Assembly (NCBI GenBank): GCA_949775045.1
Contig: OX459104.1
Coordinates: forward strand, 6,281,306-6,345,305
Length of the DNA stretch: 64,000 nucleotides
Direction: 5' to 3'
Source: Metridium senile
Lineage: Eukaryota; Cnidaria; Anthozoa; Actiniaria; Metridiidae
In this document: in pieces, positions 1 through 64,000 of the stretch
Position numbering within the stretch: the stretch's first letter is position 1
Layout of the letters: the number at the start of each line of letters is the position of its first letter
Translations under genes and position numbers: made by a program
The notes under the pieces: model-generated
What the model was told of the DNA's origin: nothing
Seen by the model: the letters and a program-made list of their open reading frames with translations, nothing else
Database searches by the model: none

Positions 1-727
1 TTTTACATTATTTTTACATTTTCGGGTAATTTTATAATGGGTAAATCTAACACAAAATATCTCCCATGTTACATCGATTCACATGTCAAAACTATATTTG
101 GATGAAAGAACAATAGTTACCCTTCAAATATATAAAATAAAATTTTTGGGCAAATAAAAACTGCAGTCGTGACAAGACGAAGTGTAACAGCTACTTAGCG
201 ACAAAAACGCGCCAGTTCGTAAACAACCCAAAACTTATGTTATGAAATTAAAATTGATCCACTTGTAAAAACGATATATTTCTTTTATTCAACATGCTCA
301 AACCAAAATCAGTAATATATTGAGGTCTGTTAAGATGTTTCAAGGCACGGGTTTGGAGACAAAACATCTGAGTGAAGCTTAATCTGTGTGAACGGGGTCA
401 ACTGTGACAAATCGAACGCTATCCTGCCGTGACAGTTAGGGTTTAAAAGTGTTATAAACACAGTCTAAAACACAACTTGAAGTTGATAATTACCATTTAG
501 ATGAGAATAGAAATATCTTACCTGAATAGTAATGTTATCCTGAAGAATATAACGAGCCAAATTAGATGCGGACATATATCCTAACGACGAATTACTAATT
601 GTGTAATAACAACTGGAGTGCGTGACACAGGCAGCCCAAACTTTCAAAAGATTCCGAAGTGTTACTGTTTGGAATTATTGTTCTTGATTCTTTTCTATGT
701 ATATATTTTATTTTATTTTGTAAGCCA
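1..727. other. No gene recognised
   Basis: AT-rich sequence without a convincing coding exon. The only open frame (465-647, minus strand, 60 codons) shows no recognisable domain and no clear splice signals. Nothing else is supported here. Confidence 0.6.
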
Positions 728-1217
728 TTTTAGTATAAATACGCAGGTGATTATAGAAAATCGCGCGCGCTGATTGGTTTGCTATCTCGGATTATCAGCC
801 GATAATCACCTTTTCGGACAAAATGGCTGCCAGTAGTCGTTTTGTAACTGTTAGCGAAGATGAAATTGAAAACTTTAAAGAAAATGCTGTCCCAAAATCG
901 ACTAAAGAAGCCACTAAGTTTGGTGTCAAGCTATTTAAAGGTATCATAGTAAATTTTCACGTTTTTTTGTCATTAAGCGAGACAATGCAAGCCGGACACT
1001 TTCGCGTGACGGTCGCGCTTTTAAAAAATAAAATATTTTCACTTGCAATGCTGTTTCCTTCTTTCTTTTTTGAAATAATCACCTTTGTATTTATACTAAA
1101 ACGATTATTCACCTCAGGCGAAGTGATTATCGGTGAATATTTACATCGCAGCTCGAAGACTCGCCGCTCGGTAAATATTCACCGATAATCACTTCGCCTT
1201 CGGCGAATAATTGTTAA
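728..1217. repeat. Hairpin-bounded foldback-like element
   Basis: Two kinds of inverted repeat bound this stretch. A motif TTTTAGTATAAATAC followed by AGGTGATTAT at about 728-755 recurs inverted at about 1075-1103. A second hairpin has exact 26-bp arms at 1119-1144 and 1171-1196, with imperfect pairing out to about 1098 and 1217. The motif GTGATTATCGG recurs in several arms. The KIAA1958-like exon at 823-940 lies inside. It looks like a foldback or MITE; no target-site duplication was established. Confidence 0.6.
823..940 (+). CDS. KIAA1958-like first exon (Crypton-derived family), isolated
   Basis: An open frame starts MAASSRFVTVSEDEIENF and reads about 39 residues to LFKG, where AAAG|GTATCA makes a plausible splice donor at 941-942. 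The pattern of an acidic SEDEIENF segment followed by K/T-rich NxxSTKEATKFGVKLFKG is what I know as the N-terminus of KIAA1958/QRICH1/ZMYM-like proteins, which descend from Crypton tyrosine recombinases and are abundant in corals. No downstream exon with the recombinase domain is seen. The open frame runs on past the donor to 1188 into the hairpin, but that part has no family likeness. It is either the first exon of a gene whose remainder is lost or outside, or a captured fragment. The identification rests on memory of the family, not on an alignment. Confidence 0.45.
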
Positions 1218-1289
1218 ATACTACTTAGTCAACGGATGGAATGTTTGAAACAAAAGCACGTTTAATGCCATCAAGTCATTAGCATTCAA

Positions 1290-1655
1290 GTTCGTTAGTA
1301 TTCCTATGAATATGGACAACCTGAACTCTTTTAAAACCTCTCTGAAACAATACTACTTTAACTCATTAGAACTGTATGACCCTGACAATCCTCGCACAGC
1401 TTTCAAATCTTTATGTATCAAATGTAATTCAGTCCGCAGTCTAGCCTTACCTGTGTCATGTTGCCAATAATTTTACTTGTTTATAAATAGTTTTCTTATA
1501 TTTTTATACTCTTTGCCCACAGTAACTGGCTAACGCTGTTGTGGGTACCCTGACATGTTATTATTTATTTTCTTTGTGATGTAATTTTGTTTTCTGCTAT
1601 TGTATATTATTAAGGCGAAGCTAATAAAATAAAATAAAATAAAATATAAATGAAT
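1290..1655 (+). mobile_element. 5'-truncated non-LTR retrotransposon tail
   Basis: An open stretch at 1306-1470 reads MNMDNLNSFKTSLKQYYFNS and then a segment with DPDNPRTAFKSLCIKC and a cysteine-rich end before TAA. This is the typical extreme C-terminus of a CR1/L2-type reverse transcriptase polyprotein (Fxxxlkxyyxnal, DxDNPRTxxxxCxKC, then CC). A short 3' UTR follows, ending in a simple AATAAAATAAAAT tail near 1650. The retained region is only the last ~55 codons plus the UTR, so this is a dead 5'-truncated copy. Confidence 0.6.
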
Positions 1656-1929
1656 AGATTGAAAAGCGATTGTTTAGTATTTCCTTGTGGGAATTCATTG
1701 ACAATGAACATTAAATTATAATTAGATTATTGATAATCTTTAGGATTGCTTTTATTTGCTACATTCTCAACCCTCCTCGGGTTTAAAGTTTTTTTTAACA
1801 TACAAAATTGTTTATTTTTATTCAAAGATTCTTCCCGAATAATCAATTCGTTTTAGAAGTAGTTCAAAAGCATCTTGAACTAATATAATTGCGTTGACTT
1901 GAAATCCCTCCCAGTCCTCATTGTCAGAC
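1656..1929. other. No feature recognised
   Basis: AT-rich spacer between the LINE tail and segmental repeat copy A. No coding signal was seen. Confidence 0.5.
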
Positions 1930-3940
1930 TTTAAATATTACTTATAATTCTCGATGAAATGCCAATACTAAAGTTCCGGTTTTCATGTTGACATTTCATA
2001 TAAATATAACCTTATTCTAGGTTGTAAATTAGGGAGACAAACAATTAAAATAGAAAAAAAAAATAAAGAACCGATACCAGCCTACCAAGAGGAGCAGTTT
2101 TACCCCTCTAACAGAGGCCAAAGGGGATCAAATATGGGACCTCTCGCTCCGAAAACCGAGCACTAACCAAATGAACTCAAACGAATATAGTAAAACGTAC
2201 AAAGTACTTGAAGTTTTGAGTAAAGAAAACTACCAAAAATAGTTGAACTACTTAAGATGAATACATTCAAAGTAACACTTTATTTTGCGTAACGACACAA
2301 CATAATGCTTATCATAATGAGTAACATTTTCTACATTTACCTCAAATAGCGAGTAATACAATGACAATACAATCTAATATGTAGTACTTTAAAAGGATAC
2401 TTTTTAGGGTATTTAGAAAAGCAAAAATAAAAAGCACTAATATTTAGGGGGTGTTTACACGGGACTAGGATAATCACTAAGACCTACCTATAGCAACCGA
2501 ATTAACTTTACGTTTCGTTCACACTTGTCGAAGTATAGGCTATTGAATCATCAGTGTTAGTAAAGTGAGTGCATGCAACACAAATAACACAAATGTTTCT
2601 CGATCAACCCTAGAAGACGAGTTATCTCTACTCTTTCCGTTTATATGTGTCAAGCATAACCATATACTAGGATCTTCCTATATCTGAGACAGGATGTTCT
2701 TAGTGATCCTAGCACCCGAAAAACAACTATCGTTATCCATGTTTATGGAATTACAGTAAATGTAAGCGAGTAGGTTGATTCGCCTGCTAGTGCCGGTCTG
2801 CTGTTTCCCCCCTCGCTCTTCTCTTCCCTTTTTACGGGTATTTAAAGCTACTCAAAGCTATTGAAAAGAAGTCGAAACAAATGTGAGACCACTGGGGATC
2901 GAGCTTGGGACTTCTCGCTCAAAATCCGCTTAATAGCCAACTGTGCTACTCTTGTTCCTTATTTGTACTTATATGCTTTAATTATTTTGTTTTCTATTGT
3001 ATCTATCTGACTAATGCATGCGCACTCTGACTGAGTACTACAATTTGTTTCACGGGTTATTATAAAACCAATCTATTAAACGGGATACATTCTAAATGTC
3101 ATACTATGAACATAAATCAAACACTGATGAGAGTTAGAAAAAATGAATAAAGGTACTTATTAAATCTAGAAAAAAGTACTTAATCTAAATAGCACGTATT
3201 CTTGACCGGAAAACTTGTCCATGGCGTGAATCTGCCAAAGTACCTGATATGGTCCCCTGTGCAATCTGGAATGGCTGCTGGGCCTTTGCATCGAAGTGAG
3301 ACTAACGTTGATTTTGCACTGATAAAGTCAGGTGAATAGTTGTCCTGTAAGGTGTTAAACAGGTCTCTATCATTCCAAGCTCAACATTCGTATCGCTCCG
3401 ATGAAAAGGCCCGGCTACCTTTTAAGATGGCGCAGGGAACTGTGAAGGGTGATTGACGAGAGCCGTGAAGTGGTCTTTTAGTCTCTTAGTGACAAACGTT
3501 TTTTTCCAGTATATGTTCTGTGCATATTAATCTAATAAAAGGTGATCAGATATTCCGGGTACACTTGGTTGTCATGGTATGCAACAAACATTTCTGGGTC
3601 ATTGACATCGTTTACAGTAGTGTCGTAAGTAATTGTGGGATTGCGTGGATGTTTTTGTGGAGGTGCAATCATTTTATGATTTCCAACTGTAAACTGCCCA
3701 ACCAGAACACAAGCCAGGTACATACGACGTTTACCATTCCGGTCAGGAGGGAATAGGTGCCCTGCATTGAGTAAGACGCATCTCGAGCAAAGTAGACTCC
3801 TTTACCATAGACTGTAGCTAGAAAGACAATAAAATATATCATATTATTAAAGGGTTTAAACGTAGCCTTTAAACACAATAACGAGCAAATTCCAAGGCCG
3901 TGGGACGAGTACTTTTATAGTTCCAATTGCAAAATTGCGC
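1930..3940 (-). repeat. Segmental repeat copy A (PARP 3' end plus flank)
   Basis: About 1.9 kb that recurs inverted at about 10385-12330 (copy B) and direct at about 39165-41050 (copy C). Shared landmarks include CTTGTAAATTAG near one end, tRNA-like blocks around 2090-2170 and 2880-2955 (minus-strand boxes resembling A and B promoter boxes), a stretch with ACTAGGATAATCACT, and the PARP last exon. Copies differ by substitutions, small indels and insertions. The tRNA-like blocks suggest that old SINEs are part of the unit. Confidence 0.8.
3532..3817 (-). pseudogene. PARP catalytic-domain last exon, frameshifted copy
   Basis: On the minus strand an acceptor (TTTCTAG) leads into [20 protein letters not shown], the glycine/tyrosine block of a PARP catalytic domain, and it ends with HDNQVYPEYLITFY and TAG. 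One base is missing in the CCCC run after GTYS compared with copies B and C, so the frame is broken between the two blocks. The upstream catalytic exon is absent nearby. It is a dead duplicate of the exon at 10521-10807, carried inside the segmental repeat. Confidence 0.8.
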
Positions 3941-4480
3941 CTTTCGCGCGAAATCTATAAAAGGCAGAAACACTCTGACTCCTTAGCTCTTCTTGCATAC
4001 AGACGTTTAATAAAAATCTACAAAATATCAAATTTAAGCGATTTTAAGTAGAATCAATTACTTGCAGTAAGTTAACCTAACAAAAGCGAAATTTCTAGAT
4101 ATATTCAATGATAGTTATATTTCCAGTCAACGTACTTCACGCATAAGCACTTAACTAATTCAACTTTAAATAAAAATTCGTAAAGTATATAAAGGCCCAT
4201 TGTCACTTTCCATCATTCACCGCGATAAATACTGAATTTGGTGGACCATGAAAATCGCACATTCAGACATTTTGATATATTTTTCGACGTGAGTTGGTAT
4301 TTACGCTCTTACTAAATCGTTTAGCGTTTTGTTTTATTTATTATATTTATCAATCAAAATAATGCAAGGCGTGCTTATAAGTGACCGTGGGTCTTTAAAA
4401 CGAAAATGTGCAAAATAAATATTTGAATCTCTGAAAACTACATAATCCAAAAATTTAGAGCATATTATATATTTCGATTA
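3941..4480. other. No gene recognised
   Basis: AT-rich spacer between segmental copy A and the MITE at 4481. There are no exon-like segments and no clear repeat structure. Confidence 0.5.
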
Positions 4481-4918
4481 CAATAAACACCCGCATGAAA
4501 GAACAGGTGATTTGGGGGTTCAGCCTGATGCGTTCTTAAAATTGTTTCTGGACATGAGGTACAGTGATCAAGATTACTAAGAGGTTTAATTAATACAGGT
4601 TGGACTTGATGCCATAGAGTTTAGTATGGCCCCCTCTGGAATTGAGCGAAACACTCTAAAGAAAATTAGGCTATTCTCAACAAAATGAAGTCAAATTTAC
4701 TCTAGAAACTCCGATTCCTTCTGCAAAACAGTGTGTTTTTGTAATGGTCCGGCACAAAAAATTAGATCAGCCCCGCGCTGTTTTGTAATTTTTGATACTT
4801 TTGATACTTTTTTTTACATAAGGATATTTGTCAGGATCAATGGGTTCTTTAAATATACATGGTGCTTTTTTGACCAAATTTCAGCCTGAAGGTTGTTCTT
4901 TTATGCGGGTGTTTACTG
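4481..4918. mobile_element. MITE with TA flanks and CARTAAACACCCGCAT termini
   Basis: The left end CAATAAACACCCGCATGAAA and the right end (read inverted) CAGTAAACACCCGCATAAAA form terminal inverted repeats of about 25 bp with few mismatches. TA lies just outside each end (4479-4480 and 4919-4920), as expected for the Tc1/mariner/pogo superfamily. The 438-bp body has no coding capacity. It sits just upstream of the first recognised PARP exon. Confidence 0.75.
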
Positions 4919-5079
4919 TACCTGTAATAGTTTTTCGTATTAATTTTAAGAAATAATTCTTATTACTTTTAAAAAAATCGAATTTAGCCGGTTTGCTCGT
5001 GTGAATATTTGAATAGTCATCTAAAATGTGTTCATGTTTAATGTGCGTTCACTTCATTATAGCCACGTTTTGTTTTCAG

Positions 5080-10807
<5,728 letters not shown>

Positions 10808-11498
10808 ATTAACATGCACAAAACATATGAAAAAAACGTCTGTCACTAAGAGACTAAAAGACCATTTCACGGCACTCGTCAATCACCCTCAGTCCCTTCA
10901 CAGTTCCCTGCGCCATCTTAAAATGTAGCCGGGTCGTTGCACTTAAGCGAGACGAACTTTGAGCTTGCAATGATAGAGACATGTTTAACACCTTACGGGA
11001 CAATTATTCACCTGACTCTATCATTGCAAAATCAACGTTAATCTCACTTCAATGCAAACTGAAGCCCAGCAGCCATTCCAGATTGCAAAGAGGACCATAT
11101 CAAGTTCTTTGGCAGAACCACACCATGGACTGTCAAGAATACGTGCTATTTAGATTTAGTACTTTATTTAGATTTAATAAGTACCTTTTTTCATTTTTTC
11201 TAACTCTCATCAGTGTTTGATTTATTTTAATAGTATGACATTTAGAAAGTATCACGTTTAATAGATTGGTTTTATAATAACCCGTGAAACAAAGTGTAGT
11301 ACTCAGTCAGAGTGCGCATGCAATAGTCAGATATATACAATAGGAAACAAAATAATTAAAGCGTATTAGTAGAGTAGCACAGTTGGCTATGAAGTCCCAA
11401 GTCCCAAGTTCGATCCCCAGTGGCCTCACATTTGTTTCGACTACTTTACATAATGTGTAGCTTTGAGTAGCTTTAAATGCCCGTAAAAAGGGAGAAGA

Positions 11499-11532
<34 letters not shown>

Positions 11533-12571
11533 GAGGGGAAGGGGGGGGGGGGGGGGGACAGCACACCGGCACCAGCAGGCGAATCAACCTACTCGCTTAC
11601 ATTCACTGTAATTCCATTAACATGGTTAACGATAGTTGTTTTTCGGGTGCTAGGATCACTACAATCATCCTGTCTCAAATAGGGTTGATCGAGAAACATT
11701 TGCGTTATTTGTGCTGCATGCACTCACTTTATTAACACTGATGATTCAATAGCCTATACTTCGACAAGTTCTCATGTGAACGAAACGTTAATTCGCTTGC
11801 TAGGTAGGTCTTAGTGATTATCCTAGTCCCGTATAAACACCCCCTAAATATTAGTGCTTTTTTTTTTTGCTTTTCTAAATACCCTAAAAAGTGGCTTTTG
11901 AAATAGAACATATTAGATTGTATTGTCATTATATCTTACTTGCTATTTTAGGTAAGTGTAGAAAATGTTACTCATTATGATGAGCATTATGTTGTGTCGC
12001 TACGCAAAATAAAGTGTTACTTTGAATGTATTCATCTTGAGTAGTTGAACTCTTTTTGGTACTTTGTACTTTTTACTATATTCGTTTGAGTTCATTTGAT
12101 TAAAACGCGGTTTTCGGAGCGAGAGGTCCCATATTTGATCCCCTCTGGCCTCTGTTAGAGGTGTAAAACTGCTCCTCTTGGTAGGCTGGTATCGGTTCTT
12201 TATTTCTTTCTATTTTAATTCTTTGTCTCCCTAATTTACAAGCTAGAATAAGGTCATATTTGTATGAAATGTCAACATGAAAACCGGATATTTCATATTG
12301 GCATTTCATCGAGGATAATAAATAAGTTATGTTTAAATGCCACCCATTTGGACTTCCATTCCATGGCGTATGAACCACTTTCCATGCACATTATTTTATG
12401 AATAACTGACCGGGGTCTTTGATTAGTCAGAATATGTTAGTCTAAAATTGCTTTAAAACCGGGAAGAATTTTGAAATCAGCAGGGGAAAAAGTCTACAAA
12501 TGGCGTGAAATCAAAATACATTTGTTCATTTACTATTGGAATTGTTCTCTTTTGTGTAACTATGTTTTTTT

Positions 12572-12685
12572 AAAGTAATGTTTAATAAACGAGCAGGAGT
12601 GTTTTATCAGGATTTAAAACCACGAGGCGAAGCCAAGTGGTTTTGAACCTGATAAAACACGATCTGCGGGTTTATTGAACGACTT
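12572..12685. repeat. Hairpin element, arms of about 50 bp
   Basis: Left arm through GAGTGTTTTATCAGG and AAAACCAC, right arm GTGGTTTT and CCTGATAAAACACG, with outer pairing between TGTTTAATAAACG and TTTATTGAACGAC. The loop is only GAGGCGAAGCCAA. This is a typical small foldback MITE. Confidence 0.65.
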
Positions 12686-12959
12686 TAAAAACTTCAACCT
12701 ATATTTTGTGTTTTTGAAAAAAAAAAAAAAATCATGGATTTATGAAAGTTTATTAGAGAAAATTAAGGTTAAAGTTTATGTAAATTAGGGTGAATCTATA
12801 TCTTCAGTTAAAACACTCGTCATGGTTACGATTTCTTTTGAAATTTCTCATTAATTATTAATGAGTTTTTGAAGAACAATATATAGGTTGCTGTTCTCTT
12901 TTGTCTTTCAAATTGCCATAAGTTTGGAATTGCAATTTTTTATATCTATATCAGTTCTA

Positions 12960-13165
12960 AGGACCTGTAACATTCAAAATCGAGCGGACAGTAGAGCCTC
13001 GAGAACTCTTTGAATGATATATATTATTTTGTCGGTTATAAGTCGTCTGAGAATATATAATGATATTGTGCTGTGAAAGGCTTCTCTGGATGTTTAATTA
13101 AGTTTTAAAAGCGGGTTTCTACCTGGAAAGATAAAATGTTCAAAATCACGGAGCTACGTTTTCCG
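12960..13165 (+). repeat. Dispersed repeat shared with 34195-34385
   Basis: About 200 bp around GAGCGGACAGTAGAGCCTCG through GGCTTCTCTGGATGTTTAAT recur inverted at 34195-34385 with scattered differences. No coding capacity and no TIR were recognised, so it is an unclassified dispersed repeat. Confidence 0.7.
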
Positions 13166-13519
13166 ATGTTATGTTTTGGAAAATAAAAAGAAGCAATACA
13201 TCTCTATATAATTATCATTGGCATATATATATTTATAGCGCATTGAAACATATTCCCAAGAAAGTGCTCTACAAAAGTGCGTAATTCAAACATATTCTCC
13301 ATACGTAATCTAAATTCCATTTCTCCATAGCCATCATTTTACATTAAATATAGCCTATATTGTAACTTGACATGAGAATGGTCGCACAACCTCTCTTGTA
13401 AAAGTGATCAAACCGTTCGCTTCCAATTCCAAAAGTACGTGTAGTTTTTGAACGGAAAGTAGATCAAAATCATTTTATAAGGTCAATAAAAGATTTAGGT
13501 AGCTGTATCCATGGCTACT
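13166..13519. other. No gene recognised
   Basis: AT-rich spacer. A phrase TTTATAGCGCATTGAAACAT with AAGTGCTCTACAAAAGTGCG resembles the tail of L2-type SINEs, but the match is too short to delimit an element. Confidence 0.4.
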
Positions 13520-16500
13520 TTTCTAGACATTGTTCTCGGGGTCTAAGCGATGAGTTTGAGTCGAAAACCCCGATTTTTTTAACGACTTTTAGAGACCCCT
13601 TTGGTAGTCTATAAGGCATTCTGGGTAAGATTTTGTAGTTTTTCCTAAATAGAATATTTCGGTTTTATCAGAAAGCTTAGACATTTCTAGACATTGTTCT
13701 CATGGTCCTTGCGATCAGTTTGAGTCGAAAATCCCGATTTTTTTGACACATTTTTAGCAAATCCCAAAGGCCATAAGGCGTTCTGGGTATGATTTTGTAG
13801 TTTTTCCTAAATAGAATATTTCGGTTTTATCAGAAAGCTTAGATATTTCTAAGACATTGTTCTCATGGTCATAGCGATCAGTTTGAGTCGAAAACCCCGA
13901 TTGTTTTGACACATTTTTAGCAAATCCCAAAGGCCATAAGGCGTTCTGGGTATGATTTTGTAGTTTTTCCTAAATAGAATTTTTCGGTTTTATCAGAAAG
14001 CTTAGATATTTCTAAGACATTGTTGTCGGGGTCTAAGCGATCAGTTTGAGTCGAAAACCCCAATTTTTTTTAACGACTTTTAGAGACCCCTATGGTAGTC
14101 TATAAGGCATTCTGGGTAAGATTTTGTAGTTTTTCCTAAATAGAATATTTCGGTTTTATCAGAAAGCTTAGATATTTCAAGACATTGTTCTCATGGTCAT
14201 AGCGATCAGTTTGAGTCGAAAACCCCGATTGTTTTGACACATTTTTAGCAAATCCCAAAGGCCATAAGGCATTCTGGGTATGATTTTGTAGTTTTTCCTA
14301 AATAGAATTTTTCGGTTTTATCAGAAAGCTTAGATATTTCTAAGACATTGTTCTCGGGGTCTAAGCGATCAGTTTGAGTCGAAAATCCCAATTTTTTTTA
14401 ACGACTTTTAGAGACCCCTATGGTAGTCTATAAGGCATTCTGGGTAAGATTTTGTAGTTTTTCCTAAATAGAATATTTCGGTTTTATCAGAAAGCTTAGA
14501 TATTTCAAGACATTGTTCTCATGGTCATAGCGATCAGTTTGAGTCGAAAACCCCGATTGTTTTGACACATTTTTAGCAAATCCCAAAGGCCATAAGGCAT
14601 TCTGGGTATGATTTTGTAGTTTTTCCTAAATAGAATTTTTCGGTTTTATCAGAAAGCTTAGATATTTCTAAGACATTGTTCTCGGGGTCTAAGCGATCAG
14701 TTTGAGTCGAAAATCCCAATTTTTTTTAACGACTTTTAGAGACCCCTATGGTAGTCTATAAGGCATTCTGGGTAAGATTTTGTAGTTTTTCCTAAATAAA
14801 ATATTTCGGTTTTATCAGAAAGCTTAGATATTTCAAGACATTGTTCTCATGGTCATAGCGATCAGTTTGAGTCGAAAACCCCGATTGTTTTGACACATTT
14901 TTAGCAAATCCCAAAGGCCATAAGGCGTTCTTGGTATGATTTTGTAGTTTTTCCTAAATATAATTTTTCGGTTTTATCAGAAAGCTTAGATATTTCTAGA
15001 CATTGTTCTCGGGGTCTAAGCGATGAGTTTGAGTCGAAAACCCCGATTTTTTTAACGACTTTTAGAGACCCCTTTGGTAGTCTATAAGGCATTCTGGGTA
15101 AGATTTTGTAGTTTTTCCTAAATAGAATATTTCGGTTTTATCAGAAAGCTTAGACATTTCTAGACATTGTTCTCATGGTCCTTGCGATCAGTTTGAGTCG
15201 AAAATCCCGATTTTTTTGACACATTTTTAGCAAATCCCAAAGGCCATAAGGCGTTCTGGGTATGATTTTGTAGTTTTTCCTAAATAGAATATTTCGGTTT
15301 TATCAGAAAGCTTAGATATTTCTAAGACATTGTTCTCATGGTCATAGCGATCAGTTTGAGTCGAAAACCCCGATTGTTTTGACACAATTTTAGCAAATCC
15401 CAAAGGCCATAAGGCGTTCTGGGTATGATTTTGTAGTTTTTCCTAAATAGAATTTTTCGGTTTTATCAGAAAGCTTAGATATTTCTAAGACATTGTTGTC
15501 GGGGTCTAAGCGATCAGTTTGAGTCGAAAACCCCAATTTTTTTTAACGACTTTTAGAGACCCCTATGGTAGTCTATAAGGCATTCTGGGTAAGATTTTGT
15601 AGTTTTTCCTAAATAGAATATTTCGGTTTTATCAGAAAGCTTAGATATTTCAAGACATTGTTCTCATGGTCATAGCGATCAGTTTGAGTCGAAAACCCCG
15701 ATTGTTTTGACACATTTTTAGCAAATCCCAAAGGCCATAAGGCATTCTGGGTATGATTTTGTAGTTTTTCCTAAATAGAATTTTTCGGTTTTATCAGAAA
15801 GCTTAGATATTTCTAAGACATTGTTCTCGGGGTCTAAGCGATCAGTTTGAGTCGAAAATCCCAATTTTTTTTAACGACTTTTAGAGACCCCTATGGTAGT
15901 CTATAAGGCATTCTGGGTAAGATTTTGTAGTTTTTCCTAAATAAAATATTTCGGTTTTATCAGAAAGCTTAGATATTTCAAGACATTGTTCTCATGGTCA
16001 TAGCGATCAGTTTGAGTCGAAAACCCCGATTGTTTTGACACATTTTTAGCAAATCCCAAAGGCCATAAGGCGTTCTTGGTATGATTTTGTAGTTTTTCCT
16101 AAATATAATTTTTCGGTTTTATCAGAAAGCTTAGATATTTCTAGACATTGTTCTCGGGGTCTAAGCGATCAGTTTGAGTCGAAAACCCCGATTTTTTTTA
16201 ACGACTTTTAGAAACCCCTATGGTAGTCTATAAGGCATTCTGGGTAAGATTTTGTAGTTTTTCCTAAATAGAATATTTCGGTTTTATGAGAAAGCTTAGA
16301 TATTTCTAGACATTGTTCTCATGGTCCTTGCGATCAGTTTGAGTCGAAAACCCCGATTTTTTTGACACATTTTTAGCAAATCCCAAAGGCCATAAGGCAT
16401 TCTGGGTATGAATTTGTAGTTTTTCCTAAATAGAATATTTCGGTTTTATCAGAAAGCTTAGATATTTCTAGACATTGTTCTCATGGTCCTAGCGATCAAT

Positions 16501-16628
16501 TTGAGTCGAAACCCCGATTGTTTTGACACATTGTTAGCAAATCCCAAAGGCCATAAGGCATTCTGGGTATGATTTTGTAGTTTTTCCTAAATAGAATTTT
16601 TCGGTTTTATCAGAATGCTTAGATATTT
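13520..16628. repeat. ~164-bp satellite with higher-order repeat structure
   Basis: Nineteen tandem monomers of 162-165 bp can be indexed on GACATTGTTCT (starts 13526, 13690, 13853, 14016, 14181, 14344, 14509, 14672, 14837, 14999, 15163, 15326, 15489, 15654, 15817, 15982, 16144, 16309, 16471). Two types occur: A (TCGGGGTCTAAGCGAT, TAACGACTTTTAGAGACCCC) and B (CATGGTCATAGCGATC, TGACACATTTTTAGCAAATC). The order A B B A B A B A B, then A B B A B A B, then A B B shows multimers repeating at 1473 and 1145 bp. Confidence 0.9.
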
Positions 16629-16629
16629 C

Positions 16630-18688
16630 CACGACACGAAATTTCAAATTTACGCCGCCGTAAAGCTAACGTAAAGGTAACGTAAAGCCCATCTTTAAGA
16701 AATTTTACGCTCCTTTACGAATGTGTAAAGATCAGCTTTACGACATCTTTACGTTCGAGCGAAATGCGACTTAAACGAACACTTTACGCTCAATTTAAAG
16801 GAGCGTAAAGATATCATTACGCTTGCGAAAAGTCATGTAAAGATGTCATAACGTTCTCCTTAAAGCCGTGTAAAGGTGCGTAAATATATCATTACGTTCT
16901 CCTTAAAGCTGTGTAAAGGAGCGTAAAGATATCATTACGCTTGCGTAAAGACGTATAAAGGTGCGTAAATATATCATTACGTTCTCCTTAAAGCTGTGTA
17001 AAGGAGCGTAAAGATATCATTACGCTCGCGTAAAGCCATATAAAGGCGCGTAAAGATGCCGTGTTATTAATGAGTGTTCTATCAGATATAAAACACTAAT
17101 GTTTTATGCATAGAGTGCACAACACTATCAAAGGTCTCAGTTTTAATACCTCATCATTAACCTTTGCTAGGTTCTATTTTTCAATATTATTTGCGTTCAT
17201 CTGTTACTATTATTCATGATCGCTTTCGCATGTGGGAGGCAAAAGGGGAGTATTGCGCATGATCGTGTTACGGAAAATCATACGATCATGCGCAGCATTA
17301 TTTTATTAGCCCTTTCGGAGTTGATCAGTGAACTGGTACGAGTCGGCAACGCGATGCATTTTGGGGCTGTTCTATGGGACGCTACCAAAACATTTGCCGC
17401 TAAAGACCACGAAACCTTCCCGTGAATGTTGAAATACTCAGATGAAAAACAATCATTTTAAGTCAGAACAAGATATTCTTTGAGCAGAACCACCGAAGCC
17501 ATCACAGCTGCCCTTGAAAGCTATTTTGAAACGCTTGCGTTCGCTAAGAAGCGCAAAATTATCGGGCATTCGAACGAGCTTATTCGAAGGTGAGCTGAGG
17601 TTGTTTGAAACTGGCAATTTACTGTCTAGGTATCGACGAAATTAGCCATATTTTTACCAGCTTAATTGCAATTACAAATCAAAATTTGTCAGAGTTACCT
17701 GTAGACAACAACTAAGATAAAGAGATCATGTCGTCAATTTTGATGGTTGAATTCATCACGAAAGAATGAACACAAACCTTGTAATCACGAAAGAAGCGGT
17801 AGCGCTTTCGAAACATTTTCAAGCGAAAGATCAACAATCTATTTTTGTCGTCAGACTATATAGTTACTAACTTTAAAAAGATAAATATAAACAAAAGTTA
17901 ATATGTGATGAAAATAAAACGAGCACAAATATGAAGTATATGTCTAAAGCAAGACCGTAAACAACATCATCTTCGAATTTATAGCTCTTTCGATTAACAG
18001 GATAATTTTGCGGATAATAACGCCAGCGTTTCAAATTAGCTTTCAATCACAGCTCTGATGGCCTTGGTGGATCTGCTCCAGGAATTGCTTGTTCTTATAA
18101 CTTTAAACGATCGCTTTTCATCACAATATTTCAACATTCACTCAAAGGTTTTGCAGTCTTTAGCGGCAATATTGTGGTAGCGTCCCATAAAATAACCCCA
18201 TAATGCAGCGCGTAGCCAATTAGTTACCAGTTCCCTGCGCAACTCCGAAAGGGCTAATAGCCAGAAAATTCCAATTTTTGACAAGAATCTTTTATAAAAG
18301 AACGTTTTATAAGTGTTGGACTTTGCTAAGATGTTTAAAAAACTCGAGACCGTACGTGTTTTATCGGCTATAAAACACGTTCTCTCTTTTTCTAAACATC
18401 ACTTAAACTAATAGCGTAAAGATAGCGTAAAGATAGCTTTACGCAACTACGCTAAAGCGTAAAGATATGTAATGATACCTTTGCGCTTCTTTAATCATAG
18501 CGTAAAGATAGCGTAAAGATAGCTTTACGTTCCCTTACACTGAGTGTAAAGATGTGTAAATATATCATTACGCTAAATTCCTTTACGCATCTTTAAGCTC
18601 CTTTACTTTTAGCGTAAAGCTTCTCTGAGATCTTTACGCTCCTTTACACTTAGCGTAAAGATGCGTAAATTTGAAATTTCGTGTCGTG
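16630..18688. mobile_element. 2.06-kb foldback element with GCGTAAAG motif arrays
   Basis: Exact 26-bp terminal inverted repeats begin CACGACACGAAATTTCAAAT. Both arms are filled with dozens of GCGTAAAG / CTTTACGC motifs. A second, inner inverted pair (about 17300-17460 against 18085-18255, including TTAGCCCTTTCGGAGTTG and TATGGGACGCTACCA) continues the fold, leaving a loop near 17460-18085. No transposase is encoded, and the 69-codon frame at 17216 is inside an arm. It adjoins the end of the satellite array. Confidence 0.8.
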
Positions 18689-18879
18689 TTTTTTACGTGT
18701 CTAAAAATATTTCGAGAAAAGATCGAAAAACCACGATTTTGGGGCCTTATTTCTACCAGTTTGACTAGGCGCATTGAAGCGTGAGTGTAAAGCGGGTCTA
18801 TAGCTGACCAAATGTTATCACGTGTTTTCCGATGATTTAAATGAGAGGCAATAGAAAGAGTTATCTTTGGTAAACCTAT
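18689..18879. other. Short spacer, possibly degenerate satellite
   Basis: Between the foldback and the minisatellite. The words TATTTCGAGAAAAGATCGAAAA and ACCACGATTTT loosely recall the satellite to the left, but the match is weak. Confidence 0.3.
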
Positions 18880-20016
18880 ACTCAGATACTTGTTTTAAAA
18901 TTAATCTTAACAGACATTCTTCACATACTTGTCTGTGGTATTTTTGGTTAACCTATACTCAGATTCTTGTTTTGAATTTAGTCTCAACAGACATTCTTCA
19001 CATACTTGTCTGTGGTATTTTTGGTTAACCTATACTCAGATACTTGTTTTGAATTTAGTCTCAACAGACATTCTTCACATACTTGTCTGTGGTATTTTTG
19101 GATAACCTAAACTCAGATACTTGTTAAATCTCGACAAACATTCTTCACATACTTGCCAGTGGTATTTTTGGTTAACCTATACTCAGATACTTGTTAAATC
19201 TCGACAGACATTCTTCACATACTTGTCTGTGGTATACCTATACTCAGATACTTGTTTTGAAATTAATCTCAACAGACATTCTTATGGTTAAACTATACTC
19301 AGATACTTGTTAAATCTTGACAGACATTCTTCACATACTTTTGTCTGTGGTATTTTTGGTTAACCTATACAGATACTTGTTTTGAAATTGATCTTAACAG
19401 ACATTCTTCACATACTTGTCTGTGGTATTTTTGGATAACCTATACTCAGATACTTGTTTTGAATTTAATCTGAACAGACATTCTTCACATACTTGTCTGT
19501 GGTATTTTTGGTTAACCTATACTCAGATACTTGTTAAATCTCGACAGACATTCTTCACATACTTGTCTGTGGTATACCTATACTCAGATACTTGTTTTGA
19601 AATTAATCTCGACAAACATTCTTCACATACTTGCCAGTGGTATTTTTGGTTAACCTATACTCAGATACTTGTTAAATCTCGACAGACATTCTTCACATAC
19701 TTGTCTGTGGTATACCTATACTCAGATACTTGTTTTGAAATTAATCTCGACAAACATTCTTCACATACTTGCCAGTGGTATTTTTGGTTTACCTATACTC
19801 AGATACTTGTTTTGAAATTTAATCTCGACAGACATTCTTCACATACTTGTCTGTGGTATTTTTGGTTAACCTATACTCATATACTTGACAGGCATTCTTC
19901 ACATACTCTTGTCTGAGTATTTTTTGTTAACCTATACAGATACTTGTTTTGAAATTGATCTTAACAGACATTCTTCACATACTTGTCTGTGGTATTTTTG
20001 GTTAACCTATACTCAG
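18880..20016. repeat. ~75-bp minisatellite array
   Basis: Tandem units built of AGACATTCTTCACATACTTG, TCTGTGGTATTTTTGGTTAA and CCTATACTCAGATACTTG with variable TTTTGAAATTAATCTC linkers; about 15 units, several shortened. The 166-codon frame across 19416-19916 is a product of the repeat. The array stops where the element at 20021 begins. Confidence 0.85.
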
Positions 20017-21190
20017 ATTAGAGTTTGACTAAATGCCGTGGGTCTTGGGTACCAAGTCGTGGGTCGTGGGTACCAAGTCGTGGGTTTGAAAAATAGTTTC
20101 AAAAATAGAAACCCACAAGAATGTGTACATAGAAACGTGTAGAACCTCAAAAATTTCAAAATTTTGACAAGTTTAATGTATAAAACATGCATGAAATAAA
20201 TGTATTAAATGTATTTTTTTTTAATTTATGTACACTGCTTTACATTTTTTAATCGGCAATTGCACTTTTTATGAAATTATATTATAAGTACAAAAGTAGA
20301 CGTATAAAACGACGTATAAAACGAAGCATGAATGTAAATATCATACAGTAGAATTTCAGCACTCGGGATCATAAAACGCTTGCCGTGATCTTTAAGAAAT
20401 TTGTAGCAAAAAACATAGGCAACTAGCAGAGCATTTAACGCTTGGCAGTAAAAAAATTGGCCTTTTGACCGATCACGATAAATTCTGTTTTTAGGTTTTA
20501 AAATAAGCCAGTTAAATATTTTTAAAACACATTTTGGCGATCCAAAAATTATCATGAGTTCAAACGGTTTTGTCATGCATGAGTTTGTATCATGAGTTCC
20601 ATGATAATGGGACAGCCCCAGGTGGTACCGTAAATGGGACCCTATATTTTATAACTGATCACCTGTATGATGCAATTCTTGCAATTCTTCGCTTATTTAT
20701 AGCGAAAGTTGTTAAAGTGGATTTGTGATGTGCTAATTGATTCCTGCCGGGGAAGACCCGCACAAAGTCGCGGTACTGTAATCATGTTTTCTTTGTTATT
20801 TTACTTGGACGAACTCCGTAGAGGTAACACAGTTATACTGTAATTGAACATTGTTTTATATGGGGAGGGGGACAGGTGACGCCAAGTCTCGGATTTTTGT
20901 GTTTTTGAATGTCTCGGAGTCTCGAATTTTTAAATACAGTAAATATATGAGCTGATATATTTCTAGAATCTCAGGCTCGGATTTAAAAAATTACCATTCG
21001 CTACCCCCCCCCCCCCCCCCCCCTTTTTTAGCTTGGCTCTAAGCAGGATTTTTTTTTGGTGCATTGGCCGTGCACGTTTTTCATTTTGTGAATTGCCACC
21101 CCCATCCCCCAACTTCTAATGGTCCACCCCTTATCAAGTATACGTTCACTAGTTTTCTGTTAACTTCCAGTTTAAGTTTTCATTAAGCTA

Positions 21191-21462
21191 CAATCATTGC
21201 CAAAATGTGTTGGCACGATCACATTTCGGACACTTTTTTGTGGGTCTATCATTTTTTTCATTTATGAGGATAAGTTTGTCTACCCCCCTCCCCCAATACA
21301 ATGTTGCTGTTTTTCATGAAAGAGTACAAGAGTTGGAAATGTTTCCCGCGATTGACAAGGTTCATATACCCCTCCAGCAACATTGACAGGGGGAGGGGGG
21401 GTATTACAGATATAGGAACATAACAAAATCAACAATCGTGCCAACAGTTTTGTCAATGATTG
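21191..21462 (+). repeat. Left 272-bp terminal palindromic repeat
   Basis: Outer arms CAATCATTGCCAAAATGTGT... pair with ...CAGTTTTGTCAATGATTG over about 30 bp. An inner stem 21281-21309 (TACCCCCCTCCCCC, then CAATGTTGCTG) pairs with 21375-21403 (CAGCAACATTG, then GGGGGAGGGGGGGTA). The loop is about 65 bp. Read base by base it is identical to the copy at 25819-26090. Confidence 0.9.
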
Positions 21463-21853
21463 TCTGAGACACATATGACTTAAAACGCCATTGACATTGT
21501 TGTGGAAATGATATGAAATTTTCAGGACACAAAGTACATAGTGTACCGATTTGAACAGTAGCAAAATTTTTTCCAGAAAGAAGTTAATACTATCATGTGA
21601 CGTCACTTTTGTTTAAAGTGCTTTAAATGAATGTAAAATTTACATGACAAGACACTTATATGCTCTATATTCGATAACACCCGTGTTCAAAATAAATGTT
21701 CTAAGGTAATAAGCAGTCCTTCACACATATATGCTTCGTAGTTGATATATTTATACTATAGCTCGCGCAAAATTGGATAACCATAGTAACGCCCAAAAAT
21801 GCACGCGCTTAAGGCGTACGCAACAATACACGTCATTGTGAAGATATCAACGT

Positions 21854-22963
21854 TTGGAGAGGGTGAAAATGGTCTTCAAAGGCAAGATTAATGCCTATAA
21901 ATGTGCCAGAGCGTATGTTCTGTTTAGAAAAAACACATACTCTCTTTCGGAAATAGCAGAGATGTGTTCTATATCAAAAAGCAGTGTAAGAAGAATTGGT
22001 TTAAACAAAATGAAGCGGAATTCAAAACAACCCGACAAGAAAAGTAAGTTGGGAAGAAAGACTAACTTAACTGACAGAGAAAGAAGAATTCTATCCAGGG
22101 GAATCAAAAGGATCAGGAAAGAGGACGTAAATTTTACAGTGAAATCTTTAATAGAGTATTGCGGGCTTTCGCAGCGGAAAACAAGCTACCGGACTTACCT
22201 CAGAGAAATACAAAGATTAGGGTACAAGAGTTTACAGACAAGAAGAAAGGGACTAATCAGTGAATCTGACAGAAAGAAAAGACTTAAATTTGCAAAAGAC
22301 AATGTTAAAACATTGAAAACTACACCAAACTATTGGACGGAGGACATGGTATTTTATCTTGACGGAGTTTCTTTTATTCATAAGTACAATCCGAAAGCAA
22401 ATGCAATGAGTCCTAAAGGGAGGGTTTGGAGAAAAAGAAATGAGGGATTACAAATAACATCTAAGGGTTCGAAGAGTCTAGCAGGAGGAAGAAGGCTCCA
22501 CCTTTTGGTTCTTATTAGTTATAGACAAGGTGCTATTTTTATTGAACAATACCACAAAATGGATGGCGAGTATTTCGCTGACTTTATTACTAGAAATTTT
22601 GAAAACATTTTCAAAAAGTTTTCAAAAACCAAAGCCAGAAAATTTGTTATGGACAACGATCCTAGTCAAAATAGCTCATTAGCTAAAAAAGCACTAAAAA
22701 AATCAAAGGCTACAATGGTGTGTATTCCTGCAAGGTCTCCAGACCTAAATCCGATTGAAAATATTTTTAATTTAGTTAAAAGAAAAATAAATAATGATGC
22801 TATAGAGCAAAATATTCTTAAAGAGAATTTTGAAACTTTTAAAGAACGTGTTATTGATACTTTATATTCGTTTGATACAACTGTCATAGACAAAACTATT
22901 CAAAGCATTCCCAAAAGACTTGAAGATATTATTAAATCCAAGGGATTAAGAACTAAATATTAG
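21854..22963 (+). CDS. Tc1/mariner DD34E transposase
   Basis: An intact 369-residue frame. The N-terminus has a helix-turn-helix (about residues 10-50, ending ISKSSVRRIGL), a GRK-type linker (LGRKTNLTDRE) and a second Tc1-like HTH (about 75-125). The DDE_3 catalytic core shows D170 (MVFYLDGVSF), D267 (FVMDNDPSQNSS) and E302 (RSPDLNPIENIF) with exactly 34 residues between the second D and E, the Tc1 signature. Length is close to the usual 340-350. It should cut and paste elements with TA target sites, matching the TA at the outer edges. A second in-frame Met at residue 6 is possible as start. An AATAAA at 23153 lies 190 bp past the stop. No frameshift or stop is present, which suggests recent activity. 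Confidence 0.9.
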   Translation: MERVKMVFKGKINAYKCARAYVLFRKNTYSLSEIAEMCSISKSSVRRIGLNKMKRNSKQPDKKSKLGRKTNLTDRERRILSRGIKRIRKEDVNFTVKSLIEYCGLSQRKTSYRTYLREIQRLGYKSLQTRRKGLISESDRKKRLKFAKDNVKTLKTTPNYWTEDMVFYLDGVSFIHKYNPKANAMSPKGRVWRKRNEGLQITSKGSKSLAGGRRLHLLVLISYRQGAIFIEQYHKMDGEYFADFITRNFENIFKKFSKTKARKFVMDNDPSQNSSLAKKALKKSKATMVCIPARSPDLNPIENIFNLVKRKINNDAIEQNILKENFETFKERVIDTLYSFDTTVIDKTIQSIPKRLEDIIKSKGLRTKY

Positions 22964-23676
22964 ATTTACTACCTTGTATTAGTACATCCATTTTGCCTTT
23001 AAAGACCATTTTCACTCTCTTCACTGTCTTATGAAATTGATATTTTCACAATCACATTGTTGTCACGTAATCAGTATTTATATAGTGTGCAGTGTCTTCT
23101 GTGCAGAACACGGTTCTCCATTGTAAAATCGTAATGATTCACTAAGTGCAACAATAAAAAGAGCTTAGACCTTGATCAATGTTTTATTGATGTTTATTCT
23201 AACTATTTCCTACAGAAATTATATTCAAAAAGCCTAACATGCCCATTTTATCAACGGTACTCCACACAAAACTTGTATTAATTGTTTTGAACATGTCTTC
23301 ATCTTTTTATAAGTGATTCAACGTGGAGTACCGTTGGTTTTGAGTTAAATACTACAATTTGAAATATAAACTAAACGTCAGACAATTAAAGAATATATAC
23401 AAACCCTATTGTTGAAAAAATTGGAGGGATATTTGTTTAATTTGGGGAGTAATCTATTATTTAACAGTGGAGAACCGTTGCTATTTCACGGACAACTATA
23501 TACAAGCGCACATGGTGTTGAATGACACATTACAGACGTCATGTCTATACAAACAATGTTTTCTTTAATGTATTATCTCTGTATAGAGATAATAAATATA
23601 TTTATATCTATAGTATAAGTATAGATATATATATATCTATGTAGTATAGATATAAAGATATTTATATTTATTACAC

Positions 23677-23764
<88 letters not shown>

Positions 23765-23882
23765 TAGATATAAATATATAGACAGACAGACAGACAGACA
23801 GACAAAAATGTATGTACACAAATTTATTAGCAAAAATGTATGTACAAAAATTTATTAGCATACATACATATTCTTTGTTCAT
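22964..23882. other. Intergenic core region of the composite element
   Basis: About 900 bp between the two convergent genes. It holds the iteron-like motif cluster (23111-23480), AT-rich DNA, a (TA)n tract at about 23681-23760 and a short (CAGA)n tract at about 23780-23805. Confidence 0.7.
23111..23480. promoter_or_regulatory. Iteron-like nested inverted motif, candidate Rep target
   Basis: Four copies of a ~15-bp word, consensus CAACGGTWCTCCACTG: forward at 23111-23123 (CGGTTCTCCATTG) and 23252-23267 (CAACGGTACTCCACAC), inverted at 23323-23336 (GTGGAGTACCGTTG) and 23465-23480 (CAGTGGAGAACCGTTG). The inner pair can form a stem with a ~55-nt loop, and the outer pair encloses it. Rep proteins bind such iterons near origins, but function here is inference. 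Confidence 0.4.
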
Positions 23883-25232
23883 TTATTTATTAGTTAAAAT
23901 AAGTTCTGAGAAACAACGTGCGCATGGTTTCATTGCACATTGCTCAACCTCTGGTATTTGTCTCCAAAATTCGAAATAATGCCAGCGTACTCTCATCATA
24001 TCAGTATTAATTCGATCTATTGATCCTCCCTTTATCATAACGAGTGGGGCATCTGCAGTCGCGAAAAAGGGTGAGTCCTTGTCGAAGAGAATGTCTTGTT
24101 GTACAAAACTTTTAGGTGCGGCTAAGTGCATAGTATCCCCTTCAAGCATTTGCAAGAAATCGGACCATGCGATTATAGAAGGCGACCATCTAAAGTCATT
24201 GAGGATTATTACTTCTGACTCCTCTGCACCCACCCACGCAAAACCACCAGTTGCCGGGTTCACAAAAGCATGGTAAATAGCTTTCAGAGGTGAAATCATG
24301 AATGTTTTACCTGAGTTTGCCGGTCCATATATATATATGTTTCGATATTTTGCACGTCCATAGTGAAGTGCTGAGTAAATTGCGCTAGCATAGACATGCA
24401 CATTTATTTCATTTCGGTGAAGTATCTGTAGTGCGGCCGCTAGCCATTTCTTTTCACATCCTTCTATACAGTGTTTTTCACCTTCCTCTACTAGTAGTTC
24501 TATGCGACTTTTATTCAAGCGTTCTTGTTTCTTTTCAGCATCTTGCAGTTGTGAAGATATAGATAATGCTTCATTTACTACTCTGATCCCTCTATTCGCT
24601 ATAAATTGTGCAAGATCTTTTTTTCCCTCTTTCTCCTGTTTTGCTGCATAGGCCATTAGATCGAGCCGAGTCTTGATATTATTGTTTCGAATAATAGTGG
24701 TTACTTCGTAGACGCTTAGCATTCGTTTTCTTTTCTTCTTTTGCTTCTTCTTGGGGCCACTGTCTTGGCCATCAGCTCGACGAGATGTTGTAGCTGCAGA
24801 GGCTGCAGTAGTTCTCGGTTCGTCCTCTAAGCTTGGATGGTCGGGCGATAAAAACGGTGTTGTATCTTCTTTTGTGCAGTAGCGATAAGCACTATAATAG
24901 TTACTGTGATTGTTGCTGAAATTGACTTGAATTCCAAACCTTGCATCTAATGTATCACGAACTAGAAGCCATCTACTTCTTTTGTTGAGCTTTAGAGCCA
25001 TATGGTAGTGATATACTTTGTCGGACAGGTTGTTGTTTGTATCGTTGTGATTATGCTCTTCTTTAGCGACTATAAACTGTACAATACGCGATGTCGTTGA
25101 TGTACCCCATGCATTACGAACAATATTTGCAAACGATTCACGAGAATGGACTTTTTCGGGATCTGCTCGACTGTATGTAACTAAATAGACCAAACGTTGC
25201 GAACGATTCGGCATTGACTCTGCCATGATCAC
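23883..25232 (-). CDS. Rep protein: HUH endonuclease plus SF3 helicase
   Basis: An intact 449-residue frame. Motif 1 is VYLVTYSRAD (15-24), the HUH metal site is YHYHMAL with H75 and H77, and motif 3 is YCTKED with the likely nucleophile Y118 and K121. A lysine-rich stretch (161-170) looks like a nuclear localisation signal. The helicase has Walker A GPANSGKT (303-310), Walker B VIILNDFRW (341-349) and motif C near SPFFATADAPL (387-397), where the usual Asn is not obvious, followed by an arginine-rich MMRVRW. This is the domain order of parvovirus NS1 and CRESS-DNA virus Reps, with the LNDFRW helicase style I associate with cellular or transposon copies in aquatic invertebrates. It would nick and unwind DNA for rolling-circle or rolling-hairpin replication. 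It ends tail-to-tail with the transposase gene. No capsid gene is seen. Confidence 0.9.
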   Translation of the reverse strand: MIMAESMPNRSQRLVYLVTYSRADPEKVHSRESFANIVRNAWGTSTTSRIVQFIVAKEEHNHNDTNNNLSDKVYHYHMALKLNKRSRWLLVRDTLDARFGIQVNFSNNHSNYYSAYRYCTKEDTTPFLSPDHPSLEDEPRTTAASAATTSRRADGQDSGPKKKQKKKRKRMLSVYEVTTIIRNNNIKTRLDLMAYAAKQEKEGKKDLAQFIANRGIRVVNEALSISSQLQDAEKKQERLNKSRIELLVEEGEKHCIEGCEKKWLAAALQILHRNEINVHVYASAIYSALHYGRAKYRNIYIYGPANSGKTFMISPLKAIYHAFVNPATGGFAWVGAEESEVIILNDFRWSPSIIAWSDFLQMLEGDTMHLAAPKSFVQQDILFDKDSPFFATADAPLVMIKGGSIDRINTDMMRVRWHYFEFWRQIPEVEQCAMKPCARCFSELILTNK

Positions 25233-25818
25233 AATGTGAACTTCAAATAGACGTTTTCTGCTCAGTTGTTGTATAATGTTCTTTATGTATAACGCTTTGA
25301 AGTATGAGATTTATTTTACAAATGCACAACTTTTATAATGTACCAAACCAGTGACGTGCATCTTTTGCAATATGTGACGTTTGCGCTATTACGTACAAAA
25401 TGTAGCAATTTTGAGGCGCGTCAATTATAGCATATACGTCAAAAGTAACTTCACATTCGTAGGTATTTACATAAGATGTAGTTGATAAGAAAATCATTGT
25501 TTAAAGAGAACGTGGTTATTATTGGATTAACTGTGAAGGTGATGATATCTTTTCTGATAATTACTTCATTCTATTAAGTTAGAGACCTTTTAAAATATTT
25601 TTTTGGTGTATCCCCTTGTTACGTTGGCATAATTTCGCACTTAAATATAAGGGTTGCTACGGCAAAATGACATTTCCACTAGTTTTCATGTCGTTAGGGG
25701 TCGGATATACACATATTACATATCAATCTTTTCCTTTCGAGGCATAGCTTGTAATTAGGAACGCTTCTGACCTCTTACTCGTTTATTTTTAATGAAATTC
25801 CACAATATGTCCCTCAGA

Positions 25819-26090
25819 CAATCATTGCCAAAATGTGTTGGCACGATCACATTTCGGACACTTTTTTGTGGGTCTATCATTTTTTTCATTTATGAGGATA
25901 AGTTTGTCTACCCCCCTCCCCCAATACAATGTTGCTGTTTTTCATGAAAGAGTACAAGAGTTGGAAATGTTTCCCGCGATTGACAAGGTTCATATACCCC
26001 TCCAGCAACATTGACAGGGGGAGGGGGGGTATTACAGATATAGGAACATAACAAAATCAACAATCGTGCCAACAGTTTTGTCAATGATTG
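25819..26090 (+). repeat. Right 272-bp terminal palindromic repeat
   Basis: Identical by eye to 21191-21462 and in the same orientation. It is preceded by CTCAGA (end of the unique core) and followed by TA. The outer ~30-bp arms and the inner C/G-rich stem are the same as in the left copy. Confidence 0.9.
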
Positions 26091-26209
26091 TAGGTATATA
26101 CATTTGAGAGCAACGCTTCATACAAAATATATACATTTCAATTTGGGTTTAGCTCACAATTGAAATAATTAAGGCATCGGATTTCAAGTACAAAATAAGT
26201 ATACTGTTT

Positions 26210-26253
<44 letters not shown>

Positions 26254-26456
26254 CTGTGGGTTTTTGGTTTTTGCATTTTGAACTATTTTTGAAACCCACA
26301 ACTTGGTACCCACGGCCCACGACTTGGTACCCACGACCCATGACTTCATACCCACGACTTCATACCCACGACCCACGACTTTGTATCCACGTCCCACGAC
26401 TTCATACCCACGACCCACGACTTTGTACCCACGACCCACAACATTTAGTCAAACTC

Positions 26457-28240
26457 TTAAGTAACAGGTCCAAAGGCTATTTCCAGACACCCGGGGAGAA
26501 ACCTGTCTTTGCTTGTCGCAAGGCATCGCACATACAGGACTCTGTATGGCGCAAAACTGATATTCAATGGCATTATACTACGAACGTATTGGTCTATAGC
26601 AAAGGCAAATAATTATGTATTGCTGTTATTCTTTAATCTTTTCTGTATTTTAAAGATCACGTGTAAGAGTCATGTAAGGAAGCATCCGTTGTCCCTCACG
26701 TCTTCAGTATTGATATCAGATTAGAAAGCTTGACCTTGGCCTTTTGCGTTGAACAAGCAGCAACCTATATATACGTAGTTTCTATCGCAAAGGAAGATCG
26801 GTTCTCGTTGAAGCAAATTAACGTAACTATTATATTATAATATAAACTGATTGAGATAAAAAATTATTCTTTGAGTCCAGAGCAATCCTCAAATCAATTA
26901 AGCACCAGTCAACCCTACCACCAACCCCCTCCCCCTCCCCCCCTCCCCCAAAACTCTTTGCAGGAACAATAGCCGCCATCTTGGAATTTACAAAACGAAT
27001 CCCATCCTAATGCCCCACATTAAATGATTATAAAATGTGTGATTCCTCCAAATGGACCCAAAAAGCCCCACATATCCCGGGTTGGGGAGGGGGGTGGGGG
27101 ATCAGGGTTAACTTTAACTAGTGCTTTGAGAAAACCGCACAAATACACTGTCGCATCTCGACTAAATATTATTCTATATATAAGTATATATATAGTTTTC
27201 TCGAATTTATTTATGCTTAGCTTATGCTAATATACTTGTAGTTGAGTTAAACACTTGTGAATACGATTGACGACTAAATATTATTCTATTTAGTTACGGA
27301 AGAAACCGGTATCAAGGAAGACTTTAACTTTTTTATTCTTTGATACTCTCCGGTCCTGCACCAACTAACACATTCTCAGTTGATTTTTCATACTGCGTGA
27401 GGTGCTTGTGGTACATGTGAACAAATCATCTCGAGATATACAAATGAATTACGTGACGCTATTAAACTAAGCAAAAAATGGTCCTTTTATAGTTTGTAGA
27501 TGTGTTTGAAAGATACTATTCCTGAAAGTTTGGTTGGTTTTTGTTGTTTCGTTCTTGAGATATTGTAATCGAAATTCACGTCACGCAACATTGTCACGCG
27601 TTTCCTAGAGCCGTAAAAAGATGTAAATTAGCCACAAATGTCACCTTTTTGGGCTGGTACACAAATTTAGTATAATTTCCACAGGTAAATATAGAGTTTC
27701 CTGTGCATTCGTGGTTTCTTTTTCCAACTATTGCCTCACTGTTTCTGGAGATTGTGTAACCGTGACAACAAGAGTGAAAACATTTCATGCACAAACCAGT
27801 GGATATCTCTGGAACAGAACAGTGAGAACAAAACTAGATATGTATTGTCTAATTGCACTATTTTTTACAAACTAATGGATATCACTACTGCAACAGAACA
27901 GTAAGAACAAAACTAATGTATTGTCTAATTGCACTATTTTGTACAAACTAGTGCAATTAGTCAATACATACATGGTATTTTTTCTTGGAGTGAGAAACGA
28001 GCGACAGAAGATTACTGCTGGGCTCCCGAGGATGTATTGTTTGACAAAAGGCGCATTTGCACAAGAATATGCTGGCACGTTAAAACAATATCTTGCCTAG
28101 TGAGAAAAAATGATTCCAAAGGAGAAATCTTCCAAATCACGCTATCTCCCCCCCCCCCCTTAGTCCCCCTCTCCACCACCCCGATCCCACCCGCTCAAAG
28201 GTAAATCTAATATCAACTAATATTAACATACATTAGAGCG
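26457..28240. other. No gene recognised; low-complexity tracts
   Basis: Contains C-rich tracts (26920-26950, 28147-28160) and a near-duplicate of about 60 bp (AACAGTRAGAACAAAACTA around 27820 and 27895). A 66-codon minus-strand frame (27594-27794) is cysteine-rich (MCMKCFHSCCHGYTIS) but has no assigned domain and no clear splice sites. No gene call is made. Confidence 0.45.
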
Positions 28241-28510
28241 AATTCGTATACCCTACTTTTTGTATGCTAATAAGTTTTATTATATTCATTAGCATGAAAA
28301 CAATAGCGCAAAGACCATGCTTGAGTGATTCACATGATACAACTCAGATCAAACACGGGAAACACTCGTTAATATTCACTTTTGTCGCCTTCGCAGTTTT
28401 CGTTCACAGTTACGAAACGTGAATCACTCAAGCATGGTCTTTGGGCTATTGTTTTTATGCTCATGAATATAATAAAACTCATTAGCATACAAGACAGGCT
28501 ATACGAATAC
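28241..28510. repeat. Hairpin element with ~95-bp arms
   Basis: The left arm runs from GAATTCGTATACCC through AAGACCATGCTTGAGTGATT and the right arm is its inverse from GTGAATCACTCAAGCATGGT to GGCTATACGAATACC. About 90 percent pairing by eye with a ~80-bp loop. This is a foldback MITE, followed directly by a (TTA)n tract. Confidence 0.75.
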
Positions 28511-28511
28511 C

Positions 28512-28514
28512 CTC

Positions 28515-28560
<46 letters not shown>

Positions 28561-28573
28561 GTTGTTGTTGATG

Positions 28574-28663
<90 letters not shown>
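28512..28663. repeat. (ATT)n microsatellite
   Basis: About 150 bp of ATT repeats with a short GTT interruption near 28560. Long Leu and Ile homopolymer frames over it are artefacts. Confidence 0.95.
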
Positions 28664-28664
<1 letters not shown>

Positions 28665-29501
28665 AAGCTTATACCGCAAAGGCTAATATAGAGTTTTGCT
28701 TCATCATCAAAACTCTTTACACTCAAAACTCTCGTTAACGACCACTCTGAGATCAATGCAAATAGAGCTGGTCCTTTTAAAAAAGACATTTTACACAGTT
28801 TGTGTTGATTTGTTTTGTGTTAATTTTCTTTGGATAAGGAGATTTTCAAAAGAATGTTCCGAAAGTTCTTTTCAATTAAAGTTTGAAGAATTATCAACTT
28901 TAAACCATGAGGAAAAAAATAGAATAAAGCATTACTAAATTAGTAAATACATTACAAAAATGCTTAGTTTTTATTAATTGCTTTTGTTTACTAATTTATC
29001 AAGAGCATGCGGTCTCTAAACAAAAATATTCTTAATATGGCCTTTTCAATTTCTATTAAATCAGTTGGAAGATTAAAAGCGATTTTGAAAAAAAAAATCC
29101 CGAGCAAACGTACAAATATTGCGTGACATTAAAAAGTTAGCATAAGATTGAGTTTGACTCAAAACGCCCCCCAAACATGATGTCCCAAATGGGTACATTT
29201 GTAAATAAACATGGCGATCAACGGTTTCCTTCGGAAATAGGTCAAAAGCTAGAGCTGGAGTTACACTTACAAACGACATACAGAGCTAATAGATGCCTAT
29301 GGGAATGTGTTTACATATTGATAAAGGAGGTTAGTCATTACATATGCATTGAAATGTCTGTTCGCATTGATAAACATTTCATATTAAACTGTACTGCTGG
29401 TGCACAATTGCACCAAAACGAACTTTTGTTTTGTATATCTCAGTAGTTTCATTCAAGTAAGAAATTAGTTATCCGGTCTTTTGTTCTAATTTCGTTGTTT
29501 C
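28664..29501. other. No gene recognised
   Basis: Several 70-90 codon frames (28696, 29073, 29177) lack domain likeness, splice support or codon bias that would mark an exon. Confidence 0.45.
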
Positions 29502-29745
29502 TGCTCAAGTAGTATAAAGAGTGTATTTTTGTATAGTTTAATCGTGCACCGTTTAAAACCATCACAGAGCTACGACGTTTTGTAAGTATATTCACTTTCC
29601 TTCGTATTTTTGGAAGTCATAAAATTAATGATTGTAATTTTGTATTTTATTGTAGCAACCATGCCAAATTGTTGTATACCGATTGCAATTCTAAGCTCGA
29701 GTTTGAGACGTTGTTAATATTAAATCTATCACAATTCAACTAAAT
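29502..29745 (+). repeat. Dispersed repeat shared with 55061-55310
   Basis: Starts TCAAGTAGTATAAAGAGTGT and continues through CACAGAGCTACGAC and GCTCGAGTTTGAGACG. The copy at 55061 is nearly identical and begins exactly where the EnSpm element ends. Unclassified. Confidence 0.8.
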
Positions 29746-30104
29746 CATCATATGTATGATTCACTCTTTTAACAGCCATCTTACATCAATCGCAACTGCA
29801 TGATGGGCATCATTAAGACTGAATGCAGGGATTCCACTTTCTAAAAGAAATTAGCCGGGTGATCTCACATGTGAATAAAGCTAGCGTGAGAGATCTTTGG
29901 GAATCAGCAATTTGATAAGATATCTCTCCTACTATGCCATATTTGGAAGTTATGACTTAACAAAAACATGACAAACGCAAAATTTTCTTAGTAGGAGAGA
30001 GTGGCTTGACACTTAATAAAAAGATAAAATATGAAAAATAGGGCTATCCCCTTTTCATTTTTTACAGAATTTCCCAGCATGCAATGCAGGAATGATTAGT
30101 ATTT
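29746..30104. other. Spacer with a small inverted repeat
   Basis: No exon-like sequence. A short inverted pair, TATCTCTCCTACTA and TAGTAGGAGAGAG, lies about 55 bp apart near 29920 and 29990. Confidence 0.4.
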
Positions 30105-31601
30105 AGCCTTATAGAATAAAGGAGCATTTAATTTAATAACAGACAACATATTGGAGATATCAGAATTTTTGCTTGATTTCCTGATTCCTTAGCATGAGTC
30201 GGTCACAAATATGAGTCGCGGGTAGTGAAAATGTTTTCGATAGATGGTGTTAAGGGGTATTTTAAGGTAATTCGTCCCCATTCCCCCTCCTAAAAAGGAC
30301 GTTTTTTTTTTAAAGCATCTTACAGGAGTCACAGGGAGATAGTTTCTTTGCCAAAGTATAGTTAGTCAACAAATCTATTGGGTCTACATGTTTTGGTCAA
30401 AATGTCGCTTCGGCATGATGCGAGCACAGCTCGAAGAAAATTAGAAATTGAAATTAACCCCCCTGAAATTCATTTTGAGGAGTAATAACGCGCAAATTTG
30501 AACTCAGCATCCAAAATTACATAGGAATAGTCAGTTTTCTAAGTTCTAGATATGTGGCAATATTTAAACATTAATTAATTAATGACTGTATTATATCTAT
30601 ATTAGCCTTATAGAATAAAGGAGCATTTAATTTAATAACAGACAACATATTGGAGATATCAGAATTTTTGCTTGATTTCCTGATTCCTTAGCATGAGTCG
30701 GTCACAAATATGAGTCGCGGGTAGTGAAAATGTTTTCGATAGATGGTGTTAAGGGGTATTTTAAGGTAGTTCGTCCCCATTCCCCCTCCTAAAAAGGACG
30801 TTTTTTTTTTAAAGCATCTTACAGGATTCACAGGGAGATAGTTTCTTTGCCAAAGTATAGTTAGTCAACAAATCTATTGGGTCTACATGTTTTGGTCAAA
30901 ATGTCGCTTCGGCATGATGCGAGCAAAGCTCGAAGAAAATTAGAAATTGAAATTAACCCCCCTGAAATTCATTTTGAGGAGTAATAACGCGCAAATTTGA
31001 ACTCAGCATCCAAAATTACATAGGAATAGTCAGTTTTCTAAGTTCTAGATATGTGGCAATATTTAAACATTAATTAATTAATGACTCTATTATATCTATA
31101 TTAGCCTTATAGAATAAAGGAGCATTTAATTTAATAACAGACAACATATTGGAGATATCAGAATTTTTGCTTGATTTCCTGATTCCTTAGCATGAGTCGG
31201 TCACAAATATGAGTCGCGGGTAGTGAAAATGTTTTCGATAGATGGTGTTAAGGGGTATTTTAAGGTAATTCGTCCCCATTCCCCCTCCTAAAAAGGACGT
31301 TTTTTTTTTAAAGCATCTTACAGGAGTCACAGGGAGATAGTTTCTTTGCCAAAGTATAGTTAGTCAACAAATCTATTGGGTCTACATGTTTTGGTCAAAA
31401 TGTCGCTTCGGCATGATGCGAGCAAAGCTTGAAGAAAATTAGAAATTGAAATTAACCCCCCTGAAATTCATTTTGAGGAGTAATAACGCGCAAATTTGAA
31501 CTCAGCATCCAAAATTACATAGGAATAGTCAGTTTTCTAAGTTCTAGATATGTGGCAATATTTAAACATTAATTAATTAATGACTGTATTATATCTATAT
31601 T
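30105..31601. repeat. Three tandem 499-bp units
   Basis: Units start at 30105, 30604 and 31103 (AGCCTTATAGAATAAAGG), with a fourth truncated start at 31602. The three are almost identical; by eye only a handful of substitutions separate them (for example GTAATTCG/GTAGTTCG, GGAGTC/GGATTC). No coding frame. The near identity suggests recent amplification or ongoing homogenisation. Confidence 0.95.
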
Positions 31602-31627
31602 AGCCTTATAGAATTATTATTATTATT

Positions 31628-31990
31628 ATTGTGGTTCTCATTTATTTAATTGGCTAAATCGAAAATAGAGAAGCATCTGTCGATTTATCAGCGAAACGTC
31701 TACCTGGAGTTTCGACCAGTACCAACCTACTATATGTCAGACGAACATACTATGATGAACAAGACAAACGCTTTACTTGAGTTCAGACTTATTTACTAGT
31801 TCGGAAGCATCTTGTTCTATTGCCTTATTCTCAACTGTTTATTTGGCTACACCAAACTGAGAGAAACATCAGTCTATCAAAACAAACGTCTAGCTGGACT
31901 TTGGACCAGTCTATTTCTAATTGTTATAGACTTTTCATCTATCTATATCAGGTCAGAAGAACTTACCATGATGAACAATACAAACATTTC
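31628..31990 (+). repeat. Direct duplication of the GPCR leader/start region
   Basis: The segment around 31628-31780 (TTTATTTAATTGGCTA..., ACTATGATGAACAAGACAAA) and that around 31825-31990 (TTTATTTGGCTACACC..., ACCATGATGAACAATACAAA) are diverged copies about 200 bp apart. The second leads into the receptor relic. Confidence 0.65.
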
Positions 31991-32643
31991 AAGCTCGTGT
32001 TTAAATCCAAGCATTTATGTGGTTTATCCGTTGATCATCGTAAACGCTTTGGGCTCAATCGTGGCATTTGGCTTTAATCTGGTGACCATCTTCGCGTTTA
32101 TGAAAACATCACCATTAAAGGGCCTCCCTGTCCTATATACTCATTCTTAATTTATCGATCACTGTTTTTTTGGTAGGGCTAGTTATTCAGCCTCTTTATT
32201 GCGGTTATTTTTTTGCTTGTTTGGATTCTTCTTACTGGATTGAACATATCCGTACTTTATTGAGTCAAATTGGTTTACCTTTGGCTTTTGGTTCCATTAT
32301 GACGATATTTTTCATCACCATTGATCGCTTCTTTACAATTACAACTCTCAATGAATACAAATCAATTGTGACACTGAAAAGATGTTACATGGCAGTGGTG
32401 ATAGTATGGATGTTCATGACGTCGTTCAGCGGCTTTACAATGATTCCCAAAGTTCGAAATCCAGTTTGAATCATTGCAATAGTCATCGTTGGTTTATGGG
32501 TATTAAGCGGTGTGATTCTGACGATTTGGATATCCAAAGCTCTCAAGAAACACATAGCAAAAATCAAGGACCAAAGCGATCAGAAGGAACCAACTTTGAA
32601 TGTAAAACAAAATATAAAAGATCGGTCACCTAACTATGGTTAG
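31968..32643 (+). pseudogene. Rhodopsin-like GPCR pseudogene (TM1 to TM5)
   Basis: From MMNNTNISSSCLNPS (an extracellular N-terminus with glycosylation sites) the reading passes through hydrophobic segments that fit TM1 (VVYPLIIVNALGSIVAFGFN), TM2 (LNLSITVFLVGLVIQPLYCG), TM3 ending in FITIDRFFTI (DRF for DRY), TM4 (YMAVVIVWMFMTSFSGFTMI) and TM5 (IIAIVIVGLWVLSGVILTIW). One frameshift occurs near 32130 between TM1 and TM2, an in-frame TGA lies at 32467-32469 just before TM5, and the frame ends TAG at 32643 without TM6 or TM7. The class A family assignment is good and the ligand is unknown. Short, compact receptors of this kind are common in cnidarians. Confidence 0.75.
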
Positions 32644-32744
32644 GCTTTGCAGACTATCTGGCAATACTAACAATATCAAAATAACAATATATACATAAAA
32701 AATACTAACAATATCATCAGTGGAGCTTCAAAAGTCACTAGAAA

Positions 32745-33450
32745 TCATGCACTTATCACTTATTATGCAAAAGATTTGGTCTCAAGATGAGACTCGAAAA
32801 AAACTGAAACAATGGTCATGGCTGACAAGTTCGCTAATGATGATGAATACCCAAAGTCTATATGTACTATGTTTGAATTTTCTCTCGAAAATGTTAGAAC
32901 ATTTACGCATCTTGGACAAATATTTCAGTATAATCAACCATATACAGCAACAAAGGAGCTCCTTAAAAGGAAATATAATGCTATCAACTCCTACCACACT
33001 GAGGAAATCATCTACAAAAACCATTCGATTACCTTAAAGACCAGAAGGATTATATTTGATTCCCTAGTTAGAAGCAAGTTGACATACGCCTGTCAAACAT
33101 GATCGACTACAGCTACATCGCTAAAGACTCTAAGCAGTGTTTACTGTAGACAGTTACGAAATCTAGTAAAAGGCGGTACCTCCAGAACGCTCACTCCTGT
33201 TGACAAGAACCTCCCACTTGTTTACAAAGAACAGAAATTTGACATGGCATATAAACTGAGAAGCAACCAAATCTAAATCTACAGTGGTGCAACCCCACTA
33301 TTAGACTTTGTTTATAGGCAGCAACTCAAATGGTTCTCACATATTATCCGATCACCGAATTCAAGGTATATAAAGAAATTAACTTTTACAGATGAAAAGA
33401 ACTCGAGACGTGGTCAACCACGAGAGCCGGTTCTTAACGAAATGCTTTAA
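32745..33450 (+). pseudogene. Decayed LINE reverse-transcriptase C-terminus
   Basis: Broken frames show YYAKDLVS (a degraded YADD box), then VRTFTHLGQIF, TLKTRRIIFDSLVRSKLTYA and, after stops, RQLRNLVKGGTSRTLTP, a WFSHIIRS block and RRGQPREP near the end. These blocks in this order are the thumb and C-terminal region of RTE/CR1-like retrotransposon proteins. Several stops and a deletion after the YADD position make it non-functional. Confidence 0.6.
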
Positions 33451-33794
33451 TTCAAGTGTATAATTAGTTTAAACATTTTTTGCTTTATGATATATGAAAT
33501 ATCCCCACGATAAATAGACTCAACTACAATCTTGTTTTTCGTGTAGTTCCAGAATAAATCCAAAAGAGTATGGATATTTTCTTGAACTACACAATACAAA
33601 ATGTGGTCTTTATTCAAGATTGTCTTGAATATTGTCAGGAATCTTGGCATTTTCAAAGGGAGAGTCTTCTTTCACCATCATGTCTTCATTAGTCCTTTCG
33701 GCTGGTTTATTGAGATTGAGACGTCCAAGCCAACGCCGGCTTGCCCATCGCCATCGATATCCCTCACTATTAATCAAAAATATATACACCCATA
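33451..33794. other. No gene recognised
   Basis: Overlapping short frames on both strands without domain likeness. Confidence 0.4.
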
Positions 33795-34055
33795 TCAAAA
33801 ATCGTTGTCGTAATCAAAGCTACAGTCCACACTCTGAAGCCTGCAAAGGAGGTCGGTATTTCTTCCCTTGTTATCGATTTATTCATATAGCACATGCATA
33901 TTTTGGTTGTACATGTTTGCAGTGGTAGGCGATGAAACAAATATTTCTTGAAAATACGTTTCAAATATAATTATGTTGATATTACCGACATCCTTAGCAG
34001 GCTTCAGAGTGTTGACTGTAGTTTTGATTACGACAACAATTATTGAATTAGGTTT
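33795..34055. repeat. Hairpin MITE with ~60-bp arms
   Basis: The left arm (GTTGTCGTAATCAAAGCTAC and ACACTCTGAAGCCTGC) is mirrored on the right (GCAGGCTTCAGAGTGTTGAC and GATTACGACAACAAT). Arms about 60 bp, roughly 85 percent paired. Confidence 0.75.
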
Positions 34056-34194
34056 AAACAAAAAAAATATATATATATATAAACAAACAAACACAAATAT
34101 ATATAAAGTAACAAACACAGAAATATATAAATAAAGAAACAAACAAAAATATATTAACAAACAAACAAAAATATATAATCAAACAAACAAAACA
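34056..34194. repeat. AT-rich (ATAT)n / AAACAAAC low-complexity tract
   Basis: Alternating AAACAAACAAA and ATATATA blocks, simple sequence only. Confidence 0.85.
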
Positions 34195-34385
34195 TAGCTC
34201 CGTGATTTTGAACATTTGATATTTCCAAGTAGAAACCCACTTTTAAAAACAATTAAACATCTAGAGAAGCCTTTCACAGCACAATATGATTATATATTAT
34301 CATACGACTTATAACGGGCGACAAAATAATATATATCATTCAAAGAGTTCTGGAGGCTCTACTGTCCGCTCGATATTAAACGAGA
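34195..34385 (-). repeat. Dispersed repeat, inverted copy of 12960-13165
   Basis: Inverse of the 12960-13165 block, from AGCTCCGTGATTTTGAACAT to GAGGCTCTACTGTCCGCTCG. It is followed by a purine-rich, AAGAAGAAG-like stretch to about 34670. Confidence 0.7.
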
Positions 34386-34679
34386 GTCTTAGGTTCCGGG
34401 CAAACGACTTCATTTACCTTTCTTGGAACGTTGTTAGTGCAAGAAACACTAAAACCAGCACAATCAAAGAACGATTCATTGTATGGATGTAACGAAACTG
34501 AAAAGAAAAGATCACAATGTAATTTGAACTGAAACGTCGGTGGCCATAAGAAATAGACGAAGAAGAAGCAAAAGAGAAAGAAGAATAAGAAAAAGGCAAA
34601 GAAGATGAACAAGAAATAATTAGAAAGAATAAGCACAAGAAGAACAAGAAGAACATGTGCAAGAAGAAGATTTACAGAA

Positions 34680-34860
34680 CAGTGGAACCCCGCTTTACGG
34701 CCACCCGCTTAATACGGCCACCCCGTTATTGCGGCCAGTTTTTTTGGTCCCGACAAAGTGCCTGCCCATACATTTTCTTTAAAATTTACCCACTTAATAC
34801 GACCACCCCGTTAATACGGCCACTTGGGACTGTCCCTTCGCTGGCCGGGGTTTCACTATA
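34680..34860. mobile_element. pogo/Tigger-like MITE
   Basis: Left end CAGTGGAACCCCGCTTTACG and inverted right end TAGTGAAACCCCGGCC. The interior repeats the words TTAATACGGCCACCCCGTTA. CAGTGGAACCCCG termini are a familiar pogo-type MITE end in marine invertebrates. About 180 bp, no coding frame. Confidence 0.65.
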
Positions 34861-35331
34861 CAATGTTGCGTTGAAATCTTCATTTTGAAAGTTGTCTAGT
34901 TATCCTTAGTCTTTGTCCACGTTCTGGTCTTTTCCCTTGAGTATTTTTAAAAGAGCCTTTCTACGTAAGCTTCGAGTACACTACCCTTCGATTTTGTTGA
35001 ATGGCAATGTTGAAGCCGTTTACTATCCCCTTTCAACGTTGTTGAACACAGTGCAGAGGGTTTGGAAAACAGGTTTTAACATAACCATTCAAAAAAATCA
35101 AACATATGTAGAAAAAAATGTTGAAACCGTTTGACTATCGCCCCTTTCTTCAACATCGTTCAGAACAACCATTTTACAACGTTCATCAAAATCAAACCGA
35201 TGTTGAAGCAAAAGTTAAAGTCGTTAACAGGGAAATTTACCTGATAAGCTGTAGTTGACCAAGTAGAAGCAGTCCAATTGTTAACTATGGTATGACCAAA
35301 GAGAGAATCAAACCCTTTTATGTACAATTCT
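34861..35331. other. No gene recognised
   Basis: Contains imperfect repeats of AATGTTGAAGCCGTTTACTA and similar words (around 35010, 35120 and 35200), an old tandem or repeat fragment. No exon seen. Confidence 0.45.
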
Positions 35332-36708
35332 GTTGATTAATTAGTAATTCATTTTAGCCTGTTGCACGTTTCCCCCTAAAATATAGACAGTGACATCCAA
35401 AATGTCGACAGCAACGTGTGGGTTTTATCATTGTGTTCGATCTAAGGGGCATATGAAGGGGTCCTAGTAGTGGTACGCGATATGGTCTCAAGAAGTGGTG
35501 ACATTCTTATTCTCTAAAGCCGACATAGGTCATCGAATTGTCGATGTTGACAGGTGTCAATAATGACAGTGATATCCAAAATGTCGACAGCAACGTATGG
35601 GTTTTATCATTTTGTTCGATCTAAGGGGCATATGAAGGGGTCATAGTGGTACGCGATATGGTCTCAAGAAGTGGTGACATTCTTGTTCTTTAAATCTGAC
35701 ATAGGTCATCAAATAATCGATGGTAACAGGTTTCAATAGTGACATCCAAAATGTCAACAGCAACGTGTGGGTTTTATCATTGTGTTCGATCTAAGGGGCA
35801 TATGAAGGGATCCTAGCGATACGCGATATGGCCTCAAGAAGTGGTGACATTCTTATTCTCTAAAGCCGACATAGGTCATCGAATTGTCGATGTTGACAGG
35901 TGTCAATAATGACAGTGACATCCAAAATGTCGACAGCAAGGTGTGGGTTTTATTATCGTGTTCGATCTAAGGGGCATATGAAGGGGTCCTAGCGATACGT
36001 GAATTTGCCTCAAGAAGTAGCAACATTCTTATTTTTCATCGCCAGAAAAGTCGAACCATATTGGAGGAGCCTAATATGCAGATTTTATCAAGCATGTATA
36101 GATGCCAATGAAATGCATTGTCTTTTGTCAAATATGATTGGCTTACGGTACGTGTACTATTACTCTGATAAACTTGACGGCAGGAATGAGAAAGGAAGGA
36201 TATTATTCAGTTTGCATATTTTGCTGCACGAAAATCGGCTTCAGGGGCGAGAAACTTCACGCTGTAGTGACCTACGATGGAATAATATTTTCCATATCAA
36301 TGTTTTTTCTAAACAAAATTGTCGTTTTTGCATATTAATTTTGTTATTGAAATACAAAGAATTTGTCACATATGTGAATATCACGACTGAAATACAATAA
36401 CTTATTTTAATTAAAATTAAAATTAATTTAATTAATTAAAAATATATTTGAATATTTTAAATTTTTTTAATTGGATGTCATTATTGAAACCTGTTACCAT
36501 CGACAATTCGATTACCTATTGCGGCTTTAAAGAACAACAATGTCACCACTTCTTGAGACCATATCGCGTACCACTAGGGCCCCTTCATATGCCCCTTAGA
36601 TCGAACATAATGATAAAACCCACACGTTGCTGTCGACATTTTGGATGTCACTGTCTTTTTTTAGGGAGAAACTTGCAACAGGCTAAAATGAATTTCTAAT
36701 TAATCAAC
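35332..36708. mobile_element. Foldback element with an internal ~180-bp tandem array
   Basis: Termini beginning GTTGATTAATTAG are inverted at 35332 and 36708, and the arms pair through CATTTTAGCCTGTTGCA and on. The left arm contains about four tandem ~180-bp units (ACAGTGACATCCAAAATGTC..., GGGGCATATGAAGGGGTCCT...). The right arm contains one inverted unit (36480-36660). The middle (about 36020-36470) is unique AT-rich DNA with a 133-codon frame of no known family. Confidence 0.75.
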
Positions 36709-37085
36709 ATAGTTATGCATAATTAATTAATTAAAATTACGCTCTATTGTGATGACCGTTTGGCGCAGACAAAGAACGAACATCAACAAAACATTTGCCA
36801 ATTTTTGAAACCTGAATAATACAGAAACAGATTGTCCTGATTTTGAGACCGTAATAATTGAGTAATTTTGAGCAAATCGGTCATTTGACAAAAGAATGAG
36901 TGCTGGAAATCATACCAAGTTATAAGTTTTAAAACGGACACACATTTTAACGTTTTGGCGTTGTTTCTGTGTTTTTTGTTATTGCTTGTAATTTGGTTAA
37001 TCAACCTAGAGAGGGAAGAGTTGTTTTAATGACGCGGTTGCCGAGTATCAAGGATAGGAAATTCTGGTTCCCTACATTCTCTCTT
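36709..37085. other. No gene recognised
   Basis: Short spacer between two foldback elements, AT-rich, no exon-like sequence. Confidence 0.45.
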
Positions 37086-37874
37086 AAACGGCGTTTACAT
37101 GAGCAATTTTTCCTTGACAAGTATCCTTGACAATTTTCATTGCTCGTGTAGACGATCAGCAAGTTTTTCTTGACGTTTTTATATTGACAAGATTTCCTTG
37201 CTCGTGTAGATGATGACCAAGTTTTCCTTGACAAGTTTAGGTTGTGCCCACAATGAATTGCAATCAGCGGAGTACTAACATAATATTGGTTCCAGTCCCT
37301 TGTCGAGTAAAAATCTCTTCACGAAACGACGTACTCAAACTCTATACTTTCACTAAAAAGCCTTTAAATGTATTTTATTTAAAACATAAACTTTTTAATG
37401 TCTAATTTTCATGTTAAATATTATTACTACCTTTCAAACTGGGCAATTCTACGTCGGGAATTTCTTCACGAAGAGCCTTCCTCGTACTCCTTTTTTTTAA
37501 TATTACGATTTCGATAGGATTCATGTTTAGTATTCCATAGACTCTCTCTGGATTGGAGTAAATCCAATAAAAGATAAACAGCTTTATCGGTCGAATTTAT
37601 TTTTGCTTTGACTGCCATTTTGTATATTTTGACTGATCGTGCAAAAAGACTGAAAACTAACTAATCTCATTAATATTCCTTGCCGCATTTTCCTTGTAGT
37701 CCGTCTACACTAGCAAATTTTATCCTTGGCAATTATTCCTTGTCAAGGAAAAGTCAACATGCTAGCTTTTCCTTGTCAAGGAAAAATTGTTCATTTTACT
37801 CCATCTACACGAGCAATACTTCCTTGTCATGGAAAACATGTTAAGGAAATATTGCTCGTGTAAACGCCTCTTTA
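37086..37874. mobile_element. Foldback element with GGCGTTTACAYGAGCAAT termini
   Basis: The left end GGCGTTTACATGAGCAATTT and the inverted right end GGCGTTTACACGAGCAATAT match. Both arms contain further TTCCTTGACAAG / CTTGTCAAGGAA and CTCGTGTAGA repeats in opposite orientation. The central ~400 bp is unique, non-coding. Confidence 0.7.
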
Positions 37875-39164
37875 ATTGGGGAATACATGACACATAGCAC
37901 ATGTAACGCCGACCGCTCGACGGGCCTTCGAAGCCCGCCTCCCAATGGCAAAGAATTACACAAGAAAACATGAATATTGAGACAGAGCTACGAGTGACCA
38001 CTACAACACCCGCAACTCTGGTAGAGGAAAAGGAAAAATGACAATGCATATAATATGAATGGACATGATATGTGGATGACAATGAACTTTTGTGATTTGG
38101 TAGAGGAAAACGACAAATGATAACACATCATATATATAATACAATAAGCGAAAAATGTCCGCATCTTATTCCAATAGACCCGCCCACTGTGCCACCAAAC
38201 GAATTCCAAAAATGCTAAGAACAGGTAATTGAGGGTGCAATAGGGGGTAAACTGGAACGATAAATTAAATGCTTGCAACACTAGAAATCAAAGTCGTCTC
38301 GCAGCGATCTCACCTCGGACGCCATCTTGGATTATCATTGACACAGGAAGCCCAATCATTCCTAAGAGCAGCCCGTTCAGGGTATGACGTCACTCAATGG
38401 AAAGACCTGTTTTTCATGAGGAAAAGTAGTGAATTTTTCACGGGTACCCCGAATAGTATAATATGAATAGCAGGTTAATATGATAAGAGAATGGCAATGA
38501 CAATGAGTTGTTTTTGTATTTTGATTTTTATATTGCGAAAGGGATACTATGAGAGAAAGAGAGGACTAAACTGCAGGAAGGTACTTTTCCTTCCTTGTTA
38601 CAGTTTAAAAAAAATACATTGAGAGAAGAGAACAAATCACAACTAAACTACAGACAGATACTTATCCTTCCTTACTCAGTTTAGAATTAAGAGAAGAAAT
38701 TAAGAAAAACAAAACACAGCTGAAGTGTAGGAGATACGTACTTATCCTTCCTTATGGGCCAGATTGGAAAATAGTTCTGCTTTATTTGTTACCCAATAAA
38801 GATCGATTATTATTATTACAGTTTAGAAAAAATACGTTGAGAGAAGAGAAAAGAGGTCTTTTGGCAAACTATTGGGGGAATCAAGATTGTCTTAATGTTT
38901 GGCGAGAATTTGCCCAAGACATTGCAAGCTCTATGGAATAAGCGACGGAGAGAGACAGATGTAAATTAAAACGGGCAATGTCGACTCGAGCTTGGACTTG
39001 ACAGGAATCTGGCTGAATATTGTTGGGACGGAAATCATTTCTAGCCATCCACACACAATTTTTAATTAGATGCGAAAAGGACACAAAAACAGGAGGGACA
39101 ATTTCCAGTTCCTGGTCATTGTACCTAAAAAGGAGATGTCTTGCTCGGAGGGAAGGGCTAACCC
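37875..39164. other. No gene recognised
   Basis: Frames of 65-106 codons (37762, 37988, 38269) lack domains. A diffuse repeat of GATACTTATCCTTCCTTA-type words with GAGAAGAGAA lies around 38560-38860. Nothing else is supported. Confidence 0.45.
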
Positions 39165-40485
39165 CATTCTAGCTTGTAAATTAGAGAGACAAAGAATTAA
39201 AATAGAAATAAATAAATAAATAACCGATACCAGTCTACCAAGAGGAGCAGGTTTACCCCTGTAACAGAAGCCAATGGTGATCAAATATGGCACCTCTCGC
39301 TTCGAAAACCGCGCACTATATATAATAGCTAACCAAATGAACTCAAACAAATATAGTAAAAAGTAAAAAGTACAGTCAACGTTTGAGTAAAGAAAACTAC
39401 CAAAAGGAGTTCAACTACTCAAGATGAATACATTCACAGTAACACTTTATTTTGCGTAACGACACAGCATAATGCTCATCATAATGAGTAACATGTTCTA
39501 AATTTACCTAAAATAGCGAATAAGATATATTGACAATACAATCTAATATGTAGTACTTTGAAAGGATACTTTTTAGGGCATTTAGAAAAGTAAAAATAAA
39601 AAGCACTAATATTTAGGGGGTGTTTACACAGGACTAGGATAATCACTGAGACCTACCTAGCAAGCGAATTAACTTTACTATTCGTTCACATGAGAACTTG
39701 TCGAAGTATAGGCTATTGAATCATCAATGTTAATAAAGTGAGTGCATGCAACACAAATAACACAAATGTTTCTCGATCAACCCTAGAAGACGAGTTATCT
39801 CTACTCTTTCCGTTTACATGTGTCAAGCATAACCCTATACTAGGATCTTCCTATATCTGAGACATGATGTTCTTAGTGATAGGAGATTGGGACTTCTAGC
39901 CAACTGTGCTACTTGTTTCTAATTTGTACTAATATGCTTTAATTATTTTGTTTTCTATTGTATTTATCTGACTATTGCATGCGCACTCTGACTGAGTACA
40001 CTTTGTTTCACGGGTTATTATAAAACCAATCTATTAAACGTGATACATTCTAAATGTCATACTATGAACATAAATCAAAAACTGATGAGAGAAAAAATGA
40101 ATAAAGGTACTTTTTAAATCTAAAAAAGTACTAAATCTAAATAGCACGTATTCGTGACCGGAAAATTTGTCCATGGCGTGGTTCTGCCAAAGAACTTGAT
40201 ATGGTCCTCTTTGCAATCTGGAATGACAGCTTGGCCTTTGCATCGAAGTGAGGCTAACGTTGATCTTGCAATGATAGAGTCAAGTGAATAATTGTCCCGT
40301 AAGGTGTTAAACATGTCTCTATCATTGCAAGCTCAACGTTCGTCTCGCTTCGGTGCAAAGGCCCGGCTACCTTTTAAGATGGCGCAGGGAACTGTGAAGG
40401 GTGATTGACGAGAGCCGTGAAGTGGTCTTTTAGTCTCTTATAGTGACAAACGTTTTTTTCCAGTATATGTTCTGTGCATGTTAAT

Positions 40486-40929
40486 CTAATAAAAGGTGAT
40501 CAGATATTCCGGGTACACTTGGTTGTCATGACATGCAACAAACATTTCTGGGTCATTGACATCGTTTACAGTAGTGTCGTAAGTAATTGTGGGATTGCGT
40601 GGATGTTTTTGTGGAGGTGCAATCATTTTATGATTTCCAACTGTAATCATCATCATCAATGTTTCCCGCTCGGCGCGTGATCGGCCTTGGGGCGTGATTG
40701 CTTGGAGCAAGGGAACCTACGCTCCAACAACCGCGTGAAGTCCTTTTTATTCAACATAGATCTTAACGCCTGTTGCCTATCTATTCCAAGTAGTTCTAAG
40801 TAAACTGCCCAACCAGAACACAAGCCAGGTACATACGACGTTTACCATTCCGGTCAGGAGGGGAATAGGTGCCCTGCATTGAGTAAGACGCATCTCGAGC
40901 AAAGTAGACTCCTTTACCATAGACTGTAG
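40486..40929 (-). pseudogene. PARP last exon, copy C, disrupted by an insertion
   Basis: The exon begins after TTTCTAG with the [14 protein letters not shown] block and [13 protein letters not shown], then is split by ~154 bp of foreign DNA (40648-40801). It resumes at VGNHKMIAPPQKHPRNP and ends YPEYLITFY, TAG. Apart from the insertion the reading frame is better kept than in copy A. Confidence 0.8.
40648..40801. mobile_element. ~154-bp insertion in PARP pseudoexon, unclassified
   Basis: It is absent from copies A and B at the same exon position. It starts near ATCATCATCATCAATG and contains GGGGCGTGATTGCTTGGAGC and CAACCGCGTGAAGTCC. The TAA at both junctions could be a short target duplication. 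It is perhaps a SINE fragment, but the family was not recognised. Confidence 0.5.
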
Positions 40930-41589
40930 CTAGAAAGACAATAAAATATATCATATTATTAAAGGGTTTAAACGTAACCTTTAAACACAATAACGAGCAA
41001 ATTCCAAGGCCGTGGGACGAGTACTTTTATAGTTCCAATTGCAAAATTGCGCCTCGAGACAGCAACGATTTTGGTTGTCTTTAGGCATTTGCATTTTTTC
41101 CTTATTTTTTATTGCTGATATAATTTTTGAATGTAAAGGTTATAGAGGCTTAAAACGGGAAACAACTCTCTAGAACAACATTAGTTTGAAACTGTCGGGG
41201 ATGCGATAAAAACGCTTCTGAGCTTTTTCGCGCGCAAAATCACCTGGTAATCACTATCGTTGGACAAGTTATTCGTTCAACTTGTACTTCGTTCATTTAG
41301 GGTTTCCAAACACTCGAAAGCATAAAAGCATTTGGCATAGGTCATTATGTTTTCAAAAGTTTAACTAAAGCCTGGTTCACACTAGCGACATAAGCATAAG
41401 CAACATACGCAGACTTTGCTCATAAGCCGCACATGTATTTAATTTCTCACACCTATTAAAAAAATGCTTCAATAAGCTTATGCTTATGTCGCTAGTGTGA
41501 ACAAGAATTTTAAGTTTTAGTTATTAAAACGAAACAGTCGCTTTCTTTTTTGAAATATTACTAACTTGAACGGCCTGTGCAAGACACTT

Positions 41590-42343
41590 ACCATTTTTTC
41601 CACAATAGCTCCTATTAAAACCCTTATGGTTGATCAATTTACATGTATCAACAGCTGTACCTTTTCGTTGCTGCCATCTTTGTCATCCATCTTTTGCTTT
41701 TTCACCATATATCCACGGTAAAGCTCAGGATTTTGAACGCGTTGAATTTTCACAATGTTAATGGGTGACGACTTGATTTAAGAAATGAAATACGTCTTCT
41801 GTGTTTTCACGCGCTAATGAAAACCGAGATGCGTTTGGGAGAATTCGAGAGCAGATCAGTCCAAACACGAGACGAAGTCGAGTGTTTGGACCTGCTCGAG
41901 AATTCTCCCAAACGTATCGAGGTTTTCATAAGCCAGTGAAAAAACAGAAGACGTGTTTCATTTCTTTTATAAAATAACAATCGCGCGAAAAGACGAAAAA
42001 AATGCCCTTTTATTCGTTTGACGATGTCATTTCTCCCTACGTTGCTTTTTCTCGAAACTGACCAATAAGCGCGCGCGAAAGATCAAAACAACGGATAAAC
42101 TGACCGTTGAATGAGCGCGCGCGTTAGAAAATGGCGTGAGTGTGTTTCATGCTCTCATGAAACACGGTTGTTTGACCAATCATCGCGCGCGTACTATCCC
42201 AATTATTTTATAATACTGCATTCTGTATTCGGTCGTATTCTTGTTGGTTTTTAAAGGGGTCCAGTTTTACAAGATGGAGATCTTTTTCTTTTCCATTAGT
42301 ATCCTTTGGTTGAGAATCCCAGTGGTGTGGCAATGGAATACCT
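41590..42343 (-). pseudogene. PARP catalytic exon, copy C, split by a foldback insertion
   Basis: Minus strand: acceptor GTTTTAG at 42344, then IPLPHHWDSQPKD, KDLHLVKLDPFKNQQEYDRI up to about 42223. A ~445-bp foldback (41778-42222) follows, and the exon resumes at SSPINIVKI...NPELYRGYMVKKQKMDDKDG. Frame damage appears before FNRSY, and a GT donor lies near 41590. It is the parallel of exon 3 of the gene at 5080-10807 but has no poly-A run. Confidence 0.75.
41778..42222. mobile_element. Foldback insertion in PARP pseudoexon
   Basis: A long hairpin (AAATGAAATACGTCTTCTGT, GTTTGGGAGAATTCGAG and inverse) occupies 41779-41969. A second small hairpin GTGTTTCATG/CATGAAACAC sits near 42150, among GCGCGCGC motifs. 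It is absent from the paralogous exon at 7623-7962. Confidence 0.65.
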
Positions 42344-43109
42344 AAAACACCATTATATAGTTTAAAATGCTGCATCGCGAGCCGAAAATTTCATTAGATA
42401 ACTTCCTAATAGACTAAATCGGCTAACGTGTTGCTATGTATGTTTCTATCCAATTCAAATATTTTGGGAATATGTAAAAATTCTTTGTCTAATGTATTCA
42501 ATATCACGTGGAAAATGTTTCGAACACTGACACGTTTTAATTCCTATTGTTTTTTTTTTATTAATGTATGGCGGGCGGTGGGAGGGGGATTATAGGCAAA
42601 ATTACCTGTCGTCTTTTCCGAATATTACGCGACCCCCCTTCCTGGTTGGCAAAAACATCAAAGCCCTCTTTATTTGCACAGTTTATTACTAAAGCTGCAT
42701 ACCGATTAGTAACAACCCCCCTCCCTTATAGATTCCGAAAACAACGTGAGCCACTCAACATTGCCGACCCCCTTCTACACTAATAAATGAAAGCCCCCTT
42801 ACGAGCATTCTTGATATTTGATAATGATCAATTGATCAATGTTCAAGTTATTGAGGAGATTAATAATGGTAATAGCGCTAAAGAACCGAAAAGCTTAAGA
42901 TTGTTACACTATTGAATTCTGTGGTGTTTCCCGTGTCTCCGGCTTGTTATGTCACAAAGGTCACGTAGTTAGTCCTGGCTTGTAAATACGATTTCAATAG
43001 AGCGGAAATAGCGATGATAGATGTGTAGGCTGAAGTCAACAAACAACAGCAGGATACCAGAACTCTTTATAGTTGATTTTCTTAAAAACGATTAATAGCG
43101 TTTTAGGTC
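42344..43109. other. No gene recognised
   Basis: No exon-like sequence. A 71-codon frame at 42568 starts in a G-rich tract and has no domain. Confidence 0.45.
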
Positions 43110-43421
43110 ATTTTTAGTGAGTTCCAGGAACACCGGATTTCAACCGATTTTGTTCAAAATTTTCACAATTGATGAATAATACCTCAAGTCCAAAATCATG
43201 TCTAATTTTTTGGATATCTTGTCTCGTTTTAAAGTTATTGTACGATTTCTATAAAAATAGCTAAAAATCGCGTATATCAACTTTGAAAGCAGATAGTTAA
43301 TGCAAACGTGTTAATAAAAAAAAAAGAAACGCAGTTTTAGAGATCAAACTGTGCTCTAAACGATGGCATTAACAGTTTGTAAGTACAACACAATCCGGTG
43401 TTCCTGGAACTTCTTAAAAAT
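43110..43421. mobile_element. MITE with AGTTCCAGGAACACCGG termini
   Basis: The left arm CATTTTTAGTGAGTTCCAGG and then AACACCGGATT is mirrored at the right end (AATCCGGTGTTCCTGGAACT...TAAAAATG). Arms about 31 bp, body non-coding. It lies immediately outside the EnSpm-like element. Confidence 0.75.
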
Positions 43422-43639
43422 GAGCGGTCAAAAATCATAAGATACCCACTAAAAAAAACGAGCCGTATTCACAGGAAATATTTTCAATTTCCCAAATGGG
43501 AAATTTATGGGAAAAATTCCCAAACTTGGAAAAATATTGGAATATTAATTCCCCAATTTTGGGAAATTACTGGGAAATACCAATCTTTTTCTTTTGTACC
43601 ACAATATATACCCAAAATTGGAATAACATCATGACTGTT

Positions 43640-46135
43640 TTCCAAATCAAACCCAAGAGAGGGAAAATAATGGAAAATATTTCCCAGTGAAAACCCAAAG
43701 CTGTTAAATTGTTATTCTCATTTTCCAAATAAAACCCAACAGAGGGAAAATAATGGAAAATATTTCCCAGTGAAAACCCAAAGCTGTTAAATTGTTATTC
43801 TCATTTTCCAAATAAAACCCAACAGAGGGAAAATAATGGAAAATATTTCCCAGTGAAAACCCAAAGCTGTTAAATTGTTATTCTCATTTTCCAAATAAAA
43901 CCCAACAGAGGGAAAATAATGGAAAATATTTCCCAGTGAAAACCCAAAGCTGTTAAATTGTTATTCTCATTTTCCAAAAAAAAACCAACAGAGGGAAAAT
44001 AATGGAAAATATTTCCCAGTGAAAACCCAAAACTGTTAAATTGTTATTCTCATTTTCCAAATAAAACCCAAGAGAGGGAAAATAATGGAAAATATTTCCC
44101 AGTGAAAACCCAAAGCTGTTAAATTGTTATTCTCATTTTCCAAATAAAACCCAAGAGAGGGAAAATAATGGAAAATATTTCCCAGTGAAAACCCAAAGCT
44201 ATTAAATTGTTATTCTCATTTTCCAAATAAAACCCAAGAGAGGGAAAATAATGGAAAATATTTCCCAGTGAAAACCCAAAGCTGTTAAATTGTTATTCTC
44301 ATTTTCCAAATAAAACCCAACAGAGGGAAAATAATGGAAAATATTTCCCAGTGAAAACCCAAAGCTATTAAATTGTTATTCTCATTTTCCAAATAAAACC
44401 CAACAGAGGGAAAATAATGGAAAATATTTCCCAGTGAAAACCCAAAGCTATTAAATTGTTATTCTCATTTTCCAAATAAAACCCAAGAGAGGGAAAATAA
44501 TGGAAAATATTTCCCAGTGAAAACCCAAAGCTGTTAAATTGTTATTCTCATTTTCCAAATAAAACCCAACAGAGGGAAAATAATGGAAAATATTTCCCAG
44601 TGAAAACCCAAAGCTATTAAATTGTTATTCTCATTTTCCAAATAAAACCCAACAGAGGGAAAATAATGGAAAATATTTCCCAGTGAAAACCCAAACCTAT
44701 AAAATTGTTATTCTCATTTTCCAAATAAAACCCAACAGAGGGAAATTAATGGAAAATATTTCCCAGTGAAAACACAAACCTATAAAATTGTTATTCTCAT
44801 TTTCCAAATAAAACCCAACAGAGGGAAAATGATGGAAAATATTTTCCAGTGAAAACCCAAACCTATTAAATTGTTATTCTCATTTTCCAAATATAAACCA
44901 ACAGAGGGAAAATGATGGAAAATATTTCCCAGTGAAAACCCAAACCTATTAAATCGTTATTCTCATTTTCCAAATAAAACCCAAGAGAGGGAAAATAATG
45001 GAAAATATTTCCCAGTGAAAACCCAAAGCTGTTAAATTGTTATTCTCATTTTCCAAATAAAACCCAACAGAGGGAAAATAATGGAAAATATTTCCCAGTG
45101 AAAACCCAAAGCTATTAAATTGTTATTCTCATTTTCCAAATAAAACCCAACAGAGGGAAAATAATGGAAAATATTTCCCAGTGAAAACCCAAACCTATAA
45201 AATTGTTATTCTCATTTTCCAAATAAAACCCAACAGAGGGAAATTAATGGAAAATATTTCCCAGTGAAAACCCAAACCTATAAAATTGTTATTCTCATTT
45301 TCCAAATAAAACCCAACAGAGGGAAAATGATGGAAAATATTTCCCAGTAAAAACCCAAACCTATTAAATTGTTATTCTCATTTTCCAAATATAAACCAAC
45401 AGAGGGAAAATGATGGAAAATATTTCCCAGTGAAAACCCAAACCTATTAAATCGTTATTCTCATTTTCCAAATAAAACCCAACAGAGGGAAAATAATGGA
45501 AAATATTTCCCAGTGAAAACCCAAAGCTGTTAAATTGTTATTCTCATTTTCCAAATAAAACCCAACAGAGGGAAAATAATGGAAAATATTTCCCAGTGAA
45601 AACCCAAAGCTATTAAATTGTTATTCTCATTTTCCAAATAAAACCCAACAGAGGGAAAATAATGGAAAATATTTCCCAGTGAAAACCCAAACCTATAAAA
45701 TTGTTATTCTCATTTTCCAAATAAAACCCAACAGAGGGAAATTAATGGAAAATATTTCCCAGTGAAAACCCAAACCTATAAATTGTTATTCTCATTTTCC
45801 AAATAAAACCCAACAGAGGGAAAATGATGGAAAATATTTCCCAGTGAAAACCCAAACCTATTAAATTGTTATTCTCATTTTCCAAATATAAACCAACAGA
45901 GGGAAAATGATGGAAAATATTTCCCAGTGAAAACCCAAACCTATTAAATTGTTATTCTCATTTTCCAAATAAAACCCAACAGAGGGAAAATGATGGAAAA
46001 TATTTCCCAGTGAAAACCCAAACCTATTACATTGTTATTCTCATTTTCCAAATAAAACCCAACAGAGGGAAAATAATGGAAAATATTTCCCAATAAAAGC
46101 CAAACCAGTAAATTTTTTAAATTTCTGTTCTCATT
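43640..46135. repeat. 83-bp subterminal tandem array
   Basis: About 30 units of 83 bp, each with TTTTCCAAATAAAACCCAAC, GAGGGAAAATAATGG and AAATATTTCCCAGTGAAAAC. Variants (AAGCTGTT, AAGCTATT, AACCTATA) recur in blocks, so groups of units were copied together. The GGGAAAATA word is shared with the 33-bp array at the opposite end. Confidence 0.95.
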
Positions 46136-46335
46136 TTCCAAATGGCTTGCAAATACCTTGCAATGGCTTGACAGCCTGCACAATTTTATTATTTTAATTA
46201 ATGATAATAATAGTCTGATCACTGCAATTATTCCTACCAAAAGTAGCAATCCAACTTGGCTATCAATCATAAATATCAAAACTTACATTTACTTAATACT
46301 AGGAATACTAGGTTGCCTTTTCCCAGCAGTTTGCA

Positions 46336-49300
46336 TTAACCCATAGACCATGAAACTGTGTTTTTGGCTCCTCTACCAATTACTTCCCTGACTAGAATAT
46401 TGTCATTGGGGGGTTTCTTAACAAAGAAATATACATCAACTGTTTGCCTTTCATGGTCGATCCCAACCACTTTGCCATACCACAGGTCATCAGGAAATTG
46501 CCCCTGGATAATAAGCATGTCATTGTTTTCTGGATAGACAGGTGCTACAACACGATACGGTAAATTCCTAAGTTTTCTTGTGTAATCAACCACTGTTGAA
46601 ATGCTGTTACCACAATCATAAAGGATAACTTTTCTTTTGACATCACTTATTAAAAAGAAGGCATTCTCAGGGCTGGCCTCTACCCTTACCTTGGGGAAAG
46701 CATTTAGTACATTTGTCACTCTTTGACCACTAGCATCAACATAAAATGGCTTTATGGTACCTTTACCAACTAGTTGGTAATTGGTGCCTTGGCAGTTTAC
46801 TGATAGGAACTTTGAAATTGAAACTACAGTATCATTGTTTAGCAGCGAAACAATAGCACTGTCATTACTTGCAAGAGTAGCACCTTCAAAAACAAGATTT
46901 CTAAAATAGCACTTTTGTGCAATTAGGCATACACTTGATACTTGAGATATCGGAAGCATAAGAGTAGCTGCTAGTTTTTGATGCTCATCGTTGTTCAACT
47001 CCTCCACTTTATTTACAGTTCCAATCAACAGCAAGTTACAGTTGTCTTTGTTACAAACATGCTTTGCTGTATTAACTGAGCAGACTATACCCTGATTAAA
47101 AAAATGAGTTATTAGTATAAAAATCAAAATGATTTAATAATTAAATAATTTCTATAGCGCATCAATTATATAATATTCTGCTGTGCTTTACAACAGTAGA
47201 TAATGAAATTATAAAATTATATAAATATATGAGTTATATAAATGTATATATCATATCCATTTTGAAATCACTAAGAAATCCTGTATTCTGATTGGTTCTT
47301 AGCAGCTGTGATATGTGCAATAATTGCACCATTTTATGGATTTATTGCATCATTTGTATAGACCGCCTATTTCATTGGTAAATACTTGTTATTTATCACA
47401 GATTTAGATGTAATTTAGTTTGAATTCAAAATGGATATGATAAAAGTGATAATTGAACTTCGTGTCGTGCAATTTTGGTCTGATATCAAACTTGCAATTA
47501 CAAATCACACTCTCCCTATGCGGCCGTGTGATTTTGTTATCCCTTTTTTGAGATCAGACCAAATTGCACTCCACTTAGTTCAATTACCATTATTTATTTA
47601 ATTTATTTATAATCAAAACAAATTTAATTCATTAATTTACCTGTTTTAAATCATACTGTTTGTGAGGTTTTTCAACTTGTACTTCCAACCCTTTCAGAAA
47701 TTCTCTGCGCATTTCTGCACCAGCATAAGATTTCTCAACTTCTTTACAATTATGCGACTTCTTGACATAGCTTTTGACTGCACGCTCGAAGACTGCGCAC
47801 CAGTAGTTATCTGTTGCAGAAAAGTTCAATATGTCCTCATGGATATGAAGCATATTATGGACAGAAATGGTACACATTTCAAGTCCTTGGACCTCCTCAA
47901 TTTTAACATTAAGTCGTTGAGCAAGGACTTTATGAAGTTCTATCATATCATTTGACCATCCATCTCTGCCACACACAAAATGTAACTCTGTAAATCTTGA
48001 AACAGAACCTAAGATTTCAAGCTCATTCCAATCATCCAATTTCCCTTCAAGAATACATTCCAGCATAGGATATGCAAATTTTTGTAAACCCTCTGCTTTC
48101 CAATAAGATAGTCCATTATTGTCTTTTCCTACTGGAACTGGCAGCCTTCCATTCTTATTCTCAGCATCCCAAGGGAAAGTCTTGATCTCATCATCCAGGT
48201 ATGAGTTATCTAGAAGCTCCAATTCAAGTAGCCTTTGCATTTGATTTTTGCACAAATTTAAAGGGACAGTGTGAAAAACATCAATTATTGTATGATGAAG
48301 AACATCAAATTTGTACAATGGATACAAATACTTGTGAAGGATACTTATCCCAGTTAGTCCTATATCAGATGACAATTGTTTTCTAACAGTTTTTCTTGTT
48401 TCATTTGCAACATCATATAAATTATCTTCTTCAGCCATTATATCCCTGGGCTCCCATGGGTAGCGTATATGTTTGCGATTATCACCATAATAGTAACGAT
48501 TTGATAATTGACTTTGCTGACCTTTAAGCTTACACCTCCTACATGGGCACTTACCCTGGTTGAGAAACTTGCCTATTTCACATTGACCTGGATGGTCGCC
48601 ACTCCAGCATATCAAAAGAACCCTAACAGTAGTAACTGGGTGCGGTTGAAATTGGTCAATATCTATTCCTGGGGGATATTGGACTTGAAAACCATTAATG
48701 AAGCCTTCAGTTAAATCATTCATCAAAGGTTCTAAAAATGGATCAAATCGTTCAGGTATATCACATGGCACTGAAGTGCATGGTACAAAACCCACCACAT
48801 AAACCTCATCTACATGTGAACGTTTTTTCTTATACATATTGGCTATGGATACTTCGAAGGAACCACAACTTCTTTTACTTGTTCGGAAAGGCTGCCAGGC
48901 ATCCCAATGTCCTATTAAAGCTAAGTTTAAAGGGCAACCTTTAGCTGTTTTAAGTTTATAAGTGAATGACTCCAAACAATTTGGACAGTCTACCAAGGAG
49001 TTTCCGTTGTCATCCTTACTGCACTCTAAAAGGATATCAGCTGAAATTGCATCATTACAAAAGAGGCATCTTGTAGGCAAAGTCCATGTTTTACTAGGAT
49101 CCCAGAACCACTGGACGTCAATCCATCTTTGCCCATCCCATATCTCTTTCTTCATTGGCCAGCTTAATTCACGTCCTAGCCAATGGTCTCTTTCTTCCCA
49201 ATGTGCCAACATTTTTGTGCACATTGTCTCATTTTTAAACCAATTTTTTACTTTGCTTTTTAATCCAAGATAGCAGTACTTTATATAACCTGTATTGCCA

Positions 49301-50028
49301 CAGTTTGGACATTCCTCATCTTTGCCATCCATCACACTCCACTTCCGAGAATAATAATATTTACGTTTTTTTTGTCCTTTATAAGTTGTTTCTCTAGACT
49401 CTCTACAAATGCAAATGTAGTATTCTTTGGCATCATCGAAGCCCTCTTCCTTGAGGAGGGATTGGGCTTGATTCCAGTTATTTGGCCATAAAGAACAAAG
49501 AATATCAATATCGACATCATCTCCTATAGAGGTGAGGAGCATCTTCTTCCCGTATTTGAGTATATCCTCGAATGTTTTTATAGAGCCACCACTATCTTCT
49601 TTTATAGTCAGTGCGTCAAGAATCCCCTCCACAACTAACTTTCGAATTGGATTAAATTGTTCGTCATTTATGGTTGATTCAATATTAACGGTTGATTGTT
49701 GTTCCCTTCCTTCAGTTTCCTCCTGGATGTCCATTGCTTCAGACTCAACACAAAAGTTCATTGTAGCTTCTTCCTGTGCATCCTCGGATTCGTCCATATC
49801 AGATGAAATATCTGAATCAATGAACGAATCATTTTGAATTAAACTTGCTTCTCTCCAATGTCGTATCTCCGTACTACAACACGTTGCTTTTCCACGACAA
49901 TTCCAGCACGGACAATGAACATGTGTGAATGGTTTTTCTTCACAATCACACGCTGAAACATCATTTCTTTGCCATGTATTAATCACACTTTGACTCTCGT
50001 TGTTGGCCATCTTGTTTTTTGCATTCAT
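46336..50028 (-). CDS. EnSpm/CACTA (TNP2-like) transposase, two exons
   Basis: Exon 1 (50028-47641) and exon 2 (47091-46336) join in phase 0 across CAG|GTAAAT and AATCAG|GG, predicting 1047 residues. The N-terminus has a cysteine-rich cluster (CDCEEKP...HVHCPCWNCRG), an acidic stretch, and zinc-ribbon pairs (CPNCGNTGYIKYC; CLFCNDA and CPNCLESF). The central part carries LICWSGDHPGQCE and GKCPCRRCK, followed by HNMLHIHEDIL and NYWCAVFERAVKSYVKKS, which match my knowledge of Transposase_21 plus DUF4218-type C-terminal regions. The exon 2 end (DDLWYGKVVGIDHERQTVDV) resembles a chromo/Tudor-like tail. It should recognise element ends and cut. The frame is intact. It is transcribed away from the companion gene from a shared promoter. 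Confidence 0.75.
47453..47590. repeat. Hairpin insertion in the transposase intron
   Basis: The left arm (GTGATAATTGAACTTCGTGT, GCAATTTTGGTCTGAT) is inverted on the right (ATCAGACCAAATTGCACTCC, AGTTCAATTACCAT). It is a small foldback in the single intron. Confidence 0.65.
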
Positions 50029-50104
50029 CAGTCCAAAGTGTCAGCGGATAAACTTTACAAAATAGTCTCAACCAATAGCCTGTCGCGATAAATAGCCTGA
50101 CCAA

Positions 50105-50232
50105 AAAGGCGGGAAAAATGTCCAATCAGATCAACCGTAATATTATAGCAATATTTGGCGGGAAAAATGTCCAATCAGATCAACTGTAATATTGTAGCAC
50201 CATTTGGCGGGAAAAATATCCAATCAGATCAA
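50105..50232. promoter_or_regulatory. Bidirectional promoter with three E2F-CCAAT repeats
   Basis: Three 49-bp direct repeats lie between the divergent genes. Each has GGCGGGAAAAATRTCCAATC (GGCGGG at 50108, 50157 and 50206) followed by AGATCAAC. TTTGGCGGGAAA is the textbook E2F/DP site and CCAATCAG is a strong NF-Y box. A further CCAAT lies at about 50072. The gap between the two start codons is only 290 bp (50029-50318). Confidence 0.75.
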
Positions 50233-50318
50233 CTGTAAGTCCTGTAATAACGCTTGGGCGAGCAAAAGACGTGTGCTTTATATGCGGAATTCCTCTTTTA
50301 CTCGTTCACACTGCCAGG

Positions 50319-52693
50319 ATGGAAGGTGAGAGAATCGAACAAGAAAAGCCGTCCACCACAGAGCTAGGGCAAGCAACATGTTCTCAAGATGGTACTATTC
50401 TCAATCGAATTAAAGAAATGTTCGGAAATACGACAATGGAAGCTTTTGAAGGTAAGTTAGTTTTTATAAATGGTACGGGTGAAATGAAGTTGATTCCTTA
50501 TTTAAAACGGCTATTTCTATCATAATTTTCTTTTCTCTTCGACAAAATAACCCAATTAAATCCTAGAATAAGGTCTATACTATACATAGAAACACTCTGA
50601 AAGCAGTTGACACAAAGGATGTTCAAGATGGTTGAAGATGGAATTCATATTATGTACACCACGTTATAGCGCCGCCATTTTGAGCCATTTTAACGAATAT
50701 TTACCACGTAATTTGCAGAAAATTTGTATGCAAGTTTTTCATTTTTACAAAAGATACTTAGTGTATTGTGTTTGAAATCAAATATTGATCAAATATTTGA
50801 AATCACGATATTTTTTTAAGAATATTTGTTGTGCACGATGATCGTGCTCGAAAAAAATCTAATGGTCCGTCCCCAAGCTAAATCGCCTACAATGAAAAAG
50901 CATAACAATTTCTACAATCCAGAACTAAGCTTCCGAAAAAGCCCCAAAGGTGCTGATTTTGCTATTTACCTTTGATGCATATTCAAAAATCATCTAGAAT
51001 TTTAGCATCTGATTTTCTATATAAATAGACAGTATTTGAAGTTCATGCTCAGTTTAATATATTGCATGTGGTATTACTGATTCTTGAAATATAATAAGAT
51101 ATGTCTTTTATTATTGATTATTCTTCACATTTTTGTTAATTAAATGATGTTCTATCATAATGTGTTTTTCTTTGTCCTGTCAATAAAACAAAAGAATATA
51201 ATTTTTTTGTGCTGTCATTATGCTATATTGGGGCTGTTGTAATTGGTTTCATGTCCAACAGAAGATATATGTTGATGCTCATATATATGTTTCAACTCAT
51301 GTTTAACATTGTTAATCAAAGTGTTTTTTTTTTACTGAATAAATAATTGAATTGTGCTTACTTTTAGCTGAAGACATAACAACTGATGTTGTTATGAAAG
51401 ATCTCCTACAAAAAGAGGCAGATGCATCAATTTTCAAGTCAATTGGTCTTAATTATGGGAAAGCCATACAATTGAAAAGAGAGTTCGCTTACCTCCTTCC
51501 AGAAACCAGTAAACAGCAACTGAAGCCATCCAAGGCTGATATGTCCACTTATACTCCTGAAATAAAGTCTGTCTACTTGAAGAAGTAAGACATATTTAGC
51601 TGATATCTTTAAGAAAATGTTTTGTTTTATGGTAATATAACGATGGCATCTTTAGAGATGATCATCATATTGTAGCAGTAGAAATCACCATAATATATTA
51701 TGATGTAACATCCATGTTTTATCACTTATAAAAAGAAGCAGAACATTAATTTAAAAAAAATATCATTTGACTTTGACAACTTTCAAAGTTTCACTGCAGT
51801 AATTTCCTGTTTGATTGCATGGGTATAGTACATTTGGCCCTTTTATAAAGATTTAGGTTTGTACATGTATTTTTACTTGGAACTCCATTACTAATACTAA
51901 AACCTTTATTTCATATAGACGAAAGCGAGTTGGTGTATTGGCAAGTGAAGAATTTGGTCCTAATTACCCAAAATTTACCTCTCCTGAAATGAAGTCTAAA
52001 TTACAGAGATTTTGTGAGTCAGTGGAGGAAAAATGTGCAGTCCCACAAGTAGGATTTACCAAAGAGGGAATTATGAAACATGTGCAGGATTTTTGTTCAG
52101 AGCAACGCCGTTACAGAAAGGCCAAGAAAAACCTTAAGGTATTTATTCTTTATTGTGATTATAAGGGACACCAATATGTGTGGAATGTGTGAGAGGGCTT
52201 ATGCACAATCCCTGGAAAGGAAAGGGTAGGGGGTAATTAAACCAAAAAATCAAAACCAAAAAAATTACAAATATACATATCATATATATATATCAACCTT
52301 TAATATGTTGCAATAAATTGTGAACCAGGTGTTACATGATAATTCCTATCACACCTAAACTTCCTTTTAAAAAGTGCTCCTTTATCACTTTTCAGCCGGC
52401 TGTGAAATGCATAAATGATTCTTTAGAATCTTCATCTTCTGATGTCGAATGCAACCTGCAGGCTAGTTCACAAAATAAGGTAAATAACTTTCATCCAAAT
52501 TCTCAGGTATATCTGATTTTGTGACAGGGCCCAGCTTTGAGCTTGATAGCTTGTTGTGAGGCCTATGTTTCTAATTTTGCTAAATGAAAATACCTTAATA
52601 ATTACTTTTTGTCTACCACAGACTGTCATTAACACTGAGGATGAGGAGTCAACAAGCAGTACAGATACTGTACCAGTTGCTACTTGTGATACC

Positions 52694-52728
<35 letters not shown>

Positions 52729-53044
52729 CCCTGCCATCTCACCAAGTCAAGTGTCAAATGGAGGCGGTCAGACAAGCCGTGAAAAGTTAAGCAGTCAGAC
52801 AATACAACTCATTTTAAAATTAGTTTTTAAATGCATACCAGAGAGAGAAAGTATTTGTAAATTGCTTATCAATAGCTTTGGAGTAAGCAGGAAAAATCTG
52901 ACTTCATTAAAACCCACTCAGCTCATGGAAATAATGGCTCAAAAGCTTTTATCACACAAGTACGTTACTGTAAACGAAGGAGGGAATTTTGCGAGCTTGA
53001 AGAAGTCTGATATAGTTGTGCACACAAAAATAAGTATGATTTAA
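50319..53044 (+). CDS. EnSpm companion gene, five exons, unknown protein
   Basis: Exons 50319-50451, 51368-51584, 51919-52138, 52396-52479 and 52622-53044 join with consistent phases (1,0,0,0) into 1077 nt, 358 residues plus stop. Every junction is GT/AG. Seen in the protein: a SAM-like helical segment (SIFKSIGLNYGKAIQLKREF), a basic KKRKRVGVLASEEFGPNYP, a segment with two helices ending SEQRRYRKAKKNLK, a Ser/Asp-rich linker with an uninterrupted aspartate run (from GATGATGAT repeats), and a C-terminal helical domain (IQLILKLVFKCIPERES...LKPTQLMEIMAQKLL). No family was recognised with confidence. By analogy with plant CACTA elements, which encode a transposase and a subterminal-repeat-binding protein, it may bind the terminal arrays; this is inference. 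Confidence 0.7.
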
Positions 53045-53085
53045 GTTAAAGGAACATTATTATTACTAAGTTAAAACATAGTTAG

Positions 53086-53226
53086 TAGAGGGAAATGGTT
53101 AGGAAGCCTTTTGTTGTAGGTTTTTATACACTTTCTTTTTAAGCGTGGCAGTGCATGATCTAATGTTTCGCAATCGAAATGCAAACATAGAAGTACAACA
53201 AAAGGTTTCCTAACCATTCCCCTCTA
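53086..53226. mobile_element. MITE with TAGAGGGAAATGGTTAGGAA termini
   Basis: Arms of 33 bp with two or three mismatches (TAGAGGGAAATGGTTAGGAA and on; inverse at 53194-53226). Total 141 bp, located just past the companion gene. Confidence 0.8.
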
Positions 53227-53477
53227 TAAACTATGGTTAAAAGTTAAAAAACAAGGAAGTTAACTAGTAGGAGATAAGATTAAGAATCATACTTATTATT
53301 TGCTAAGCTATTTGTTTTTTGTTAGATTTATTACTATCAAAAAGGTATGTGCATACCAGTATGAATTGAGTTATAAATATTGTTCTGTTTTTATACTAAG
53401 TAGGCCATTTCAAAGCTGATCCTACTATGCATTTAAAATCAGGGAGCTAAGTGAAAATCCTATAACCTAAACCAGTA

Positions 53478-53737
53478 TACACCTATTTCAATTAACGTTG
53501 TCCATTTGGAATGGTTGATCTGAGACCGATAGGAATTGTAGGAGCTCATTAAATTTCAAATACATTGTTTTAATCACACTTGAATGGTGCTGAATTACAG
53601 ATAACAGTATTTCAGAAGTAAACATTAATATTCAAGTGTGGTTATAATAGTGCATTTGCAGTTTAACGAGCTCCCACAATTCCTATCGGTCTCCGATCAA
53701 CCATACCAGATGGACAACGTTAATTGAAATAGGTATA
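53478..53737. mobile_element. MITE, CACCTATTTCAA family
   Basis: Near-identical to the element at 7283-7538 (same arms and the same central TTCAAATACATTG and CAAGTGTG words) with a few substitutions. It has TA-containing flanks. Confidence 0.85.
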
Positions 53738-53862
53738 TAAGTCTAGATCTAAGAATAAAGATTCTGTTAAAAATTCATACAGCCCTTAATGGAATTGGCT
53801 TACTTCTATTCCATGCATGTACTTGCATTGTTTTTAAATTTGTTAATATAATGTGTTCAGCA

Positions 53863-54013
53863 TAGAGTGAAGTCATTTAACCTGTGAAATAGATATTAGA
53901 CTAATACACCTTAGGAGTTTTTAATTCTATTGTTTTCTTTTGTGTTAAATAATTTGACTATATTACATCATGACTATTAGGTTTTGTTTCACAGGTTTAA
54001 TATCTTCACTCTA
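53863..54013. mobile_element. MITE with TAGAGTGAAG termini, copy 1
   Basis: Inverted ends TAGAGTGAAGTCATTTAACC and TAGAGTGAAGATATTAAACC, then TGTGAAA. The body holds ATTCTATTGTTTTCTTTTGT. The same family lies inverted at 57137-57281. Confidence 0.75.
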
Positions 54014-54299
54014 TTTGACATCATTGGACAACAATTGTTAATTTGTGAAAAACAACTCGCTGAGCTACTATACAAGGCTTTGCAAGGCTAACAATGTGTT
54101 ATGTACCAACTTTTATGGTGTTTATATGTTGCATGTTTTCAGTTAATTTGTTATATAATTACAAAGTCACGCTGTTGACAACTTAGTTTAAACAGCAGTT
54201 TATTGTTGAAATAAATTTGTTTAATATTAGTCTGTTAATCATGATGTTATTTAATGTAAGACAGTTCCTTATCCACAATTGGAAAAGTAATGTGACTAG

Positions 54300-54960
54300 C
54301 AAATCCTCAAAATGGGAAAATAGTGGGGCAAACAGATACCTTAATGGGAAAATAATGGGACTTACAAATTCCTTGAATGGGAAAATAATGGGAATAACAA
54401 ACCTCTTGAATGGGAAAATATTGGGACTAAAAAAAACCCTTGAATGGGAAAATATTGGGACTAACAACCCCCTTGAATGGGAAAATATTGGGACTAACAA
54501 ACCCCTTGAATGGGAAAATATTGGGACTAACAAACCCCTTGAATGGGAAAATATTGGGACTAACAACTCCCTTGAATGGGAAAATATTGGGACTAACAAA
54601 CCCCTTGAATGGGAAAATATTGGGACTAACAAACCCCTTGAATGGGAAAATAATGGGACTAACAAACCCCTTGAATGGGAAAATATAGGGACTAACAAAC
54701 CCCTTGAATGGGAAAATATTGGGACTAACAATTTCCTTGAATGGGAAAATATTGGGACTAACAATTTCCTTGAATGGGAAAATATTGGGACTAACAATTT
54801 CCTTGAATGGGAAAATATTGGGACTAACAAACCCCTTGAATGGGAAAATAATGGGACTAACAAACCCCTTGAATGGGAAAATATTGGGCAAACAAACCCC
54901 TTGAATGGGAAAATATTGGGACTAACAAACCCCTTGAATGGGAAAATATTGGATTTTGTT
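54300..54960. repeat. 33-bp subterminal tandem array
   Basis: About 19 units of CTTGAATGGGAAAATATTGG plus GACTAACAAACCC. Because 33 is a multiple of three, long frames run through on both strands (11-residue repeats), but their composition is that of the repeat. The GGGAAAATA word links it with the 83-bp array at the other end. Confidence 0.95.
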
Positions 54961-55060
54961 GCATTTTCCCAATCATGGGAATTTCCCATGAATTTCCCAT
55001 GAAAATCCCAAAAATTACCCAAATTTTTCCCAGTATGGGAAACATGAAATATTTCCTGTG

Positions 55061-55310
55061 TCAAGTAGTATAAAGAGTGTATTTTTGTATAGTTTAATCG
55101 TGCACCGTTTAAAACCATCACAGAGCTACGACTTTTTGTAAGTATATTCTCTTTCCTTCGTATTTTTGGAAGTCATAAAATTAATGATTGTAATTTTGTA
55201 TTTTATAGTAGCAACCTTGCCGAATTGTTGTATACCGATTGCAATTCTAAGCTCGAGTTTGAGACGTTAATATTAAATCTATCACAATTCAACTAAATGT
55301 TGAAGCCGAA
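55061..55310 (+). repeat. Dispersed repeat shared with 29502-29745
   Basis: Begins TCAAGTAGTATAAAGAGTGT at the first base after the EnSpm right end and runs nearly identical to the copy at 29502 to about GCTCGAGTTTGAGACG, then diverges. Confidence 0.8.
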
Positions 55311-55729
55311 CATCATATGTATAATTTACTCTTTTAAGATGGTTGGAATGGCTGAAATGCACTATAATTTTTCGATTTAGATCGATTCATATTTGATATT
55401 AAAACAATTCTATCAATATATTCCGTCATTTTTGTTGCGAAATGCCTTATAAAATCAATGAAATTTGCCGTAACTAAGTCCGCCATTTTGACCGCCATAT
55501 TGAAATAAGATATCGTTTAATTGAGTTGAACATGCGTATCAGAGAAAGAAGTTCGTGTTGCGAGCTCTTGTTGCACACGTAGTAACACGATCTTGATGTT
55601 GCTTGTTCTGTCACGTGCTGAAAAGAACCTATGAAAGAACGTTCTTGTAATGCTTGTTGACCTTCCACGTGAAAACTTCACACCTCTCTTCTTGTTTGCT
55701 GCTATTCTTACTCGTGCTACGTTTGAATT
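55311..55729. other. Upstream region of the four-exon gene
   Basis: AT-rich, with a CCGCCATTTTGACCGCC stretch (55480-55497). No exon seen. Confidence 0.4.
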
Positions 55730-56569
55730 ATGGCGTCTAAAGAACACGCTTTGATGGTTTTATCGTCCGAATTTGAGAGGAATGGGTGAGTATATTTGTC
55801 TAATTTATATTATCAGAGTTTGATGTGCCGTAAACGGAATTTTTTAACCGTTTTACAGGCTTGTAATACCCGATGGCCTTCAAAGGCTTCTGAAAGACTT
55901 TAAGAGAAAGGAGAACGAAAGCATGGAGAACATGCGAAGCCGTATTTATAAACGGCTATGGTGTTTAATGTGGGTAAGTACCAGTCTATTTAATAAAAAT
56001 ACGCCGGGTATGTTTTCATTTATATTGTATAACTCGGCATCGATACCATGGCATAACACCGCGGCGTGAACAGTCAGCGCTAAAGTTGTCTAAAGTTGTC
56101 TATCTAGAAATGAACATGTCCTCTATATCTAAAATTTGAACGTATGTATTTTATGAATATGATAGTGAGATTATATTTATTTCACCAGTTTGGAAGCAAG
56201 ATCGGTGAATGCGTGGTTGCTGGAGCAAACCAAAAGCCAACATACGTCTATCCAGCGTGTGTGAAGCAAGTCATCAGAGCAATAGTCCCTGGTGAGTTGG
56301 CTGACTACGAAGATCCCACAGGCCCACGTGTAAGTCATTATTTTATAAGTCATTGTATACTCATTATTTTTCATATAATCATTGTTTTCTTCTGTAGTCA
56401 TATATGCATTCAAATTACGATTTACACTGATGTAAAAATTGTATTCAAGTCCTTTATATATAATTATATATTATGATCACTAATCTTCCTCAAAATTGTT
56501 TTATAGGTGTACCAAGTAAAGCTGGAGGACATGTCCCATGCCAAATGGCCTGCCTCGAAGAAAAAGTGA
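55730..56569 (+). CDS. Small four-exon gene, unknown protein (124 aa)
   Basis: Exons 55730-55785, 55859-55973, 56189-56329 and 56507-56569 join in phase to 375 nt. It reads MASKEHALMVLSSEFERNGL, a basic helical part (LLKDFKRKENESMENMRSRI), then FGSKIGECVVAGANQKPTY, VKQVIRAIVPGELADYEDP and a lysine-rich end PASKKK. All junctions have GTGAGT/GTAAGT donors and pyrimidine-AG acceptors. I recognise no family. It lies tail-to-tail with the Mutator-like transposase gene and could be that element's second gene or an unrelated host gene. Short exons and strong splice sites argue that it is real. Confidence 0.6.
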
Positions 56570-57136
56570 TATTATATATTTTTTATAAATTAGTTATTCA
56601 TGTTGGTGAAAAAATTCCAGTTCTTACCTGAAGAATTTACATCGGTATTTTTCAGTGTATTTTTTTATTCATATAAAATTGTGAATATAATCATTATATA
56701 TTTTTTTAGCAATGTTTGTAAAATATTATATATTTTCAAGTTTGAAAACAATGATGTAAATAAAGATACTGAACTGTTTAGTTTTTCATTCCAACTCTCA
56801 TTCTTCCCTTTGCATTACTACTACAGCACAATCACTATATATACATGAAACAAAATTAAATTTTAACTTTGTAGTCACTGACAAGTCAAGTTGTTTCCTT
56901 TTGTATTTGATGTTTATGTTTGAGTGAATGACTATATAGAAATTATTTTGTTTCAATTTCATGGTTTTAGTCAGTTTTTCTATCAGCATAAAAAAAACAC
57001 TTGCAATCAACCACTTGTATTACTATGACCTGCAGTTGTTTCTTATTTCCAAAGTATTGAAACTAAATAAACAGGGGCATACTTTCCCTTAATTTATGAT
57101 CATTGATAGTGTGATAGAAATAGAGAATAGAACATG
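56570..57136. other. No gene recognised
   Basis: AT-rich region downstream of the four-exon gene. Several AATAAA-type hexamers (e.g. near 56759, 57066) could serve as polyadenylation signals. Confidence 0.4.
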
Positions 57137-57281
57137 TAGAGTGAAGACATTAAACTTGTGAAGCATATTTATATGGTCAAGATGTAACAGTCAAATAGAA
57201 ACAAAAGAAAACAATGGAATTTGAGACTGCTAAAGTGTCATAGTCTAATTTCTATTTCAAGAGTTTAGTGTCTTCAGTCTA
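57137..57281. mobile_element. MITE with TAGAGTGAAG termini, copy 2
   Basis: Ends TAGAGTGAAGACATTAAACT and, inverted, TAGACTGAAGACACTAAACT. The interior GAAAACAATGGAATTTGAGA is the inverse of the family member at 53863. Confidence 0.75.
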
Positions 57282-57418
57282 AGAAAGAAAATATAGAAAG
57301 GCATAAAGGGAACAGTCATCAGAGATAATAAGCTATTTATTATACAATTATTGCAAACATATTTGACAATTTCTTGTTATTCTTTACAAAACCTTTTTTG
57401 CAATACTAAGTCCTTTGG

Positions 57419-60400
57419 TTAATTTTTTTTTGATTTTTTGTTTAAAGGGCAACTCTTATGGGAAATACGTGAATGTTCCTTACTCCCACATTTACACAGT
57501 TGGCCCCCGACATTCACTCTTGCTCCCCGAGGAGCATTAGTTGATTTAGGTTGTTTTCTAGTGCTAGACGACCTCTTGTTGAGTTGTTTCTCTGCCTCCT
57601 CTAATAGTTCTACTTCTCCAATATCTTCATCTTCATTTCCATAGCTGTGTATAATCTTTTGCCGCTGAACAAATTTCTTCCTATAGTGAACAAAAGCATT
57701 TGATTAAAAATGTGAGCAGAGTATACAGAATGGTATATGGGTGACTTAGTGGTGAGAGGATTTGTCTTTCGCCACTGTAACCTGGATTTGATTCCCGACT
57801 CGTGCGACAAGTGAATAGAGTTTGTTTGATGTGTTGTTCTCTCTCATGCCACAAGGGTTTTTCTCCGGGCTATCCAGTTTTCCCCTCTTCACAAAAATCA
57901 ACATGTGTGCAGAGTTGTGTGTTGTAAATATTGAATTTAGTGGTAGTGAGTGTCACAGAAGAGCCCCAATGGGAAGTGATGGTTGTAATATATTTATGGT
58001 TAATATTTCTTACCTTTGTAAGCTCTCTTGCATGCGTTCTTGTTTCTTTCTGGCTCTAGCAGATTTTGCAGCTTCTGTTCTTTTCTTTGTGAGCCTCTTC
58101 ATTCGTTGTTCATTTTCACTCTTCCAAATGTCCTCAAGGCCATCAGGAGTTGGGAGATGCAGTAGGTCATACAATTCCTTCATCCAGTGATATGAAGGAC
58201 CACAATTTTTGAACATAAAGGTCATGTTACTCTGGCATAAGCCAACGTTTGTTATGAACTCATAATGCAATTGGTGCAAGTTGACGTTCTTCGTTCTAAA
58301 ACGAGTCAACACATTAAACTTGCTTTCAGGCAAGCTAGAGTGGCCTCTGCCCATTTCCTCATGCACAATATCGTTGGCTTTCCTTGCAATTCTCATGCAT
58401 TCAATCTCATATAATAGAGCATGGAGCTCACAACTAAGAATCTTTCTAGTTGCAAATGGCTTACCAGAACAATTCAACTTAGGATCTTCCTCTTCACTGT
58501 CATCATCATTGCTATCGTCATTACTATCACCACCATCACTTTCACCATCACTGTCATCACTAGTATCACCACTGTTACTGTCATCATCATTCCTATCATC
58601 ATCACTACTATCACCACAATTACTAACATCATCATTACTATCACCACCGTTACTGCCATCATTACCACCATCATCATTACTATCACCACTGTTACTGTCA
58701 TCATCTTTGCTATCATCATCACTGTCACTACCTGCATTGTCAGTACTTTTGCTCAAACACGAGCCACACGAACAGACTACAAGGGGATGAAACCCACACT
58801 CGTCTTCTCTACCATCCTCATCTATCCACTGGTGGATATCTCTACAATGGTATTTTCCCAATACCTTCATCCTTCTACCATATTCAACTGCACTATTTCC
58901 ACTTTGCTTCAGAGCAGAAAAATGATTCCTTTTTGAGGATGCAATGAAATCATCCGACAAACACCCACATGATTTTGAGTGTTTCTTCCCTTCACAGCAA
59001 CACTTAGCATGACTAATGGCTGGATGGTTTTTTTTGTGCTTATCAATAAACCCCTTATCAACAACTTTCTTGCCCTTATACTCTTTCAAATTGTTCCCAT
59101 GGGAACGCCCAACATGACCTCCACATAGCATTACACGGTTTAACTCACCATCAGTGAAAATACTCCTAAATGAGATTTCTGCTGTGGAGTCCTGATCCTG
59201 CCAATTTAAGGCAATATTGAGGCCCTCTTCCTTGCCCTTCTTGAAGAGTAAATAGGCCAGATGGCCTTCAGCAGATTTGGACGTGCCTTTCCAAAGGTCA
59301 GTCTCACAAATACTTTTTCTCCCTCTCATGCACAGATGGCCATAGTACAATATACCACCAGAAAGAAAATCAAGTAAAACAAAAGTACAGCATTGGCTGT
59401 GAAAACCCCTTATTAACCAGCACCCATCAGAAGTGGTCACGGCACGCTGCCAACTCCCTAGCTCTGTAGCTGGCTTTGACTGCATGTGAGCTTTTGCTTT
59501 CTCGCACATACTATCCAAGATAGTTTTAACATGTGGATATGCCAGCTCAATAATTTTTTGAAAATTAGGCCTCGCCAGCACATCAATACCCATACCTAAC
59601 TTCAACACCTTGTGATAGGTGTGGTAACCTTGCCCATAAACAAGGAAACAAAGGGCTGTGGCAAGAGAGACACAGTTTCTTTGATTATGTGCTAAAGCAA
59701 GCTGGCTGCTTGCATAGTGGATTTCTGTACCACAGCCAGAACATGCAAAATTGACCTTCACTGCACCTCCCATGCCTTTGTCTTGAATTTTGACTGGTAC
59801 AAGTTTTCCTGTTAAAAAAAAAAAAAATTAAAGAAAACTATTTTCAAGAACTTTTAGACTTGAATATGATCAGAGAAAGGGTGAAATTGTGTATCAATTA
59901 AGCTGGGCAAAGTTTTGTAAACCTTTTTAATTATTTTTGAGAAAAGTATCATAACCATGTCATACAGATTATAAAAATGAAAGAAAGAAAAAACCTAAAC
60001 GTTTCACAAGTCTACAATATTCACGTCTTGATCTGTATGAGATATCACCGTGATATCACATAGTACTGAATTTATCTACCTAGTATAAATATCACTCAAT
60101 CTGACTTTTTTATTCACTTGACTCTGAAGATGACTTCCGCATAGGATGTCGAAACGTCAGTCACATCAAACAGCCCTTCTGAGGGCTACATCCACCCGGA
60201 TGATCCTATTACAAACATTGTTACTTCGACAAATATTGTTACTTCGATAAACATTATCTACCTACGTGAAATAAATTATGTCTGTATTTATGTTTATATG
60301 AATATCCCTTACAGATCATTCGCTGATATTGAAAATAGTACCAATCACCACTAATCAATGAAATATAGTGTCTAAAAACCACTAGTCGCAAAACAAAACA

Positions 60401-62230
60401 AAATGAAGGCTGCATAAACATATACACAAGTATATTAGAAACTTTATAAATAAAATATGAAATATTCTCCATGACATTTTTCAAGTCTTTTAAAACTATC
60501 CACTATAACCTAGTAACACATATTTACATCGCATATTCTCAAAGAACAAAGACAAGATTTATACTGACAATAGCTAAAGAGTGTAAATTCTTTCTACAAC
60601 CCTTGAATGTTCAGAAATTTTGCTATTTGCAAAAATTTTAGATGCATAATATTTAATACACTGACAAATATTGGCTTGAAATGAAATCATGACTGGAAAT
60701 TGTTTGAAAACACACATGCGATGAATTCTGTTCATTTCAATAGTGACTCAATTTTTGTTTATGCTATGGAACACTATGGCAGATAAAGTCACCTTTTCAG
60801 ATCGTTTCTATGCATTAATAATATATTTAAAATTATTCAAAGAAAATGTCTGCATCATCGTTTAACCTGATAAATTTGCCTTTGTATGACAAAATTTCAT
60901 AGACTTATTTTTCTCTGTAGAGAAGATATAGTATTTACAAACTGAAATAACACGGAACTGGGCAACATACTGTATTTATCAATAACAGTTCAATTCCAAA
61001 CTTACCTTTACATCCACTTTGCACATTACATTGACGCGTCATGTTAATTTGTTCCACAAAATCCTCTAGCTGTGAAGTCATGGCAATGTGGAATTTGACT
61101 GGGAGTTTAATGGACATTTCACTGTCTCTTTCGTTGATTTTCTGCCTAAAATAAGTATATAAATATATGCCATATCAGTTCTAGAATACTCAGGAATAAC
61201 TGGCCACTATAGAAATTCAAGTAGCATCACTCTTTATAAATGATGCAGTAGCACAATAGATTCTATTATTATGTAAATAAGTGGCAGGGTACTCTATAGT
61301 TTAGCTGACTTCTTGAGTGTTCTACAGCTACCAGTGTTTTTAACACAGCATATAGACAAGTAGACGGTTTATATTGCTTTTATAAAACTTTTTTTCAAAG
61401 CAAAAACACAATAGTAGTATTTCATATATTTTGTGAAATTGATTCAAAAAGTTTTCTATATGAGATATCAACAAATTGTTTGAAGATATAGTGAACTACC
61501 TAAAACTTGTATTTTAGACATAAATAAAAACTACGAATGCAAGATTCGGGCGGTTGTTTCACTAGTATGTGTATGCCATCATCACATTCGAGACCGCTTT
61601 ATATTACACGTAATAAACTTAAAAAATATATGCTTGAAATTGCTTGTTGCAACTCGCAGCAGTTCCCTTTTGATAGAAATCGCTTGTTTGAAAAATATCA
61701 TAGAGACTAGCTAAGCGCGCTCTGACTGGCTAGTGTTTACATCAGAGGACAAAGAAACGCTCAGCCGACGCAACGCCATGTGCTTTCTTGCTATGCAGCT
61801 CCCAGCGTGTTTATATCATAGTTCATATATTTTCAAGTTATTATTATTAGACATTGTAAATGATATTGCTATGAAAAGGGGATATGTCTTGTACCACAAG
61901 CACATAACGCGAGTGAGTATCACAAAGCAAAAGTGTCCAAGAAACACAAACGTCAAAGCATTTGACTTACCATTTCTTTGTTGAAGACTTTTCTGGGGAA
62001 CTCAGACAGTCATCACTACTTGCTGACGGCAAATAATCATTATCAGACTCATCTGAAAGGATTCCTGACTGTTGTTGGGTTCGGATAAACTGTTCAACAG
62101 ACTTTGAAGAATAAAACGCTTGTCCTTCTGAGTTTGTCCATTTGAAACCCTTCTGCGTCTTCTCGATTTTCCAGCCATGATTCTCTAAGTATTCACCAAC
62201 CTCGTCCCCAGGGTCTTCTCGGCCGACTCC
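57419..62230 (-). CDS. Mutator/Kolobok-like DDE transposase gene, four exons, 5' end uncertain
   Basis: Minus-strand exons: about 62230-61971, 61145-61006, 59808-58014 and 57680-57419, all with GT/AG and matching phases. Exon 1 reads EVGEYLENHGWKIEKTQKGF then an acidic region. Exon 2 adds QLEDFVEQINMTRQC, leading into exon 3 with CNVQSGCKGKL and a CSGCGTEIHYASSQL zinc-binding start. The core has TTSDGCWLIRGF (first acidic residue), SAEGHLAY, QDQDSTAEI and GGHVGRSHGNNLKEY, the pattern I know from Mutator-like transposase domains (PF20700 type). An acidic Ser/Asp/Asn tract of ~85 residues follows, then a basic tail. Exon 4 ends in a zinc knuckle CKCGSKEHSRISHKSC. No in-frame Met was found in exon 1, which abuts a hairpin at 62208, so the start is missing or lies in another exon. 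Otherwise the frame is open. Confidence 0.7.
57735..57985 (+). mobile_element. tRNA-derived SINE in the last transposase intron
   Basis: A tRNA-like head shows an A-box-like GTGACTTAGTGGTGAGAGGA and a B-box-like GGATTTGATTCCCGAC. It is followed by a body (TCTCATGCCACAAGGGTTTT, CTATCCAGTTTTCCC) that recurs inverted at 63505-63690. Confidence 0.75.
60113..60215 (+). mobile_element. Penelope-like element remnant with hammerhead-like core
   Basis: GACTCTGAAGATGACTTCCG, then GTCGAAACGTCAGTCACATC, is a sequence I associate with termini of Penelope-like retroelements in corals, which carry minimal hammerhead ribozymes. CTGAAGA (60123-60129) would be the CUGANGA core, GACTTCC/GGATGTC a 7-bp helix II with one mismatch, and GAAA (60151-60154) the second core strand. 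The rest of the element is missing. It lies in a transposase intron on the opposite strand. Confidence 0.45.
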
Positions 62231-62266
62231 AATTCAAGATGGCGGTCGTCGGGGAGAAGACCCTGG
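62208..62266. repeat. Small hairpin at the 5' edge of the transposase gene
   Basis: CCAGGGTCTTCTC (62208-62220) and GAGAAGACCCTGG (62254-62266) are exact inverse arms around AATTCAAGATGGCGGTCG. The outer words CCTGGGGACGAGGTTG are a common coral repeat in my memory. It probably replaced or interrupted the original first exon or promoter. Confidence 0.6.
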
Positions 62267-63504
62267 TGTAGGCTGCAATAAGACGATTTTTGATTGGCCG
62301 TTGGAAATGACGTCATAGTGTTTCTTAAAAGCTTTTTTATTGGATTAGCGTTAACAATGCATTGAAACCAAAATGGAGCAAAATGGAGTAATAACAAGGT
62401 AGTAGTTTAATATTTATAGTTTTCGTTTTTTTAACGCTGTTTAACGATTGTTGAATAGTAACTGAAAGAACCTTATTGCTGTTTATATGATAACTTATGT
62501 TCAAATGAATTTATTTGTGGAAATATATAAGCTTAGCTTACTAGATTCAAAAACTATCGAACGGAAAGACACGAGCAACTGCATTCTAGCAAAATGATAT
62601 ATTTTATAGTCAGTTCGATCTAAGCCAGTACATTCTTTATTTATTGTATAGTTTGTACACATTCTGAGACTGTTATCAAGAAATGAATATTCATTTGTTG
62701 TTGATTGAATGCTTTCGGACTCTTGCTTTCATGGGATTTAAGATTATCCTCCACTGCATGAATACATTTTTGTAAAAAAGTTGACACATTTATACTTAAT
62801 AAATGAATTGAACGTTTTATAGATTAGTATAGTAATTTTATATCTTTGGGTATGGATAATGTCATCAATGTTAAATAATATATTTTAAAATGTACTGTGA
62901 CAATACAATCTTTATGTAACTTAAACATTTGACATTTTCCATATCCCACGACATAAGAACATAGCTGTTAGCAAAAGCATATACTGTCAAGTTGCAAATT
63001 AATTTGTCATGAATCATTATGTTTACAACTATAGTGAGTTTCTATTGTTATTTTATTTGTAAATCCCAGTCCCAGTGCATCCAATCCCCTTTTCCATATC
63101 AAAAATAAGGCCAATCCCAGCTCCCATTTTATCCCTTCAGGACCCCTATAGTGCTCAAAGATGTGAATGCAATCACCACTTTTTGTGAATCAGCATAAAA
63201 CCAAAAATTATGAAAAACACCTAAATCATTGCAAGAATATTTTCATACAAAGAAAGAACATTAGTGATTTAGTGAGAAATGAATTCATTTCATTACTGAG
63301 ACAAAAGATAAAGTTCAGCTGCAGTGATCTTCTTTTGCCTTTCAATGAATTATTTTAATTTCCCACCAAATCACAAATGTACCTGCACAAGGTGTAAATT
63401 GCCATTGACTATCCCGAAATACCTGAACCTATTTTGCCAAACTTGTGAAAATTAAGTCAGGTTTTACACACATAAAAAATCACTTTTTTAATGTCTCAAT
63501 CTTC
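62267..63504. other. No gene recognised
   Basis: AT-rich; small frames (62185, 63167) without domains. Nothing else is supported. Confidence 0.45.
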
Positions 63505-63690
63505 TAGCTGGACATGTGTGCCCTACTAATGGGGGAGACTCAGAAACACACTCACCACCGCTACGTTTAATATTTTGCACACAACTCTGCTCACATGTTC
63601 ATTTTTGCTGAGGGAGGAAAACCGGATAACCCAGATAAAAACCTTTGTGGCATAGGAGAGAAAAACACATCAAACAAACACATGTATAAT
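63505..63690 (-). mobile_element. SINE body, inverted, head missing
   Basis: The inverse complement contains CTATGCCACAAAGGTTTTTA, GGGTTATCCGGTTTTCC, GAGCAGAGTTGTGTGC and GGTGGTGAGTGTG, matching the body of the SINE at 57735-57985. The tRNA-like head is not present, so the copy is truncated. Confidence 0.7.
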
Positions 63691-64000
63691 TTTGGTGTGT
63701 TGGCTATATATAGTTCAAACTTTTATTATTAATTTTTATGCTTATGTTTTAATAGCTAAAACATATACTCATAGCAATTTATTAGCTATTACCAAACTAA
63801 CATTTTGCCAGTAATAAACAATATTCAACTAATGATGTTCTTGTATTTTTTTACTTTAAATATAACAGCAGTCCACTTTAAATTTGTTCATTTTCCAGTG
63901 TTATTCTGCAATATTACAGGATGCAGACACCCTGTTATCTCATAGTAAATTTATTGATGCCTGTATTAAATCAATATCTGGTAAATGAAAACATAAAATG
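63691..64000. other. No feature recognised
   Basis: AT-rich window end without exon-like or repeat structure that I can support. Confidence 0.4.

Follow-up and report, generated by a model that had tools for sequence, protein, structure and literature searches.

Known systems and the element in the window

Tc1/mariner transposons are characterized by a DD34E transposase, duplication of a TA target, inverted ends, short excision footprints and the occurrence of non-autonomous derivatives. Helitrons and Replitrons are HUH transposons of eukaryotes, and a Helitron produces no target duplication and carries a Pif1-type helicase. RepE1 forms have been reported from sea anemones in PMC11071296, and in the available portion of that text the word Tc1 appears 0 times. 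A DNA transposon fused to a replication system is exemplified by Teratorn, which the available part of PMC10175614 presents as a 180-kb fusion of a piggyBac transposon with a herpesvirus.

The stretch of DNA analyzed here (the window, 64,000 nucleotides of Metridium senile contig OX459104.1) contains a 4900-bp unit whose open reading frame list includes two open convergent genes, one for a Tc1-type DD34E transposase and one for an HUH-SF3 Rep. We give a probability of roughly two in three to the view that this unit represents a single insertion of a composite transposon-replicon, whose transposase would move palindrome-bounded DNA and whose Rep would make concatemers. The element shares with Tc1, Sleeping Beauty and MITEs the whole set of Tc1/mariner traits listed above; unlike them, it has a complete palindromic mobile unit at each end, a Rep gene adjoining the transposase gene in the loci read (deleted derivatives excepted), head-to-tail multimers and a preference for CTAG. 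With the Rep and NS1 proteins of CRESS-DNA viruses and parvoviruses it has in common the HUH endonuclease motifs and the SF3 helicase, together with a hairpin as candidate origin, but it differs from these viruses in having its own DDE transposase, a TA-duplicated site and no capsid candidate. As in Helitrons and Replitrons, an HUH enzyme resides within a eukaryotic mobile element; different from both, there are a DDE transposase, palindromes at both termini, a TA duplication and helicase matches to SF3 families, and on the last two grounds a Helitron was rejected. Compared with what is available on Teratorn, the fusion is of the same kind but measures 4.9 kb and joins two genes from other families. 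In the open literature (titles and the starts of abstracts), no Tc1 transposon with a Rep was described, which is weak evidence, since Repbase and most subscription papers lay outside the search.

Organization of the element

The features of the unit and its edges are as follows.

21189..21190, no strand: left TA target duplication (empty-site test done on another copy of the family)
21191..21462, + strand: left 272-bp palindromic terminal unit, identical to the right copy and occurring alone elsewhere
21283..21401, no strand: inner hairpin of the left unit, candidate Rep origin (three-family alignment; putative function), formed by a C-rich arm plus CAATGTTG (21299-21306) and by CAACATTG (21378-21385) plus a G-rich arm
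21463..25818, + strand: core of 4356 bp, TCTGAG...CTCAGA, with matching core ends at the internal junctions read
21869..22963, + strand: Tc1-type DD34E transposase, 364 aa (PF13358, Sleeping Beauty match, invariant triad)
23561..23882, no strand: AT-rich stretch with a microsatellite, the greatest length variation among copies (262 to 657 bp)
23883..25226, - strand: HUH-SF3 Rep, 447 aa (alignment of 30; Parvo_NS1 matches)
25819..26090, + strand: right 272-bp palindromic terminal unit, identical to the left copy
26091..26092, no strand: right TA target duplication (edge reading of the window and of the tabulated copies)

The sequence-only reading had described a convergent gene pair between identical 272-bp palindromes with TA at the outer edges only, and the letters of the window bear out this structure, the inner edges reading CTCAGA before the right unit and TCTGAG after the left one. 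Between the direct repeats (21190-21463 and 25818-26091) none of the 274 bp differs, edge A and T included; the mobile unit proper has 272 bp (CAATC...GATTG). Among unspliced reading frames, the core contains no third one of at least 100 aa from ATG and, hence, no capsid candidate.

The transposase of the window matches PF13358 in a profile search (E 2.6e-14) and Sleeping Beauty (E 2.6e-11), and the DD34E triad D165, D262 and E297 is invariant across 23 aligned sequences. In the Rep alignment (n = 30), H75, Y116 and K119 occur in all members and H73 in at least 90%; we take H73/H75 to be the HUH motif and Y116/K119 the YxxK tyrosine motif of an HUH-SF3 Rep. The P-loop of the SF3 helicase is GPANSGKT, with K307 invariant in the same alignment. 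At E ≤0.1, Parvo_NS1 matches 20 of the 30 members (best 2.4e-6), RNA_helicase 15 and PPV_E1_C 13, whereas the Rep of the window by itself scores under the Pfam cut-offs; the search of solved structures returned no significant match (best E 0.12 with the single Rep and 0.28 with the Rep profile). Stop-free copies in the host genome amount to 93 of 94 for Rep (the best 94 of 402 candidates) and to 96 of 112 for the transposase (the best 112 of 415 candidates), in both cases among the matches listed.

The 272-bp unit is an imperfect nested palindrome with a predicted DNA fold of -51.2 kcal/mol (z = -6.15), equaled by 0 of 200 shuffles. The inverted ends ACAATC...GATTGT recur in three families, and since the palindrome bears two such Tc1-type ends, it constitutes a minimal transposon. 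In fact, each terminal repeat is a mobile unit in itself, also found alone with TA on either side in the host genome, where the palindromes listed are the best 40 of 284 candidates. The nested hairpin is common to the three families, with 13 of 54 predicted pairs changed on both sides in their alignment, and is probably the Rep origin, as far as can be judged from sequence. The palindrome also contains the string TATTAC; its resemblance to the CRESS nick site may be due to chance, and it was set aside.

Copies and target sites in the host genome

When other copies were sought in the genome, the gene pair and its ends were found to recur at tens of host sites, which excludes the joining of the two genes by the assembler that the sequence-only reading had envisaged. 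At least 94 Rep copies (of 402 candidates), 99 to 100% identical, lie in 26 clusters, 16 of them multi-copy. By pairing of outer ends, 61 insertions were obtained, comprising 11 lone palindromes, 6 of intermediate length, 18 of one unit and 26 longer ones, classes that rest on length alone with most interiors unread and mutated ends missed; 13 left ends without a partner and 3 ambiguous pairs stand outside the 61. The end-to-end lengths of the paired insertions bunch at whole unit numbers. In one insertion classed as one-unit (C5:9.306 Mb), the first palindrome (L092) is damaged, and a 538-bp insertion classed as intermediate may correspond to two fused palindromes.

Integration at TA had been proposed, and it is upheld by TA edges in 18 of 18 tabulated insertions (CTAG in 16) and by empty sites confirming the TA duplication: all five paralogous ones that were read hold a single CTAG. 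The 18-site table is exclusive of L012 and L018 (right palindrome lost), of C1:65.39 and C151 (one end read), of C2:7.76/7.80 (ends common to C4; N gap) and of later copies, namely, C1:18.2 (TA), four lone palindromes (TA) and C1:6.19, which bears a TT duplication in place of TA. From this TT it appears that the dinucleotide at the edge comes from the target. It is thus shown that elements of the family insert at TA, mostly within CTAG, with a 2-bp target duplication.

Arrays, internal junctions and footprints

Among the copies listed, 14 of the 16 multi-copy clusters have a single orientation. The two mixed clusters lie at C2:37.3-37.5 Mb, where the one switch read (C2:37.354 Mb) falls at an N gap, so that head-to-head concatemers were dropped as a sign of rolling-hairpin replication; a second switch in that region (37.4458-37.4622 Mb) is outside the orientation reading. 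The internal palindromes read have no TA flanks, and the arrays are accordingly not products of serial transposition. The rearranged junction L067 is an exception to the core ends that otherwise match at the internal junctions read.

At 43 internal junctions the palindrome is absent and a Tc1-like footprint is found, in which an A and a T enclose CATG or a related remnant of 2 to 6 bases: ACATGT in 10, AATGT, ACTGT and ACAGT in 9 each, ACAT in 3 and three others once each, against 0 in a reversed-pattern control. From these sequences, we infer that the footprint junctions are products of the transposase. It is strongly indicated that the transposase of the element, or a close relative, both integrates at TA and cuts internal units from arrays.

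An array of six units at C9:7.25 Mb, of which one was read across and one partly, the others being deduced from spacing, has an intact transposase and is without most of Rep; Rep would thus be needed in trans at most. Of the same kind may be three single insertions that have an intact transposase and, at 3530-3531 bp, are too short for a full unit. The outer flanks of C4:19.94-19.96 Mb (3 units) and C2:7.76-7.85 Mb (at least 13 units, N gap) are the same, and this site with two unit numbers may reflect a change in unit number after integration or a mis-assembly. In the array at C2:7.80 Mb, transposase variants are mixed.

Divergent lineages

Rep homologues were found in corals, an anemone and a brittle star. 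The sequence-only reading had considered that Rep and Tc1 genes might occur in unrelated elements; they adjoin in each of the eight loci read from other lineages (the transposase locus at C3:18.06 Mb is outside this count). Furthermore, distances among the Reps agree with those among the transposases (Mantel r 0.81, p 0.002) over 8 pairs, 7 of which were inferred from the same source and longest contigs of equal size, about one possibly being a coincidence; an eighth equal-size pair (1617), too short for both genes, was left out. Judging from the sequences, Rep and transposase stayed together across deep divergence. Many host-genome copies and the divergent families bear out the earlier claims that the gene pair is one element, that it integrates at TA and that it is tied to the palindromic ends. 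The family of the window itself includes units without most of Rep.

Origin of the multimers

The occurrence of single copies and head-to-tail chains suggests that the element can replicate besides jumping, and the multimers, together with the conserved nested hairpin, suggest at the sequence level a replication through Rep. It is possible to hypothesize that an integrated copy gives rise to a circle of one core and one palindrome, that Rep nicks it at the hairpin, with rolling-circle replication yielding head-to-tail concatemers, and that the transposase uses the outermost palindromes to integrate monomers or concatemers; a replication route would thus be added to cut-and-paste. A circle accounts better for the head-to-tail order than does a rolling hairpin of the parvovirus type.

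Alternatively, arrays could have grown in place after insertion of a monomer, by unequal crossing-over or by sister gap repair upon excision of an internal palindrome, with Rep as a passenger or serving another step. Such growth would account for the array of Rep-less units, the flanks common to C4:19.9 and C2:7.8 Mb, which suggest one site with differing unit numbers, the mixture of transposase variants at C2:7.80 Mb and the loss of palindromes within arrays. We hold it to be rather unlikely, considering that 16 of the 26 Rep clusters are multi-copy and that whole-unit lengths occur at many young sites, that the four loci read with a shared 4-bp insertion in the transposase all have an open Rep, and that the Rep-Tc1 pairing has been kept over deep divergence. 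Far less probable is an endogenized CRESS- or parvovirus-like virus with an acquired Tc1 gene as integrase, its integrated copies being proviruses. The resemblance of relatives of the Rep to Parvo_NS1, to papillomavirus E1 and, more weakly, to CRESS Reps would agree with it, as would the endogenized RepE1 cressviruses reported from sea anemones (PMC11071296, in the portion available), but the palindromes act as transposon ends and the core offers no candidate for a capsid. Viral contigs scanned with both proteins and both alignments gave pattern matches and no confirmed relative, and a plain endogenous parvovirus was rejected. The chance nesting of two unrelated elements, or a false join, is refuted because the structure recurs, at tens of sites in the family of the window and at eight loci of other lineages, and its probability is negligible.

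Significance

The element in the window belongs to a family of animal mobile DNA that is real and was active recently, with a Tc1 transposase and a virus-like Rep between hairpin-forming ends. We lean towards considering the composite transposon-replicon a new eukaryotic class, in which a CRESS/parvovirus-type Rep would multiply an extrachromosomal circle, the Tc1 transposase would integrate monomers or concatemers at CTAG, and one palindrome would be at once the end of the transposon, a mini-transposon that can be excised and the origin of replication. Such a class would be old, with the pair kept, active now or until recently, and present across cnidarians and at least one echinoderm, judged by Rep homologues.

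The near-identical copies and the small size make laboratory work feasible. If the proposed reading is true, cut-and-paste DDE transposition and HUH-Rep replication, usually found apart, would be united in one 4.9-kb animal element. It would then become possible to test directly how a DNA transposon acquires a replication route, how a single step could give rise to transposon arrays and satellite-like DNA, and by what means Rep genes move between single-stranded DNA viruses and transposons.

Structure of the terminal repeats and of the two gene products

The 274-bp stretches at the two ends of the element are identical by sequence comparison and, once the edge A and T are set aside, each is a 272-bp unit (CAATC...GATTG) forming an imperfect nested palindrome, whose fold (z score, -6.15) was equalled by none of 200 shuffles. 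Both genes between them are open and converge.

21190-21463: left terminal stretch
21402-21407: TATTAC, a string adjoining the G-rich arm and reminiscent of the CRESS nick motif
Between the palindromes, + strand: transposase, 364 aa
Between the palindromes, - strand: Rep, 447 aa
25818-26091: right terminal stretch
26273-26456: tandem 21-bp CCCACGACTT-type repeat, immediately right of the element

The transposase matches DDE_3 (2.6e-14) and Sleeping Beauty (2.6e-11 as a single sequence, 2.9e-19 as a profile), and the invariance of D165, D262, and E297 across an alignment of 23 sequences identifies it as DD34E. Judged as a transposon, the element passed the Tc1 tests; judged as a virus it failed, no capsid candidate being found among ATG-initiated ORFs of at least 100 aa in the core. 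In Rep, the alignment revealed the motifs HYHM and YCTK and the P-loop GPANSGKT, and the motif tests were positive. As a single query, the window Rep fell below the Pfam cut-offs; among 30 relatives, matches with E values up to 0.1 were to Parvo_NS1 (20/30; best, 2.4e-6), RNA_helicase (15/30), PPV_E1_C (13/30), REP_ORF2-G2P (8/30), Rep_OBD (4/30), and Gemini_AL1 (1/30). The sequence-only reading had correctly described identical palindromic ends, two intact convergent genes, a DD34E transposase, and an HUH-SF3 Rep.

Copies, arrays, and integration at TA

In the 389-Mb host assembly, where the window lies on contig C10, a Rep search returned at least 94 copies, listed from 402 candidates, 99 to 100% identical and, in 93 of 94, without a stop. 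With gaps of up to 20 kb allowed, they fall into 26 clusters, 16 of which hold 2 to 14 copies among those listed. Spacing within clusters is often near 4.30, 4.57, or 4.84 kb; at the junctions read, these values reflect cores separated by no palindrome, by one, or by two, with microsatellite variation added. Units lie head to tail: a single orientation prevails in 14 of the 16 multicopy clusters, the exceptions being two adjacent clusters at C2:37.3-37.5 Mb. This 152-kb region (C2:37344445-37496154; loci L065 and L067) has many units in both orientations, the one switch read being at N, and two stops in each of the 14 transposase copies listed; one L067 junction carries a second copy of roughly 100 bp from the left end of the core.

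Exact searches found 77 left and 93 right outer ends (reversed controls, 0), which paired into 61 unambiguous insertions whose lengths cluster at whole unit numbers; by length, 11 measure 238 to 290 bp, 6 measure 538 to 3,531 bp, 18 measure 4,849 to 5,146 bp, and 26 are longer. The palindrome also occurs as a unit on its own: of 10 left ends picked because the gene lists did not include them, 4 are palindromes standing alone and flanked left and right by TA, 3 run into core, and 3 lack an intact palindrome. At L032 and L033, two palindromes are fused head to tail through one short CAATSATTG-type end (total, 537 bp). C4:19944510-19957955 and C2:7760308-7850176 (L020, L021, L028, L038, and L066) have left and right host flanks in common, with 3 units on C4 versus at least 13 units and a 200-N gap on C2; this is one site represented twice, through duplication, a second haplotype, or mis-scaffolding.

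In all 18 tabulated insertions bounded by a palindrome on each side, T precedes the element and A follows it (CTAG in 16). One further insertion is edged by TT in place of TA. The target is duplicated: for a deletion copy in repeated host sequence, the joined flanks gave 11 matches (2 to its own halves, 9 across the site), and all five empty sites read carry one unbroken CTAG, versus TA twice at the occupied copy. The array-internal palindromes read are set between CTCAGA and TCTGAG, without TA. It follows that arrays probably arose by replication or recombination rather than by serial transposition into a neighbor.

Probable excision footprints

The palindrome is absent from 43 junctions between cores, where 4 to 8 bases are left: ACATGT (10 junctions), AATGT, ACTGT, and ACAGT (9 each), ACAT (3), and ACATT, ATGT, and ACACATCT (1 each). 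Footprints of Tc1 and Sleeping Beauty are the model for reading them. The prevalent form, A plus CATG (or a trimmed version) plus T, is as expected if both ends were cut two bases inside and then rejoined, and ACAGT and ACTGT would be two alternative repairs of an A-A mismatch. Since footprints differ within a single array (e.g., C15:10.77 Mb), the palindromes were lost individually. An outer palindrome is gone from two insertions (L012 and L018). Recombination between the two ends could be another source of lone palindromes.

Divergence and Rep-less units

Across 16 loci compared piecewise, with the AT-rich stretch between the genes excluded, the core of about 4 kb carries 1 to 14 substitutions relative to the window copy, and small insertions in some loci. 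Units of one array have private changes in common and equal or nearly equal AT-stretch lengths. In the transposase gene, one 4-bp insertion is common to 4 of the 16 loci and a different one occurs in a fifth, Rep remaining open; the loci are C4:3.1 (L013), C16:8.28, C1:11.8, C7:5.8, and C7:3.4 Mb. Stops occur in 16 of 112 transposase copies among those listed.

At C9:7.25 Mb, an array of six units (one read across, one partly, the remainder judged from spacing) has Rep reduced to about 59 codons and an intact transposase. Three single insertions of 3,530 to 3,531 bp (C2:36529125, C13:893007, and C8:3972540), which keep an intact transposase but fall short of a whole unit, may likewise be derivatives of this type, perhaps a Rep-less sublineage that spread.

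Proposed mechanism

The evidence points strongly to the element's own transposase as the agent of movement and excision. A circle would form from the element, Rep would nick it at the inner hairpin, and rolling-circle replication would yield concatemers. The main rival is expansion of arrays in place, which is favored by the array of Rep-less units and by the site that C4:19.9 and C2:7.8 Mb have in common; rolling-hairpin replication is disfavored by the head-to-tail order. As Rep-less units with intact transposase form an array, at least some products act in trans, Rep not being needed in cis.

Related families and distribution

A distant Rep query led to seven more loci and a distant transposase query to an eighth. 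We looked for Rep and Tc1 genes in unrelated elements; the two adjoin and converge in 8/8 divergent loci, a count of loci read at least in part that leaves out a ninth, the transposase locus C3:18.06 Mb.

C11:4.20-4.27 Mb: array, at least 17 Reps, units mostly 3,975 or 3,796 bp
C1:54.26 Mb: single copy, sister of the C11 array
C1:36.9, C1:40.6, C10:11.77, C13:11.36, C1:7.72, and C6:14.0 Mb: other divergent loci

Relative to the window's family, the C11 family shows 45% identity in Rep and 42% in the transposase; its array is bounded on either side by a roughly 185-bp palindromic unit, with CTAG as the target. The C1:36.9 locus has identical 265-bp palindromes, CTAG, and core ends CTGAG/CTCAG as in the window family, and the C10:11.77 locus has 126-bp terminal repeats, 89% alike. 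Terminal repeats were sought and not found at the C1:40.6 locus and in the read portions of the C13, C1:7.72, and C6 loci; in several of these loci, the transposase match is broken into shifted pieces. Three families have palindromes with ACAATC ends in common, as well as an inner stem that combines a C-rich/G-rich arm with CAATGTTG/CAACATTG. Both sides changed in 13 of 54 predicted pairs, which, from three sequences, is suggestive of a conserved inner hairpin.

Database relatives numbered 217 (E up to 1e-3) with one Rep query, 668 (E up to 1e-5) with another, and 502 for the transposase; among the best 120 for each Rep query, the named sources are Porites, Oculina, Actinostola, Acropora, and the brittle star Amphiura. 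Rep and transposase distances are correlated (Mantel r = 0.81, P = 0.002) over the window and seven cluster pairs, matched by common source and equal-sized longest contig. In the openly accessible literature searched, and with the reservation that one may exist elsewhere, no publication pairing a Tc1 transposon with Rep was found.
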